Assembly (NCBI RefSeq): GCF_000737595.1
Contig: NZ_CP006271.1
Span: 372,001 to 436,000, forward strand
DNA length: 64,000 bases
Direction of reading: 5' to 3'
DNA from: Synechococcus sp. KORDI-52
Lineage (GTDB): Bacteria > Cyanobacteriota > Cyanobacteriia > PCC-6307 > Cyanobiaceae
In this document: positions 1 through 64,000 of the stretch, piece after piece
How positions within the stretch are numbered: the first letter of the stretch is position 1
How the letters are laid out: each line of letters starts with the position of its first letter
The notes under the pieces: model-generated
Told to the model about the DNA's origin: nothing
The model's database searches: none
What the model saw: only the letters and a program-made list of their open reading frames with translations
Position numbers and translations under genes: made by a program

Positions 1-2
1 AC

Positions 3-911
3 TATCAGGAGGCCATGAACAGCATCGCTGCCCTCACGGGCAGCAACTACACCGGGCTCACCTATGAGAACGGTCAAGTGCGCCAGATCTACGTGCAGGG
101 CACACCGGATCAACGCCAGAGCATCGACGACGTGCTGGGTTACTACGTTCAAGATCGCGACGGCGGGCTGGTGCAGGTGTCGCAGTTCGCCGACGCCGAG
201 CTGAGCAGCGCTCCGCCGGTGATCAGCCATTACAACCTCAACCGCACCGTGCAGATCCAGGGCGCGGAAGCGATCGGCAAGAGCAGCGGTCAAGCCCTGG
301 CCAAGATTCAGGCGCTGTTCACAGCTGCCGACTTCACCAACATCGGCTCGGCTTTCACCGGGCTCGCCGCTTTGCAGTTGTCTGCCGGCAACGCCAGCGT
401 GCTGGTGTTCGGCCTTGGCGTGTTGATCGTTTACCTGGTGCTCTCCGCCCAGTACGAGAGCTATGTCACGCCCGTGATCATCCTGGCCACGGTGCCGCTG
501 GCCATGCTGGGTGCCCTGGCCTTCCTGGCCCTGCGCTCGATCGATCTGAACATCTATGCCCAGGTGGGCCTGGTGACCCTGATCGGACTGGCGGCCAAGA
601 ACGGCATCTTGATCGTGGAGGTGGCGGAACAGAAACTCGAGCAGGGTCTGAGCATCACCGAGGCGGTGGTGAAGTCCGCCGAATCCCGGCTGCGGCCGAT
701 CCTGATGACCGCCATCGCCGCCTTGGCGGGCTTCCTCCCTTTGGTGGTCGCCAATGGTGCCGGTGCCCACAGTCAGCAGTCGCTGGGCACCGTGATCTTC
801 GGTGGCCTGGTGGTGGCCACGGTGTTGTCCCTCGGGGTGGTGCCACCGGTGTACGTGCTGGTGAAAAACCTCGAAAACCGTCTGTTCTCTCGCCAGGATG
901 TACCGGCGTAG
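3..911 (+). CDS. RND-family efflux pump inner-membrane subunit, C-terminal part (5' end outside window)
   Basis: The reading frame is open from the first base, so this is the C-terminal ~300 residues of a protein normally about 1,000 residues long. It matches the AcrB/HAE1 class of proton-driven exporters in the inner membrane. The visible part holds the end of the periplasmic porter domain followed by a run of transmembrane helices (residues ~130-290). The segment LIGLAAKNGILIVEVAEQ is the family's conserved stretch near the proton-relay helix, and SRLRPILMTAIAALAGFLPL is the typical next loop and helix. The substrate cannot be told from this part. The protein ends with a short polar tail, and an alpha/beta hydrolase gene follows after 11 bases. 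Confidence 0.9.
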   Translation, partial: YQEAMNSIAALTGSNYTGLTYENGQVRQIYVQGTPDQRQSIDDVLGYYVQDRDGGLVQVSQFADAELSSAPPVISHYNLNRTVQIQGAEAIGKSSGQALAKIQALFTAADFTNIGSAFTGLAALQLSAGNASVLVFGLGVLIVYLVLSAQYESYVTPVIILATVPLAMLGALAFLALRSIDLNIYAQVGLVTLIGLAAKNGILIVEVAEQKLEQGLSITEAVVKSAESRLRPILMTAIAALAGFLPLVVANGAGAHSQQSLGTVIFGGLVVATVLSLGVVPPVYVLVKNLENRLFSRQDVPA

Positions 912-922
912 CAGGCCAAGGC

Positions 923-1843
923 GTGAGCCATAGCGAGAACCTTTGGAGCTGGAAGGAGCGATCGATTGGCTGGAGCCGGATGGGCGAGGCAGATGCTGAA
1001 GAGGCGGTGCTGCTGATCCATGGCTTCGGGGCCAACACCAGCCACTGGCGCTTCAACCAACCGGTGCTGGCGGAGCAAGCTCCTACCTATGCCATTGATC
1101 TGCTGGGCTTCGGCCGCAGTGATCAACCCCGGGCCCGCTTGAAGGATGAAGCTGCAAGCGACGATGCGGTGCATTACGGCTTTGATCTCTGGGGTAAGCA
1201 AGTCGCCGACTTCTGCCATGAGGTGATCGATCGGCCGGTACGGCTTGTCGGCAATTCGATCGGCGGTGTCGTGGCCCTACGGGCGGCGCAGCTGCTGGGA
1301 GAGCATTGCCGAGGTGTGGTGCTGATCGACTGTGCCCAGCGCTTGATGGATGACAAGCAACTGGAAACCCAGCCGGCCTGGATGACATGGATCCGACCCG
1401 CGTTGAAGACCCTGGTGCGGCAGCGCTGGCTCAGCACCGCACTGTTCCGCAATGCTGCACGGCCTGGCGTGATCCGCAGCGTGTTGAAGCAGGCTTACCC
1501 CAGTGGCGCCAACATCGACGATGAACTGGTGAACCTGCTACTCAAACCCACACAACGGGATGGAGCCACTGAAGCCTTCCGCGGCTTCATCAACCTGTTC
1601 GATGACCATTTGGCTCCTCAATTGATGGAGGAGCTGAAAGTTCCGGTGCATCTGATCTGGGGCGCGAAGGATCCCTGGGAGCCGATTGCCGAGGCCAGAC
1701 GCTGGACACAGACCATCGGGTGTATCGAATCACTGGAGGTGATTCCTGAGGCAGGTCACTGTCCCCATGACGAAGCACCGGATCAGGTGAATCCAGTGCT
1801 TCAACGATTGATCAAAACAGCATCAACTCAACAGGCAACGTAG
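923..1843 (+). CDS. alpha/beta-fold hydrolase
   Basis: A 306-residue soluble protein with the complete alpha/beta hydrolase layout. The oxyanion-side motif LLIHGFGANTSHW lies near residue 32, the nucleophile elbow GNSIGG (Ser) near 108, the acid WGAKDPWEP near 249, and the catalytic His in EAGHCPHDEAP near 279. Cyanobacterial relatives of this size are often annotated as pheophytinase-like or generic hydrolases, and the substrate is not known from sequence. The start is GTG. The 3' end overlaps the convergent sigma factor gene by 16 bases. Confidence 0.85.
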   Translation: MSHSENLWSWKERSIGWSRMGEADAEEAVLLIHGFGANTSHWRFNQPVLAEQAPTYAIDLLGFGRSDQPRARLKDEAASDDAVHYGFDLWGKQVADFCHEVIDRPVRLVGNSIGGVVALRAAQLLGEHCRGVVLIDCAQRLMDDKQLETQPAWMTWIRPALKTLVRQRWLSTALFRNAARPGVIRSVLKQAYPSGANIDDELVNLLLKPTQRDGATEAFRGFINLFDDHLAPQLMEELKVPVHLIWGAKDPWEPIAEARRWTQTIGCIESLEVIPEAGHCPHDEAPDQVNPVLQRLIKTASTQQAT

Positions 1844-2835
1844 GCCTCCACCTGATCACTCACGCGACGCAGACCAGCCAAACCATCACGCTCCAGATTC
1901 CGTACCCGATCGCGGCTCATTCCAAGGATCCTGCCGATGCCGGTGAGACTCATCGGATCTTCACCATCCATGCCGTAACGCATGCGCAGCACCTGCTCCT
2001 GCAGATGGGGCAACTGGCCCAAGAGACTACGCAAATCACCCTTAAGACAGTCTTCCTCAACCTGGTCGCTGGGAAGATCTCCTTCACCGGAGAGCAGCTC
2101 CAGCAGTTCGGTGTCATCACCATCACCCACCTTCATCTCAAGGCTCACCGGCTGACGAGCACGGCACATGAGGTCCTTGACGTCGTCTTCTGGGAGTTCA
2201 ACGAACTCGGCCAGCTCAGTGACGGTGGGCGTGCGACCAAGCTCCTGACTCAGCTCCCGCTGGCCTTTCTTGAGCTTGTTCAACATCTCGGTGATGTGAA
2301 TCGGCAGGCGAATCGTGCGGCTCTTCTCAGCGATGGCCCGGGTGATGCCCTGACGAATCCACCAGTAGGCATATGTGGAAAACTTGTAACCACGGGTGGG
2401 ATCAAATTTTTCCACTCCGCGGACCAGGCCAATGGTTCCTTCCTGGATCAGATCCAGCAGTTCCATGTTCCGCTTGGTGTACTTCTTGGCCACGCTCACC
2501 ACCAGTCTCAGGTTGGCAGCCACCATCCGTTCTTTCGCACGACGACCATGTTGCAGCTTGCGCTTGAGCTGCATGGAAGACAGTCCAGAAGCTTTTGCAA
2601 GCTTGTCTCGGCTGGGCTTTTCACCTTCCTTGCTCTCCAGTTCAGACTCGAGTGACTCCAGATCCATCAGCTCCTGAACCTGTCGCCCAAGGGTGATCTC
2701 CTGCTCATGGGTCAGCAGCGGAACACGGCCGATGTCGCGCAGATAAGAACGGACCAGATCGACGTCAGCCGTAACGGTTTTCGCAGCCTTAGCAGCAGTT
2801 TTGGGCTTGGAAGCAGCGGTCGCAGCCGGAGCCAT
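1828..2835 (-). CDS. group 2 RNA polymerase sigma-70 factor
   Basis: A 335-residue sigma factor. After an Ala/Lys-rich N-terminal tail (about 25 residues) comes region 1.2 (DLVRSYLRDIGRVPLLTHEQE). Region 2 has the core-binding and -10 recognition segments (DLIQEGTIGLVRGVEKFD, then KFSTYAYWWIRQGITRAI). Region 3 follows, then region 4 with the helix-turn-helix SLTGIGRILGMSRDRVRNLE. The absence of region 1.1 and the length place it in group 2, the non-essential RpoD-like sigmas of which cyanobacteria carry several for light, nutrient and circadian responses. Which one it is (SigB, C, D or E class) cannot be settled by eye. Confidence 0.93.
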   Translation of the reverse strand: MAPAATAASKPKTAAKAAKTVTADVDLVRSYLRDIGRVPLLTHEQEITLGRQVQELMDLESLESELESKEGEKPSRDKLAKASGLSSMQLKRKLQHGRRAKERMVAANLRLVVSVAKKYTKRNMELLDLIQEGTIGLVRGVEKFDPTRGYKFSTYAYWWIRQGITRAIAEKSRTIRLPIHITEMLNKLKKGQRELSQELGRTPTVTELAEFVELPEDDVKDLMCRARQPVSLEMKVGDGDDTELLELLSGEGDLPSDQVEEDCLKGDLRSLLGQLPHLQEQVLRMRYGMDGEDPMSLTGIGRILGMSRDRVRNLERDGLAGLRRVSDQVEAYVAC

Positions 2836-2889
2836 GGGGCGCTTCTTTGAGTTATGTAAAGAGTACTCCTAAGAATCGTTAACAGACTC

Positions 2890-4350
2890 TCAGAAAGCCA
2901 GCAAAGCAAAGAAATGGGTAGAAATACCTGCGGTCTGCAGCAGCTGTGGCAAGTGGATCAGCAGCCATCCCGCTGTCTTCAAGTAGATCAGCGTGCCAGC
3001 CACGTCAGTGCAGGTGGTGATGAACGGCGTGGACATCAGCGCTGGATCCAAACCCATGCGGTGAAACAGCAGCGGGAAAGCCGCGCCTGCGGTGGCAGCC
3101 AGGGTGGTGATCGCCAGCAGGCTCATCCCCACAGACAGGCCCACCAGGGCGCTTTCCCCTCTCCACCAGGCAAAGGGCAGCACCAACAGCATCATCAACA
3201 CCCCCAGCAGAGCCCCCGCCATGGCTTCGCGCCCAATGGCACGCCAGGGACCGAGGGCAGAGATGCTCTCGGTGCTCAAACCACGGATCACCACGGTGGA
3301 GCTTTGGGCCCCCACATTGCCTCCGGTGCCAACGAGCAAGGGGATAAACGCCGCCAGCAAAACCACCCGCTCCAGCACCTCTTCATTGGAGGCGATCACT
3401 TCCGAGGTGAAAAAACTGGCGAGCACCAGCACCGCCAGCCACACCACGCGGCGTCGGGCGACGGTGAACAGATTGCTGCTGAAATAATCATCGTCATCAC
3501 CGGCCTGAACTGCGCCAGCCGCATAGAGATCACGGGTGGCCTCTTGCTCGATCACATCGATCACGTCGTCCACCGTGACGATGCCCACGAGTCGCTGTTC
3601 CCGATCCACCACAGGAACGGCGAGAAAGTCGTAACGCTGAATCGTGCGGGCCACCTTCTCCTGATCGGTGTCGGTGCTGACGCTGAGCACCTCCTCCGTC
3701 ATCACACCGCCGATGCGGGCCTGGGGGTCAGCTGTCACCAGATCCCTGAGCGACAGAATTCCGCTGAGGCGTCGCTCCGCATCCGTCACGTAGAGGGAAT
3801 AAATCGTCTCGGTGTCCCGGGCGCGCCGCCGCACGATTTCCAGCGCCACAGCTGCGGTCTGGTTTTCCTTGAGAGCGATGTACTCGGTGGTCATCAAGCG
3901 ACCGGCCGTCTCAGAGCGGTACCCCAGGAGTTCAGCAGTCACCTTGCGCTCATCCGGGCTGAGCTCACTGAGCAACTGCCGCACCACCTTGGCCGGGAGC
4001 TCTTCGAACAAGCGAGCGCGGTCATCCGGAGACATCTCCTCCACCACCTCCCGCATCTCACCAGAACGCAACAGGCTCAGCAGGCTCTGCTGGGTGGCCG
4101 TGTCGAGGTACTCATACACACTGATGGCTTCATCCTTGCTGAGCAGGCGAAAGGCGATCGCCTGCAGGTTGACTGGAAGCGTTCCGATCGCTTGAGCGAT
4201 ATCCACCGGCTGAACAGGTTCCAGCAGCAATTTGACGGCGTCGTAATTGCCCGCCTGCAACATCGCGGCGAGCTCGTGGGAGACGGCCTCGGCCAGCAAC
4301 TCGTGCTCCACGCCCATGCCAGCACTGCTCAGCCCCGATGCCTCCGTCAT
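2890..4350 (-). CDS. mgtE: magnesium transporter MgtE
   Basis: A 486-residue Mg2+ channel/transporter of the inner membrane. The N-terminal helical MgtE_N domain (residues ~35-135) includes LSPDERKVTAELLGYRSETAGRLM, which joins the Mg2+-sensing N domain to the paired CBS domains (~140-265). The plug-helix region and five transmembrane segments follow (~300-480). The pore-lining stretch GTGGNVGAQSSTVVIRGL is diagnostic. In this family, Mg2+ binding to the cytosolic N/CBS domains closes the pore. The gene is read on the same strand as the sigma factor, 54 bases upstream of it. Confidence 0.95.
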   Translation of the reverse strand: MTEASGLSSAGMGVEHELLAEAVSHELAAMLQAGNYDAVKLLLEPVQPVDIAQAIGTLPVNLQAIAFRLLSKDEAISVYEYLDTATQQSLLSLLRSGEMREVVEEMSPDDRARLFEELPAKVVRQLLSELSPDERKVTAELLGYRSETAGRLMTTEYIALKENQTAAVALEIVRRRARDTETIYSLYVTDAERRLSGILSLRDLVTADPQARIGGVMTEEVLSVSTDTDQEKVARTIQRYDFLAVPVVDREQRLVGIVTVDDVIDVIEQEATRDLYAAGAVQAGDDDDYFSSNLFTVARRRVVWLAVLVLASFFTSEVIASNEEVLERVVLLAAFIPLLVGTGGNVGAQSSTVVIRGLSTESISALGPWRAIGREAMAGALLGVLMMLLVLPFAWWRGESALVGLSVGMSLLAITTLAATAGAAFPLLFHRMGLDPALMSTPFITTCTDVAGTLIYLKTAGWLLIHLPQLLQTAGISTHFFALLAF

Positions 4351-4422
4351 GCCCCTCCGGCCGGGAGCCCAGTGTATGGCCGTTACAGCCGGTTAACCTC
4401 TGCGCTCTATCCCTGTTCCACC

Positions 4423-4896
4423 ATGGCGATCAGCGTCAGTTCCGTCTCCGTCACCACCCCCGACGGCAGCAGCAAATCCCTGGGCGACTACGCCGGCAAG
4501 GTGCTGCTGATCGTGAACGTGGCCAGCCGCTGTGGCTTTACCAAACAATACGCCGGCCTCCAGGCCCTGAACGAGGCCTACGCCGCCAAGGGCCTGGCCG
4601 TTCTGGGTTTCCCCTGCAACGACTTCGGCGCCCAGGAGCCCGGCAGCCTCGACGAGATCAAGAGCTTCTGCTCCACCACCTACGGCGCCGACTTCGAACT
4701 CTTCGAGAAGGTGCACGCCAAGGGCAGCACCACCGAGCCTTACACCACCCTCAATCAAATGGATCCCGCCGGTGATGTGGAGTGGAACTTCGAGAAATTC
4801 CTCGTGGGCAAGGACGGCACCGTGATCGCCCGCTTCAAGAGTGGCGTCACACCGGAAGACCTCAAGTCGGCGATTGAGGCGGCCCTGGCGGATTGA
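4423..4896 (+). CDS. glutathione peroxidase-like peroxiredoxin (Cys type)
   Basis: A 157-residue thioredoxin-fold peroxidase that reduces lipid or hydrogen peroxides with a thiol donor. The active-site Cys replaces selenocysteine in NVASRCGFTKQY (residue ~34). The tetrad partners are Gln in FPCNDFGAQEPGS and Trp in VEWNFEKFLV. The second motif Cys (FPCN) is also present. Non-animal enzymes of this kind usually use thioredoxin rather than glutathione. The frame is open far upstream across mgtE, but homology begins at the ATG at 4423, so the start is placed there. It is divergent from mgtE, with 72 bases between the starts. Confidence 0.92.
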   Translation: MAISVSSVSVTTPDGSSKSLGDYAGKVLLIVNVASRCGFTKQYAGLQALNEAYAAKGLAVLGFPCNDFGAQEPGSLDEIKSFCSTTYGADFELFEKVHAKGSTTEPYTTLNQMDPAGDVEWNFEKFLVGKDGTVIARFKSGVTPEDLKSAIEAALAD

Positions 4897-5260
4897 GCCG
4901 TCGCCCCAGGCTGAACCCAAGGGCTGCGGCACCCAGCCCCAGCCCGAGGGTCAGCCCGATCAAGCCCAAGGCGGCAGCCCAATCTCCGGAACTCAGGTGC
5001 TTCATGGCCGCCAGCATCCAGCTGCTGAAGGTGGTGAGCGAGCCACAGAAGCCAATGCCCAGCAGCAACTGCCGCCGCGGTGCGGCGGGAAGCCCGGCCA
5101 GCAAGCCCAACAGGGCAGCCCCCAGAACGTTGACCAGCAGGTTCTGATCTCCCAGACGATGAACCACCTGCCAGCGCAGGAGCGCTCCGGGCACGGCGCC
5201 CAGCCCCACGAGAAGCAGCTCCTGCAGTTCCAGTTGCAGGCTCGGTTTCGTTTCAGGCAT
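4862..5260 (-). CDS. crcB: CrcB/Fluc fluoride channel subunit (second of a pair)
   Basis: A 132-residue, four-helix membrane protein of the Fluc/CrcB family, which exports fluoride as a dimer. Landmarks are [14 protein letters not shown] in TM1, the conserved Asn in [14 protein letters not shown] (TM2), and [12 protein letters not shown] (the TM3 break with the Phe/Thr/Ser pore motif). The start is placed at the ATG at 5260, which overlaps the upstream crcB by 8 bases. The 3' end overlaps the convergent peroxidase gene by 35 bases. Adjacent unequal crcB copies usually form antiparallel heterodimers, which is the likely arrangement here. Confidence 0.88.
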
Positions 5261-5633
5261 GGGTCCCCAATCCGTAACCAACGGCCGAGGCCAGCAAGCC
5301 GGCCCCAATCGAAGCCACCGCCAAGACCAGGGCGGTCAGCGCCTGACCGGCCCGCAGCTCATTGAGGAGTTCCACAGCAAAGGTGGAAAAGGTGCTGAGG
5401 CTGCCGAAAAAACCCACTCCCATCAGCAAGGCAATTCCCGTGCTGGCGGTGCAGGTTTCGTTGAGGGCCAGCACCAACCCCAGGGCGAAACAGGCCACCA
5501 CATTCACCAGAAACGTGCCCCAGTGCTTCTTCGGCACCATCGGCTGAAAGTGGTTCACCACCTTCAAGCGCAGCCAGGCTCCGGGGATCGCCCCGAGACC
5601 AACCAACAGGGCATCAGACGCGGAGCCAGCCAC
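5253..5633 (-). CDS. crcB: CrcB/Fluc fluoride channel subunit (first of a pair)
   Basis: A 126-residue membrane protein paralogous to the next gene on the strand. It has [15 protein letters not shown] (TM1), the Asn of [15 protein letters not shown] (TM2) and [17 protein letters not shown] (TM3 pore motif). Upstream in-frame codons belong to the overlapping SH3-like gene, so the GTG at 5633 is the most sensible start (20-base overlap). The short connection to the following copy (8-base overlap) suggests coupled translation of the two halves of one channel. No fluoride riboswitch is visible; expression probably comes from the gyrB transcript. Confidence 0.85.
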
Positions 5634-5918
5634 GGCGTTGATCTCCGGAAAGGGTTTGCACGTGCAGCCAGTCCTGGCCATCGGCGGCGGACCAACGCCG
5701 CAGCAGTCGCAGGGAGGATCCCGCCTTGAGGGTGCCCAGCCTGGGGGCCACCGCCAGGGGGCTGAGCCGCAAAGGCTGATCGGAGCTGATGTGCAGCGGC
5801 CCGGAGGCCGCACGACGCCGGGGCTGCGGTTGACGCCGATCCGCACCTCCAGCGGGCAAAGCCGCCGGGGCCATCAGGGCCACCCCCAGCAGCCAACTCC
5901 AGCGCAGAACAGGCCCCA

Positions 5919-5919
<1 letters not shown>
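5614..5919 (-). CDS. small exported protein with an SH3-like (bacterial SH3) region
   Basis: A 101-residue protein beginning with a signal peptide (about residues 1-25, [17 protein letters not shown]). An Arg/Gln-rich spacer follows, then a short bacterial SH3-like beta barrel ([21 protein letters not shown] ... [18 protein letters not shown]). Its ATG overlaps the gyrB stop as TGATG, which implies coupled translation, and its end overlaps crcB. Such domains often bind peptidoglycan or peptides in the periplasm. The call to SH3 rests on the pattern of a Leu/Arg-rich strand and the closing G-W-L-R-V, so it is moderately secure. Confidence 0.65.
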
Positions 5920-7886
<1,967 letters not shown>

Positions 7887-7932
7887 TCAGAAAGTCTCAA
7901 GCCAGGAAACCGGGTCATGGGCGGGCGCAACG

Positions 7933-7960
7933 GCTCTAAACCTCGACCTGACAATGTCAA
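7933..7960 (-). promoter_or_regulatory. candidate sigma-70 promoter of gyrB
   Basis: On the minus strand a perfect -35 hexamer TTGACA (7960-7955) is followed after 16 bases by TAGAGC (7938-7933, half matching TATAAT). The gyrB ATG lies about 47 bases further on. The -35 box sits inside an 11-base palindrome, TGACA-T-TGTCA. This is read by eye only; the -10 is weak. Confidence 0.4.
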
Positions 7961-8039
7961 TCTACCACCGGCTGTCTATAGAGGCTTGCAGAGGCCTCTC
8001 AGCGCCCATTCCAAGCCGGGCTGCACCCCCCTCACCCCT

Positions 8040-8939
8040 TTGAACAGCTCCAACCCCCTGGTGATCACTCTGCTCGGGCCCACCGCCAGCGGCAAGACGG
8101 CCCTGGCTCTGGAGATCGCTGAACGGCTGGATCTGCCGGTAATCAACGTGGATTCCCGCCAGCTCTATCGGGAGATGGACATCGGAACCGCCAAGCCGAC
8201 GGCGGAGCAGCAAGCGCGGGTGCAGCACCATCTGCTCGATCTGCGTGCACCGGACCAGCCAATCACGCTGCAGGAGTTCCAGGCAGCGGCCAATCCCTGC
8301 ATCAACCGTGAACTGGAGCAACGGGGCATCGCCCTGCTAGTGGGCGGTAGCGGGCTGTATCTCAAAGCACTCACCAGCGGCCTGCAGCCTCCGGCGGTGC
8401 CCCCCCAGCCGCAGCTGCGCCAGCAACTGACGGCCCTGGGCCAGGACATCTGCCATCCACTGCTGCAGGCCGCAGACCCCGAGGCCGCCGCCAAGATCGC
8501 CCCCGCCGATGCTGTGCGCACCCAGCGGGCCCTAGAAGTGCTCTACGCCTCCGGGCAACCGATGAGCCGCCAGGCCACGGCCACCCCTCCGCCCTGGCGG
8601 GTGCTGGAGCTGGGCCTCAATCCCGCCAATCTGCGCCAGCGGATCCAGCAACGCAGCGAGCAGCTTTACACAGAAGGGCTGGTGAACGAGACCCGACACC
8701 TGAGCGATCGCTACGGCGCTGATCTACCCCTGCTGCAGACCATCGGCTACGGCGAAGCATTGCAAGTGATCACTGGCAGCCTGAGCACCTCTGAAGCGGT
8801 GCGGATCACCAGCCAACGCACCCGCCAGTTCGCCAAACGCCAACGCACCTGGTTCCGACGTCAACACAACCCCAACTGGCTGCCGGACCAGGCAACAGTG
8901 ACAGATGCGATGACGTTGATCCAGCAGCATCTAAGGTGA
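8040..8939 (+). CDS. miaA: tRNA dimethylallyltransferase
   Basis: A 299-residue enzyme that puts an isopentenyl group on A37 of tRNAs reading UNN codons. The P-loop GPTASGKTA lies near residue 15. [20 protein letters not shown] is the family's Asp/Arg/Gln motif, [19 protein letters not shown] follows, and [14 protein letters not shown] is the C-terminal basic signature. The frame runs far upstream but homology begins only near 8040, where TTG gives the start [14 protein letters not shown]. It is divergent from gyrB, and infC follows after 57 bases. Confidence 0.93.
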
Positions 8940-8996
8940 AGAATGCAGACGTTGTATTCATCGAAGTTGTCTGCTCCTGTCCCTGTCACCACCTGA

Positions 8997-9650
8997 ATGC
9001 CCCCACGTCCCCGTTTTGACCGTCGTGCCCCGGTTCGGGAGCTGCCCAACATCAACGACAGGATCAATTACCCCCAGTTGCGGGTAGTCGACTCAGACGG
9101 CGCTCAGCTGGGCGTGATCAGCCGGGACGAAGCCCTGGATGTGGCCCGCGACCGGGAATTGGATCTGGTGTTGGTGAGCGAAAAGGCTGACCCGCCGGTC
9201 TGCCGGATCATGGACTACGGCAAGTTCAAGTTCGAGCAAGAAAAGAAAGCCAAAGAGGCCAAGAAGAAGTCGCACCAGACCGAAGTCAAGGAGGTCAAGA
9301 TGCGCTACAAGATCGATCAGCATGACTACGACGTGCGCATCGGTCAGGCCCAGCGCTTCCTCAAGGCCGGAGACAAGGTGAAGTGCACCGTGATCTTCCG
9401 AGGCAGGGAAATTCAGCACACCGCTCTGGCGGAGACCCTGCTGCGGCGCATGGCCAAAGATCTGGAGGAAAAGGCCGAAATCCAGCAGGCGCCCAAACGG
9501 GAAGGCCGCAACATGATCATGTTCCTCACCCCCCGCAAAACGCCGCTGGTGAAGAAGGAAGAAAAAGAACAAGCCGCCAATAAGGCCGTACGCACAATTC
9601 CGGCACCCCCACGGCCAACGGCCGCCAAGGTGAGCAACCCCCAGGGCTAA
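8997..9650 (+). CDS. infC: translation initiation factor IF-3
   Basis: A 217-residue protein. The N-terminal domain is marked by [20 protein letters not shown] and [21 protein letters not shown] Lys-rich linker helix follows ([16 protein letters not shown]). The C-terminal 30S-binding domain includes [16 protein letters not shown] and [16 protein letters not shown] Lys/Pro-rich tail of about 30 residues is an extension common in this group. It starts at a normal ATG, not the AUU of enterobacterial infC, and is not adjacent to rpmI-rplT, which lie 35 kb away. Its stop overlaps the stop of the convergent hydrolase gene. Confidence 0.96.
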
Positions 9651-10414
9651 ATCTCAGGGTCGCCACCAAGGAGCACGTTCCAGCCCTGGGCTGAGGCCTG
9701 GGGATCAAAACTGCTGCGTGCTTCGCACATGAAGCCGTGGTCGGCGCCGTCATAGGTCACACAGCGCAAGCGTTCGCCAGCGGGATCGGCCTTGTGCAGG
9801 GCTGCCTGAATCGCTGCACGATCTTCTGCAGGGATCAGGGGATCTGCTGTTCCGAACACGCAGGTGAGGCGTGCCTGGATCTCGGGCAACAGAGCCAGGG
9901 AAGGCGCACCACCGCCAGGCCGCATCCGGCTGATGCCCGCGCCATAGAAATCAAAAGCGGCCGTCACGCCAGGCAGGGTGGCCGCCAGAAAGGCGGCGTG
10001 CCCCCCGAAGCAAAAGCCCACCACATGGATTTCTGCTTGCGGGTGACGGCCGCGCAGCCAGGCCAACGCCGCAGCAACATCACCGAGGATTTGATCAGTG
10101 GTTGTGGCGTCCTTGTGGCGTCGACCATGGGCCAGATCGGACGGTTCATAGGCCAACTCCAAATCAGGCGCCGTGCGGGCAAACAAGGGGACAGCGAGGG
10201 CCGGATAACCCTGGGCGGCCAGACGCCCCGCCACGCCGCGCACCCAGGCGTTCACGCCGAAGACCTCAGGCAGCACGATATAGACTCGATTTTGAGACGA
10301 TTTCGACCCAATAACGTTCACACTTGGGTCCAGCTCCGCCCACCAGCAGCGCAGTGGTACGGCCCCATTGGCGAGCCGAATCCAACGGGATGACGGGGAG
10401 TTGGAAATTGTCAC
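9647..10414 (-). CDS. dienelactone hydrolase family protein
   Basis: About 255 residues, alpha/beta hydrolase fold of the dienelactone hydrolase type. The nucleophile is Cys in [13 protein letters not shown] rather than Ser, the acid is Asp in FGTADPLIP, and the His is in YDGADHGFM. These three mark the family clearly. The substrate is unknown; in cyanobacteria such genes are not tied to aromatic degradation. The start is uncertain: the GTG at 10414 is taken because it leaves 79 bases to the divergent regulator, while the frame stays open to an ATG at 10525 that would overlap that gene. The divergent arrangement makes regulation by the GntR protein possible. Confidence 0.8.
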
Positions 10415-10493
10415 AGGTCCACAGGACACAGCCCCAATTGTCACCAAGCAATTCGCTCCGTATGGTGGCCGCATTCCGACCTGTCCCACCGGC

Positions 10494-11495
10494 GTGCGAT
10501 TCCATATCCAACAGGAAAGCGACATTCCGGCATCGACGCAGCTCTACAACCAGATCTGTTTCGCCATCGCTGCGAGGCATTACCCGCCGGGCCATCGCTT
10601 GCCCAGCACCCGCCAGCTGGCAATGCAGACCGGATTGCACCGCAACACGATCAGCAAGGTCTACCGCCAATTGGAAACCGATGGCGTTGTGGAGGCCATG
10701 GCCGGCTCCGGCATCTACGTGCGCGACCAGCAGAAACCACGGGAAATCAAAACACCACCGCACATCCGCAATCGCGGTGTCACCGATCTCGACCGAGAAG
10801 TGCGCAAATGCGTGGATGGCCTCCTGAATGCAGGCTGCACTCTTCAGCAGACCCGGGAACTGCTGACCCGGGAGATCGACTGGCGCCTGCGCTGCGGCGC
10901 CCGCGTGCTGGTGAGCACGCCACGGGAAGACATCGGCGCCTCGATGCTGATTGCCGAGGAACTTGAACCCTGCCTCGACGTCCCCGTGGAAGTAGTGCCG
11001 ATGGAGGAACTGGAGAGCGTTCTGGAGAACTCCAGCAACGGAACGGTGGTCACCAGCCGCTATTTCCTCCAACCGGTGGAGGAGCTGGCCAAAAAACACA
11101 GCGTTCGCGCGGTGGCCGTTGACCTCAACGACTTCCGCCAGGAGCTGGCCATGCTCAAGGAGCTGCGCCCCGGAAGCTGCGTGGGCCTGGTGAGCATCAG
11201 CCCCGGCATCCTGCGAGCCGCCGAAGTGATTTTGCACTCGATGCGCGGCAACGAGTTGCTGCTGATGACCGCCACACCGGATGTGGGCAGCCGCCTGCTG
11301 GCCCTGCTGCGGGCCTCCAGCCACGTGCTCTGCGATCGCCCCAGCCTGCCCCTGGTGGAGCAGAGCCTGCGCCAGAACCGCTCACAGCTGATGCGGATGC
11401 CGCAGGTGCATTGCGCCGAGAGCTACCTCAGCACCGATACGATCGACCTGCTCCGCAAGGAGATCGGCCTGCAGATCCCGGCCGCCGCCAGCTGA
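10494..11495 (+). CDS. GntR-type transcriptional regulator with an uncharacterised effector domain
   Basis: About 333 residues from the GTG at 10494. The N-terminal ~75 residues are a winged helix-turn-helix of the GntR class: [20 protein letters not shown], then [20 protein letters not shown] (recognition helix), then [17 protein letters not shown]. The remaining ~230 residues do not look like the FadR, HutC/UTRA or aminotransferase (MocR) partner domains. They show alternating strand/helix patterns ([53 protein letters not shown]), possibly a periplasmic-binding-like ligand domain. Cell ligand and targets are unknown. cysE follows after 10 bases. Confidence 0.82.
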
Positions 11496-11505
11496 ACCCC
11501 CTGCG

Positions 11506-12252
11506 ATGTTTGATCACATCCGTGCCGACCTCGCGATCATCCGCGAGCGCGATCCGGCTGCTCGTGGCTGGCTGGAGATCCTGTTTTGTTATCCCGGCTT
11601 CCAGGCGATCAGCCTGCACCGGATCAGCCATCGCCTCTGGACCTGCCGTCTGCCCCTGAAGCTGGCCGCCCGTTGCCTCAGCCAGCTCGGCCGTTCCCTC
11701 ACCGGCATTGAAATCCACCCCGGCGCCCGCATCGGCCCCAGCGTGTTCATCGACCACGGCATGGGCGTGGTGATCGGCGAAACCGCCGAAATCGGTGCCC
11801 GCTGCCTGCTTTACCAAGGGGTGACCCTGGGGGGCACGGGCAAGGAACACGGCAAACGCCACCCCACACTGGCCGAAAACGTTGTGGTGGGAGCAGGTGC
11901 CAAGGTGTTGGGGGCGATCACGATCGGCACCAACACCCGCATCGGTGCTGGATCGGTGGTGGTCCGGGATGTGGAGAGCGACTGCACGGTGGTGGGCATT
12001 CCTGGGCGCGTAATCCACCAGAGCGGTGTACGAATCAACCCCCTAGCTCACTCAGCTCTGCCGGATGCAGAAGCAAACGTGATCCGCAACCTGATGGAGA
12101 GAATCGATGAACTGGAGAACAGCGTGGGGAACCTGCAACGCTGCCTGCGGGAGGTGGCGGAGGGCCGAGCGCTGCGGGAGGTGTGCCGCGGCGAAGCCCA
12201 AAACCTCAAGGACCGCGAAATCCTGGAATTTTTAGGCGACAACAACGGATGA
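11506..12252 (+). CDS. cysE: serine O-acetyltransferase
   Basis: A 248-residue enzyme that acetylates L-serine with acetyl-CoA, the entry step of cysteine synthesis. The N-terminal helical part (residues 1-60) is shorter than in E. coli. It is followed by the left-handed beta-helix of hexapeptide repeats ([58 protein letters not shown]). [20 protein letters not shown] carries the catalytic His and acetyl-CoA loop. The last ~60 residues are a predicted coiled-coil/charged tail ([18 protein letters not shown]) beyond the usual core. Confidence 0.95.
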
Positions 12253-12475
12253 TCGGGCGTTGAACCTCCACGATCAAACCTTAAAAATCACCACCCAAAA
12301 CAAACCATCAAACACAAAGAGTGAGCGCCAGAAACCAGTAGCAGCCTGGCGAACGACAGCAAACGCTAATTTAATATTACTGAAAAGGTGAAACTTTTAA
12401 TTTCACAATGGTCAACAGCTTGTCGGCACCACTGGAGCGTAAATCACTCCATTCACACATCCAATCTCTCTTGAA
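12253..12475. other. AT-rich gap between convergent cysE and secA
   Basis: 223 bases with no convincing gene. It is clearly richer in A+T than the flanking coding DNA. It holds two small dyads: GTGAAA/TTTCAC (12388-12393 and 12401-12406, 7-base loop) and TGGAG/CTCCA (12433-12437 and 12447-12451). A 27-codon frame from the ATG at 12408 has no support. The gap probably serves transcription termination from both sides. Confidence 0.5.
12388..12406. terminator. possible hairpin terminator between cysE and secA
   Basis: Arms GTGAAA and TTTCAC with a 7-base loop, preceded by an A-rich run and lying between two converging genes. The stem is short and AT-rich, and no long T tract follows on either strand, so this is weak. 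Confidence 0.22.
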
Positions 12476-15298
12476 TCAAGACTGCCCTTGAGGGCTCGCC
12501 GGCTGAAACATGAACATGGAATAAATCACATTCCGGCGCATGTTCGTCATCATCTCCAGGAACATGTCGTATCCCTCGTTCTTGTATTCGATCAAAGGAT
12601 CCTTCTGGCCGTAACCACGTAGGCCCACCGATTCACGCAGGGCATCCATGGCCTGAAGATGTTCGCGCCAGAGGGTATCGATCTGCTGAAGGATGAAGAA
12701 GCGCTCGGCCTCCCGCATCAGCCCCGGGCGTTGCTGTTCGATCTGTCCCTCCTTCAGGTCGTAGGCGTTGCGCAGTTGCTCCTGCAAGAAGGCCTTGAGT
12801 TCCTCCATGCCGAGACCCTGCAGCTGATCAGGGGTGAGGTCTTCCAGCAAGTAGATGAACTCCTTCACCTTGCCCACCAGCTGGTCGAGATCCCATTCCT
12901 CGGGCGGTAGGTCGGGATTCACATAAGCCTCAACGATCTCTCCCATCGTGCGCTCGCCATAACCAATCACCTGTTTTTTGAGCGCTCGTCCATCCAACAC
13001 ACGCCGCCGCTCGGAATACACCGCACGTCGCTGATTGTTCATGACCTCGTCGTACTCGAACACCTGTTTGCGGATGTCGTAGTAATAGGTTTCCACCTTC
13101 TTCTGAGCCCCCTCCAGCGATCGGGTGAGCATGCCGGATTCAATCGGCATGTCTTCCTCCACACGGAAGGCATTCATCAGACCGGCAACGCGGTCACCCC
13201 CGAAGATCCGCAGCAGGTTGTCTCCCAACGAGAGGAAAAAGCGGGTGGATCCAGGATCGCCCTGGCGACCCGCCCGGCCCCGAAGCTGGTTGTCCACCCG
13301 GCGGGACTCATGCCGTTCGGTGCCGATCACATGCAAGCCACCGGCCTCGCGAACTCGGCTTTCCTCCTGCTTCACCACCGCGTCGTATTCGCCCTTCACC
13401 CGGGCGATCGCCTCACGCAGGGCCTGAATCTGAGGGTCATCGGTGGGGGCTTTCTCAGCAGCAGTGGCGATGCGCTCCTCCAGCTCAATCACAGTGAGGG
13501 CCCGGTCACCCCAAGCCTTGACCAGATCGCGGGCCAGCTGGCCGAGGGCTTGATCGGCATCGTCAGTGAGAGAACAGGGATAGAGGCTCTCACCAGCGCG
13601 GGGAAGCGATGGCGCCGCTGCATCAGCGAATCCACCAGCAGTACTGCGCTGCATCGGCACCGGCGGCTTGTGGTCGTCCTCCGGCTTCACCAGACGGCCC
13701 AGCAACACCTCCCGCAACTTCAGGCGAGCCATGTAGTCGCTGTTGCCGCCAAGGATGATGTCGGTGCCCCGGCCCGCCATGTTGGTGGCGATGGTCACGG
13801 CTCCGGCACGACCGGCCTGAGCCACGATCTCCGATTCGCGCTCCACGTTCTCAGGCTTGGCGTTCAGCAGGTTGTGGGGGATCTCCTGCTCCGCTAACAG
13901 CGAGCTCAGCAACTCGCTTTTCTCCACTGAGGTGGTGCCCACCAGCACCGGCCGGCCGTTCTTGTGGATCTCAGCTGTTTCGTTGGCCACAGCCCGCCAC
14001 TTGGCGGCTTCGGTTTTGTACACCTGATCGGCCCAGTCTTGGCGGGCCCGAACCCGATTGGTGGGGACGATAGTGGTTTCGAGTTTGTAGGTCTTCTCGA
14101 ACTCCACCTCTTCTGTTTTGGCCGTACCGGTCATGCCGGCCAAACGGGGATACAGCAGGAAGAAGTTCTGGTAGGTGATCGAAGCGAGGGTCTGCGTTTC
14201 CGGTTGGATCGGAAGGGCCTCCTTGGCCTCGATGGCCTGGTGCTGACCGTCACTCCAACGGCGGCCCGGCATCACCCGGCCGGTGAACTCATCGACGATC
14301 ACCGCCTCGCCATCGCGCACGATGTAGTTCACATCCTTCACGAACAGCTCCTTGGCCTTGAGGGCGTTGGTGATGTAGTGGGCCCAGGGGTCTTGGGGGT
14401 TGAACAGATCCGCCACCCCGAGCATCTGTTCGGCCTTGGCGAAGCCTTCATCGGTGAGGGTGCAGCTGCGCTGCTTTTCATCCACCTCGTAGTCACCTTC
14501 AGGATCGATGCCGTCTTTGCCCAACTCAGCGGCGCGAGCCAGGGCATTGGCCACCTCGGCCGCCTGCTGATATTTCTCCTGAGGACGTTCCACCTGACCG
14601 GAAATGATCAGTGGCGTTCGAGCTTCGTCGATCAGGATCGAATCGACCTCATCGATCACGCAGTACTGGAACTCCCGCTGCACCACCTCCGAGATGTCTG
14701 CGGCCATGTTGTCGCGCAGATAGTCGAAGCCCAGCTCTGAGTTTGTGGCGTAAGTGATGTCGCAGTTGTAGTTGCGCCGGCGTTCCTCAGGACGCATGTC
14801 CTGCTGGATAAGACCAACGGAAAGACCGAGAAAGCGATGCACCTGACCCATCCATTCGGCATCGCGGCGTGCCAGGTAATCGTTCACCGTCACCACATGA
14901 ACGCCCCTTCCGGTAAGGGCATTGAGATAGCTGGGAAGGGTCGCCACCAGGGTTTTGCCTTCTCCTGTTTTCATCTCGGCGATCTGTCCCTCGTGCAGCA
15001 CCATGCCTCCGATCAGCTGCACATCGAAATGACGCATCCCCAGCACCCGCTTGCCGGCTTCGCGAACGACGGCGAAGGCTTCGGGAAGGATCTCGTCAAG
15101 GATCGGTCGCTGGTTCTGCAGCGATCCGGCATTGGCCAAACGCTCCTGGAAGGCAGCGGTTTTGCCACGTAACTCATCGTCGGAGAGCGGAGCGATCTCC
15201 TCTTCGAGCAACTGGATGTCCGAAACGATCGGCTGGTAACGCTTCAGCTTGCGGGCATTGGGATCACCCAGCAGGAGCTTGAGCATGGAAAGCGGCAA
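12476..15298 (-). CDS. secA: preprotein translocase ATPase SecA
   Basis: A 940-residue motor that drives proteins through SecYEG in plasma and thylakoid membranes. Walker A is [14 protein letters not shown] (residue ~107). The DEAD-type motif [18 protein letters not shown] lies near 215. The preprotein cross-linking domain follows, then NBD2 with [15 protein letters not shown] (~510) and [19 protein letters not shown] (~670), then the helical scaffold. An insertion of about 60 residues after [18 protein letters not shown] resembles that seen in cyanobacterial/plastid SecA. The C-terminal Cys-rich zinc tail of proteobacterial SecA is missing, as expected for this lineage. Confidence 0.97.
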
Positions 15299-15364
15299 CC
15301 GAATCGGGTGCAGCCTAATGGAGGCTCACTCGCAGAAGGCCCTTCTGGACTGGGATCTGAATCA

Positions 15365-15436
15365 AGCGGATGAAGAGATTCGAACTCTCGACCCTCTCCT
15401 TGGCAAGGAGATGCTCTACCACTGAGCTACATCCGC
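15365..15436 (-). tRNA. tRNA-Gly (anticodon GCC)
   Basis: 72 bases on the minus strand fold as a full cloverleaf. The acceptor stem is GCGGATG/CATCCGC, the D arm AGCTCAGTGGTAGAGC, and the anticodon stem CTCCT/AGGAG with loop TTGCCAA. The T arm is GAGAGTTCGAATCTC and the discriminator base is T. The 3' CCA is not encoded. Anticodon GCC reads GGC and GGT. It lies between secA and uvrB on the same strand as both. Confidence 0.95.
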
Positions 15437-15527
15437 AGTTGTCGACGCGGGCGTGTCCCTGACGACGTGATGACTCTGCCTTACCGAGGGACCAAAGGTC
15501 AATTGCCAGCGGATGCCACCGTGGATT

Positions 15528-17567
15528 TCAACGGGAGCCGGCCATCTTCTGCCGCAGTTGCTTCACCCGATCCCGCAGGTTGGCGGCTTCTTCGAAATCG
15601 AGCTTCTTGGCCGCCTCCTTCATCTTGGCCTCGAGCTGATCGATCAATTCCGGCAGCGCCTCCAGCGCGAGGCCGGCATCGGGATCGTTCTCCAAGGCCT
15701 TGGCGGCCTTGCCCACCACCTCCACCAGATCCGCGTCCGGTCCATCCTGCTTCAACTTCCGGGACAACTCCAGGAAATTGAGGATCGAATTGCTGGCCTT
15801 CTTGCCGGCCGCCGTGGGCACCACGCCGTGCTTCTCGTTGTAGGTCTGCTGAATGGCGCGGCGCCGCTCCGTTTCGGAGATGGCCTTGGCCATCGAATCG
15901 GTCATGTTGTCGGCGTAGAGCAGCGCCACCCCCTCCACGTGGCGAGCGGCCCGGCCGATGGTCTGGATCAGGGAGCGCTCGGCCCGCAGAAAGCCTTCCT
16001 TGTCGGCATCGAGGATCGCCACCAGGCTCACCTCCGGCAGGTCCAGACCCTCCCGCAGCAGGTTCACCCCCACCAGCACGTCGTATTCCCCCAACCGCAG
16101 GTCTTGGATGATCTCGATCCGCTCGATCGAGTGGATCTCCGAGTGCAAATAACGCACCCGCACCTCGTTCTCCGCCAGATAGTCGGTGAGATCTTCCGCC
16201 ATCCGCTTGGTGAGGGTGGTCACCAAGACCCGCTGGTTTTTGCTGGCCCGGTCTCGGATCTCCCCGAGCAGATCGTCCACCTGGCCCGTGGTGGGCCGCA
16301 CCTCCACCACCGGATCAAGAACCCCGGTGGGGCGGATCACCTGCTCAGCCACCTCACCGCCGCTCACATCCATCTCCCAGTCCCCCGGGGTGGCTGAGAC
16401 GAACACCGTCTGGTGTGCCTTCTCCCAGAACTCGGCGCCCTTCAACGGCCGATTGTCGGCGGCACTGGGCAAACGGAAACCATGCTCGATTAGCACCTTC
16501 TTGCGGGCCTGGTCGCCGTTGTACATCGCCTGCAACTGCGAGCAGGTGACGTGGCTCTCATCCACGATCAGCAGCCAGTCGTCCGGGAAATAATCAATCA
16601 GGCACTCCGGCGGCGTGCCCTCTTCGCGGCCGGCCAGATGGCGGGCGTAGTTCTCCACCCCATTGCAGTAGCCCACCTGGCCCAGCATCTCCAGGTCGTA
16701 CTTGGTGCGCTGCTCCAACCGCTGGGCCTCCAGCAACTTGCCTTCGCCGTTGAGCACATCCAGCCGCTCCCGCAGCTCTGAGCGGATGGCACTGATCGCC
16801 GAATCCAGACGGTCTTTGGGCGTCACAAAGTGCTTGGCCGGGTAGATGTTCACCGCATCCATGCTTTGCAGGATCTCGCCGGTGGTGGGATCGACATAGC
16901 GGATCGCCTCCACCTCGTCGCCGAACAGTTCGATCCGCACCAGCCGGTCTTCGTAGGCGGGGCCGATCTCCAGCACATCCCCCTTCATGCGGAAACGACC
17001 GCGGGCGATTTCGGTGTCGTTGCGGCTGTACTGGTTGTTCACCAGCTCCCGCAGCTGGCTCCTGATGTTGAGGGTCTCGCCCACCTCGAACTTCACCGCC
17101 GCCTTGAGGTATTCACTCGGAATGCCCAGGCCGTAGATGCAGCTGATCGAGGCCACCACGATCACGTCGCGCCGTTCGAACAATGAGCGCGTCGCCGAGT
17201 GACGCAGCATGTCGATCTCCTCGTTGATCGACGCCGTCTTGGCGATGTAGGTGTCGCTGACCGGAACGTAAGCCTCCGGCTGGTAGTAGTCGTAATAGGA
17301 AATGAAGTATTCAACGGCGTTCTCCGGGAAGAACTCCCGCAACTCGTTGCAGAGCTGGGCCGCCAGGGTTTTGTTGTGAGCCAGCACCAAGGCCGGCCTG
17401 CCGGTCTGGGCGATGACGTTGGCCATCGTGAACGTCTTGCCCGTCCCCGTCGCCCCCAGCAGGGTCTGATAGCGCTCGCCACTGTTCACCCCCGCCACCA
17501 GCTGCTTGATCGCGGTCGGCTGGTCGCCCTTGGGGGAATAAGGAGCCGTGAGGTCGTAGGCAGGCAT
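15528..17567 (-). CDS. uvrB: excinuclease ABC subunit B
   Basis: A 679-residue damage-verification helicase of nucleotide excision repair. Walker A is [17 protein letters not shown] (residue ~38), the beta-hairpin region is [12 protein letters not shown] (~92), the DEAD-type box is [13 protein letters not shown] (~337), and motif VI is QTIGRAARH (~543). The C-terminal UVR domain binds UvrC ([22 protein letters not shown], ~640-675). No LexA-type box is visible in the 71 bases separating it from the divergent acetyltransferase gene. Confidence 0.97.
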
Positions 17568-17638
17568 GGGTGCGGGGCCAGACGGCGGCTGTCAATTATC
17601 GCCGGGGAGCAAGATGAAGTGCTGCGGCTCCCCGACCC

Positions 17639-18094
17639 GTGACCCCGATCCGGCTGGTTCACCATGCCCCCGGTGCCCCAGGCTTGCGCTGGCTCGGCCT
17701 CGGGCCGGATCTGCGCCCCGGCAGGGCGCTGCTGAAGCTGCAACGGCTGTTCGATCGCCATGCCTTCTGGGCTCGCGGCCGTAGCTTTTCCCAGCTGCGG
17801 CGATTGCTGGCCGGCAGCGACGCCGTGGTGAGCCTCTGGCGGGGCAAGCGGCTGGTGGGCTTCGGCCGGGCCACCTCCGATGGCTTCAGCCGGGCTGTGC
17901 TCTGGGACATCGTCGTGGCCGGCGATCTGCAGGGCCATGGCCTGGGCCGCCGGGTGATCGAAGAACTTCTCCACACCCCGCCGGTGGTGGGCGTGGAACG
18001 GGTGTATCTGATGACCACCAAGAGTGCGGGCTTCTACCGGCAACTGGGCTTCCAGGATGCGAACCCCCAGCAATTGATGGTGCTGCGCCGCTGA
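17639..18094 (+). CDS. GNAT-family N-acetyltransferase
   Basis: A 151-residue GCN5-related acetyltransferase. The acetyl-CoA binding motif A is VLWDIVVAGDLQGHGLGRRVIEEL, i.e. an R/Q-x-x-G-x-G/A-type turn (QGHGLG, residue ~102), and the C-terminal motif B is SAGFYRQLGFQDANP. The acceptor substrate is unknown. It starts at GTG, is divergent from uvrB, and is 52 bases upstream of mutS. An inverted repeat, GGGGAGC/GCTCCCC (17604-17610 and 17627-17633), lies just before the start. Confidence 0.85.
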   Translation: MTPIRLVHHAPGAPGLRWLGLGPDLRPGRALLKLQRLFDRHAFWARGRSFSQLRRLLAGSDAVVSLWRGKRLVGFGRATSDGFSRAVLWDIVVAGDLQGHGLGRRVIEELLHTPPVVGVERVYLMTTKSAGFYRQLGFQDANPQQLMVLRR

Positions 18095-18146
18095 GGCATC
18101 TCAATTCTGTTAAGCCCGGTACGATCCGGATCCGTCAGATCAGCCG

Positions 18147-20852
18147 ATGCCCCGGTCCGCGTCCCAGCCCCCTGACGACGCCCTGCAGGGCAATCTGTTT
18201 GGCGCTCCCGAACCAGCAACGCCGGCTGCGCCCGGCAGCGAACCTGAGGCGGCCAGCCACGACCTCAGCGACGACGAACTCGGGGCCGATGCCGCCGCAC
18301 GGCCCCGCCAGCGCCAGGCCCCATCAACTGACAGCAGCGCTGAGACCCCAGGGGCCAGCGATCCCGAACCCAGCAGCGACGAACCGGCCTGGGCCCACCA
18401 CAGCCAGCTGGATCCGCTGGAGCTCACGCCGATGCTGCGCCACTACGTGGAGCTCAAAGCGGCCCATCCCGAACGGGTGCTGCTCTACCGCCTGGGCGAC
18501 TTCTTCGAGTGCTTCTTCGAGGACGCGATCGAGCTCTCCCGGGTGCTGGAGCTCACCCTCACCGGCAAGGAGGGCGGCAAGGCGATCGGCCGGGTGCCGA
18601 TGGCGGGCATCCCCCACCACGCCGCTGAGCGCTACTGCGCCGAACTGATCAAGCAGGGCTACAGCGTGGCCCTCTGCGATCAACTGGAAACCACTCCCAC
18701 CAAGGGCGCCCTGCTCAAGCGGGACATCACCCGGGTGCTGACCCCTGGCACGGTGCTGGAGGAGGGCATGCTCAGCGCCCGCCGGAACAACTGGCTGGCG
18801 GCGGTGGTGGTGGAGCCGGCCGAGGGGAAACAACCGCTGCGCTGGGGCCTGGCCAGCGCTGATGTGAGCACCGGCGAGGTGCAGGTGATGCAGCGGGAGG
18901 AGAGCAGCGCCCTGCACCAGCAACTGGCCCAGCAGGAGGCCTCCGAACTGCTCTGGGCCGCCGCCCTCGATGCTGAGCGGCCGGCCTGGTGCCCGGAACG
19001 GTTGCGACTGACGCCGATGGCCAGCACCCCCTTCAGCCCAGCGGACGCGGAGCGCACCCTGCAACAGCACTACGGGCTCAGCAGCCTCGATGGCCTGGGC
19101 CTGCCGGAACAGCCCTTGGCCCTGCAGGCCCTCGGCGGCCTGCTGCGCTACCTGCAGGACACCCAACCCCTGGAGGAAGAAAGCCGCATTCCCCTGGAGG
19201 TGCCGGCGATCGTGCACCGCGGCGATGCCCTGGTGCTGGATGCCCAGACCCGCCGCAACCTCGAGCTCACCGCCACCCAGCGCGACAACCAGTTGCAGGG
19301 GTCGCTGCTCTGGGCGATCGATCGCACCCTCACCGCCATGGGCGGCCGTTGCCTGCGCCGCTGGCTGGAAGCACCGTTGATGGACCGCCAAGCCATTCAG
19401 CAGCGCCAGGATCTGGTGAGCAGCCTGGTGGGGGAGCGCAGCCTGCGGCTGGCCATCCGTCAGCTGCTGCGGCCGATGGGCGACCTGGAGCGGCTGGCCG
19501 GCCGGGCCGGAGCGGGCCACGCCGGTGCCCGTGATCTGGTAGCTATCGCTGATGGCCTGGAACGGTTACCCCAGCTCACCGCGCGGCTGAAATCTGCGAT
19601 CAGCTCGGGGCCGGAGTGGCTGGAGCAACTGCTCAGCCCCGATCCAGCCCTGGCCGAGCTGGCCCGAACGATTCGCCACAAGCTGGTGGAGGCCCCACCG
19701 CTCTCCCTCTCCGAGGGAGATCTGATCCATGACGGCGTCGACCCGCTGCTGGATGGGTTGCGGAACCAGCTGGACGATCAGGACGCCTGGCTCAGCCACC
19801 AGGAGCAACAGGAGCGCCAACGCAGTGGCATCAGCACCCTGAAGCTGCAGCACCACCGCACCTTCGGCTATTTCCTGGCGGTGAGCAAAGCCAAAGCCAC
19901 CGCCGTTCCAGACCACTGGATCCGGCGCCAGACCCTGGCCAACGAGGAACGCTTCATCACTCCGGAGCTCAAAGAGCGAGAGGGGCGCATCTTCCAGCTG
20001 CGGGCCCGGGCTTGCCAACGGGAATACGAGCTGTTCTGCCAGCTGCGGGACGAGGTGGGGGCCATGGCTGCACCAATTCGCCAGGCTGCCCGCGCCGTCG
20101 CGGCCCTCGATGCCCTCACGGGCCTCGCCGACGTGGCCGCCAGCGGTGGCTACTGCGCACCAACCATCACCGACGGCCGGGGGCTGCAGCTGGAGGCCAG
20201 CCGCCATCCAGTGGTGGAGCAGCGGTTGGTGGAAACTGCGTTCACCCCCAATGATGTGCTGCTCGGTGATGGCACCGATCTGGTGGTGCTCACGGGCCCC
20301 AACGCGAGTGGCAAGAGCTGCTACCTACGCCAGATCGGCCTGATCCAGTTGATGGCCCAGATCGGCAGCTGGGTGCCGGCACGATCCGCGACTGTCGGCA
20401 TCGCCGATCGGATCTTCACCCGGGTGGGTGCCGTGGATGATCTGGCCGCCGGCCAGTCCACCTTCATGGTGGAGATGGCCGAAACCGCCAACATCCTGCA
20501 CCACGCCAGCGATCGTTCCCTGGTGCTGCTCGATGAGATCGGGCGTGGCACCGCCACCTTCGATGGCCTCTCGATCGCCTGGGCCGTGAGCGAGCACCTG
20601 GCCGGCGACCTGGGCAGCCGCACCGTGTTCGCCACCCATTATCACGAGCTGAACAACCTGGCCTCTGAACGCGACAACGTGGCCAACTTCCAGGTGCTGG
20701 TGGAGGAAACCGGTGAGGATCTGGTCTTCCTCCATCAGGTGCAGGCCGGCGGCGCCAGCCGCAGCTACGGCATCGAAGCGGCGCGACTCGCCGGTGTTCC
20801 CAAGCCCGTGGTGAAACGGGCCCGCCAGGTGCTGGATCAACTGGCGGCCTAA
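18147..20852 (+). CDS. mutS: DNA mismatch repair protein MutS
   Basis: A 901-residue mismatch-recognition ATPase. The mismatch-reading Phe-x-Glu motif appears as [12 protein letters not shown] (residue ~120) in domain I. Connector, lever and clamp domains follow. The ATPase has Walker [15 protein letters not shown] (~714), the Walker B region [20 protein letters not shown] (~795), and the His motif [11 protein letters not shown]. The first ~88 residues are an acidic, Pro/Ala-rich low-complexity extension not present in E. coli MutS. The C-terminal tetramerisation tail is short. Confidence 0.96.
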
Positions 20853-20913
20853 TCACTCAATCGATCAGCTCATCACTCCCAGGCTTTAATCACTCAGAAC
20901 AGACGCAAGCCAT

Positions 20914-23793
20914 ATGGACACAAAGACTGAACTCAATAAAAAAATTGCCGCAGCCGTTGCGGAATACAAGACCAGCCCAAAACAATTACGCCTCCTCAGC
21001 CGACACCTGCGGAAGCCAGAGACACGAAAAGCCTGCCGCATCTGTGCCACAAAATTGCTCAAACTAAATCCGGACTCCAAAGATGCAATAGCCTCACTGA
21101 TTTACACCTACGCCAACAGCAGCTACAGCGAAAAAATCCGCACAGCACTGGACCTCGCACACCAAAACTGCCAAGGCAATGAAGACAATCTCAATAAGAT
21201 TCTGCATAAAGTATTTAAATATCTAAACGAGAAGGAGGCTGGCAACTTTGAAGGAATTTTGCACCAATACAAGATCGAGAAAGCCGAAATCTCCCGGCGA
21301 CTGCAGATCAATCTAAACGCCAGAACGCGCCTCTTGAATCGCGCCAGCATTGAAACCAACAGCTGCGATGTGATCACCGTTGCTTCCAACGAAGGGCCCT
21401 ACATAGCAGAATTTATTCACCACTACATTTACCAAGGATTTAGAAATCTTTTCATCGGACTGAACAACGACACCTCCGGACAAACAGGACCAATCATTGA
21501 ATTAATTGCCAAGCAATATCCCCAGGTTCACCTGATCAATACAGACCAAGAGCATCAGCAAGGACAGCAGCGCAGTTCCTACTGCAAGCTCTATGACGAA
21601 GCATCCAAGATCAGTCAATCCTCCCATTGCATGGTGGTGGATGTGGATGAGTCCTGGGTCGCCTATCCCTTAACAACCACGATCAAGGAGTTCTTGGCTG
21701 CTCAACCAGAAGCTGATGTGATCTCCTCAAATTGGCTGCACTGCCATGGCGGCAATCTGTTCGACAACCCCTTGAATTTGTCGAACACCCGCCTCGAACT
21801 CACCAACAAATTCAAAAGCTTGTTCCGCTACGGCACCGCCGTGACTGACATCGGCGCACACGTGCCCTCGGTTCTGGCCGAACCCACAGTCCAACACACC
21901 AGCAGCGACGGGCAAAAGATCAACGCACTCACCATCGACAACGAGCCCCTTAACGGGCTGAGACGGTTGAGCAAAAGTGGTATTCAGGCCTGCATCGAGA
22001 CAACAAACACCAGCTGGGTCATCCATCGCCACACCCGATCAGAACTGGAGTACTCAGCCAAATTGCTCCACCCGGATGTGAACGAGCTGGCAAACCCTTT
22101 CAAACCCAACCGCACTGGATATCTCCTGCGGGAGGAGGGCGTGGAGTCACGGCAGTTGGCAACCAACCTTCTCGGCCCCACCCACAGGCCGCCTCAGGCC
22201 TACCTGAATTCCCTTGAAGCCTTCATCGATCGCTGCGGTGTCAACGAACTGATTCATGAAGCCAGAGCAGAAAAAGCAAAAAAAGCAAACAAGGTCCTCA
22301 ACACAAAAATTGCCGCAGCTGTTGCGAAGTCAAGGAGCAATCCAAAACGATCACGCATCATCAGCCAACTTCTGCGGAAGCCAGAGACACGTAAAACCTG
22401 CCGTATCTATGCCACAAAATTGCTCAAACTAAATCCGGACTCCAAAGATGCAATAGCCTCACTGATTTACACCTACGCCCATGAAGACTACAGCGGAAAA
22501 ATCCGCACAGCACTGGACCTCGCACACCAAAACTGCCAAGGCAATGAAGACAATCTCAATAAGATTCTGCATAAAGTATTTAAATATCTAAACGAGAAGG
22601 AGGCTGGCAACTTTGAAGGAATTTTGCACCAATACAAGATCGAGAAAGCCGAAATCTCCCGGCGACTGGAGATCAATCTAAACGCCAGAACGCGCCTCTT
22701 GAATCGCGCCAGCATTGAAACCAACAGCTGCGATGTGATCACCGTTGCTTCCAACGAAGGGCCCTACATAGCAGAATTTATTCACCACTACATTTACCAA
22801 GGATTTAGAAATCTTTTCATCGGACTGAACAACGACACCTCCGGACAAACAGGACCAATCATTGAATTAATTGCCAAGCAATATCCCCAGGTTCACCTGA
22901 TCAATACAGACCAAGAGCATCAGCAAGGACAGCAGCGCAGTTCCTACTGCAAGCTCTATGACGAAGCATCCAAGATCAGTCAATCCTCCCATTGCATGGT
23001 GGTGGATGTGGATGAGTCCTGGGTCGCCTATCCCTTAACAACCACGATCAAGGAGTTCTTGGCTGCTCAACCAGAAGCTGATGTGATCTCCTCAAATTGG
23101 CTGCACTGCCATGGCGGCAATCTGTTCGACAACCCCTTGAATTTGTCGAACACCCGCCTCGAACTCACCAACAAATTCAAAAGCTTGTTCCGCTACGGCA
23201 CCGCCGTGACTGACATCGGCGCACACGTGCCCTCGGTTCTGGCCGAACCCACAGTCCAACACACCAGCAGCGACGGGCAAAAGATCAACGCACTCACCAT
23301 CGACAACGAGCCCCTTAACGGGCTGAGACGGTTGAGCAAAAGTGGTATTCAGGCCTGCATCGAGACAACAAACACCAGCTGGGTCATCCATCGCCACACC
23401 CGATCAGAACTGGAGTACTCAGCCAAATTGCTCCACCCGGATGTGAACGAGCTGGCAAACCCTTTCAAACCCAACCGCACTGGATATCTCCTGCGGGAGG
23501 AGGGCGTGGAGTCACGGCAGTTGGCAACCAACCTTCTCGGCCCCACCCACAGGCCGCCTCAGGCCTACCTGAATTCCCTTGAAGCCTTCATCGATCGCTG
23601 CGGTGTCAACGAACTGATTCATGAAGCCAGAGCTCAAATTGACGAGGAGCAGATCAAGGAGACAATCAAAGCGATGAATCCCAAGATGATCAAAACTCAT
23701 CAAACGGTCTGGCAACGCACGTTCAGGGGGACACGATTCCTGAAAATGCTCGAGCACCGCTGCTGTGAATGCGACGTTGAGCCGATTGCCTAG
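20914..23793 (+). CDS. glycosyltransferase family 2-like protein made of two near-identical tandem halves
   Basis: A 959-residue protein consisting of the same ~450-residue unit twice (offset exactly 455 codons), plus a ~50-residue tail. Each unit has an N-terminal helical, TPR-like part (IAAAVA ... [20 protein letters not shown]). A GT-A type transferase domain follows: [20 protein letters not shown] binds the nucleotide sugar side, and the metal-binding D-x-D motif sits in [29 protein letters not shown] comes next. This resembles the Glyco_tranf_2_4/GT92-like group. No signal or membrane segment is visible. Base composition is clearly poorer in GC than in mutS or ribH, which suggests transfer. 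Donor, acceptor and product are unknown; a cell-surface glycan role is the likeliest. Confidence 0.8.
21132..22268 (+). repeat. direct repeat copy 1 (1,137 bases) within the glycosyltransferase gene
   Basis: Aligned by eye with 22497-23633, offset 1,365 bases. I find a single substitution (C at 21304 against G at 22669, Gln to Glu). The flanking 190 bases upstream (20941-21131) align with 22306-22496 but with roughly 25 differences. Confidence 0.9.
22497..23633 (+). repeat. direct repeat copy 2 (1,137 bases) within the glycosyltransferase gene
   Basis: Partner of 21132-22268. Identity ends abruptly at 23633, after which copy 2 runs into the unique C-terminal tail while copy 1 runs into a Lys/Ala-rich linker that leads into copy 2. 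Confidence 0.9.
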
Positions 23794-24266
23794 GGCAATG
23801 TCTTCATGAGGCTGCCCATCTCCAACGCCTCCAAGCCATAGCTCCAACCCAGGTTGCTCTTGATGCCCGCCCGCTCCAGCGCCTGCTGCATCGTGTCGGT
23901 CGTCAACACCCCGAAGATCACCGGCACAGCCGTGTCGCGGGCCACAGCCGCTATGCCCTTGCTGGCCTCCGCCACCACCACATCGAAGTGGGGAGTGTCT
24001 CCACGGATCACCGCCCCAAGGGTGATCAGCACCTGATACTGACCGGAACGGGCCATCTGCTGGGCCACGATCGGCAGTTCAAACGAACCCGGTACCCAGG
24101 CCACATCAAGCTGTGAACTCGTTTCCGACACATCCACCCCGTGTCGCTTGAGGCAGTCGAGACAACCGCTCAGCAGCTTGGCGGTGACCAGATCATTGAA
24201 GCGGGCCACAACGATGCCGACGCGCAGCCCTGCTGCGTCAGAAAAACGTCCTTCGAACGTGGCCAT
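23790..24266 (-). CDS. ribH: 6,7-dimethyl-8-ribityllumazine synthase
   Basis: A 158-residue subunit of the riboflavin-pathway enzyme that joins 5-amino-6-ribitylaminouracil with dihydroxybutanone phosphate. Family landmarks are [19 protein letters not shown] (aryl-stacking Phe), [32 protein letters not shown] with the catalytic His, and [20 protein letters not shown]. Length is normal. It overlaps the stop of the convergent glycosyltransferase gene by 4 bases and follows psbZ on the same strand. Confidence 0.96.
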
Positions 24267-24330
24267 TGTGGAGGTGCCAACTGAATCTCAGCCATCGTGG
24301 CACCCCCCGTGTTCCCTCTGAAGGCTTCGC

Positions 24331-24519
24331 TCAGACGACGAAGAAGCTCACACCCCAGTTGAGGAGCACCAAGACCACCCACACAGCACTGCCCAGCAGG
24401 ATGAGGCGGTTGGAACGGCCGCTGTCTTCGCTGGAGGCATACAGCACCGGCACCGCAACGATCAGAGCAAAGGACGCCACCACCAGGGCCAGGACGGTCA
24501 GCGTGTTGATGAACTGCAT
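24331..24519 (-). CDS. psbZ: photosystem II reaction-centre protein Z
   Basis: A 62-residue thylakoid membrane protein with two transmembrane helices (residues ~5-24 and ~40-60) joined by the short loop YASSEDSGRSNR. That loop and the ending LNWGVSFFVV match PsbZ (formerly Ycf9). The protein sits at the edge of the photosystem II core near CP43 and PsbK and stabilises supercomplexes. Size and topology are as expected. Confidence 0.93.
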   Translation of the reverse strand: MQFINTLTVLALVVASFALIVAVPVLYASSEDSGRSNRLILLGSAVWVVLVLLNWGVSFFVV

Positions 24520-24632
24520 GGAACTGGAAGTCAGGGGTCGATTTTCACACGAGAGCTGTTGCTCCCGCGAGCGATCGGAGCACTCTTCACACCATGAAGG
24601 GGAAGAGGCCGCCGCTCAGCGCAGATTCTGGT

Positions 24633-25391
24633 TCAGACGCGGGTCGCGACAGCGCTGCCGATGGCATCACGCAGACCACGCACCACCGCCACCATCGCCA
24701 GCTCATCCCGAAGACGGTTCACCGCTGAACCGACGCCCACACCCGCCGCACCGGCGGCAATGGCCATTGGCAGCGTCACTGCCGAAAGACCAGACGCACA
24801 CAAAACGGGCACATCGACGGCACGGCTGATGCTGTGGGCCGCCGCCAGGGTGGGGGCAGCCTTCTCGATCAAACCCAGGTGACCAGCACTGAAGGGCTTG
24901 GCACTGGTGCCGCCCTCGGTCTGGATCAGATCGGCACCGGCTGCCACCAGATCAATGGCCAGCTGCTCCTGTTCATCCATGGGCAGCACGTGGGGCACGG
25001 TGACGCTCAACACCACGTTGGGCAGCAATTGGCGGGTTCGGCGGGTGAGCTCCAGCACCTCAGCTGCATCAAAGATCCGGCCCTGGGGATAGAAGGCGTC
25101 GTAGTTGCCGATCTCCACCATCAGTGCACCGGCTTCCACCGCCGCGGGGAACTGCTCAGGCTCCACCGACGACACACACACGGGCACGCCACCGGAGGCC
25201 TCGATCGCCAGACGCACCAGGGCGGGGTCACAGGCCACGTCGATCAGATCTGCACCGCCACGCCCGGCGGCGCGGGCGACCCGCTCCACGCTGGCGGCAT
25301 CGAAATTCATCAGGCCAGCGATCACCTTGAGCGCAGAGCGCTGCTCAAGACTGCACTGGAGAGAAATGGGCAGCTGCTGAAGACGGGTCAT
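24633..25391 (-). CDS. ycf23: Ycf23/DUF561 family TIM-barrel protein
   Basis: About 252 residues from the ATG at 25391. The sequence (RSALKVIAGLMNFDAASVER, GADLIDVACDPALVRLA, TEGGTSAKPFSAGHLGLIEK, AAGAAGVGVGSAVNRL) matches the Ycf23 family found in cyanobacteria and some plastids. It has the beta/alpha-barrel periodicity and a C-terminal Gly-rich phosphate-binding-like loop. The enzymatic activity is not established. The frame is open further upstream but homology begins at MTRLQQLP. It is divergent from tilS, with 35 bases between the starts. Confidence 0.87.
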   Translation of the reverse strand: MTRLQQLPISLQCSLEQRSALKVIAGLMNFDAASVERVARAAGRGGADLIDVACDPALVRLAIEASGGVPVCVSSVEPEQFPAAVEAGALMVEIGNYDAFYPQGRIFDAAEVLELTRRTRQLLPNVVLSVTVPHVLPMDEQEQLAIDLVAAGADLIQTEGGTSAKPFSAGHLGLIEKAAPTLAAAHSISRAVDVPVLCASGLSAVTLPMAIAAGAAGVGVGSAVNRLRDELAMVAVVRGLRDAIGSAVATRV

Positions 25392-25426
25392 GGGGGACTG
25401 GACAGCGATGCCCTGATTCTCACACC

Positions 25427-26431
25427 GTGGGGGAAACGCACCCCTCCTTTTTGGGCTGGACGTCCTGGCATGACCGCCTGCACCGGCGCCTGCTGATGCA
25501 GCCGCAGCTGCTGCCCCAGGGCAGCTCTCTGCTGCTGGCGGTGTCTGGCGGGCAGGACTCCATGGCCCTGCTCGCGTTGCTGCATGACCTGGCGCCTTTG
25601 CATGACTGGAGCCTGAGCCTGTGGCACGGCGATCACAGCTGGCACGACGGCTCCAGCCGGATCGCCGCTGACCTGAGCAACTGGTGCCAGCAGCGGAAGC
25701 TCCCCCTGCAGGTGGACCAGGCAGCGCCAGGACAGGTGCCCAGCGAAGCCAAGGCCCGGCAGTGGCGTTACGAACAACTGGCAAAACGAGGCCGCCAAGC
25801 GGGCGCCGATGTGGTGACGGGCCACACCGCCAGCGACCGGGCCGAAACGATGCTGCTGCAGCTGGCCCGCGGCAGCGACCTGGCTGGCCTGGCGGCTTTG
25901 CCCAGCATCCGCCCGCTGAGCCCGGAAGGCCCTCGGCTGCGCCGGCCGCTGCTGTACCTGCAGCGCCACGACACCCTCCAGATCTGCCGAGAGCTAGCGC
26001 TGCCGATCTGGGAGGACCCCAGCAATCAATCCCCCGAGTTCGCCCGCAACCGGATCCGCCAGGAGGTGCTGCCGGTGCTGGAGGCGTTGCATCCAGGCAG
26101 CACGCAGCGGATGAGCGATCTGGCCGAACGGGTGTCCCAGGTGCGGGACGTTCAGACAGAACTCAGCCGGATGGCCCTGAAGCTTCTGCAAACCCCAGCT
26201 GGCATGGACCGCCGCGGCCTGGGAGCGTTGAGCTCAGCCAGCCGCCGCCTGCTGCTGGCGCAGTGGCTGCAGCAGCAGGGGGTGCCACCCCTGCCGGCCA
26301 GCCAGCTCGACGAGCTCAGCGGGCGACTGGACAACGGTGCCCCCGGCGGTGCGGCCGACCTTGCCGGAGGCTGGCAACTCAGCTGGAAAGGGGCGGAGCT
26401 TGTGCTGCAGCAACGCGCAACAGAGCATTAA
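25427..26431 (+). CDS. tilS: tRNA(Ile)-lysidine synthase
   Basis: A 334-residue N-type ATP pyrophosphatase that converts C34 of the CAU-anticodon tRNA-Ile to lysidine. The PP-loop SGGQDSMAL lies near residue 40. HGDHSWHDGS is the family's His/Asp motif, VTGHTASDRAETMLLQLARG is the catalytic Asp/Arg stretch, and NRIRQEVLP ends the core. The C-terminal domain is short compared with E. coli TilS. It starts at GTG. Its last 53 bases overlap the end of the convergent cobH. Confidence 0.92.
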   Translation: MGETHPSFLGWTSWHDRLHRRLLMQPQLLPQGSSLLLAVSGGQDSMALLALLHDLAPLHDWSLSLWHGDHSWHDGSSRIAADLSNWCQQRKLPLQVDQAAPGQVPSEAKARQWRYEQLAKRGRQAGADVVTGHTASDRAETMLLQLARGSDLAGLAALPSIRPLSPEGPRLRRPLLYLQRHDTLQICRELALPIWEDPSNQSPEFARNRIRQEVLPVLEALHPGSTQRMSDLAERVSQVRDVQTELSRMALKLLQTPAGMDRRGLGALSSASRRLLLAQWLQQQGVPPLPASQLDELSGRLDNGAPGGAADLAGGWQLSWKGAELVLQQRATEH

Positions 26432-27029
26432 CCGCCGCGGCCACCAGACCCGCTCCACCCCTGCTGCCCTCCAAACGGATCTGGGCCAGGCCGCTGGCCG
26501 CCAGATGCTTCTTGCTTTCCGCCACCCCCACAAAACCCACCGGCATGCCGATCACCAGGCTGGGGGCTGGAGCGTCGGCGGCCACCTGCTGCAACAGCAC
26601 CTCGAGGGCGGTCGGCGCACTGCCGATCAGCACCACCGGAGCCGGTGACGCCAGCGCGAGCGCACGCCAGGCCTGCACCATGCCCGCCGCGGTGCGCGTT
26701 GAACCCGCCGGCGCCGCCTCAGGTGCCCAGTCCAGCACCGTGTGCACCGTGCTTCCGAGGGTGCGTTGGGCCATCGGGGCCACCGCCGCTGCCGCCATCG
26801 CAGTGTCCGTCAGGATCGGCGCCCCCTGCTTCAGCGCTGCCAAACCCTGCTCACAGGCCCCCTCGCTGAACCGCAGCAGTGTTCCCAACGAGAGATCGCC
26901 GCTGCTGTGCACCAGCCGTTCCAGCACCTGCTGTTGCAGCGGCGGCAGGCCCGTGTCCCCCAGAGCCGCCCGGATCCGCCGGATGCTTTCGGTGAAGATC
27001 GGGTGGTCCTGGGCCATCCACGCCATCAT
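26379..27029 (-). CDS. cobH: precorrin-8X / cobalt-precorrin-8 methylmutase
   Basis: About 216 residues. The enzyme moves the C-11 methyl to C-12 in corrin synthesis to give (cobalt-)hydrogenobyrinate. The catalytic His is in LERLVHSSGDLSLGTLLRFS, the next conserved run is GAPILTDTAMAAAAVAP, and the C-terminal VIGMPVGFVGVAESKKHL is diagnostic. ATGs at 27029, 27026 and 27017 are all possible; the first is listed. Any of them places the start within 20 bases of the divergent holA start. Function pairs with cbiD at 54.5 kb. Confidence 0.9.
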   Translation of the reverse strand: MMAWMAQDHPIFTESIRRIRAALGDTGLPPLQQQVLERLVHSSGDLSLGTLLRFSEGACEQGLAALKQGAPILTDTAMAAAAVAPMAQRTLGSTVHTVLDWAPEAAPAGSTRTAAGMVQAWRALALASPAPVVLIGSAPTALEVLLQQVAADAPAPSLVIGMPVGFVGVAESKKHLAASGLAQIRLEGSRGGAGLVAAAVNALLRVAAAQAPPLSS

Positions 27030-27035
27030 CGACCC

Positions 27036-28001
27036 ATGCCGATCCATCTGCTCTGGGGTGATGACGCCGCTGCGCGGGATCGGGCCATCGATGCCCTGAT
27101 CGGCAAGGTTGTCGACCCCAGCTGGAGCAGCCTCAACCTCAGCCGCCTGGATGGGGCGGACGCTGGTCAGGCCCTGCAGGCCCTCGAGGAGGCCCGCACC
27201 CCTCCCTTCGCCACGGGCGAACGGCTGGTGCTGCTGCAGCGCAGTCCGTTCTGCAATGGCTGCCCCAGTGAACTGGCCGACCGGTTTGAGGCAGCCCTTG
27301 AGCTCATCCCCGACAGCAGCCACCTGGTGCTGGTGAACCCAGCCAAACCGGATGGTCGCCTGCGCACCACCAAAGCCCTGCAGAAACGGATCAGAGGTGG
27401 GCTCGATCAGGAGCAGAGCTTCCCGCTACCAGCGGCCTGGGATGGCAACGGCCAGCGCCAGCTGGTGCAACGCACGGCCGAAGCCCTGGGCCTCAAGGTG
27501 GAGCCGGATGCCATCGATGCCCTGGTGGAGGCCATCGGCACCGACAGCGCCCGGCTGGAATCGGAACTGCGCAAGCTGTCCCTGCAGGACACCAGCATTT
27601 CCGCTGCGCGGGTGCAGGAGCTGGTGGGAGGACGCTCCACCAACGCCCTGGCCGTGGGCGATGCCCTGCTGGAGGGCAACCCCGGCGAAGCGATCGCCCG
27701 CTGGGATGCCCTGATCGAAGCCGGGGAACCAGCCCTGCGCATCGTGGCCACCCTCACCGGTCAGATCCGCGGCTGGCTCTGGGTGAGCCTGCTGGAACAA
27801 CAGGGGGAACGGGATGTGGCAGTGATCGCCAAGGCGGCTGGGATCGGCAACCCCAAACGCATCTACGTGATGCGCAAGCAGCTGCAGGGCCGCCCGCCCA
27901 AGCGCTTTCTCTCACTCCTGGGCCGTCTCCTCGAGGTGGAGGCCCGGCTGAAACGCGGCGCTCAACCGGGCGATGCCTTCCGCGACGGCCTGCTGGGCTG
28001 A
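27036..28001 (+). CDS. holA: DNA polymerase III subunit delta
   Basis: A 321-residue clamp-loader subunit that opens the beta clamp together with gamma/tau and delta prime. The start MPIHLLWGDDAAARDRAIDAL is typical: a Leu-rich strand, then the vestigial nucleotide loop without a working Walker A. The later LGLKVEPDAIDALVEAIGTD and LRIVATLTGQIRGWLWVSLL match the central and collar domains. ATG at 27036 is chosen on this homology; the frame is open upstream through cobH. dnaX, its partner, lies at 39.2 kb. lysC follows after 47 bases. Confidence 0.9.
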   Translation: MPIHLLWGDDAAARDRAIDALIGKVVDPSWSSLNLSRLDGADAGQALQALEEARTPPFATGERLVLLQRSPFCNGCPSELADRFEAALELIPDSSHLVLVNPAKPDGRLRTTKALQKRIRGGLDQEQSFPLPAAWDGNGQRQLVQRTAEALGLKVEPDAIDALVEAIGTDSARLESELRKLSLQDTSISAARVQELVGGRSTNALAVGDALLEGNPGEAIARWDALIEAGEPALRIVATLTGQIRGWLWVSLLEQQGERDVAVIAKAAGIGNPKRIYVMRKQLQGRPPKRFLSLLGRLLEVEARLKRGAQPGDAFRDGLLG

Positions 28002-28048
28002 TCGCTGCCCGCCAGGTGAGAAAATCCAGCGTTGCTGAAGCCCGGTCC

Positions 28049-29854
28049 ATGGCCCTCCTGGTGCAGAAATTCGGGGGCACCTCCGTCGGCAGCGTGGAAC
28101 GCATCAAGGCGGTGGCTGATCGGATCGGACGTTGCCGTGAAGAGGGGCACGACGTGGTTGTGGTGGCCTCGGCCATGGGCCACACCACCGATGAATTGAC
28201 GGGTCTGGCCAACGCCATCACCTCCGCCCCCACCCAGCGGGAGATGGACATGCTGCTGGCCAGTGGCGAACAGGTGTCGATCGCCTTGCTGGCGATGGCC
28301 TTGAACGCCCAGGGGGTCAGTGCAACGTCGATGACCGGTCCACAGGTGGGCATCGCCACGGAATCCACCCATGGCCGAGCCCGGATCCTCGGCATTCGCA
28401 CCGACCGAATCCGCAACCGCCTCGCGGCTGGCCAAGTGGTGGTGGTCGCCGGTTTCCAGGGCACCAGCACCAGCAGCGATGGCCTCAACGAAATCACCAC
28501 CCTCGGGCGCGGGGGCTCCGATACCTCTGCGGTCGCCCTAGCGGCGGCGCTGGGTGCCGATGCCTGCGAGATCTACACCGACGTTCCGGGTGTGCTCAGC
28601 ACCGATCCGCGCAAGGTGCCGGATGCCCAGCTGATGAACACGATCAGCTGCGATGAAATGCTGGAACTCGCCAGCCTTGGGGCCTCCGTTCTGCATCCCA
28701 GGGCCGTTGAGATCGCCCGCAATTACGGCGTGAACCTTGTGGTGCGCTCCAGTTGGAGCGATGCCCCCGGCACCCGGATCACCAGCCGTTCAGCCCGTCC
28801 GATCAGCAGCAGCGGCCTGGAGCTCGGCAGTCCCGTGGATGGCATGGAAGAAGTGGATGGACAAGCCGTGCTCGCCCTCTCCCGTGTTCCGGATCAGCCC
28901 GGCATCGCTGCACGACTGTTCGAAAGCCTCTCTGAAGCGGAAATCAATGTGGACCTGATCATCCAGGCCACCCATGAAGGCAACAGCAATGACATCACCT
29001 TCACCGTGTCCGAAGCGGATCTGGAGCTGGCCCGCGATGTGAGCCAAAAGGTTCTGGACCAACTGGGCGGCGATCTGGCGGCAGACGGAGGGCTGACCAA
29101 GCTCAGCATCAGCGGGGCCGGCATCATGGGGCGCCCTGGCATTGCCGCCCGCTTGTTCAACTGCCTCTGTCATCAGGGCATCAACCTCCGCCTGATCGCT
29201 ACAAGTGAGGTGAAGGTGAGCTGCGTGATCGGCTCCGGCGCCGGCAGCAAAGCGGTTCAAGCCGTGCAAGAGGCCTTCGACCTGGAGGACTCGCAAATCC
29301 GCATCAATCCCACCGACAACGGCAGTGGGGAACCGGAAGTACGCGGCGTCGCCCTCGACCGCGACCAGGTGCAACTGAGCGTTCGCCACGTGCCCGATCG
29401 ACCCGGCACCGCAGCGGCACTGTGTTCAGCCCTGGCCGACAACAGCATCAGCCTCGATGCCATCGTTCAGTCGGAACGGCAACACGGCGACGGATCGCGG
29501 GACATCACCTTCATCCTGCGCAAGGACGACCGTGCCCGCGCCGATGTGGCCCTGGCACCCCTGCTGGCCCAGTGGCCCGGTGCCGCTCTGGAAGATGGTG
29601 AAGCCATTGCCCGGGTGAGTGCTGTCGGTGCCGGGATGCCGGCGACACCAGGAACAGCCGGTCGCATGTTTCGTGCTCTGGCTGAGGCAGGCATCAACAT
29701 CGGCCTCATCGCCACCAGTGAAATCAGAACCAGCTGCGTCGTCGCAGAAGAAGACGGTGTTCAAGCTCTTCAGGTAGTGCACGCAGGTTTTGAGCTGGGA
29801 GGAGATGAGCAACACCTCGCCCAAGGGAGCCCTTCACCGCACGACAGCGAATAA
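28049..29854 (+). CDS. lysC: aspartate kinase with four ACT domains
   Basis: A 601-residue enzyme that phosphorylates L-aspartate, the first step to lysine, threonine and methionine. The kinase core has VQKFGGTSVGSVERIKAVAD at the N-terminus, GRGGSDTSAVALAAALGAD, and YTDVPGVLSTDPR. Two tandem ACT pairs follow residue ~265, each pair having a DQPGIAARLFESL-like then a GIMGRPGIAARLFNCL-like unit, the second with VPDRPGTAAALCSAL and AGMPATPGTAGRMFRAL. Four ACT domains rather than two is the cyanobacterial form and fits feedback control by lysine and threonine. The start is ATG 28049, where homology begins. Confidence 0.94.
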   Translation: MALLVQKFGGTSVGSVERIKAVADRIGRCREEGHDVVVVASAMGHTTDELTGLANAITSAPTQREMDMLLASGEQVSIALLAMALNAQGVSATSMTGPQVGIATESTHGRARILGIRTDRIRNRLAAGQVVVVAGFQGTSTSSDGLNEITTLGRGGSDTSAVALAAALGADACEIYTDVPGVLSTDPRKVPDAQLMNTISCDEMLELASLGASVLHPRAVEIARNYGVNLVVRSSWSDAPGTRITSRSARPISSSGLELGSPVDGMEEVDGQAVLALSRVPDQPGIAARLFESLSEAEINVDLIIQATHEGNSNDITFTVSEADLELARDVSQKVLDQLGGDLAADGGLTKLSISGAGIMGRPGIAARLFNCLCHQGINLRLIATSEVKVSCVIGSGAGSKAVQAVQEAFDLEDSQIRINPTDNGSGEPEVRGVALDRDQVQLSVRHVPDRPGTAAALCSALADNSISLDAIVQSERQHGDGSRDITFILRKDDRARADVALAPLLAQWPGAALEDGEAIARVSAVGAGMPATPGTAGRMFRALAEAGINIGLIATSEIRTSCVVAEEDGVQALQVVHAGFELGGDEQHLAQGSPSPHDSE

Positions 29855-29884
29855 GGCTCTACAACGGGTGTACAGAAAGCCCCA

Positions 29885-30757
29885 ATGGTGGACAGCGATT
29901 TCGAGCAGCACTATCAAGCAGCGGAGAGGGCCTACGGCCTTGGGGACTTCACAGAGGCGCATGCCCTCGCCACTGGGTTGCGGGATCGACTGCTACAGGC
30001 ACCAGACCAGGAACCCCGGGAGGTCGTCCTCGGATGGAGCGCTGTGGTGTCGTTGCTCCTGGGTCACATCCAGCTGCATGGGCTCCAGCAACCGGAGCAA
30101 GCCGCCATCTCCTACAAACGGGTCCTGGAGGGTGACGTGGACGCCACCATCGCAGCTCTGGCGGAACAGGGGCTCCAGCGCTGCCGATCAGAAGACACCG
30201 CCCGCGAAGCAACGACGAACGCAACCAACGATGTCGCCATCCCTGACCTGCTGAAGGATCCCTTCCTGGCCACGGATCCCAACCAAGCCAGGCCAGCACC
30301 GGCTGACGTGGTCACCGCGATGCCGTGGTTGTCCAGTGATGAAGAACCCCGGGCCATGCCGACTCCGGATCCCGCACCATTGTCAAAAACAACGGTCACT
30401 CCAGCAGGCAATTCAGACATCAAGGTGGCCGACCTGAAGATCGACCCCACAACAGAGGAATCACGCAAAGACAACCTCGAGACAATCAGCCCGAGACCAA
30501 ATCCAACGCTCACTCTGGAAGCCAATACAGACGTCGAGGTCGAGATGGCGAACCAGGAACCGGCACTGAGCGAAGCAGAGCCACCACTCGACGCCGTCGA
30601 GCCCGAACCCCAGGAGCCTGCGGCCACCAAGCTTTTGGAGAACTCATGGCTCCGCGTTCAACTCCAGCCCGGCATCAAAAGCCCCACCGACTCCACAGAG
30701 CCGATGGGGCTGATCGACAGGATCAAAGGAGCCTTCTCCGGCTCAGCTGGCCGCTGA
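29885..30757 (+). CDS. hypothetical protein with TPR-like N-terminus and acidic tail
   Basis: 290 residues, not recognised by name. Residues 1-105 are helical with TPR-like spacing (HYQAAERAYGLGDFTEAHAL, then QPEQAAISYKRVLEGDVDAT). Residues ~105-250 are a long Pro/Glu/Thr-rich, probably disordered region. The final ~45 residues (ENSWLRVQLQPGIK ... MGLIDRIKGAFSGSAGR) look like a short amphipathic helix that could bind a partner or membrane. It starts 30 bases after lysC and is probably co-transcribed; its last 15 bases overlap the convergent rnj. Confidence 0.7.
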   Translation: MVDSDFEQHYQAAERAYGLGDFTEAHALATGLRDRLLQAPDQEPREVVLGWSAVVSLLLGHIQLHGLQQPEQAAISYKRVLEGDVDATIAALAEQGLQRCRSEDTAREATTNATNDVAIPDLLKDPFLATDPNQARPAPADVVTAMPWLSSDEEPRAMPTPDPAPLSKTTVTPAGNSDIKVADLKIDPTTEESRKDNLETISPRPNPTLTLEANTDVEVEMANQEPALSEAEPPLDAVEPEPQEPAATKLLENSWLRVQLQPGIKSPTDSTEPMGLIDRIKGAFSGSAGR

Positions 30758-32794
30758 ACGACGACGACGGGTGCGACCTGCAGGCATCTCAGGCTCGACA
30801 GACGTTTGCTGAGCTGCAACGTTCTCAGCCACCGCTGGAGGAGCCACTTTCTCCACCACAGCAGTTGCCGCCGCCGCACGCACAGGTGCCGGCGTTGAAG
30901 AAGCAGAGCGGCCATGACCATTGCCCTGGTTGGTGCGTACAGGTGCGGGAGTTCCACCACCCCCGCCGTTACGACGACCATAGGGAGAACCACCTCCCCG
31001 TCCGCCGCGACCGCGCGGCGCTGGACGGTCGTCAGGCTCAGCATCAGCGCGACCCTTGTACACCGGCGTACCGCCGGGAGCCGGCTGCACAAGGCACAGG
31101 ATCAACGGTTCCACCTGGAGTTCACGGCGCATCCGGCGACCGAGGCCCACCTCCACTTCACGCTGCACACCCATCCAGTCCACTTCCGGCGCCTTGCCAC
31201 CGGTGTTGCGGCAGAGCTGCTTCCAGCGGTTTTCGAGCACCCACTTGATTTCGCGCTCCACCCATAAGGACATCTTGCGGGCATCGGCTGTGGTGACAAC
31301 ACCGCGCAGGTTCACCCGCGGCGGAGCCACCATGGCGCCATCGGTGCTGATGGCGGCGAGGATCGTCACCACACCGTCTTCCGCCAACTGCTGGCGTTCC
31401 TTCAGCACCCGGGCATCGACGATGCCGTTGCGGGATTGATCCAGCAACTCGATGCCCGCCTTCACCGCACTGCCCTTGCGGATCGAATCCGGGGTGAGCT
31501 CCACCACATCACCGTTGTCGATGATCAGGGTGTTGTCGACCGGAACCCCCATGGAATGACCGGTGCGGGAGTGCTGCACCAGCATCCGGTGCTCACCATG
31601 CACCGGCACGAAGAACTTGGGCCGGGTGAGGGCCAGCATCAGTTTCTGGTCTTCCTGGAAGCCGTGGCCGGAGACGTGAATGCCTTCGCCTTTGCCGTAA
31701 ACCACCTTGGCGCCCAGCATCATCAACTTATCGATGGTGTTGACCACGGAAATCGTGTTTCCGGGGATCGGGCTGGCCGAAAAAATGATCGTGTCGGTGG
31801 TCTTCACCTTCACCTGGGGATGTTCACCACGGGAGATGCGGCTCAGGGCAGCCAGCGGCTCGCCCTGGCTACCGGTCATCAGCAGCAGAGTTTCGCGATC
31901 GGGCACATCGTTGATCTGCTTGATCGGCACAAACAGTTCATCCGGCGCGCGCATATAGCCCAGTTCCCGCGCCTTGGCGATCACGTTGAGCATGGAGCGG
32001 CCCAACAGCCCCACCTTGCGGCCGTTCTTCAGGGCGAGCTCCAGAATCATCGACACGCGATGAATCGAGCTGGCGAAGGTGGTGACGATCACCCTCCCTT
32101 CGGCATTGGCGATGTGACGGTCGAGGTTGGGGAACACCGAGCGCTCCGGCGGGCAGAAGCCAGGAACCTCGGAGTTGGTGGAATCACTGAACAGGCACAG
32201 AACGCCCTTGTCACCATGGTGGGCAAGGCGAGCCATGTCGAAGTTTTCGCCATCGACCGGGGTGTGGTCGAACTTGAAATCTCCCGTGAAGATCACGGTT
32301 CCCACTGGTGTGGAAATGGCCAGCGAAAAGCTGTCGGCCATCGAGTGGGTGTTGCGGATGAACTCCACGGAGAAGTGCTGACCCACCTTCACCACATCGC
32401 GCGGAGCGACGGTCTGCAGGGTGGTTCGGTCGCGTACACCGGCCTCGTCCATCTTGCCGGTGAGCATCGAGAGGGCCAGCCGCGGCCCATAGATCACCGG
32501 AATGTTGAAGTGCTTGAGGTGGTGAGCGATGCCACCGATGTGGTCTTCATGACCGTGGGTGACAATCATGCCGCGGATCCGTTTCTGGTTCTCGCGCAGG
32601 AAGCTGGTGTCGGGCAGCACCACGTTCACCCCATGCATGCCATCGCTGGGGAAGGCCAGACCGGCATCCACCAGCATCAAGTCATCGCCGTACTCGAACA
32701 CACAGGTGTTCTTGCCGATCTCGTGCAGACCACCCAGGGGGATCACCCGAAGGCAGGGCTCCTGCCCCTTGCTGGATCGCGCGTTGTTGACCAT
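30743..32794 (-). CDS. rnj: ribonuclease J
   Basis: A 683-residue metallo-beta-lactamase/beta-CASP ribonuclease with 5'-3' exo- and endonuclease activity, which works beside RNase E in cyanobacterial RNA turnover. The zinc-binding motif is VTHGHEDHIGGIAHHL (residue ~75). The beta-CASP part includes LLMTGSQGEPLAALSRISRG, and KFFVPVHGEHRMLVQHS closes the site. After residue ~550 there is a long low-complexity tail rich in Arg/Gly and then Ala/Pro/Val (RGRGGRGGGSPYGRRNGGGG), ending RTRRRRSAAS, a likely RNA-binding extension. It is the last gene of asd-dapA-rnj. Confidence 0.94.
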   Translation of the reverse strand: MVNNARSSKGQEPCLRVIPLGGLHEIGKNTCVFEYGDDLMLVDAGLAFPSDGMHGVNVVLPDTSFLRENQKRIRGMIVTHGHEDHIGGIAHHLKHFNIPVIYGPRLALSMLTGKMDEAGVRDRTTLQTVAPRDVVKVGQHFSVEFIRNTHSMADSFSLAISTPVGTVIFTGDFKFDHTPVDGENFDMARLAHHGDKGVLCLFSDSTNSEVPGFCPPERSVFPNLDRHIANAEGRVIVTTFASSIHRVSMILELALKNGRKVGLLGRSMLNVIAKARELGYMRAPDELFVPIKQINDVPDRETLLLMTGSQGEPLAALSRISRGEHPQVKVKTTDTIIFSASPIPGNTISVVNTIDKLMMLGAKVVYGKGEGIHVSGHGFQEDQKLMLALTRPKFFVPVHGEHRMLVQHSRTGHSMGVPVDNTLIIDNGDVVELTPDSIRKGSAVKAGIELLDQSRNGIVDARVLKERQQLAEDGVVTILAAISTDGAMVAPPRVNLRGVVTTADARKMSLWVEREIKWVLENRWKQLCRNTGGKAPEVDWMGVQREVEVGLGRRMRRELQVEPLILCLVQPAPGGTPVYKGRADAEPDDRPAPRGRGGRGGGSPYGRRNGGGGGTPAPVRTNQGNGHGRSASSTPAPVRAAAATAVVEKVAPPAVAENVAAQQTSVEPEMPAGRTRRRRSAAS

Positions 32795-32846
32795 GGAAAA
32801 CGATGTGTAAAAGAACGGGTTGCGTAAGCCGATAAGCCGGACCGGG

Positions 32847-33755
32847 CTAGGTCTGACGGAGGGCGGCCATGGCGTTGGAAAGCGAACGTTTCATGTCGTC
32901 AGATAAAGAGCACAGGGGCGGGCGGGGCGCTCCAACAGACCAGCCGTTGAGTTCCAGAGCAGCCTTGACGGGAATCGGATTGGTGGTGGCGAACAGGGCC
33001 TTGAACAGGGGAATCAACGCGTCATGCAGGGCGAGTGCGGAGGCACCATCGCCATTCAGATGGGCCTCGATCATGGCGCGGATCTCGGGGCCCGCCACAT
33101 GGCTACCCACACTCACCACACCCACAGCACCCACCGCGAGCATCGGCAATGTGAGGCCATCGTCACCGCTGTAAATCGCCAACCGCGGCCCACAGGCCAA
33201 GCGCAGCGCCGTGACCTCTTCGGTGGTGCCGCTGGCGGCCTTGAAACTCACTACATTCGGGCAATCCATCAACCGGGCCACCGTGGCCGGAATGATGCTG
33301 CAGCCGGTACGGCCAGGAATGTTGTAGAGCATCAAGGGCAGCTCAGGAGCCGCCTCAGCAATGGCCCGGAAATGGGCTTCCAGCCCCTCCTGGGGAGGTT
33401 TGTTGTAGTAGGGCACCACCACGAGAGCCCCATCGGCACCGGCCGCCGCCGCTTCCTTGGTGGCCTCCACCGCCTCGGCCGTGGAATTGCTGCCGGTGCC
33501 CGCCAACACCTTGGCGTCGCTGCCCACGGCCTCGCGAACCGCCTGCAGCAAATGCAACTGCTCGTCCCAACTGAGGGTGGGGGATTCACCGGTGGTGCCA
33601 CACACCAGCAGTCCATCGGAGCCCTGCTCCACCAGATGCCTCGCCAGCTTTCCGGCGACGCTGAGATCCACAGCACCGCTGGCGTCAAACGGGGTCACCA
33701 TCGCGGTGACCACACGGCCGAAGGGGGTTGGGGAGAGGGTGGCGGCCTGGGTCAT
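32847..33755 (-). CDS. dapA: 4-hydroxy-tetrahydrodipicolinate synthase
   Basis: A 302-residue TIM-barrel lyase that condenses pyruvate with aspartate semialdehyde, the first committed lysine step. [16 protein letters not shown] is the pyruvate/substrate loop, [12 protein letters not shown] contains the catalytic Tyr, [10 protein letters not shown] follows, and the Schiff-base Lys is in [14 protein letters not shown]. Its ATG overlaps the asd stop (TGATG at 33757-33753), so the two are translationally coupled; a GTG one codon earlier is also possible. rnj follows 52 bases downstream. Confidence 0.96.
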
Positions 33756-34777
33756 CACTTCTCGATCAACAATTCAGCGATCTGAACGGCGTTGAGCGCC
33801 GCTCCCTTGCGGATCTGATCGCCGCAGAGCCAAAGCTCCAGCGCATTGTCATCACTGATGTCCTGCCGGATCCGTCCGATCGCCACCGGGTCGCGACCGG
33901 TGACGTCCGTTGGCATCGGGAAACGGTTCGCCGCTGGATCGTCAATCAACTCAACACCGGGGGCCGCCGCCAACAGCTCGCGCGCTTCCTCCACCGGGAA
34001 GGGAGCCTCGAACTCGATGTTCACGGCTTCGGAATGGGCCCGCAGCACGGGCACCCGCACGCAGGTGGCGGTGAAGCGCAGATCCGGCAAACCCATGATC
34101 TTGCGGGTCTCGTTCACCATCTTCATCTCCTCTTCGCAGTAGCTGTTGGCCTGCAGGGGAGAGTTGTGCAGGAAGAGGTTGAACGCCAAGGAGTGAGGAA
34201 GCACCTCAGCCTTGGGGGTTCCGCCGTCGAGCACCGTCTGCGAAAGGTTTTTCAGCTCTTCCATGGCGCGGGCACCGGCGCCACTGGCGGATTGATACGT
34301 GCTCACCACCACCCGGCGCAGCGCCCGCTTCGCTGCCAGAGGCGCCAGGGCCAGGGTGAGCAGGATCGTGGTGCAATTCGGATTGGCAATCACGCCCTTG
34401 TGGGCGAAGGCGGCATCGGGATTGACCTCCGGCACCACCAGCGGCACACCCTCCTCCATCCGGAAGGCGCTGGAGTTATCCACCATCACCGCACCGGCAG
34501 CGGTGATCGCCTCACGCCACCGCTTGGAAACAGATCCACCGGCCGACGCCAGCACCAGGTCGACCCCTTCAAAGGTTTGGGCTGAGACCTCTTCCACCGT
34601 GAGGGTGCTGCCATTCCAGACCTGGGTCTGACCGGCCGAACGGGCCGACGCCAGTAGCTTCAGCTCACCAACGGGGAAACTGCGCTCCTCAAGCAGCAAC
34701 AGGAGTTCGTGGCCAACAGCACCGCTGGCACCAAGAACAGCAACTTTGAGAGGACGGTCGGGAAGGGTCGAAGACAA
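33755..34777 (-). CDS. asd: aspartate-semialdehyde dehydrogenase
   Basis: A 340-residue NADPH enzyme that makes aspartate semialdehyde from aspartyl phosphate, supplied by the lysC product. The Rossmann start is [21 protein letters not shown]. The catalytic Cys is in [39 protein letters not shown] follows, and the His is in [16 protein letters not shown]. It heads the minus-strand operon asd-dapA-rnj, the same order of functions seen in Bacillus subtilis (asd, dapG, dapA, rnjB). Divergent from tig, with 157 bases between the starts. Confidence 0.96.
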
Positions 34778-34934
34778 GCGGTTGAGTGAACAATCTGAAC
34801 GAGAACCTGTCGTTTCTCAAACCGGACATCACTACGTAGAGAAGGTGATGCCGAGCTAGCGACGCGCTCAGCTTACCGATTCAGCCTGAATTCACCCGTT
34901 GCATAAAGTGCGGGGCTGCCCTTTCCCTTCCCCC

Positions 34935-36344
34935 ATGAGCGCTGCAGCCCTGAAGGTGACCACCGAAGCCCGCCCCAGCAGCCGCCTGGCGGTGACGGTC
35001 ACCGTTCCTGGCGAGAGCTGCAAAACGAGTTACGACGACGCCATCACCAGCCTCAGCCGCAGCGTCAACCTGCCGGGCTTCCGCAAGGGCAAGGTGCCTC
35101 GCACGGTGTTGGTGCAGCAGCTGGGGGGGGTGCGGATCAAAGCCACGGCCCTGGAAAAACTTATCGACAATGCCTGGCGTGACGCCATCAAGCAGGAATC
35201 CCTGGAACCGATCAGCCAGCCTGATCTGAGCAGTGGTTTCGACGGCCTGCTGGAGAGCTTTGAACCCGGCAAGGAGCTCACCTTCACCCTGGAAGCCGAC
35301 GTGGCTCCAACGCCAAAACTGAAGAGCACCAAGGGCCTGAAAGCGGAATTCGAAACCGTCGTCTACGACTCCTCCCGGGTCGACGCCATGCTCGAAGACT
35401 CCCGCAAGCAGATGGCCACGGTCGTTCCCGTGGAAGGTCGCGCCGCCCAGAACGGCGATATCGCGGTGCTGGGTTTCAAGGGCACCTACAGCGATGACGG
35501 CAGTGCGATCGAAGGCGGCAGTGCCGATTCGATGGATGTGGATCTGGAAAACGGCCGCATGATTCCCGGCTTCATCGAAGGGGTCATCGGCATGAAGGTC
35601 GGCGAGACCAAAACCGTGGACTGCCAGTTCCCCGAGGACTATTCCAAAGAGGACGCCCGCGGACGCAAGGCCGCCTTCGAGATCGAACTGAAGGACCTCA
35701 AGACCCGCGAACTGCCCGAGCTGGATGACGAATTCGCCAAGCAAGCCAGCGAACAGGAGACCCTGGCGGACCTGCGCAAGGACCTGGAGCAACGGCTCAA
35801 GGATGACGTCGAACGCCGTCAGACCAGCAACCGCCGCGATGCCCTCGTCGCCGCTCTGGTGGAGCAGCTGGAGGTGGACCTTCCGGAAGCCCTGATCCAA
35901 CAGGAAAGCCGCAACCTGCTGGAGCAGACCGCAGCCCAGTTCGCCCAGCAGGGCATGGATGTGAAGTCGCTGTTTACTCCCGACCTGGTGCGCAACCTGA
36001 TGCAGAACTCCCGCCCCGAGGCCGAGGAACGGCTGCGCCGCAGTTTTGCTCTAACAGCCCTGGCCGAAGCTGAGGACATCAAGCTCGACGACAAGGACGT
36101 GGACGCCAAGATCAAGGAGGTGAAGAAAGAGCTCTCCGCCGACGCCAAGATCGATCCCGAGCGCCTTCGTCAGGCCGTGATGGATGACCTGATGCAGGAT
36201 CGTCTGATGGGCTGGCTCGAGGAAAACAGCACCCTCACCGAAAAGGCACCGGCAGCAGATGACGGCAAGGCTGAGGCCAAGACAAAGCCTGCCGCCAAGA
36301 AGACCGCGGCCAAAGCGAAGTCCAAAGCGGACGCCAAGGACTGA
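34935..36344 (+). CDS. tig: trigger factor, ribosome-bound chaperone/prolyl isomerase
   Basis: A 469-residue chaperone. The ribosome-binding signature is [19 protein letters not shown] (residue ~45). The FKBP-type isomerase domain (~165-250) has [17 protein letters not shown] and [19 protein letters not shown]. Long helices of the cradle form the rest. A Lys/Ala-rich tail of about 25 residues ends the protein ([19 protein letters not shown]). ATG at 34935 is chosen because the family sequence begins there. It starts the tig-clpP-clpX cluster, an order kept across many bacteria. Confidence 0.95.
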
Positions 36345-36387
36345 GCAACGCCCATAGATTGACCCAACTTCACCGCACACCGATCGC

Positions 36388-37062
36388 GTGATCGACGCCC
36401 GCAGTCACCACCCCATCCAGAACCGCTGGCGGGCCGCTATGCCCGTCTCAGCACCGGGGCCGCTGCCCACGGTTGTTGAACAGTCCGGTCGCGGCGACCG
36501 CGCCTTCGACATCTATTCCCGCCTGCTGCGGGAGCGGATCATCTTCCTCGGCACCGGTGTGGATGACGCGGTTGCCGATGCCCTGGTGGCTCAGATGCTG
36601 TTCCTCGAAGCCGAGGACCCAGAGAAGGACATTCAGATTTACATCAACTCGCCGGGGGGGTCCGTCACCGCTGGCCTAGCGATCTACGACACGATGCAGC
36701 AGGTCGCCCCAGACGTGGTGACCATCTGTTACGGGCTCGCTGCCAGCATGGGGGCCTTCCTGCTCTCCGGAGGCACCAAGGGCAAGCGTCTCGCCTTGCC
36801 CAATGCTCGGATCATGATCCACCAACCCCTCGGTGGTGCCCAGGGACAAGCGGTTGATATCGAGATCCAGGCCAAGGAAATCCTCTACCTCAAGGAAACC
36901 CTGAACGGGCTGATGGCTGACCACACCGGCCAGCCGCTCGACAAGATCTCGGAAGACACCGACCGCGACTACTTCCTTTCTCCGGCAGAAGCGGTTGAAT
37001 ACGGCCTGATCGATCGCGTGGTGGACAGTTCCGGGGACGGAGGAATCATTACGGAAGGCTGA
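36388..37062 (+). CDS. clpP: ATP-dependent Clp protease proteolytic subunit
   Basis: A 224-residue serine protease that forms the tetradecameric barrel fed here by ClpX. The catalytic Ser is in [15 protein letters not shown] (residue ~122), the His in [15 protein letters not shown] (~147), and the Asp in [11 protein letters not shown]. Cyanobacteria carry several clpP paralogues; position next to clpX and sequence mark this as the clpX-linked one (ClpP2 type in cyanobacterial naming). It starts at GTG with about 25 extra N-terminal residues that are probably removed. Confidence 0.95.
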
Positions 37063-37152
37063 CAGACGCCCTTCCGTTCTCGATCCTGTGTGTTCAGGGA
37101 GACCCCATCGGTTGATTCCTGAGTTGTTCTCCTGTGTGGTGCCCAGCGTTCG

Positions 37153-38502
37153 ATGGCCAAGTTCGACGCCCATCTGAAGTGTTCGTTCTGCGGGAAATCC
37201 CAGGACCAGGTGCGCAAGCTGATCGCCGGACCTGGCGTTTACATCTGCGACGAATGCATCGATCTCTGCAACGAGATCCTGGATGAAGAGCTGGTGGATG
37301 GTCAGGGCAACCCCCGCCACAGCCATGAGCCGAGCCGGAAGGCCACACCAGCCGCCCGCAAGAGCAGCAAACCGGCTCCGACCCTGGCCTCCATTCCCCG
37401 GCCTCAAGACATCAAGAGCTTCCTGGATCAACAGGTGGTCGGCCAGGACGCGGCCAAGAAAGTGATGTCTGTGGCGGTCTACAACCACTACAAACGTCTG
37501 GCCTGGCAGGGGGATGGCCAGGGCGAAACCGAGGAAACGGCAACCCGGCTGCACAAGAGCAACATCCTGCTGATCGGACCCACCGGCTGCGGCAAGACGC
37601 TGTTGGCCCAGACCCTGGCCGAAATGCTGGACGTGCCCTTCGCCGTGGCCGATGCCACCACCCTCACCGAAGCGGGCTACGTGGGTGAGGACGTGGAAAA
37701 CATCCTGCTGCGGCTTCTGCAGAAGGCCGACATGGATGTGGACCAGGCCCAACGGGGGATCATCTACATCGATGAAATCGACAAGATCGCCCGCAAGAGC
37801 GAGAACCCCTCAATCACCCGCGATGTCTCCGGCGAAGGTGTGCAGCAGGCCCTGCTGAAGATGCTGGAGGGCACGGTGGCCAACGTGCCGCCCCAGGGCG
37901 GCCGCAAGCACCCTTATCAAGACTGCATCCAGATCGACACCAGCCAGATCCTGTTCATCTGCGGCGGTGCCTTTGTCGGCCTCGAGGACGTGGTGCAGAA
38001 ACGGATGGGGCGCAATGCCATCGGCTTCATGCCCAGCGATGGCCGCGGACGCAGCCGCGCCAACCGCGACCTTCAGGCCGCCCAGGTGCTGCGGCACCTG
38101 GAGCCGGATGATCTGGTGCGCTATGGCCTCATCCCAGAGTTCATTGGCCGGATGCCGGTGAGTGCCGTGCTCGAGCCCCTGGATGAAAGCGCCTTGCAGT
38201 CGATCCTCACCGAGCCCCGCGATGCCCTGGTGAAGCAATTCCGCACCCTGCTGAGCATGGACAACGTGCAACTGCAGTTCGCCGATGACGCCATCGCTGC
38301 AATCGCCCAGGAAGCCCACAGACGCAAGACCGGTGCCCGCGCCCTGCGCGGCATCGTTGAGGAGCTGATGCTGGACCTGATGTACGACCTGCCATCGCAG
38401 ACATCGGTGAAGGAGTTCACCGTCACCCGGGCGATGGTGGAGGAACACACGGGCGGCAAGGTGCTCCCACTGCCCGGCACGGAACAACAGAAGACCGCCT
38501 AA
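37153..38502 (+). CDS. clpX: ATP-dependent Clp protease ATP-binding subunit ClpX
   Basis: A 449-residue AAA+ unfoldase. The N-terminal C4 zinc finger [11 protein letters not shown] ... [10 protein letters not shown] (residues ~10-38) recruits substrates and adaptors. Walker A is [17 protein letters not shown] (~140), Walker [19 protein letters not shown] (~205), pore loop [10 protein letters not shown], sensor-type [14 protein letters not shown], and sensor 2 [14 protein letters not shown]. All catalytic elements are intact. It sits 90 bases after clpP, and the LRAT-like gene begins 3 bases after its stop. Confidence 0.97.
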
Positions 38503-38505
38503 GTC

Positions 38506-39144
38506 TTGGCTGCCGCTGACCACCTTGAGGTGCCGCGTCAGCACGGCCTGTTCAACCACCACGGCATCGACCTCGGTGATGGCACCGTCGCCCACTATCT
38601 GGAAGGGCGTGAAATCCTGCGCAGCCCCTTGGAGGAGTTCAGCCAGGGGCAACAGCTGCGGGTGATCAACTACGTCGAGGCGTCTCCGCTGGGTGTGACC
38701 CTGCGCCGCGCCATGGGACGCCTGGGGGAACAGGACTACAACCTGCTGTTCAACAACTGCGAGCACTTCGCCACCTGGTGCAAAACCGGGCGTCATCGCA
38801 GTGGCCAGGTGGACTCCGTGCTGGAGCGGGCCCGTAACTGGAGCGGGCTGATGCCTTCGGCACTCATGCGGGGCCTGGAGCTCCTGGTGCAACGGGGCCT
38901 GCTCGATGACGACGCCCGCGCCATGGCCAAGCGAGGTGTGGAGAAGCTGGAACGCCTGCGCCTCTCGCTGCTGCGCAAGCTGGAGGGGCTCCTTGAAGGA
39001 GCGGGAAACGGAACAGATCGCCGGCTGTTGCTCACGGGCCAGAGCCTGGCCGATGAACTGGCCGCCGTCGAAGACCTGAAACAGCGGATTGATGCCCTGC
39101 TCCAGCAGCACCACGCCCTTCCAGGCTCCGAATCCTCTGAGTAA
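38506..39144 (+). CDS. LRAT-domain (NlpC/P60-superfamily) protein
   Basis: A 212-residue protein whose first ~95 residues match the LRAT fold. A His-containing strand is NHHGIDLGDGTVAHYLEG (residue ~18), and the catalytic Cys motif is LLFNNCEHFATWC (~83), the NCEHF signature of lecithin:retinol acyltransferase-like and HRAS-like acyltransferases. The C-terminal half is helical with charged heptads (ARAMAKRGVEKLERLRLSLLRKLEGL) and no clear domain. It starts at TTG only 3 bases after clpX and ends 23 bases before dnaX, so it is probably in their transcript. Activity as a thiol acyltransferase or hydrolase is inferred from the fold; the substrate is unknown. Confidence 0.78.
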   Translation: MAAADHLEVPRQHGLFNHHGIDLGDGTVAHYLEGREILRSPLEEFSQGQQLRVINYVEASPLGVTLRRAMGRLGEQDYNLLFNNCEHFATWCKTGRHRSGQVDSVLERARNWSGLMPSALMRGLELLVQRGLLDDDARAMAKRGVEKLERLRLSLLRKLEGLLEGAGNGTDRRLLLTGQSLADELAAVEDLKQRIDALLQQHHALPGSESSE

Positions 39145-39167
39145 TCTCCTGTCAACGCTCGCGGCGC

Positions 39168-41093
39168 ATGAGTTCGGCCTACCAGCCGCTGCATCACAAA
39201 TACCGGCCCCAGCGCTTTGATCAGCTGGTGGGACAGGAGGCGATTGCCGCAACCCTGGGCCATGCCCTCACCAGCAATCGCATTGCCCCGGCCTATCTGT
39301 TCAGTGGCCCCCGTGGCACCGGCAAAACCTCCAGCGCCCGCATCCTGGCCCGCTCGCTCAATTGCCTGAACAGCGAAGGGCCCACGCCTGAGCCCTGCGG
39401 CACCTGCGAGCTCTGCACCACGATCGCCGCAGGCACCGCCCTCGATGTGATCGAAATCGATGCCGCCTCCAACACCGGCGTCGACAACATCCGCGAGCTG
39501 ATCGAACGCTCCCGCTTCGCACCGGTGCAGGCCCGCTGGAAGGTGTACGTGGTGGACGAGTGCCACATGCTCTCCACCGCAGCCTTCAACGCCCTGCTGA
39601 AAACCCTGGAGGAGCCCCCGCCGCAGGTGGTGTTCGTGCTCGCCACCACCGACCCGCAACGGGTGCTGCCGACGATCCTCAGCCGTTGTCAACGCTTTGA
39701 TTTCCGGCGCATTCCTCTGGATGCCCTCAACAAGCATCTGAGCTGGATCGCCGAACAGGAAGCGATCGAGATCAATCCTGAGGCCATTCATGTGGTGGCC
39801 CAGCGGTCCCAGGGAGGCCTGCGGGATGCGGAAAGCCTGCTGGATCAGCTGAGCCTGCTGCCGCCACCGATCGAAGCCGCTGCGGTGTGGGATCTGCTGG
39901 GGGCCGTGCCCGAACAGGAGCTGTTGGAGCTGGTGGGGGCCATGAGCAGCGCCGAACCTGTGCAGCTGCTGGAGGCCACCCGCAACCTGCTGGACCGGGG
40001 CCGGGATCCCGGGGCGGTGCTGCAGGGTCTGGCCGGGATGCTGCGCGATCTGGTGCTTATGGCCGCCGCTCCAGAGCGACTGGAACTCACCAGCGTGTCG
40101 CCCCAGTTCCGCGAGCAGCTGCCCGCCCTCGCCAAGGCCATCGGCAGGGCCCGCTTGCTGCAATGGCAGGCGCAACTGCGCGGCACCGAGCAACAACTGC
40201 GCCAAAGCGTGCAGCCGCGCCTGTGGCTGGAAGTGCTGCTTTTGGGGTTGCTGGCGGAACCGGCGGCGGCTCAGAGCGAAGCCGCAGCTCCGGCCCCAAG
40301 ACAACCAGCGACAACGCAACCGGCGGCAACAAGCCCACCGACAACGCCAGTCGCCCCTCCTGCTCCCACGCCTTCCGTCGCAGCCCCTGCAGCAACCCCT
40401 GCAATCGAGGCGCCTACCCCCAGCCCGAAACCTGCCCCTGCGCCATCACCGGAACTGCCGACTGTCTCCACCCCTGCAGCGGCAGCCAGCACCAACCTGC
40501 CCGAGCTTTGGCAACAGATCCTGGGCAGCCTCGAACTGCCCTCCACCCGGATGCTGCTGTCGCAGCAGGCCCAACTGGTGCGCCTGGACGCGAACCGCGC
40601 CGTTGTGCAGGTGGCAGGCAATTGGATGGGGATGGTGCAGAGCCGGGCATCCCTGCTGGAACAGGCCGTGGCCAAAGCGCTGGGCGGCTCGAGGCAGCTG
40701 GTGCTGGAGGCCAGCAACAGCGCCATGCCACCTCCGCTGGCAACAGCCCGGGTCACAACACCATCAATCACTCAACCGACCACACCCCCCCCGATCGCAC
40801 CGGCCATCACAAACACTCCGGTCGCAACAGCCCCAGCAGCGGTCGAGCCCCCCGCGCCAACGCCGGCACCCACCGCTGCACCGATCCCGGCACCCGCAGC
40901 AACACCAAGCCCAGCACCAGCCGTTGCACGGGAACTGCCGCGCACCCAACCCGATCCGATCGAGCCGAAACCAACTCCCGCCACGGCGGAATCCAACCCT
41001 CAACCAAGCCCGCCTTCAGGCCTGGATCGTCAGGCCCGCAACCTGGCGGACTTCTTCAACGGTCAGGTGCTCGACGTCGATGACATCAGCTGA
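39168..41093 (+). CDS. dnaX: DNA polymerase III subunits gamma/tau
   Basis: A 641-residue clamp-loader ATPase. It begins HHKYRPQRFDQLVGQE, with Walker A FSGPRGTGKTSSARILARSL (residue ~46), the zinc module GPTPEPCGTCELCTTI (~80), Walker B VYVVDECHMLSTAAFN, and Arg finger region LPTILSRCQRFDFRR. After residue ~365 come two Pro/Ala/Thr-rich low-complexity linkers around a short conserved block (LPELWQQILGSLELPSTRML). The conserved end is RQARNLADFFNGQVLDVDD. No intein is present and no obvious programmed frameshift site was identified by eye. Confidence 0.94.
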   Translation: MSSAYQPLHHKYRPQRFDQLVGQEAIAATLGHALTSNRIAPAYLFSGPRGTGKTSSARILARSLNCLNSEGPTPEPCGTCELCTTIAAGTALDVIEIDAASNTGVDNIRELIERSRFAPVQARWKVYVVDECHMLSTAAFNALLKTLEEPPPQVVFVLATTDPQRVLPTILSRCQRFDFRRIPLDALNKHLSWIAEQEAIEINPEAIHVVAQRSQGGLRDAESLLDQLSLLPPPIEAAAVWDLLGAVPEQELLELVGAMSSAEPVQLLEATRNLLDRGRDPGAVLQGLAGMLRDLVLMAAAPERLELTSVSPQFREQLPALAKAIGRARLLQWQAQLRGTEQQLRQSVQPRLWLEVLLLGLLAEPAAAQSEAAAPAPRQPATTQPAATSPPTTPVAPPAPTPSVAAPAATPAIEAPTPSPKPAPAPSPELPTVSTPAAAASTNLPELWQQILGSLELPSTRMLLSQQAQLVRLDANRAVVQVAGNWMGMVQSRASLLEQAVAKALGGSRQLVLEASNSAMPPPLATARVTTPSITQPTTPPPIAPAITNTPVATAPAAVEPPAPTPAPTAAPIPAPAATPSPAPAVARELPRTQPDPIEPKPTPATAESNPQPSPPSGLDRQARNLADFFNGQVLDVDDIS

Positions 41094-41108
41094 GATCAGA
41101 ACGACGCA

Positions 41109-42428
41109 TCAGGCTTGAACCGGTTGCTCCTGACCATGACTGGTTTTGGCCCAGACCAAGCGTTTGGGGAGCAGTGACATCCGCAGCGTCACCCAGGGAA
41201 TCACCACAAACCAGTGGCCCAGATAAGCAATCGCCACCAAGAGATTGATCAGGCTCGCAGAGGGGATCGCTGGCCCCTCGCTTCCACCGCGACAGCCGCG
41301 CCAATAAGCCAGACCCGAAACGCTGAAGGCCACCACAGACAAGGGCCAGTAGACCGGCACGCTTCGGGTGATCAGAGCCGTGCTCAGATCAGCGAAGGAC
41401 ACCACCGGCAAGGCGTACTGAAGCAGAAAAAAGGCCGTCAGATCCCAGCGCTGGCGAAGACTCAACTGCGCTGAGGTGAGCACCGGCCAGTAATCGAAAA
41501 AGCGCTGCAATCCACCTTCCGCCCAGCGCTGCCGTTGTTTCCACAAGGCCTGAAGACCGGGCACAGCCTCTTCTTGGACCGGAGGGTCCCACAACAATCC
41601 CACCAAGGCGCCATGGGTCAAGAGGCGAAAGCTGAGATCCAGGTCATCGGTGACGGTGTATTCGTTAAAACCGCCGCTGGACTCCAGCACCGCGCGCTTG
41701 ATCAGCTGTCCGTTCCCCCGCAGCTCCGCCACCCCTCCGTTCACCAGACGTCCTGACTGGATCACCGCATCCAGAGCCATCTCCATCGCCTGGGATCGGG
41801 TCAACCAATTTCGATCGGCATCAATCACGGCCTTGCGCAGCTGCACCGCCGACCAGCCACCCCCCAGGGCGTAGGGAACAAGGCGCTCGAGCAGGTCGTC
41901 CTGCAACTGGGCATCCGCATCAAGCACAAGCAGCCATTCACCTTTGAGGCGGCCCAAAGCAGTGTTGAGCGCACCCGACTTGCCCCCACCGGCATCGCGC
42001 TGGCGATGGATGACATTCAGTTCAGGGTGCTGCGTGGCCAGATCGTCCAGCAACTCAGAGGTCCGATCAAGACTGCCGTCGTCAATCACCCAGGTGGTGA
42101 GCTGCCCGGACGGATAACGCAGCGAAGTGAGCCGTTCCACCAAACGTGGCACCACCGCCTCTTCATCGCGGGCGGCCACCACCACATCAAGGCTGGGCAG
42201 ATTGGCCGGATCCATCGCCGGCACAGACTGCGCTGACCCACGCGTCAGCTGCCCACGCATGACGGAACGGAGTCCATAGCCCCCAAGCATCAAGGCAAGG
42301 CTGATGGCGGGCCAGAGCGAACGAGCGGAGTCCAGCCAATGGGGAGCAGCACCAGCACATCCACAGGCGAACAGGAAAGCTGCCGATTTCACCCGACGGT
42401 GATCACCCGATGTGGCGTTCGCGCTCAT
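41109..42428 (-). CDS. membrane GT2 glycosyltransferase, probable monoglucosyldiacylglycerol synthase (MgdA-like)
   Basis: A 439-residue transferase with a hydrophobic N-terminal part, a cytosolic GT-A domain and about four C-terminal transmembrane helices. The processive-type motifs are all present: LDVVVAARDEEAVVPRLVER, WVIDDGSLDRTSELLDDLA, LLVLDADAQ, TDDLDLSFRL and KQRQRWAEGG. The GGGKSGALNTAL and VAELRGNGQLIKRAVL stretches look like the cyanobacterial glucosyltransferase (Sll1377 type) that makes glucosyldiacylglycerol, the precursor of thylakoid galactolipid. That identity is recalled similarity; another GT2 role such as polysaccharide synthesis remains possible. Confidence 0.75.
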   Translation of the reverse strand: MSANATSGDHRRVKSAAFLFACGCAGAAPHWLDSARSLWPAISLALMLGGYGLRSVMRGQLTRGSAQSVPAMDPANLPSLDVVVAARDEEAVVPRLVERLTSLRYPSGQLTTWVIDDGSLDRTSELLDDLATQHPELNVIHRQRDAGGGKSGALNTALGRLKGEWLLVLDADAQLQDDLLERLVPYALGGGWSAVQLRKAVIDADRNWLTRSQAMEMALDAVIQSGRLVNGGVAELRGNGQLIKRAVLESSGGFNEYTVTDDLDLSFRLLTHGALVGLLWDPPVQEEAVPGLQALWKQRQRWAEGGLQRFFDYWPVLTSAQLSLRQRWDLTAFFLLQYALPVVSFADLSTALITRSVPVYWPLSVVAFSVSGLAYWRGCRGGSEGPAIPSASLINLLVAIAYLGHWFVVIPWVTLRMSLLPKRLVWAKTSHGQEQPVQA

Positions 42429-42452
42429 CCAGCTCCCCAGGTGGAAGGGACT

Positions 42453-44030
42453 TTAAGGGGACTGCACCGGTGTTGAGAGTGAGCCGTAGACAGTCCCTGG
42501 GTAGTAATGGCTAAGGATCCGCTCCACGGACCAGCCCCGCCAGGCCAGATCAATGGCTCCAGCCTGCGACAAACCGGCCCCGTGGCCAAAGCCACCACCC
42601 ACCACCCACCAGCGTTCAGCCCCCTGAGGCTCCAAGACGAACAGGGTGCTGGGCAGTGTGCGAAGGGTTCGACGAATGGCATCCAACTTGAGAATGACCG
42701 GAGCGGCGTCGCTGCTGCCTGAGATCTGCAAGGCCAGCACCCGACCGCTGGCGCCCCGCTCCAGAACCTTCAATTGCAAAGGAGAAACCAGCGGGTCTGC
42801 GGCAGCTCCGAGAGCCTGACGCAAGGTCGGGCCCGAGAGGGTTCGGCCCCAACGGAAGCGGGGATGCTGCTTTCCATAGGCGCCCGAACGGTCAGCCAGT
42901 AAGGCATGCACCGCCTGTCGCTTCTGCAGAGGCAAGGAATAACGGCTGCTCCAGCCCTCATCCCCATCCGGTTTCGGACGCAGGTAGGTGGTGGGCTGCA
43001 TGGCCCAGGCTTCAGCGCCAGCGGCCATCACCCCGCCATTGGTGGCGTGATACACAGCGCTGATCGGTTTGCCGTTGAGGCTGAGCAACTTTCCCTGGGT
43101 GGCCTCAATCGCCTCACGTACAGCGGCTCCCGCATGGCGGGGATCGCTGTAGACCTGGCACTGGGTGTCACTGCACAAGTGATACCCATCGATGCTGAAG
43201 CGGTGGCTGTTGGCCAGAGCCCAGGTGCGCGCCAGAACCGTCTGGGCCTGCAACGCAGCCATCGGAGAACCGGCACCGATCTCATGGGGCACCACCCCCT
43301 CCAGATACCGCTCCACCGGCACTTGCTCCACAAGGGTCCAGCTGCCGTAGGCATCCCGTTGCAAGCGAAAGGGGCCCTGAAAACGTCCACCACCCCAAAG
43401 CAACCCATCCGAGGCCTCAATCGAGACAGGCCCCTGCAAGGTGCGCCCTCCCTCCGGCGTCTGCAACACCGGTTCGACGGTGCTGGTGACCGTACCTTGC
43501 CAATCGCGAACAGCCAGACCCTCGGGCACAGGCGAACCTTCCGGGGCCCAGACCTCCCATTCGTTGGGGTGGGCCACCTCGACCGCAACTCCCAGAGCCC
43601 GCCAACGGGTGGCGATGCGATCGGCCGACTCGAAACTGGCGTAAGGGCCTGCGATCCGACGTGCCAGGGGCAGCGGACGAGCCAAGGGGACGCTACGCCA
43701 GGTGATCACGAAGCTCGACCCACTGCGTTGCTCCCCCGTTGCATCTCGAAGGGTGAGCGATCCAGCAAAGGCACGCAAATTCAGCGGAGCGGCAGCCGCC
43801 GCGTCACCCAGATGGTCAGCCAAGGCAACCCACAGCACCGGTTTGAGGCCCGCCAAAGGCGGTGGATCCGCAACGGAACGATGCGTCAACCGTTGAGCCG
43901 GTTCCGGAGGAGAAGGCTCAGGGGACACGGCAGGCTCAACATTGCCGGTTTGCAGAGCCTCGACCTGCTGTCGGGCAGCGCAACCCAGACCCATGCAGAC
44001 CAGCAACGTGATCGAAAGAAGCCGAATCAT
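42453..44030 (-). CDS. exported SpoIID/LytB-domain protein
   Basis: 525 residues with an N-terminal signal peptide ending near a Cys ([13 protein letters not shown], possibly a lipoprotein site, though the lipobox is imperfect). Residues ~95-190 include a SPOR-like stretch ([20 protein letters not shown]). The SpoIID domain follows: [56 protein letters not shown], and [20 protein letters not shown] at the end. SpoIID of Bacillus is a lytic transglycosylase; whether cyanobacterial relatives cut glycan is not certain. It lies upstream of, and on the same strand as, the GT2 gene. Confidence 0.86.
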
Positions 44031-44086
44031 TCAACGGGGGCACGTCGGGACGTATTGTTGTCGTTTGTGCCCGAACGAGCAGACCA

Positions 44087-44284
44087 ATGCCCAAGCTGAA
44101 GACCCGCAAAGCTGCCGCGAAGCGGTTCAAGGCAACCGGCACTGGCAAGTTTCTGCGTCGTCGCGCTTTCCGAAACCACCTGCTGGACCACAAAACCCCC
44201 AAGCAGAAGCGTCATCTGGCCACCAAGGCTGTGGTGGACCGCACCGATGAGGAGCGCGTGACCCTGATGATGCCCTACGCCTGA
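44087..44284 (+). CDS. rpmI: ribosomal protein bL35
   Basis: A 65-residue basic 50S protein: [20 protein letters not shown] at the start, [20 protein letters not shown] in the middle. Normal length. It is followed by rplT after 56 bases, the usual pair, but infC is not with them as it is in many bacteria. Confidence 0.97.
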
Positions 44285-44340
44285 GCACAGCTGCTCAGAC
44301 GAGACCGTTCGACAAGACCTGATTCAACCCTTCCAACCTC

Positions 44341-44688
44341 ATGGCCCGCGTCAAGAGAGGCAACGTCGCCCGTAAACGCCGCAACAAAATTCTGCGGCTG
44401 GCCCGTGGCTTCCGTGGTGGCAACGGAACCCTGTTCCGCACAGCGAACCAGCGGGTAATGAAAGCCCTCTGCAATGCCTACCGCGATCGTCGCCGTCGCA
44501 AGCGCGATTTCCGGCGCCTCTGGATTGCCCGTATCAATGCCGCTGCTCGCCTGAATGGCGTGAGCTACAGCCGTCTGATGGGCGGCCTCAAGAAAGCCGA
44601 TGTTCGCTTGAACCGCAAGATGCTTGCTCAACTCGCGGTTGTTGACCCAGGCAGCTTCACCAACGTCGTGGCTGCAGCAAAGAGCTGA
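44341..44688 (+). CDS. rplT: ribosomal protein bL20
   Basis: A 115-residue 50S assembly protein that binds 23S rRNA early. It begins [20 protein letters not shown] and contains [19 protein letters not shown] and [19 protein letters not shown], all family hallmarks. In enterobacteria L20 represses its own operon through the leader mRNA; I could not identify such a structure here. Confidence 0.97.
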
Positions 44689-44697
44689 TTTCAAATC

Positions 44698-45216
44698 GTG
44701 AACCTGCTGCCCCAGACCTATCTGCTGGGCCTGGTCGGCCTGCTCTCCATCGTTGCGGTAGTGGTGGGCCGACAGTTTTTTCGTGTACGACGTGATGAAG
44801 CACGGCTGATCGAACTCGAAAAATCCGAAACGGCCTTGTCTCGACAGGCGTCAGATCTGTACGAGCTCGGATCAGTCCAATTGCGCAAACGGCTGTATCC
44901 ACAAGCTGCCGCCACCCTCAAGCAGGCGCTCAAACGCCTGAGCGGTGAACCTGATGAAGCGCGGGCGCTGATCGAAAACGCCCTCGGATTTGCTTTGGCG
45001 GCACAAAAAGACTATTCCGCTGCGACCAAACACTACAAATTGGCACTGAAGGCTAAAGCTGACTATCCAGTCGCACTCAATAACTTGGCCTTTGCCCAGG
45101 AAAAATTGCTAAAAGACGCCGAAGCTTTTTCCCTCTACGAACAGACACTGAAGCTTGATCCAGACAATGCCACCGCGAAGAAAGGCTTGAAAAAGCTCAA
45201 ACGTCGGATGAGCTAA
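44698..45216 (+). CDS. membrane-anchored TPR protein
   Basis: 172 residues from a GTG start. One transmembrane helix (residues ~5-24, YLLGLVGLLSIVAVVVGRQF) is followed by a short coiled stretch and three to four TPR units (SDLYELGSVQLRKRLYPQAA, ALGFALAAQKDYSAATKHYK, LNNLAFAQEKLLKDAEAFSL). TPR units recruit partners. Cyanobacterial proteins of this shape are linked in some cases to photosystem or pigment assembly (Ycf37/Ycf3-like), but that is an analogy only. It begins 9 bases after rplT and may share its transcript. Confidence 0.8.
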   Translation: MNLLPQTYLLGLVGLLSIVAVVVGRQFFRVRRDEARLIELEKSETALSRQASDLYELGSVQLRKRLYPQAAATLKQALKRLSGEPDEARALIENALGFALAAQKDYSAATKHYKLALKAKADYPVALNNLAFAQEKLLKDAEAFSLYEQTLKLDPDNATAKKGLKKLKRRMS

Positions 45217-45228
45217 GCGCTGAAGCAG

Positions 45229-45795
45229 TCACCACAACGGCTGAACTGGAAGTTCGTCCTGATAAACAGGTGGTTCTTCCTGACAGCGAATGGTCAATGC
45301 AAGACGTCCACCCACCCCTGTGCTGGGATTAGCCACATTCACCAGTCGAGGAGCCTGCCAACCGGTTGGGCTGAAATCCTGCAAGCCAAGGAAGACGCCT
45401 CCGGGCTCAAGACCAGCGATCAATGGATCGGCCAAGGGAATCAAATCAAGCTGATCCGACTTGGCATGGAGGTTGCCCTGCACCGGCGTCGTGACGGAGC
45501 CAAAGGTCATTGTTCCCCGGATATCCACCATCTGACCCATCGCCGTCAGCTGGCTGATGTCCAAGGTGACGTCCACTGTGGGATTGCCATCAAACGGCTC
45601 AAACGTGCCGCACCACTGCCGGGGCAAGGATTCTGCAAGCTCCGAGGCACGTGCCACAGGGTCAAAGCTCTCCACATCTCCTTGATCAACCTTGAGGGGA
45701 ACCGCCAGCTGAATCGGATCAAGAGGAAGCTGAGGATTGGCGTCGAAGGGAACCTGGCTGCCAACCGGTAAATCCATGGCGAGCAGGAGCGGCAT
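45229..45795 (-). CDS. hypothetical protein, beta-rich
   Basis: 188 residues, not recognised. The sequence is strand-rich, with repeated D/N-T-hydrophobic patterns: PTVDVTLDISQLTAMGQMVD, RGTMTFGSVTTPVQGNLHAK and GVGGRLALTIRCQ. It has two Cys residues (CGTFEPF and RCQEEPP) that could pair if it is exported. No clear signal peptide begins at the first Met, though the opening MPLLLAM is hydrophobic. Normal codon use and an uninterrupted frame between two converging neighbours support a real gene. It ends 12 bases from the stop of the TPR gene. Confidence 0.6.
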   Translation of the reverse strand: MPLLLAMDLPVGSQVPFDANPQLPLDPIQLAVPLKVDQGDVESFDPVARASELAESLPRQWCGTFEPFDGNPTVDVTLDISQLTAMGQMVDIRGTMTFGSVTTPVQGNLHAKSDQLDLIPLADPLIAGLEPGGVFLGLQDFSPTGWQAPRLVNVANPSTGVGGRLALTIRCQEEPPVYQDELPVQPLW

Positions 45796-45846
45796 GGTTG
45801 ACGATGGATGATGAAGGCACGGTAGGCCGTTTTGCTCAGAAGCGTC

Positions 45847-46665
45847 ATGGATTCGTCCTCCCCCTCATCCGACCCCCTGACCATTGGCGGGCGTCAGTTC
45901 AAGAGCCGCCTGTTCACAGGCACCGGCAAATACCCATCACTGAGTTTGATGCAACAGAGCATCGAACGATCGGGCTGCGACATGGTGACGGTGGCTGTTC
46001 GACGCGTACAGACCATGGCCGCGGGCCATGAGGGCTTGATGGACGCCATCGATTGGAACAAGATCTGGATGCTGCCCAACACCGCGGGCTGCACCAATGC
46101 CGAGGAAGCGGTGCGCGTCGCAAGGCTTGGACGGGAGCTGGCCAAGCTGGCAGGGCAGGAGGACAACACCTTCGTGAAGCTGGAGGTGATTCCTGACGCT
46201 CGGCATCTTCTACCGGATCCGATCGGCACCTTGAACGCTGCAGAACAGCTGGTACGGGAAGGTTTCACGGTGCTCCCCTACATCAATGCGGATCCCCTGC
46301 TGGCCAAACGGCTGGAAGACGTCGGGTGCGCCACGGTGATGCCGCTGGGCTCTCCAATCGGATCGGGCCAGGGGCTCAACAATGCCGCCAACATCGGTTT
46401 AATCATCGAAAACGCCGGTGTTCCGGTGGTGGTGGATGCCGGCATTGGCGTGCCCAGCGAGGCGGCACAAGCCCTCGAAATGGGCGCCGATGCCGTCCTG
46501 GTCAACAGCGCCATCGCCCTGGCGGGCGACCCCGCAGCCATGGCCGCGGCCATGGGCCAGGCGGTGATGGCCGGGCGGACCGCCCACCGCTCCGGGCGCT
46601 TGCCGCGGAGGGATCAGGCCTCTGCCAGCTCACCAACCACGGGCCTGGTGCAGACACCCCGATGA
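45847..46665 (+). CDS. thiG: thiazole synthase
   Basis: A 272-residue TIM-barrel enzyme that builds the thiazole phosphate of thiamine from DXP, dehydroglycine and the ThiS thiocarboxylate. Motifs: [14 protein letters not shown], the Schiff-base Lys in [26 protein letters not shown], and [20 protein letters not shown]. The ATG at 45847 is preferred over a TTG five codons earlier. I see no TPP riboswitch in the short upstream region. Confidence 0.96.
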
Positions 46666-46691
46666 AGTGAAGAGACATGAAGTGAGGTGAA

Positions 46692-46712
46692 GCCTGCTTC
46701 ATAAAGGCAGGC
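46692..46712 (+). terminator. possible hairpin downstream of thiG
   Basis: Arms GCCTGC (46692-46697) and GCAGGC (46707-46712) with a 9-base loop. It lies between thiG and the Psb34-like gene. No T tract follows, so it may end the thiG transcript weakly or belong to the leader of the next gene. Confidence 0.3.
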
Positions 46713-46757
46713 AATGAGCATTTGGACTCATAAGGTCCGACCAGTCGCATTGGACCC

Positions 46758-46931
46758 ATGTCGGTCACCACGGAAGACGGCGGTCGTCTCAACGCCTTCG
46801 CCAAGGAGCCACGCATGGAGGTGATGGACGTTGCCACCAGCCAGAGCCGCAAGCGCAGCTCAATGATGATGCTGGTGACCGGTGGATTGCTTGTGGCCGC
46901 CATGGTGGCGGTCACCGTCGCCATCAGCTGA
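46758..46931 (+). CDS. Psb34-like small thylakoid protein
   Basis: A 57-residue protein. The N-terminal half carries VTTEDGGRLNAFAKEPRMEV, which matches the T-x-E/D-GGRLN-x-FA-x-EP motif of the HliP-related Psb34 family. One transmembrane helix fills residues ~36-55 (MMMLVTGGLLVAAMVAVTVA). Psb34 binds the CP47-side module during photosystem II assembly and repair, at a site related to that of high-light-inducible proteins. The identification rests on the N-terminal motif, length and topology. It stands alone between thiG and sqdB. Confidence 0.75.
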   Translation: MSVTTEDGGRLNAFAKEPRMEVMDVATSQSRKRSSMMMLVTGGLLVAAMVAVTVAIS

Positions 46932-47005
46932 GACGGTCCACGCTGAAAATCCCTGTAGTAGCTTGCCAAGACTGAGCATCACGCTCGTTCCAGCAGGAGT
47001 TTGGG

Positions 47006-48202
47006 GTGAAAGTTCTCGTTCTCGGCGGTGACGGCTTCTGCGGCTGGCCCTGTGCGGTGAACCTGGCGGATCAGGGCCACGACGTGCTGATCGTGGACAA
47101 CCTCAGCCGTCGCAAGATCGATATCGACCTTGAAGTTGAGTCGCTGACGCCGATCGTGAGCATTGGCGAGCGGCTGAAAGCCTGGGAGCAGACCGGCGGC
47201 AAACCGATGCGGTTTGTCCACATGGACATCGCCCATGAGTACCAGAGGTTGCTGGATCTGCTTCAGGACGAGCGCCCGGATTCCGTCGTCCACTTCGCGG
47301 AACAGCGGGCCGCCCCCTACTCGATGAAGAGCAGCGCCACCAAGCGCTACACCGTCGATAACAACGTCAACGGCACCCACAACCTGCTGGCCGCGATCGT
47401 GGAAAGCGGGCAGGACATCCACGTGGTGCACCTGGGCACCATGGGCGTCTACGGCTACGGCTCCCACCGCGGCGCCACCATCCCTGAGGGCTACCTGAAG
47501 GTGGAAGTGCCCCAGCCCGATGGCAGCCGCTTTGAGGAGGAAATCCTCCACCCGGCCAGCCCCGGCAGCGTTTATCACATGACCAAGACGCTCGATCAGC
47601 TGGTCTTCCTCTACTACAACAAGAACGACAAGGTCCGGATCACTGACCTCCACCAGGGCATCGTCTGGGGGACCAACACCGACGCAACCGACCGGGACCC
47701 ACGACTGACGAACCGCTTCGACTACGACGGTGACTACGGAACCGTGCTGAACCGCTTCCTGATGCAGGCGGCCATCGGCTACCCGCTCACCGTTCACGGC
47801 ACCGGGGGCCAAACCCGCGCCTTCATCCACATCCGCGATTCCGTGCGCTGCGTGCAGCTGGCGCTGGAGAACCCCCCGGACCAAGGGGAGCGGGTGAAGA
47901 TTTTCAACCAGATGACCGAGAGCCATCAGGTGGGCGAACTGGCCAAGAAAGTGGCTGCTCTCACTGGTGCTCAGGTGAACAACCTGCCCAATCCGCGCAA
48001 CGAAGCCGTTGAAAACGATCTGATCGTGGACAACCGTTGTTTCATCGAACTGGGGCTCAATCCCACCACCCTCGATGACGGCCTGCTGAAGGAAGTGGTG
48101 GAGATCGCCACCCGCTACGCCGACCGGTGCGACCGCAACCGCATCCTCTGCACCTCCGCATGGACCAAAACCCAGGCCCAGGCCATCGGCACCGCATCCT
48201 GA
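47006..48202 (+). CDS. sqdB: UDP-sulfoquinovose synthase
   Basis: A 398-residue short-chain dehydrogenase-type enzyme that makes UDP-sulfoquinovose from UDP-glucose and sulfite. Motifs: NAD-binding VLVLGGDGFCGWPCAVNLAD, substrate segment VDNLSRRKIDIDLEVESLTP, and the catalytic pair in VYHMTKTLDQLV (YxxxK). It starts at GTG. Together with sqdX 13 bases downstream it gives the sulfolipid SQDG, an acidic thylakoid lipid that spares phosphate. Confidence 0.97.
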   Translation: MKVLVLGGDGFCGWPCAVNLADQGHDVLIVDNLSRRKIDIDLEVESLTPIVSIGERLKAWEQTGGKPMRFVHMDIAHEYQRLLDLLQDERPDSVVHFAEQRAAPYSMKSSATKRYTVDNNVNGTHNLLAAIVESGQDIHVVHLGTMGVYGYGSHRGATIPEGYLKVEVPQPDGSRFEEEILHPASPGSVYHMTKTLDQLVFLYYNKNDKVRITDLHQGIVWGTNTDATDRDPRLTNRFDYDGDYGTVLNRFLMQAAIGYPLTVHGTGGQTRAFIHIRDSVRCVQLALENPPDQGERVKIFNQMTESHQVGELAKKVAALTGAQVNNLPNPRNEAVENDLIVDNRCFIELGLNPTTLDDGLLKEVVEIATRYADRCDRNRILCTSAWTKTQAQAIGTAS

Positions 48203-48215
48203 TCGAACGTCATCC

Positions 48216-49361
48216 TTGAAAGTCGCCTTTTTCACCGAAACCTTCCTGCCGAAGGTCGATGGCATCGTCACCCGCCTCACCAAGACGGTGAAGCATCTGG
48301 TGGACGCCGGCGATGAGGTGGTGGTCTTCTGTCCGGAAGGCTGCCCGGAGGAGTACATGGGAGCTCGGCTGATCGGCGTTCCAGCAATGCCGCTGCCGCT
48401 CTATCCGGAGCTGAAACTGGCCTTGCCTCGCCCAGCGGTGTCGGACGCGATCGATGCATTCCAACCCGACCTGATCCATGTGGTGAACCCGGCGGTGCTG
48501 GGTCTCGGCGGCATCTGGCTCGCGAAGAACAAAGGCATCCCCCTGGTCGCCAGCTATCACACCCACCTGCCCAAGTACCTCGAGCACTACGGATTGGGAA
48601 TGCTGGAGCCGCTCCTGTGGGAAATGCTCAAGGCCGCGCACAACCAGGCCCTGCTGAATCTGTGCACCTCAACCGCCATGGTGAAGGAGCTCAGCGACAA
48701 GGGCATTCAACACACTGATCTGTGGCAGCGGGGCGTGGACACGGAGTTGTTCCGTCCTGAGCTGCGCAGCGCGGAACGGCGCCAGCGGCTTCTCGGGGGC
48801 CATGACGACCGCGGTGCCCTGCTGCTGTACGTCGGCCGCCTCTCCGCCGAGAAGCAGATTGAACGTATCCGCCCCGTGCTGGAAGCCCTTCCCGATGCAC
48901 GGCTGGCCCTGGTTGGCGATGGTCCCCACCGCCAGCAACTGGAAAAACATTTCGAGGGAACCGCCACCACCTTCGTCGGTTATCTCGCAGGGGAAGACCT
49001 GGCAGGGGCCTACGCCAGCGGCGATGCCTTCCTGTTCCCCTCCAGCACAGAGACGCTGGGCCTGGTGCTGCTGGAAGCCATGGCAGCCGGGTGTCCCGTG
49101 GTCGGCGCCAACCGTGGCGGCATCCCCGACATCATCACCGACGGCATCAACGGCTGTCTCTATGAACCCGACGGCGCCGACGGAGGCGCCGCAAGCCTGA
49201 TCGAAGCCACCCGCCGTCTGCTGGGCAACGACCTCGAACGCCAGGCTCTGCGCACTTCAGCCCGTGCCGAAGCCGAGCGCTGGGGCTGGGCGGGTGCCAC
49301 CGAACAACTGCGGACCTACTACCGCACGGTGCTGTCCACACCTCAACTCACGGCCGCCTAG
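48216..49361 (+). CDS. sqdX: sulfoquinovosyl diacylglycerol synthase
   Basis: A 381-residue GT4 (GT-B fold) transferase that moves sulfoquinovose to diacylglycerol. It opens KVAFFTETFLPKVDGIVTRL, has ASYHTHLPKYLEHYG in the acceptor half and the donor-site motif PSSTETLGLVLLEAMAAGCP with the E-x7-E pair. The start is TTG. It forms an operon with sqdB and overlaps the stop of the convergent mrdA by 4 bases. Confidence 0.96.
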   Translation: MKVAFFTETFLPKVDGIVTRLTKTVKHLVDAGDEVVVFCPEGCPEEYMGARLIGVPAMPLPLYPELKLALPRPAVSDAIDAFQPDLIHVVNPAVLGLGGIWLAKNKGIPLVASYHTHLPKYLEHYGLGMLEPLLWEMLKAAHNQALLNLCTSTAMVKELSDKGIQHTDLWQRGVDTELFRPELRSAERRQRLLGGHDDRGALLLYVGRLSAEKQIERIRPVLEALPDARLALVGDGPHRQQLEKHFEGTATTFVGYLAGEDLAGAYASGDAFLFPSSTETLGLVLLEAMAAGCPVVGANRGGIPDIITDGINGCLYEPDGADGGAASLIEATRRLLGNDLERQALRTSARAEAERWGWAGATEQLRTYYRTVLSTPQLTAA

Positions 49362-51145
49362 CGCTGCCGGGTCCTTTCCCACTCCGCCAGCACCTTTTTG
49401 GCCATCGGCAGAGCGTGAACGGATCCACCGCCTGGGGTGTTCTGGGCAAAGGCCACCACCACAATCTTGCCGTCGGGATAGGGGGCATAGCAGCCGAACC
49501 AGGCATGGTCAGGTCCTCCCGTGCTGTCCTCCGCCGTTCCGGTTTTGCCGGCCGCCGGTGGAATGCCAGGACCATTGAGGCCTGCACCGGTTCCGGCCTC
49601 CACCACTTTGCGCAACCCCTCCCGGATCGTCTGCAAGGTTGAAGGCTTGATCGCCACCTTGGTTCGGTGCTCTGGGCTCAGCCAATCGATGTCACCGGAG
49701 GCAAGGTGCGGCGTCACCAACCAACCACCATTGGCGAACACCGCATAGGCGCGGGCTAACTGAAGAGGGGTGATCTGCACCACGGACTGACCGATGGAGG
49801 CACTGGCCATGTCCTCAGGGATCCAGGGGCTCGTGCCGGGATCAGTCCAGCCGCGGCCGCGTGCTGCCCAGTCTTCATCCCCCACCAACCCGACACTCTC
49901 TTCCCAGCCGATCTCAATACCGGTCTTCTGCTGAAAGCCCAGCTGATCAGCCGCCTGTTTCAGCGCCTTGGAGCCGACTCCAACCCCCACTTGGTAGAAG
50001 AACGTGTTGCTGGAGAAGCGCAGAGCATCGGCATAGCCGATGTGACCGAAGCCAGCCCCGTTGTGATCAGGGAAACAGTGGCCGCCGTAGGTGATGCAGG
50101 CCTTGGTATGCAGCTTGGTATCGGGCGGGAATTTGCCCGACTCCATGCCGGCTATCGCTGTCACCGGCTTCCAGGTGCTGCCGGGGTCATAGGGATTCAT
50201 GGCCCGAGACAGCAACGGTTTCTTCGGATTGGAGAAAAGGGCGTCGTACTCCCTCTGGGTGGTGATCAGCTTGGAGAAAAAGTTCGGATCAAAACTGGGG
50301 CGGCTGGCCAAGGCCAACACGGCACCTGTGGCCGCCTCCAACGCCACCACGGCGCCGCCAGGCTTGTCCGCCAGCGCTTGCTCCGCCACCCGCTGCAGAT
50401 CCAGATCGAGGGTGAGCACCAGATCCTTTCCTGCTTCTGAGGGGCGATCACCCAGGTTGCGCTGTACCTCACCCATGGCATTCACCTCCAGCATCTGGCC
50501 GCCCCACTTGCCACGCAGATGGCTCTCGTAGGCGGCTTCAACCCCGGTGCGACCGATCCGATCGCGGATCTTGTAGCCCTTTTCCGCCAGAACGTCGTAT
50601 TCGTTTTCCGTGATCGGCTGGGTGTAGCCGAGGGCGTGAGCCGCCAGGGTTCCGTTGGGATAGGACCGCAGAATGTCGACGTCCACCTGGGCACCCCGCA
50701 ACACCAGGGCCTGTTCACGGAAGCGCAGCACCTGTTCCGGCTTGAGATCCAGGGCCAATGTGGTGCGATAACCATCCCGATCCAAACCCTTCTGACGGCG
50801 CTGATCCAGCAGATCAGGCTCCAGATTCAGCAGCCTGGCCAGGCGATCACGCAGATCAGGCCAGTCGTCATCGCTGACCAGACGCGGCTCGAGGTACAGC
50901 GAATAGGTGAGCTTGCTGGTGGCCAGCACCCGCCCTTTGCGATCAAGCAAGCGACCGCGGATCGGCGAGCGGGGTACAAGACGGATGCGGTTTTCATCCG
51001 CCAGTTCACGGAAGCGCGACCCCTCCAGCAGCTGCATCCAGACCAGGCGGCTGACCATGGCGCCGCAGAACATCAGCACCAACAGCAGCAGCACAAGGGG
51101 TTGCTGTCGCAGACCGGTCTGCCGCTGCTGTGCCAAACGGGTCAT
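49358..51145 (-). CDS. mrdA: penicillin-binding protein 2 (elongation transpeptidase)
   Basis: A 595-residue class B PBP. The N-terminal transmembrane helix (residues ~17-35) is followed by the non-penicillin-binding dimerisation domain (PRSPIRGRLLDRKGRVLATS), then the transpeptidase with SxxK in DPGSTWKPVTAIAGM, SxN in RFSSNTFFYQVG and the K-T-G motif in AAGKTGTAEDS. The protein crosslinks peptidoglycan with the elongasome (RodA/MreB). Its start overlaps the stop of the upstream hypothetical gene by 4 bases. Confidence 0.94.
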   Translation of the reverse strand: MTRLAQQRQTGLRQQPLVLLLLVLMFCGAMVSRLVWMQLLEGSRFRELADENRIRLVPRSPIRGRLLDRKGRVLATSKLTYSLYLEPRLVSDDDWPDLRDRLARLLNLEPDLLDQRRQKGLDRDGYRTTLALDLKPEQVLRFREQALVLRGAQVDVDILRSYPNGTLAAHALGYTQPITENEYDVLAEKGYKIRDRIGRTGVEAAYESHLRGKWGGQMLEVNAMGEVQRNLGDRPSEAGKDLVLTLDLDLQRVAEQALADKPGGAVVALEAATGAVLALASRPSFDPNFFSKLITTQREYDALFSNPKKPLLSRAMNPYDPGSTWKPVTAIAGMESGKFPPDTKLHTKACITYGGHCFPDHNGAGFGHIGYADALRFSSNTFFYQVGVGVGSKALKQAADQLGFQQKTGIEIGWEESVGLVGDEDWAARGRGWTDPGTSPWIPEDMASASIGQSVVQITPLQLARAYAVFANGGWLVTPHLASGDIDWLSPEHRTKVAIKPSTLQTIREGLRKVVEAGTGAGLNGPGIPPAAGKTGTAEDSTGGPDHAWFGCYAPYPDGKIVVVAFAQNTPGGGSVHALPMAKKVLAEWERTRQR

Positions 51146-51528
51146 CCCTGTTGCACTGGCAAGCGACGGCGCAATTCCTCAAGCCGCTCTTCAATCCGCC
51201 GCAGGGTCGGCAGCAAGTCATCCGAGTCCTCCTGGGGTTGTTCAACCGTTCCTGGTTCCTCGACGGACACGGATACCGGCATCACCGGATTGCCCAGCCC
51301 AGGGCTCACGGCATCCAACTGCTCTCGAACATCACGCGCCACGGGCTCACCCTCCTGACGCAAATCAGCGATGGGGTCCTCCGACCCGGCGGTGAACACC
51401 TCAACCACTTTGCCTGGACCTCCCTGCCGGGCCCGTTCCAGCACGGCCAGCCCGACCGGGAGCACATCCTGCATCAGCGACAGACGCAACTGGTCAAGCG
51501 GGTTGTCGGAGTTGGATTCAGCGGCCAT
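51142..51528 (-). CDS. hypothetical protein, coupled to mrdA
   Basis: 128 residues, not recognised. It begins with a helical segment (DNPLDQLRLSLMQDVLPVGL, then AVLERARQGG), continues through an acidic, Val/Pro-rich middle and ends in a charged helix suited to a coiled coil (LPTLRRIEERLEELRRRLP). No signal or membrane segment. Its last 4 bases overlap the mrdA start (ATGA type), so translation is probably coupled and the product may work with PBP2 or cell elongation. That role is inferred from position only. Confidence 0.72.
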   Translation of the reverse strand: MAAESNSDNPLDQLRLSLMQDVLPVGLAVLERARQGGPGKVVEVFTAGSEDPIADLRQEGEPVARDVREQLDAVSPGLGNPVMPVSVSVEEPGTVEQPQEDSDDLLPTLRRIEERLEELRRRLPVQQG

Positions 51529-51537
51529 GGGGCCAGA

Positions 51538-52149
51538 TCAACGAACCCCAGTCTGTCCCGAAGGAAGCGCCAATGTCGGACAGGCGGAACGATCAGCCGC
51601 CAGGGACCAACCCATCACCCCACTGAGCACCATGAGCATCACCACTGGCACCAGCGCTTTCTGGGTGGTGTCCAACAGAATCCACTCACGCCAGGCACGC
51701 CAGAAGCGGCTGCGCTCAAAGCGCCGATGTTCCCGGGTTTCATCCCGCTGACGCCGCCGGATCGCCTTGTCCACCCAACGCTCGAAAGCCCGCTTCTTGG
51801 TGATCGTCATCTTGCGTTCCACCTCGAGCATCTGCCCGGAACCCAGCTCGGGATGGAAGGTGCTGATCAGCTCGAGGCTCTTGAGGAACATCTCCACAGC
51901 GCCATCGTGAACAGCCGTGGCGTGATCATCCAGCTGACCCCAGTCGAGTTCGGGGTAAAAGCGGCTGCGGTTGGCCTTGATCTGATCTTCCGTCAGCTGA
52001 CCGGGCTCCCGCAACCAGCGATCGGTGTTGCTGTCGAACCGCCGCCAGTAGAGGAAGGGGTTCAGATAGATCGTGCGGCCACCCAGCTGAATGCTGTCCT
52101 GCTGCAACCGACGCTGCAGCTGAACATCCTGCTGTTGTGTCGCCGTCAT
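51538..52149 (-). CDS. hypothetical tail-anchored membrane protein
   Basis: 203 residues, not recognised. The bulk is hydrophilic and rich in Arg/Trp/Glu (FLYWRRFDSNTDRWLREPGQ; RRRQRDETREHRRFERSRFW). A single transmembrane helix lies near the C-terminus (residues ~168-188, ALVPVVMLMVLSGVMGWSLA) with a short outer tail containing one Cys. It begins the minus-strand series 51538 - 51142 - mrdA, 9 bases before the next gene, so a cell-envelope role is likely. Confidence 0.72.
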   Translation of the reverse strand: MTATQQQDVQLQRRLQQDSIQLGGRTIYLNPFLYWRRFDSNTDRWLREPGQLTEDQIKANRSRFYPELDWGQLDDHATAVHDGAVEMFLKSLELISTFHPELGSGQMLEVERKMTITKKRAFERWVDKAIRRRQRDETREHRRFERSRFWRAWREWILLDTTQKALVPVVMLMVLSGVMGWSLAADRSACPTLALPSGQTGVR

Positions 52150-52206
52150 ATCCCAAAGGCCGGTGGCCCAAGGTATCGATGATGTAGAGCCGTCGCCAGC
52201 CGTGAA

Positions 52207-52836
52207 TCAGCTTGCGGCCTGCGCAGATCGCGCGCCGGCATGGGGCAACACCTTGCCGCGGATCCGGTAGCCCCGACGCCTGAGAAAACTGCAGAGGGCG
52301 GCCTGCTCCGACGGCACGCTGATGTTGAACGCGAAGAAATTGCTGCGTCCAGCGAAATAACGCTTCAGGTCGAGGTCATGGCGCTGCCAGGCCTCCTCCC
52401 AGTGCTGACGAAGGTCGTCGAGCGTCAACGAGGGATCGTCGTAGGCCCGACGCATCCGATCGAGGTAGGCACGGGCGTACTTGCCCTTGCGGTGATTCAT
52501 GCGTGAGTCCACCCAGCGGCTCACATCACGCGTGTTGTAGATGAAGCAGGAGCCTGGGTACTGCAGGTCCAACAGGGGGAAGAGGCGGTAGGCGTAGAAC
52601 TCACCGCAGAGTTCCATGTCCGTGTAGCCGCAATAGCCATCCACGCCATCCAGCAACGGCTTGGAAAAGGTGAAGTTGGCCTGGATCCGACGGGCCAGCC
52701 GTCCCTTGTCGTAGTGGATCGAGCTGTACCCGTTCTTCCGCAACAACTTGTGGAACGACCGCGTGCCGCACTTGTTGTGACCGATCAAAAAAATTCGGCC
52801 CGGTTTGGACCGGGGCCGCAACCAATCCCACACCAT
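52207..52836 (-). CDS. sulfotransferase-fold protein
   Basis: About 209 residues. The opening FLIGHNKCGTRSFHKLLRKN fits the 5'-phosphosulfate loop of PAPS-dependent sulfotransferases (K-x-G-T-R/T). IYNTRDVSRWVDSRMNH fits the 3'-phosphate motif (R ... S-x-x-x-S-like). Similar small proteins in marine cyanobacteria are annotated as sulfotransferase family, with unknown acceptor. Its ATG overlaps the guaA stop (TGATG at 52838-52834), so the two are translationally coupled. Confidence 0.75.
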   Translation of the reverse strand: MVWDWLRPRSKPGRIFLIGHNKCGTRSFHKLLRKNGYSSIHYDKGRLARRIQANFTFSKPLLDGVDGYCGYTDMELCGEFYAYRLFPLLDLQYPGSCFIYNTRDVSRWVDSRMNHRKGKYARAYLDRMRRAYDDPSLTLDDLRQHWEEAWQRHDLDLKRYFAGRSNFFAFNISVPSEQAALCSFLRRRGYRIRGKVLPHAGARSAQAAS

Positions 52837-54422
52837 CACTCCCACTCAATCGTGCCGGGGGGTTTGCTGGTGATATCGAGCACCACCCGATTCACTCCCT
52901 TCACCTCATTCACGATCCGGTTAGAGATGGTCTCCATCAGGTCGTAGGGAAGCCGGGACCAATCGGCGGTCATTCCGTCTTCACTGGACACACAACGCAG
53001 CACGATCGGCCAGGCATAGGTGCGTTTGTCGCCCATCACGCCAACGGAACGCACAGGCAACAGCACCGCAAAGGCCTGCCAGATGTCGTGATACAGCCCA
53101 GCCTCCTTGATTTCCTGACGCACGATCAGGTCAGCATCACGCAAACAATCCAGCTTCTCGTCGGTGACTTCACCCAAGATGCGGATGGCCAGACCTGGCC
53201 CCGGGAAGGGATGGCGGCGCACGATCTCCTCGGGCAGGCCGAGGCTGCGGCCCACCTTGCGCACTTCGTCCTTGAACAGCTTGCGCAGGGGCTCCACCAA
53301 CTTGAACTGAAGATCCTTGGGAAGACCGCCCACGTTGTGATGGCTCTTGATCTTCACAGCAACCCGCTCGCCGGTCTTGGGATCGACATTGGTGCCAGCG
53401 CTTTCGATCACATCGGGGTAAAGCGTGCCCTGGGCCAGGTAATCGAAGGGTCCAAGCCGCTTGCTCTCCTCTTCGAACACCCGAATGAACTCGGTGCCGA
53501 TGATCTTGCGCTTCTCCTCCGGATCGGTGATGCCCTTCAGCTTGCTGATGAACCGCTGGCGCGCATTGATGTACTCCACATGGATGTTGAACTTCCGGTC
53601 GAAGAAGTCCATGAGGAACTCGGGCTCACCCTTCCGCATGAAGCCCTGGTCGATGAACATGCAGGTGAGCTGATCACCGATCGCTTTCTTCAGCAGAAAG
53701 GCGAGGGTGGATGAATCCACACCGCCGGAGAGGGCCAGCAAGACGCGCTTGTCGCCCACCTGCTCCCGCACCAGGCCAACGGCCTCGTCAATGAACGCCG
53801 CGGTGGTCCAATCCGGATCACAACCGCAAACGTGATAAACGAAATTGCGGATCAGGGCCATGCCGCAGGTGGAATGCACCACCTCGGGGTGGAACTGAAC
53901 GCCGTAGAGCTTGCGCTGCAGGTGCGCCACCGCCGCCTCCGGTGTGTTGGCCGTGTGGGCCAGGCGCACGAAACCCTCGGGCAGCGCCTTCACCGAGTCG
54001 CCATGGCTCATCCACATCGTCGAACCGTTGTCGACATTGGTGAGCAGATCCGTGGGGTCATCAACCTCAAGGGGTGCTTTGCCGTATTCGGCCTTGCCGG
54101 TGGCGGCCTCCACCACACCACCCAGCTGCTGCACCATCAGCTGCATCCCGTAGCAAACCCCCAGCACGGGGATGCCCAGATCCCAGATGCCGGGATCGCA
54201 CAGGGGCGCATGTTCTGCGTACACCGAACTGGGGCCACCGCTGAGGATGATTCCCTTCGGGGCCATGCGCCGCAGCTCTTCCGCCGACGTGCTGTAACCG
54301 AGCACCACCGAAAACACCTCGGTCTCCCGCACACGGCGGGCGATCAGCTCGGAATACTGCGAGCCGAAATCAAGGATGACGATGGCCGGCTGACGCTGAC
54401 CGTCGGAGGAGTACTGGGACAT
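52836..54422 (-). CDS. guaA: GMP synthase (glutamine-hydrolysing)
   Basis: A 528-residue enzyme converting XMP to GMP. The class I amidotransferase half has the Cys in [16 protein letters not shown] and the His/Glu in [11 protein letters not shown]. The ATP-pyrophosphatase half has the PP-loop [17 protein letters not shown]. The C-terminal dimerisation domain ends [11 protein letters not shown], as in nearly all GuaA proteins. ATG at 54422 is preferred because homology begins there; a TTG 36 bases upstream overlaps cbiD. Confidence 0.96.
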
Positions 54423-54454
54423 CAATCCGGAAATGTGTCGCCTTGCGACAACCG

Positions 54455-55561
54455 TCAATCCATCAGCGTAAAGAAGCGCTTCACCGCCACCGGTCCTAGC
54501 CAGCGCAGGCTGCGGCTCCGATCGAACAGCGCCGCACCGATCCGCATCGTCCAGTCGCCGTAGCGGGCCACATAGACCTGACTGCGCCGCTCCACCGTCG
54601 CGGCCAGATGCTGGCCGAGGGCGCTGGACTGATCAGCCTCCAACGCCTGGAAGGCCTCCTCAACGGATGCTGCACCACGAAGCTGCAGCAACTGGGCCGC
54701 CGGCAGGCCGGCATCCAGCCCCAGTGCCACCAGCACCTCCAAACGGCCATCGGCCAGGTGGTGATGGGTATGAAAAATGCCGCCGGCCAGCTTGATCAAT
54801 TTGCCGTGGTAACCGATCAGCAGCAGATCGCGAACACTGGCCTCCGCCGCGGCCACCAGCACCGGCCCGACCCAGTTCCCCACCTTGAGCACGGGCCCCA
54901 GACCCTGCTGACGGGCCAGATCCAATCCGTTCTCTCCAATCACCAGCACGAGGCGTCCCTGAAAGGCCGGTTCTCCAGCGAGTGCCTGCAGCTCTGCAAG
55001 CACCTGCTGCAATTGATCCGGTGCCGCGCTGCGCTGCACCTCCGCCTGGGTGCCGATCAAGGCGAGACCATCCACAACGCCGAAGGCAGCATTGCTGGTG
55101 CGTTGGGCCAAACTGCGCCCCAACGGAAGAATCGGTTGCACCAGCAGGCCCCGGCCCGGCGTCAACAGAGGCAGCAGATTGCGCTCCAACAGCTCACGGG
55201 CGAAGCCGGAGAGGCAAATGTCTCCCTCAGGGCCAAACCGACCCACCCCTTCTCCGGCCTGCAGCTCGAGCACCGGCTGGGATGAGGCGATCCAGGCCAC
55301 CCGCACCCAGATTTCGAGATCCCGCGTCAGATCCAGGCCAGGCCCTGGATCACAACGGCTGATTCCCAGGGCCTGGCCATCCGCCAAGGGAGCTGCCGAA
55401 CAAACCGGCACCTGCAGCAAGGGTTGATCCGACCCCTGGTTCAACTGCTGCTCAGCGTTAAACGGTTCACCAAGCAACACCTGCAAGGCAGCCTTGGCCG
55501 CCGCCGCCACCCACACCGGCAGGGTCAATCCGGGGCTGGAGAGGGCGATGGGACCAGACAA
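54455..55561 (-). CDS. cbiD: cobalt-precorrin-5B C1-methyltransferase
   Basis: A 368-residue enzyme that methylates C-1 of cobalt-precorrin-5B in the anaerobic corrin route used by cyanobacteria. It begins with the typical T/S-P-G-L-x-L-P-V-W-V-A-A-x-A-K-A-A stretch and later shows [39 protein letters not shown] and an internal ITGENG-like segment ([17 protein letters not shown]). Fits with cobH in this window. It lies 32 bases upstream of guaA on the same strand. Confidence 0.92.
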
Positions 55562-55599
55562 GCTGTTTTCTAGAGTCGCCGATTGGCATCCCCCGCGCC

Positions 55600-56748
55600 A
55601 TGCAGGACAAGCTCACCCTGATGATTCCGGGCCCCACCCCGGTGCCGGAAACGGTGCTGAAGGCCATGGGTCGTCACCCCATCGGCCATCGCAGCGGGGA
55701 GTTCCAGGCCATCGTGCGACGCACCACCGAACAGCTCAAGTGGCTGCACCAGACGACGAGCGACGTGCTGGTGATCACCGGAAGCGGAACAGCTGCCATG
55801 GAGGCGGGAATCATCAACACCCTCAGCCGCGGCGACAAGGTGCTCTGCGGCGACAACGGCAAGTTCGGCGAACGCTGGGTCAAGGTCGCCCGCGCCTACG
55901 GACTTGACGTCGAGGTGATCAAAGCGGAGTGGGGCCAACCTCTCGATCCGGAAGCCTTCCGCTCGGCGTTGGAAGCCGACAGCGCTAAAGCGATCAAAGC
56001 CGTGATCCTCACCCACTCGGAAACCTCAACAGGGGTGATCAATGACCTGGAGAGCATTGCCCGTCACGTGAAGGCCCACGGAACGGCCCTAACCCTGGCG
56101 GACTGCGTCACCAGCCTGGGTGCCACCAACGTGCCCATGGACGCCTGGGGACTGGATGTGGTGGCTTCAGGCGCACAAAAGGGCTACATGCTTCCCCCGG
56201 GCCTCAGTTTTGTGGCCATGAGCGCACGGGCCTGGGAAGCCTACGAGCGCTCCGATCTGCCCAAGTTTTATCTGGATCTGGGCCCCTACCGGAAAACAGC
56301 GGCGAAGGACAGCAACCCCTTCACCCCCGCGGTGAACCTCTACTTCGGCCTGGAAGCTGCTCTGGACATGATGCAGAAGGAAGGCCTGGAGGCGATTTTT
56401 GCCCGTCACGCCCGCCATCGCGCTGCCGCCCAGGCAGGCATGAAGGCGATTGGCCTGCCCCTGTTTGCCGCCGAGGGTTGCGGCAGCCCAGCCATCACAG
56501 CAGTGGCCCCCGAAAGCATCGATGCCGAACAGTTGCGCAAAGCCGTAAAGGAAAAATTCGACATTCTTCTCGCTGGTGGACAAGATCATCTCAAAGGTCA
56601 GGTGTTCCGCATCGGCCATCTCGGCTATGTCTGCGACCGGGATGTATTGACCGCCGTCGCTGCGATTGAAGCCACCCTTCAATCCCTTGGCCTGCACAAA
56701 GGCAGCATGGGTGCGGGGGTCGCTGCAGCATCAGCGGCGCTTGGCTAG
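55600..56748 (+). CDS. class V PLP aminotransferase, alanine/serine--glyoxylate type
   Basis: A 382-residue fold-type I enzyme. LMIPGPTPVPETVLKAMGRH, ITGSGTAAMEAGIINTLSRG (cofactor phosphate) and LADCVTSLGATNVPMDAWG lead to the Schiff-base Lys in VVASGAQKGYMLPPGLSFVA (residue ~195). This is the cyanobacterial protein often misnamed soluble hydrogenase subunit; by homology it transaminates glyoxylate to glycine in photorespiration. It is divergent from cbiD, with 38 bases between the starts. tRNA-Gly(CCC) follows 32 bases downstream. Confidence 0.9.
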   Translation: MQDKLTLMIPGPTPVPETVLKAMGRHPIGHRSGEFQAIVRRTTEQLKWLHQTTSDVLVITGSGTAAMEAGIINTLSRGDKVLCGDNGKFGERWVKVARAYGLDVEVIKAEWGQPLDPEAFRSALEADSAKAIKAVILTHSETSTGVINDLESIARHVKAHGTALTLADCVTSLGATNVPMDAWGLDVVASGAQKGYMLPPGLSFVAMSARAWEAYERSDLPKFYLDLGPYRKTAAKDSNPFTPAVNLYFGLEAALDMMQKEGLEAIFARHARHRAAAQAGMKAIGLPLFAAEGCGSPAITAVAPESIDAEQLRKAVKEKFDILLAGGQDHLKGQVFRIGHLGYVCDRDVLTAVAAIEATLQSLGLHKGSMGAGVAAASAALG

Positions 56749-56780
56749 AACACAGGTGGTGAGAGCGATCTCGCCCCGCT

Positions 56781-56852
56781 GCGGGTGTAATTCAGTGGTA
56801 GAATGTCAGCTTCCCAAGCTGAACGTCGCCGGTTCGAGTCCGGTCACCCGCT
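56781..56852 (+). tRNA. tRNA-Gly (anticodon CCC)
   Basis: 72 bases with a complete cloverleaf. The acceptor stem is GCGGGTG/CACCCGC, the D arm ATTCAGTGGTAGAAT, the anticodon stem TCAGC/GCTGA with loop TTCCCAA, the T arm GCCGGTTCGAGTCCGGT, and the discriminator T. CCA is not encoded. Anticodon CCC reads only GGG, a codon used in this GC-rich genome. Confidence 0.94.
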
Positions 56853-56873
56853 TGAAGAAACTTCGGATCAACC

Positions 56874-57086
56874 TCAGGAGCGAGGTTTGATCAATTGAAG
56901 AACCTGAGGTCCGGTACATCCAGCGCGACGTTCCTGTCCCAAAGCCTGCAATATCAAAGAAGCCGCTTCATTGATCCGACCATCCTCTGCACATTGACGA
57001 GCACTTGCAAACAAGGCTTTAGATGCTGATTCGTGGTCCTGACGTTGTTGAGCAGCCGTCTCTGATAGTTTTGTTGTCGTAAGCAT
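56874..57086 (-). CDS. small hypothetical protein
   Basis: 70 residues, not recognised by name. It is helical and Ala/Gln-rich with TPR-like spacing: HESASKALFASARQCAEDGR, then INEAASLILQALGQERRAG. One helix pair might be a single TPR-like unit. ATG at 57086 is preferred over a TTG three codons upstream. It is the last of three small genes on the minus strand ending next to the tRNA. The region is less GC-rich than the surrounding DNA. Confidence 0.55.
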   Translation of the reverse strand: MLTTTKLSETAAQQRQDHESASKALFASARQCAEDGRINEAASLILQALGQERRAGCTGPQVLQLIKPRS

Positions 57087-57095
57087 CAGGGCCAA

Positions 57096-57205
57096 CGTTC
57101 GAATCCCCTTATCAACAACATAGTAGCCCTAGTTGATATTTAGACCATCTCAGAAGCCAAATTCGGAGTTGCTGAACAACAACCGTTCGATGGCTTGAAT
57201 TCAGG
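57096..57205. other. short AT-richer spacer, nothing identified
   Basis: About 110 bases between two small minus-strand genes. I see no convincing frame, tRNA or strong hairpin. It probably carries the promoter of the downstream gene. Confidence 0.4.
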
Positions 57206-57424
57206 TCAGGTCCCCGGCTCTTCAGCGTTGCCCCCCAGATCCGCAATCCGGTCGCGCAGCTGAGAACATCGACGTTGATCGCCCTTGGCTTCAGCGAGCG
57301 CGAGCGCAAACTCCAACTTCTCGAGCTGATGTCCACCTTCGAGAAAGCCTGACCGGGTCCAGATGGTCATGCCATGCAAGGTGCGAGAAGCACAAGCATT
57401 GGAGGCAGGGATGGTGGTCGCCAT
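57206..57424 (-). CDS. small hypothetical protein
   Basis: 72 residues from the ATG at 57424, which follows a good ribosome-binding sequence (AGAAAGG, 6-12 bases upstream). Not recognised. The C-terminal part (GGHQLEKLEFALALAEAKGD, then RRCSQLRDRIADLGG) forms a predicted helical hairpin. No signal peptide. The upstream coiled-coil gene ends 38 bases before it on the same strand. Confidence 0.6.
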   Translation of the reverse strand: MATTIPASNACASRTLHGMTIWTRSGFLEGGHQLEKLEFALALAEAKGDQRRCSQLRDRIADLGGNAEEPGT

Positions 57425-57462
57425 GGTTGCCTTTCTTTTTATTTTGGCACCGTGCACCACCC

Positions 57463-57786
57463 CTACGCGACATCGCAGCTCAGCTCTGTTTCGTCCTCCT
57501 GACCCCAGGACTCGTTCTGAGCAGGCTCATCAGGCAGACCAGCCTCTGACGTCGGAGCCGTGATGTCCAAAAGCTCACGCGTTTCGCGCAACAGGGCTTC
57601 AACACCCTCCAGGGTGGAGATCTCTTCATCCGGCACAGCATTCAGATCCTTTTGCTGCTGGCGCAGTTGAAGTTCAAGCGCTTGCTGACGCTGTTCCAGT
57701 TTCACCAAACGCTGCGATAGAGCTGTGATGGTTTGAGCGAGATCTTCCGCAGTGCGGGTGATCCGAAAGGACACGGAGGATGTCAT
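57463..57786 (-). CDS. small coiled-coil protein
   Basis: 107 residues from the ATG at 57786. Residues ~12-60 form a strong coiled coil (DLAQTITALSQRLVKLEQRQ, then QALELQLRQQQKDLNA), followed by an acidic tail. Not recognised further; such proteins are commonly scaffolds or adaptors. Divergent from the AbrB-family gene, with 84 bases between the starts. Confidence 0.68.
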   Translation of the reverse strand: MTSSVSFRITRTAEDLAQTITALSQRLVKLEQRQQALELQLRQQQKDLNAVPDEEISTLEGVEALLRETRELLDITAPTSEAGLPDEPAQNESWGQEDETELSCDVA

Positions 57787-57870
57787 CACCGAAAACCTGG
57801 TGGTTGCGCTGATGACAACACAGGAGCGCCGTTGTCTCAAGATCAAGCTGACCTGACGCGATCGAGACTG

Positions 57871-58383
57871 ATGCCTTCAATGGTGACGCTGGGGCTGTAC
57901 CTGCTGGCTGGAACTGCCATCGGACTGCTGGCTTTACTCAGCGGCATTCCCGCTGCTCCTCTGGCGGGGGCCTTGCTGGGTGCTGGCATCGTCAGCATGA
58001 GCGGTCAACTGGAAGCAGCCACATGGCCACCGGGAACACGCACGGTTCTTCAAATCGGCATCGGCACCGTGATCGGAACCGGCCTAACTCGCACCTCTTT
58101 GGAGCAATTGCAAGTTTTGTGGAAACCAGCGGTTCTGATCACCCTGGCACTGGTGCTGACGGGACTGGTCGTCGGACTGTGGAGCAGCCGTTTGCTCGGC
58201 ATTGATCCCATCGTGGCCTTGCTGGGAGCAGCGCCAGGAGGCATCAGTGGTATGAGCCTGGTGGGTGCGGAATTCGGCGTGGGCGCTGCGGTGGCGGCCC
58301 TCCACGCTGTTCGGCTGATCACGGTGCTGCTGGTGCTGCCGTTGGTGGTGCGGCTGATCGTGCCCTCGACAGCTGGGAGCTGA
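57871..58383 (+). CDS. AbrB-family (AmoA-like) membrane protein, half length
   Basis: 170 residues with about five transmembrane helices. The AbrB/PF05145 repeat pattern is clear: LLALLSGIPAAPLAGALLGA, VLQIGIGTVIGTGLTRTSLE and LLGAAPGGISGMSLVGAEFG. Family members usually have two such repeats (~340-380 residues); this one has a single repeat, so it probably works as a dimer. It is unrelated to the Bacillus DNA-binding AbrB. Function is unknown; transport has been suggested for the family. ATG at 57871. Confidence 0.78.
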   Translation: MPSMVTLGLYLLAGTAIGLLALLSGIPAAPLAGALLGAGIVSMSGQLEAATWPPGTRTVLQIGIGTVIGTGLTRTSLEQLQVLWKPAVLITLALVLTGLVVGLWSSRLLGIDPIVALLGAAPGGISGMSLVGAEFGVGAAVAALHAVRLITVLLVLPLVVRLIVPSTAGS

Positions 58384-58415
58384 TCGATACCTTGGAATTA
58401 CTTACTAACACTGTT

Positions 58416-58814
58416 ATGGGTCCCATCAGGTCATCGCTGGTTCTCTCCGCCGCGGCCCTGATCGGTGCTTTGGGCAGTGTCAGTCCCACCGTCAACGCGG
58501 CTGAAGCCACCGAGGAGAAGGGCGCCAAGATCTACTGCTTCATGCGTTCCAGCGGCAACGACCACACGGTCAGCTGGAATGCCGCATACGCCGTGATCAA
58601 ACGCCAGGGCAGTGGCATGTTCAAAACATCTCCCGAGCATGCCTCGGTGATGATTACAGAAGCCGTCGTCAAAGACCCCGGCAATTTCCCCGACTGTGGC
58701 CAGTTCCTTGGTGATCTGTTCGGCGGGAACACCCAACCAGCCAACGCCGCCACCCTTGGACAGTCCTCATCCATCCCCAGCAGCACCGACGACACAACGC
58801 GCTACAGCTACTGA
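58416..58814 (+). CDS. small secreted hypothetical protein
   Basis: About 132 residues from the ATG at 58416 (a TTG at 58392 is also in frame). The N-terminal signal peptide (SSLVLSAAALIGALGSVSPT) ends near VNAAEA. The mature part has two Cys (IYCFMRSS; NFPDCGQFLGD) that could form a disulfide. Residues GNDHTVSWNAAYAVIKRQGS and MITEAVVKDPGNFPDCGQFL look like a family conserved in marine cyanobacteria, but I cannot name a function. The C-terminus is Ser/Thr-rich. Confidence 0.7.
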   Translation: MGPIRSSLVLSAAALIGALGSVSPTVNAAEATEEKGAKIYCFMRSSGNDHTVSWNAAYAVIKRQGSGMFKTSPEHASVMITEAVVKDPGNFPDCGQFLGDLFGGNTQPANAATLGQSSSIPSSTDDTTRYSY

Positions 58815-59280
58815 TCACTCAGGGCTTCTGGGTCTGACCCTTCTGGCTGCCGTGTTGCTGGCAGGCTGCCAAACCGAACAGCCCTCAAAACCACCTTCCA
58901 ACACACCGACAGCACTCGTCACCAGTTGCCTGGGGGACTTCCGGATCGAAGACCTCAAGCTCATGGTCGAACGCTGCGATGAGGCCATTGGTCAGTCACC
59001 GGATCAAGCCGAACTGCGTCGGGACCGCGCTCTTATCTTGACTCTGCTTGGCGATCAATCCAAAGCCTGCAATGACGTCGACGCAGCACTATCGCTGCTG
59101 ACGCAATCAAACCAGCCGATCGATCCGATGCTGCAGCACGAACTCCAAGTGCGTCAGGCCGCCTGCAAACAATCCCGCACCATGGCGGGCAAGGATTGGC
59201 GCTCCAATGTCAATCGCCGAGGCCCCATCAACACCTCGATCCGTTCCGCCTTGCTGGCCAACAATCCATCCACCAACTGA
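58756..59280 (+). CDS. putative lipoprotein with TPR-like region
   Basis: The lipobox LLAGC (Cys at ~38) after the hydrophobic run GLTLLAAVLLAG is clear. The mature part has Cys in SCLGDF, ERCDEA, KACNDV and AACKQS, and a helical repeat region (DQAELRRDRALILTLLGDQS). The start is unsure: TTG 58756 gives a ~38-residue lead before the Cys, ATG 58696 a longer one; both lie inside the preceding gene. The last 127 bases are antisense to the end of the SNF2 gene. Confidence 0.6.
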   Translation: MDSPHPSPAAPTTQRATATDHSGLLGLTLLAAVLLAGCQTEQPSKPPSNTPTALVTSCLGDFRIEDLKLMVERCDEAIGQSPDQAELRRDRALILTLLGDQSKACNDVDAALSLLTQSNQPIDPMLQHELQVRQAACKQSRTMAGKDWRSNVNRRGPINTSIRSALLANNPSTN

Positions 59281-60782
59281 TCTGCGGCGCCGAGCTGCAG
59301 CCAGTGGCAGGTCAGGCCACCGCCCATCCCAAGACGATGACAGCGGTCTTCAGCTTGGTCGAGGTCGCCGGGCGTCCACGGGCGTTCCAGCAACACCACA
59401 TGTCGAGCCCTGTGAAGGGTGAAGCCGAGGGAACCAGTGCCGAAGGTGGCCAGCAGACAATCGTTCTGACCCTGCTGAAAACGATCCACACACTGCTGAC
59501 GTTCAGCGGGGCTCTGGCGACCGGTCAACAATTCCCCACCGAGGGTTTGCTGCAAAAGCTGCAACGGAGCCACGAAGCCACTGAACAACACCACCGCTTC
59601 CCCTTCTCGACGCAATGACTCGACCAGTTGCTGAGCCGCAGGCAATTTGAATTCAGCTGCGATCTGGCGCATGGAGGTCAGCAAGGCCAGGTGCTCAGCA
59701 TCCCGTCGCACCTCTCCACGACGGGCTCGACGCCTGTAGTCATCCAGCACCAGCCCAACACGATGATCAAAACCCGTGCTCTCAGCCTCCGAAAGAGCCA
59801 AAGGGTGTAGACGCCGCCGCTTGGGTGGAAGGTCCACCACCTGCTGTTTGCGACGATGCAGTATTAAGGGGCGGCTCAACCGCCGCAGCTCTTCCAATTG
59901 ACTCGCGCCTGTCGCCTGCCACCGTTTACCGGATCGGCTCTCCCGCCAGTGGCCTTGGCAATAACGCTCCTCGAACTGGCGTTGATCCCGCGCAATCGGA
60001 TGATCCATAGCCGCAAGCAGGGGATACAGCTGAGAGGGGCGACCGTTCTTCATTGGAGTTCCCGTCAGCATCCAGATCGCGCGCAGACGGGGATGACGGG
60101 CCAGTCGTAACAAAGCCGCCGTGCGCTGCGCCTTAAGTGACTGGGCGTAATGCGCTTCATCCACCACCAAGAGGGTTCCTGCCGGCGGCAGGTTGTCGGG
60201 GAGCCGGGCCCAACTCACCAACTCAAGCTCAACACCAACGGCCTCTGATTCCCGGCGCCAGTGGGGATGCAGGCCGACGGGGGCCACCACAAGCAGACGC
60301 ACCTCAGCACAACGCATCAGGGCACGGGCCGCCAACAGAGCTGTAAGGGTCTTCCCCAGCCCCATCTCATCCGCCAGAACGGCGCCGCGACGGGCCAGGA
60401 GCCAGCGGACCCCGGAGCGTTGATGGCGCAAGGGATGACGACCATCCTGCAGGGCTGTGTCGAGATCCGCCGCAGCCACAAGGGTCCGATGCGATGGCAG
60501 CGGTGGCAGGGGGTACTCGCACCAATCAAGCCATTCCTGCAAAGCGGAAGTGATGGGGAAACGCTGTCCCAGGGCCTGTTGAAGCGGATCGGCTGCCGCC
60601 AAGGGAAAGTCCCAGCCATGGCTTGGACCGTTCCAGCGTCCCCGAGGCCTGATCCGACGCAACTGGGCCTGGGTCACCGCATCGAAGGGACTGACCACAC
60701 GAATCAACCCAGCTGGAGAGAGATCCAGACAACAGGTCGTTGTGGGTTTTGGCGGCGTCAACAAGCCCCCACAAACGATCAC
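59154..60782 (-). CDS. SNF2-family DNA translocase with a HARP-like N-terminal motif
   Basis: 542 residues. Residues ~28-75 (LIRVVSPFDAVTQAQLRRI, then PRGRWNGPSHGWDFPLA) resemble the HARP motif of SMARCAL1-type annealing helicases. The SNF2 core follows: motif I VLADEMGLGKTLTALLAARA, motif II LLVVDEAHYAQSLKAQRTAA, motif III IWMLTGTPMKNGRPSQLYPL, motif V LLATFGTGSLGFTLHRARHV and motif VI LDQAEDRCHRLG. It is compact with no extra C-terminal domain. In eukaryotes such enzymes remodel stalled forks; the bacterial role is inferred. Start GTG 60782. It is divergent from the HNH gene. Confidence 0.88.
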   Translation of the reverse strand: MIVCGGLLTPPKPTTTCCLDLSPAGLIRVVSPFDAVTQAQLRRIRPRGRWNGPSHGWDFPLAAADPLQQALGQRFPITSALQEWLDWCEYPLPPLPSHRTLVAAADLDTALQDGRHPLRHQRSGVRWLLARRGAVLADEMGLGKTLTALLAARALMRCAEVRLLVVAPVGLHPHWRRESEAVGVELELVSWARLPDNLPPAGTLLVVDEAHYAQSLKAQRTAALLRLARHPRLRAIWMLTGTPMKNGRPSQLYPLLAAMDHPIARDQRQFEERYCQGHWRESRSGKRWQATGASQLEELRRLSRPLILHRRKQQVVDLPPKRRRLHPLALSEAESTGFDHRVGLVLDDYRRRARRGEVRRDAEHLALLTSMRQIAAEFKLPAAQQLVESLRREGEAVVLFSGFVAPLQLLQQTLGGELLTGRQSPAERQQCVDRFQQGQNDCLLATFGTGSLGFTLHRARHVVLLERPWTPGDLDQAEDRCHRLGMGGGLTCHWLQLGAADQLVDGLLASKAERIEVLMGPRRLTLERQSLPAMVRDCLQAA

Positions 60783-60870
60783 TTTAAGAAACTCGGTTCA
60801 GCGTGCAGGCTTTGAGATCAAGATTCACATCACAGGCGAAGAAACCTTCCAAAATGCAGCGTTCGACACA

Positions 60871-60898
60871 TTGACTGACTTTTCATTCACGGCAGAAT
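60871..60898 (+). promoter_or_regulatory. candidate sigma-70 promoter of the HNH gene
   Basis: TTGACT (60871-60876), 16 bases, CAGAAT (60893-60898, four of six matches). The HNH ATG is 22 bases further, giving a short leader. Judged by eye. Confidence 0.4.
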
Positions 60899-60919
60899 CA
60901 ATCCAACCGATGCATTCGG

Positions 60920-61315
60920 ATGCACAACAGGGACGCGGTTTTTCTCGACGAACTCTGTCCCAAATTACGTGTCCGAAGATGGCGACAGTCAATTCATACA
61001 TTTACAGGACAAAGTTGTATTTATTGCGGCAAACCTTCGGAGTCAATTGATCACATTCACCCCCGAGCAAGAGGGGGCTTGAGTGTGACCGAAAACTGTG
61101 TTCCGGCGTGCTTGGCCTGCAATGGCCGCAAATCTGACGCGGATGTTTTCGACTGGTATCGGCGGCAGCGTTTTTACGATCCACGGCGCGCCATGGCGAT
61201 TCGCGCCTGGATGGATGGCGACCTCCGGCTCGCCCTTCGATTGCTGCAATGGGCCCAGCCGGATCAACCCATCAGCGAACCGGAAGATTTCCCCGTCGCC
61301 GCCCAAGCCGCCTGA
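60920..61315 (+). CDS. HNH endonuclease domain protein
   Basis: 131 residues. The HNH/zinc-ribbon core is complete: CIYCGKPSESIDHIHPRARG (first Cys pair, catalytic His in DHIHP) and SVTENCVPACLACNGRKSDA (Asn and second Cys pair), the class of McrA/HNH_5-type nucleases. The C-terminal ~55 residues (ADVFDWYRRQRFYDPRRAMA onward) are helical. Such stand-alone HNH proteins are kept in picocyanobacteria with no known target. Divergent from the SNF2 gene, with 137 bases between the starts. Confidence 0.85.
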   Translation: MHNRDAVFLDELCPKLRVRRWRQSIHTFTGQSCIYCGKPSESIDHIHPRARGGLSVTENCVPACLACNGRKSDADVFDWYRRQRFYDPRRAMAIRAWMDGDLRLALRLLQWAQPDQPISEPEDFPVAAQAA

Positions 61316-61318
61316 TCT

Positions 61319-61486
61319 CTACCAGACTCGGCACACGTCTGGCGAGTGATGCCGCTGGCAAATGGAGGCCTGAACACCGGGGTCTTCAGGGGCCAAGACC
61401 ACAGCACTGGCGAACAGTGCAGCCGTCAAGATGGCCCGGAGGACAAGAACCCCGGAGCGAGAATGCTGGAGAGACGACGACGTCAA
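61319..61486 (-). CDS. putative small secreted peptide with paired cysteines
   Basis: A 55-codon frame from TTG 61486 to TAG 61319. It has an Arg-containing n-region, a hydrophobic core (VLVLRAILTAALFASAVVLA), then a short mature part, APEDPGVQASICQ, then RHHSPDVCRVW, with two Cys. The signal-peptide pattern and compact ending argue for a real gene. There is no ATG and no clear ribosome-binding site; a second TTG 20 codons in is possible but loses the n-region. It converges on the HNH gene (3 bases between the stops) and is divergent from the oxidoreductase. Confidence 0.42.
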   Translation of the reverse strand: MTSSSLQHSRSGVLVLRAILTAALFASAVVLAPEDPGVQASICQRHHSPDVCRVW

Positions 61487-61489
61487 AGC

Positions 61490-61517
61490 AGTACATTTGA
61501 TCTAATACAGGTGTACT
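61490..61517. promoter_or_regulatory. dyad resembling two adjoining LexA-like boxes
   Basis: Outer arms AGTACA (61490-61495) and TGTACT (61512-61517). The two 14-base halves, AGTACATTTGATCT and AATACAGGTGTACT, each fit the published cyanobacterial LexA consensus RGTAC-N3-D-GTWC-B with one mismatch. The dyad lies between the divergent small secreted gene and the oxidoreductase and abuts the ATG of the latter. By-eye match only. Confidence 0.25.
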
Positions 61518-61518
61518 G

Positions 61519-62472
61519 ATGCTGATCGATCTTGTCAAGCGATCGAGGCCCCTGGCGTCTGACGCCAAGCTGCTGGTGCTGGGGGGTGGATACAGCGGAC
61601 GTTGTTTGGCCAGTCTGGCCCGCGCCATGGGAACTCCGGTGCTTTGCACCCGGCGCTCCCTCGACGCCACCCACGCTGATCTGCTCTTCGACAGCAACGG
61701 TCAGGACCGGCTCGACCCGGGCGCTCTGGAGGGCGTAACCCATCTGCTGTGCACCATCCCCCCGGATCGGGATGGAAACGATCCGGTGTTGTCGAAGCTG
61801 CTTGTCACACTCAGAAACCTGCCGCTGCGTTGGGCGGGCTATCTCTCCACGACAGGGGTCTATGGCGATCGTCAGGGCAGCTGGGTGTCCGAGCAGGACG
61901 AACCATCGCCGATGCTGGACCGCAGCATCCGCCGCCTGAATTGCGAAAAAGCTTGGCTGCACTCCGGTCTACCGATCCAGATTCTGCGCCTGCCTGGCAT
62001 CTATGGCCCAGGACGGTCGGTGCTTAACGCCTTGCACCAAGGGCGCGCACGCTTGATCGACAAACCTGGCCAGGTGTTCTGCCGTATCCATGTGGAAGAC
62101 ATCGCAGGGGCCTGCTGGCACCTCATGCATCGCACCGAGCAGGGAACTCCACCGACCATGGATCAAGGGAACCTGGTGAACGTGGTAGATGACCTCCCGG
62201 CTCCCACAGCGGAACTGATGCGGCATGCGGCATCCCTGTTGGGTTGTGCCCTACCGCCGCTGGAGCCGTTCGATCAAATCGTGGACAGCTTGAGCCCCAT
62301 GGCTCAGACGTTCTGGAGCGAGAACCGCCGCGTCAGCAATCACAAGCTCTGCCACGACCTCGGTTACACGCTGCTGCATCCGGACTACTTCAACGGGCTT
62401 CAGGATTGTTTGAACCAGGACAGACTCAATCCGCCTGACCTCCACTCCCCCCCTCGATCAACCAACGGTTGA
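61519..62472 (+). CDS. NAD(P)-binding oxidoreductase, extended SDR type (YeeZ-like)
   Basis: 317 residues. Rossmann motif KLLVLGGGYSGRCLASLARA (G-x-G-x-x-G at ~23). The SDR active-site region is AGYLSTTGVYGDRQGSWVSE, with a shifted Tyr and no clear YxxxK at the usual place (RLNCEKAWLHSG instead). The next segment, ILRLPGIYGPGRSVLNAL, is typical of the NAD-dependent epimerase-like group annotated YeeZ. Substrate unknown. The mature ATG lies directly after the dyad at 61490-61517, without room for a normal ribosome-binding site unless the dyad serves. Confidence 0.8.
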   Translation: MLIDLVKRSRPLASDAKLLVLGGGYSGRCLASLARAMGTPVLCTRRSLDATHADLLFDSNGQDRLDPGALEGVTHLLCTIPPDRDGNDPVLSKLLVTLRNLPLRWAGYLSTTGVYGDRQGSWVSEQDEPSPMLDRSIRRLNCEKAWLHSGLPIQILRLPGIYGPGRSVLNALHQGRARLIDKPGQVFCRIHVEDIAGACWHLMHRTEQGTPPTMDQGNLVNVVDDLPAPTAELMRHAASLLGCALPPLEPFDQIVDSLSPMAQTFWSENRRVSNHKLCHDLGYTLLHPDYFNGLQDCLNQDRLNPPDLHSPPRSTNG

Positions 62473-62635
62473 AATCGATACCCTTTCCCTCCTCAGGCAC
62501 GGGAACACCAACATCTTTGAGGAAGCGAGAGGGATGCAGTTCAATCCAGCCGTAGCGCAGGCCTGAGGCCAATCCCACCAACAGACACCCCAGCAACAGC
62601 AAACGCAGCACAGCAATGGGCCCACGTGATTCCAT
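62426..62635 (-). CDS. small single-pass membrane protein
   Basis: 69 residues from the ATG at 62635. One transmembrane helix (VLRLLLLGCLLVGLASGLRY, residues ~9-28) is followed by a conserved-looking polar tail (RFLKDVGVPVPEEGKGIDFN). Not recognised; related small proteins occur in marine Synechococcus. Its end overlaps the end of the convergent oxidoreductase gene by 47 bases, and its start lies within 20 bases of pdxA. Confidence 0.62.
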   Translation of the reverse strand: MESRGPIAVLRLLLLGCLLVGLASGLRYGWIELHPSRFLKDVGVPVPEEGKGIDFNRWLIEGGSGGQAD

Positions 62636-62654
62636 AAACCCTAGGCATGAGCTG

Positions 62655-63632
62655 GTGATTGCTCTCGGCGATCCCGCTGGGATCGGTATGGAAGTGGTGC
62701 TCAAAGCCCTAGCCTCAGCCGAGCTCCCCCACGAGCTCCAACCGCTGCTGGTGGGTTGCAGGCGCAGTCTGCTCCGCACCCACGCGCGACTGCAGCAGCA
62801 ATCAAACCTCCCCCTGGCTGACCCCGCAGCGCTCAGAATCGACGACCAACCCCTGAAGGCCAACGTTCAACCAGGGCAACCCAGCACCAGCGGAGCCGAG
62901 GCTGGATTTCGCTGGCTCACCCGTGCCGTTGAACTGCTTCAGTCACGGGGATCCCGAGCCCTGGTGACCGCCCCCATCGCCAAACATCTCTGGCACGCGG
63001 CCGGCCATTGCTATCCCGGGCAGACGGAACGTCTGGCAGAGCTGGCGGGTTGCCAACGCTCCTCCATGTTGTTCACTGCTGTCTCTCCCACCAGCGGTTG
63101 GCGCCTGAACACCTTGCTGGCCACCACCCACATCCCCCTCAGCCAGATCCCTGGGGCGCTGACCCCAGACCTGGTGCACCACAAACTGGACGTGCTGCTG
63201 GGGTTCTGCCAACGCTTCACGACCACACCACATCTGCGCATCGCCGGCCTCAATCCCCATGCCGGCGAAGCCGGTCAGCTGGGCCACGAGGAAGCCGACT
63301 GGCTGCTGCCACTGCTGGATCAATGGCGAAAAGACCATCCTCAGGTGCGTCTGGAAGGTCCCATTCCCCCCGACACCTGCTGGATCAGCGCCGCCCATGC
63401 CTGGCAGACCCCGAATCAGCCTGGGCCTGACGGGATCCTGGCCTTGTATCACGACCAAGGGCTGATTCCGGTGAAGTTATTGGCCTTCGATGCGGCGGTG
63501 AACACCACCTTGGAACTGCCGTTTCTGCGCACCTCCCCCGACCACGGCACCGCCTTCGACATCGCAGCGCAAGGCATCGCGAGCCCTGAGAGCACGGCAG
63601 CAGCCATCAAGGCCGCCTGGGACCTGAGCTGA
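62655..63632 (+). CDS. pdxA: 4-hydroxythreonine-4-phosphate dehydrogenase
   Basis: About 325 residues, pyridoxal-phosphate synthesis, oxidising 4-phosphohydroxy-threonine. Landmarks: VIALGDPAGIGMEVVLKALA, TAPIAKHLWHAAGHCYPGQT, GLNPHAGEAGQLGHEE (zinc-binding His) and ALYHDQGLIPVKLLAFDAAV with a second His/Asp. The start is uncertain: GTG 62655 is listed because the in-frame ATG at 62616 would overlap the divergent small membrane gene head-on. It encodes the DXP-dependent (PdxA/PdxJ) route. Confidence 0.93.
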   Translation: MIALGDPAGIGMEVVLKALASAELPHELQPLLVGCRRSLLRTHARLQQQSNLPLADPAALRIDDQPLKANVQPGQPSTSGAEAGFRWLTRAVELLQSRGSRALVTAPIAKHLWHAAGHCYPGQTERLAELAGCQRSSMLFTAVSPTSGWRLNTLLATTHIPLSQIPGALTPDLVHHKLDVLLGFCQRFTTTPHLRIAGLNPHAGEAGQLGHEEADWLLPLLDQWRKDHPQVRLEGPIPPDTCWISAAHAWQTPNQPGPDGILALYHDQGLIPVKLLAFDAAVNTTLELPFLRTSPDHGTAFDIAAQGIASPESTAAAIKAAWDLS

Positions 63633-63634
63633 AC

Positions 63635-64000
63635 TCAGGCCGGCTTGACCCGCATCAGCACCTGACCGAATTCCACCGGCGTGCCGTTGTCCACCAGGAT
63701 CTCCACCACTTCACCGCCAACCTCCGACTCCAGCTCGTTCATCAGCTTCATCGCTTCAAGGATGCAGACGGTCTGGCCGACATTGATCCGACTGCCCACC
63801 TCAACAAAGGCAGGTTCGCCAGGCGCGGGAGCGCGGTAAAAGGTGCCCACCATGGGAGCCGTGACTTCGAGCAGGTCACTGCGGGTTGCGGTGGATGCAG
63901 GCGGCGCAGCTGCAGGCTCGACGGGTGCAACGGACGCTGGAGCAGTGGCGGCAACGGGAGCGGGCATGACCGGGGCCATCACAGCCTGGGCCGGCAGGTT
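63635..64000 (-). CDS. accB: acetyl-CoA carboxylase biotin carboxyl carrier protein (5' end outside window)
   Basis: The C-terminal ~122 residues of BCCP, with the frame still open at the right edge. A Pro/Ala-rich hinge (VAATAPASVAPVEPAAAPPA) precedes the biotinyl domain: VTAPMVGTFYRAPAPGEPAF, then the biotinylated Lys in ILEAMKLMNELESE. It is the carrier in the first step of fatty-acid synthesis. It converges on pdxA with 2 bases between the stops. Confidence 0.95.
   Translation of the reverse strand, partial: NLPAQAVMAPVMPAPVAATAPASVAPVEPAAAPPASTATRSDLLEVTAPMVGTFYRAPAPGEPAFVEVGSRINVGQTVCILEAMKLMNELESEVGGEVVEILVDNGTPVEFGQVLMRVKPA

Follow-up and report, generated by a model that had tools for sequence, protein, structure and literature searches.

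The question raised by this locus is whether a SNF2-type motor gene and an HNH nuclease gene, transcribed away from each other in a picocyanobacterial chromosome, amount to a divided form of ZRANB3, a protein whose parts are a HARP-type domain, a SNF2 motor and an HNH domain. The genes lie in a 64,000 nt stretch (the window) of the genome of Synechococcus sp. KORDI-52, which is 2.57 Mb in length and forms one contig. A first-pass annotation of the window had suggested that they could be a two-gene bacterial counterpart of ZRANB3, acting on branched or stalled-fork DNA.

The SNF2 and HNH genes

The SNF2-family DNA translocase, with its candidate HARP-type N-terminal domain, is encoded on the minus strand (59154–60782; 542 aa, GTG start) and the free-standing HNH protein on the plus strand (60920–61315; 131 aa, ATG start). 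Inspection of the open reading frames confirmed their positions, the divergent arrangement and the 137 bases of DNA between them (60783–60919), all as first annotated. The two-lobed motor occupies residues ~113–520 (59223–60446, minus strand), with the DEAH box at residues 208–211, and is matched by the Pfam families SNF2-rel_dom (E 9.8e-25) and Helicase_C (E 3.4e-13). Across 31 SNF2 orthologues there is little or no variation in MGLGKT, DEAH or the motif-VI region QAEDR-HR, and the predicted model of the protein fits SNF2-family structures from residue ~96 onward. The window protein has both the two lobes and the conserved helicase motifs of a SNF2-family member, and its reading frame and motor are intact. 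The exact start is unsure, because agreement among orthologues begins only at about residue 15.

The HNH protein is recognised by Pfam HNH (E 2.2e-10), and among solved structures its sequence is closest to that of the HNH endonuclease 4h9d (E 2.7e-7). The zinc-ribbon core (CxxC, DH, N, CxxCN; residues 33–68, 61016–61123, plus strand) is invariant in 31 orthologues, as are the individual residues C33, C36, D44, H45, N59, C64, C67, N68 and K71. The protein carries the zinc CxxC pairs and the H/N/N residues of an HNH nuclease, which bears out the earlier description of a neighbour complete in its metal and catalytic residues. Orthologue records come mostly from Synechococcus, Prochlorococcus, Cyanobium and Vulcanococcus. 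Identity to the window protein averages 80% in genomes with the SNF2 gene and 78% in those without it; for SNF2 itself the mean is 63%. In HNH-only genomes (such as those of loci L081–L093) HNH identity is 73–84%, and nearby pdxA has a mean of 57%. HNH is intact at all 13 SNF2-less loci examined (12 distinct sequences). As it is kept without SNF2 and is the slower-evolving of the two, HNH appears to have a role independent of SNF2.

The HNH protein has relatives in 219 phage records, many from cyanophages, and in the two phages examined they are single genes among tail/structural or unnamed genes. The free-standing HNH protein of Synechococcus phage S-EIVl is 43.5% identical over residues 7–98 but, unlike it, the window HNH is a fixed, slowly evolving chromosomal gene.

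A conserved element, CGACACATTGAC, lies between the two genes at 60864–60875 (plus strand), 56 bases upstream of the HNH start codon. Allowing up to two mismatches, it was found at 48 of 62 loci compared with 11 of 1240 shuffled sequences; at that threshold it is missing from 9 of 13 SNF2-less loci and from 5 of the 49 others. It is probably part of the HNH promoter. LexA control of the SNF2/HNH pair was considered and rejected: the region upstream of HNH contains no LexA-like box (the best match in that region of the window has 5 mismatches), so SOS control of the divergent promoter is not supported.

A palindrome, AATACAGGTGTACT, is present at 61504–61517, one base ahead of the ATG of an epimerase-like gene (61519–62472, plus strand), and is close to the cyanobacterial LexA-box consensus, published as AGTACWNWTGTACT (PMC3091678). 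Sites matching AATACANNTGTACT with at most one mismatch occur downstream of HNH at 57 of 62 loci and in none of 1240 shuffled sequences, and a site similar to AATACAGGTGTACT precedes umuDC in the KORDI-52 genome. Judged by these matches, the epimerase-like protein may be SOS-controlled.

The N-terminal domain of the SNF2 protein

SMARCAL1 is a human enzyme that rescues stalled replication. HARP domains, which occur in SMARCAL1 and at the N-terminal end of UvsW from phage T4, are important for fork reversal (PMC4666394). In the SNF2 protein, a HARP/XPB-DRD-like domain (~residues 17–75; 60558–60734, minus strand) carries the pattern PFDaVTqAQLRrIrPrG-W------WeFPl, and residues 17–75 are conserved across the family (alignment A2, 32 rows). 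The first-pass annotation had likened this segment to HARP, to be checked by a profile search. Taken directly, that check failed: neither the window protein, nor its N-terminus, nor any of 32 orthologous N-termini matched Pfam HARP (PF07443), the window protein and its orthologues falling below the gathering score of 25 bits. A search of KORDI-52's own genome with PF07443 gave three weak matches, none at the SNF2 locus, and an N-terminal profile made from orthologues only did not find HARP in the PDB.

The AlphaFold model built on alignment A2 has a small alpha/beta domain (mean pLDDT 88.8) of order beta-beta-alpha-beta-beta-alpha, its four strands and two helices being accompanied by further helices. 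As modelled, residues ~17–75 are a real, conserved, folded domain. The first four ranks in VIA-align are archaeal XPB N-terminal domains (rmsd 1.8–2.1 over 50–53 residues), with Z values of 5.7–4.8 (the tool advises caution under 8); these rows are mutually consistent, and in XPB the domain is likewise placed ahead of the motor. Human and yeast XPB appear lower in the list, at smaller Z and amid unrelated rows. SMARCAL1 HARP is missing from the list, an absence that excludes nothing, and Foldseek gave no significant match in the PDB for the N-terminal domain (best E 1.1). Mason's 2014 paper on the HARP structure reportedly describes a resemblance of HARP to domains of XPB and MutS.

A connection to HARP was obtained through viral relatives of the SNF2 protein. 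From IMG/VR, the best 80 of 577 confirmed loci were taken, and the match extends into the N-terminal domain in 19 of these 80. Twelve viral relatives were picked by hand for complete ORFs and N-terminal overlap (alignment A5); nine of them were scanned with Pfam alongside the making of the alignment, and membership was left unchanged after the Pfam result. Alignment A4 is the A5 profile with the window row added, and a plasmid row (L188) was excluded from both. The A2 and A5 profiles matched in hhalign at 96.2% (E 2.1e-9, 61 columns), compared with 0.1% for control comparisons of the HNH profile with either one. PF07443 is the commonest Pfam match among the A5 members (10 of 12), the first member reaching E 5.4e-5 and 23.1 bits, slightly below the cut-off of 25. 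Of ten full-length relatives, nine from viruses and one from a plasmid, it matches four at E<0.01 and in the correct position. Against the PDB, the sole significant match of the A5 profile is the HARP domain of SMARCAL1 (4o66, E 8e-4); A4, which includes the window row, finds 4o66 at E 1.5e-4 and the next match at ~1.

In this way the viral relatives link the window domain by homology to a HARP domain whose structure has been solved. Because the chain of profiles through relatives leads to HARP, the N-terminal domain is taken as HARP-type by descent, and as too distant for direct search. The proposed HARP likeness holds as far as the profiles of viral relatives, which reach PF07443 and 4o66, and the XPB-like predicted fold carry it, and does not hold as a direct Pfam match.

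Gene order, co-occurrence and losses

A search of 251 Cyanobiaceae genomes located SNF2 in 167 of them and HNH in 219; 165 carry both, 2 SNF2 only, 54 HNH only and 30 neither. The two SNF2-only genomes are both incomplete (G172, 74% complete; G232, 55% complete). Co-occurrence does not hold in both directions, with 54 of 219 HNH-bearing genomes lacking SNF2 and 2 of 167 SNF2-bearing genomes lacking HNH. Where the positions of both genes were listed, they are divergent neighbours in every genome (109 of 109), with 68–277 bases between the matches. Named loci were collected by their HNH gene (the best 80 of 472), and 75 were usable, the other 5 being too short. Among these 75 of the best 80, SNF2 is present at 63, divergent from HNH in all 63, and is lacking at 12, every one from Prochlorococcus. 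The family-wide divergent adjacency therefore represents linkage far beyond close strains, and the neighbouring of the two genes in marine and freshwater picocyanobacteria is old and stable.

In a genome of the same genus as the window (locus L086, genome G008), HNH is intact and SNF2 is gone, with no SNF2 remnant detectable in the 0.85 kb between HNH and a TPR gene. At locus L093, which begins at the HNH gene and belongs to the same genome as L060, the absence of SNF2 was taken from the genome search. In genome G080 (locus L232, 7166–7424), both HNH and SNF2 are cleanly absent from an otherwise intact block, leaving 258 bases between the TPR gene and the epimerase-like gene. A guaA tree was made for 29 of 30 genomes (G134 was dropped for a split match), and 10 of its 26 inner branches are open. 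Genomes without both genes fall in two places among two-gene genomes and, by eye, the tree suggests several losses of SNF2 only and two losses of both, with support that is poor in parts and few events. The near-absence of SNF2-only genomes, together with the joint loss, hints at some dependence of SNF2 on HNH.

The pair is part of a larger block, in the order accB-pdxA-epimerase-HNH-SNF2-TPR-DUF6554-...-aminotransferase. In the loci read, this order is kept in 20 with SNF2 and, minus SNF2, in 13 without it; gaps in it correspond to contig ends, or to genes that are missing or not recognised. HNH is followed by the epimerase-like gene in 33 of 33 loci (at 1.6 kb in L073), and its linkage to this gene and to pdxA equals or exceeds its linkage to SNF2. 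Linkage as proof of shared function was rejected: since the entire surrounding block from accB to the aminotransferase gene is syntenic, adjacency does not prove joint function. A survey of gene neighbourhoods had been proposed in search of conserved adjacency or fusions; adjacency is conserved family-wide, and no SNF2-HNH fusion was found in the loci read.

Outside the family, 194 genomes drawn from the class yielded one with a good SNF2 match, near which there is no related HNH. The SNF2 protein is ~40% identical to proteins on plasmids of Microcystis, Nostoc and Synechococcus sp. PCC 7502. None of five annotated plasmid/phage relatives, Thermus phage MN1 among them, has an adjacent HNH gene, and one plasmid relative has an HNH gene 5.9 kb away. 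A motif scan that recovers all 33 Cyanobiaceae loci as a control found an HNH motif within 1 kb of SNF2 at 1 of 72 viral loci.

One viral SNF2 relative (L094, an IMG/VR contig, 1667–5131) carries an intein-like insert exactly inside its DEAH box. The insert is overlapped, in a different frame, by another open frame (290 aa) in which zinc-finger-like and Vsr-like parts were recognised by eye.

Interpretation of the locus

The reading we favour, at a probability of about 0.62, is that of a HARP-type SNF2 translocase acting on branched DNA beside a self-sufficient HNH protein, the two being neighbours through a stable inherited block. By analogy, the SNF2 protein probably works as a HARP-type motor in branch migration or fork remodelling. 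It would be a single-chain dsDNA translocase like the minimal catalytic part of SMARCAL1, its N-terminal domain binding branched DNA (stalled forks, D-loops, junctions) and its motor using ATP to pump duplex DNA, so that strands re-anneal or the branch migrates. Substrate and activities are what we infer from the architecture and from the known behaviour of SMARCAL1 and UvsW. The HNH protein would be a core picocyanobacterial nuclease that is separate from the motor and better conserved, has relatives among the free-standing HNH proteins of cyanophages, and cleaves or nicks DNA by itself. The two genes would remain neighbours because they lie in a stable, vertically inherited block. Coupling between them would be optional, the motor at most depending on the nuclease; as HNH often survives alone, the pair is probably not a fixed two-part machine.

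The closest known parallel in layout is the catalytic core of SMARCAL1, in which one HARP-type domain of similar size also directly precedes a SNF2 motor of similar size, and to whose HARP structure (4o66) the window domain is linked by profiles through relatives; unlike SMARCAL1, the window family is bacterial and has no detectable Pfam HARP score. SMARCAL1 also has an RPA-binding part (PMC4035279). T4 UvsW and the XPB helicases with a damage-recognition domain share the N-terminal fold (predicted in the window protein) and its place before helicase lobe 1, whereas the window motor is of SNF2 type. Viral and plasmid SNF2 helicases (PHROG 62, IMG/VR) are the closest homologues outside the family and some of them share the architecture, but they often have a longer N-terminus, are mobile and are without an HNH neighbour.

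In ZRANB3 the motor precedes the substrate-recognition domain, in which the mutation F736A lies. In paper titles the protein, also called AH2, is described as HARP-like and as having an HNH motif, and the window locus likewise contains a SNF2 motor, a HARP-like domain and an HNH domain. Here, however, motor and HNH are separate divergent genes on opposite strands and not one chain, HNH is often kept without the motor, and the HARP-type domain comes before the motor and not after it. No description of a bacterial HARP-SNF2/HNH pair was found in the open-access literature searched.

That the locus holds ZRANB3's parts is the starting point for reading it as a two-gene counterpart, in which the SNF2 motor brings or positions HNH at branched DNA and the two work as one fork- or junction-processing unit. 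Such a unit would fit the divergent arrangement in all 109 genomes and all 63 named SNF2 loci, the rarity of SNF2 without HNH (2 of 167 genomes, both incomplete) and the clean loss of both genes in G080, but it is at odds with the 54 of 219 HNH-bearing genomes that have no SNF2, the at least equally tight linkage of HNH to pdxA and the epimerase-like gene, the lack of adjacent HNH in the five plasmid/phage relatives and of a motif within 1 kb at all but 1 of 72 viral loci, and the lack of fusions in the loci read; we consider it unlikely. The step from adjacency to a ZRANB3-like machine, as first annotated, accordingly gives way before the larger syntenic block, the HNH-only genomes and the HNH-less SNF2 relatives. 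A divided ZRANB3 could also take the form of a HARP-type SNF2 motor that depends on a dedicated divergent HNH protein with a further role of its own, so that loss of the motor would spare the nuclease and not the reverse; this form, too, is doubtful.

The SNF2 protein might instead be a helicase from a defence system or mobile element that the chromosome has retained; its ~40% identity to the plasmid proteins, its many viral relatives and motor matches to DpdE, ZorD and DrmD would allow for that. This is very unlikely given the fixed place of the gene in a housekeeping block across the family; the partner genes of the DpdE, ZorD and DrmD systems do not adjoin SNF2, and the PADLOC matches listed span only stretches of the shared motor. 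The HARP likeness might also be just a common small alpha/beta shape, on a motor that, say, clears DNA-bound proteins or remodels RNA polymerase. The failure of direct HARP searches and the weak Foldseek values would suit this, but the profile chain to 4o66 and PF07443, and a best fold match (XPB-DRD) in the same position before the motor, make it highly improbable.

The favoured reading, of a HARP-type motor beside a self-sufficient nuclease, means that the HARP-type fork-remodelling architecture of animal SMARCAL1 and phage UvsW also occurs in a gene conserved widely among picocyanobacteria, and the viral and plasmid relatives could show the origin of the eukaryotic HARP-SNF2 type. Within streamlined Prochlorococcus, the analysis further points to a predicted HNH nuclease that is small and highly conserved. 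An orphan core HNH nuclease and a HARP-type SNF2 gene of picocyanobacteria are both worth testing, and Prochlorococcus lineages with and without the motor offer a ready natural comparison for DNA-damage tolerance.
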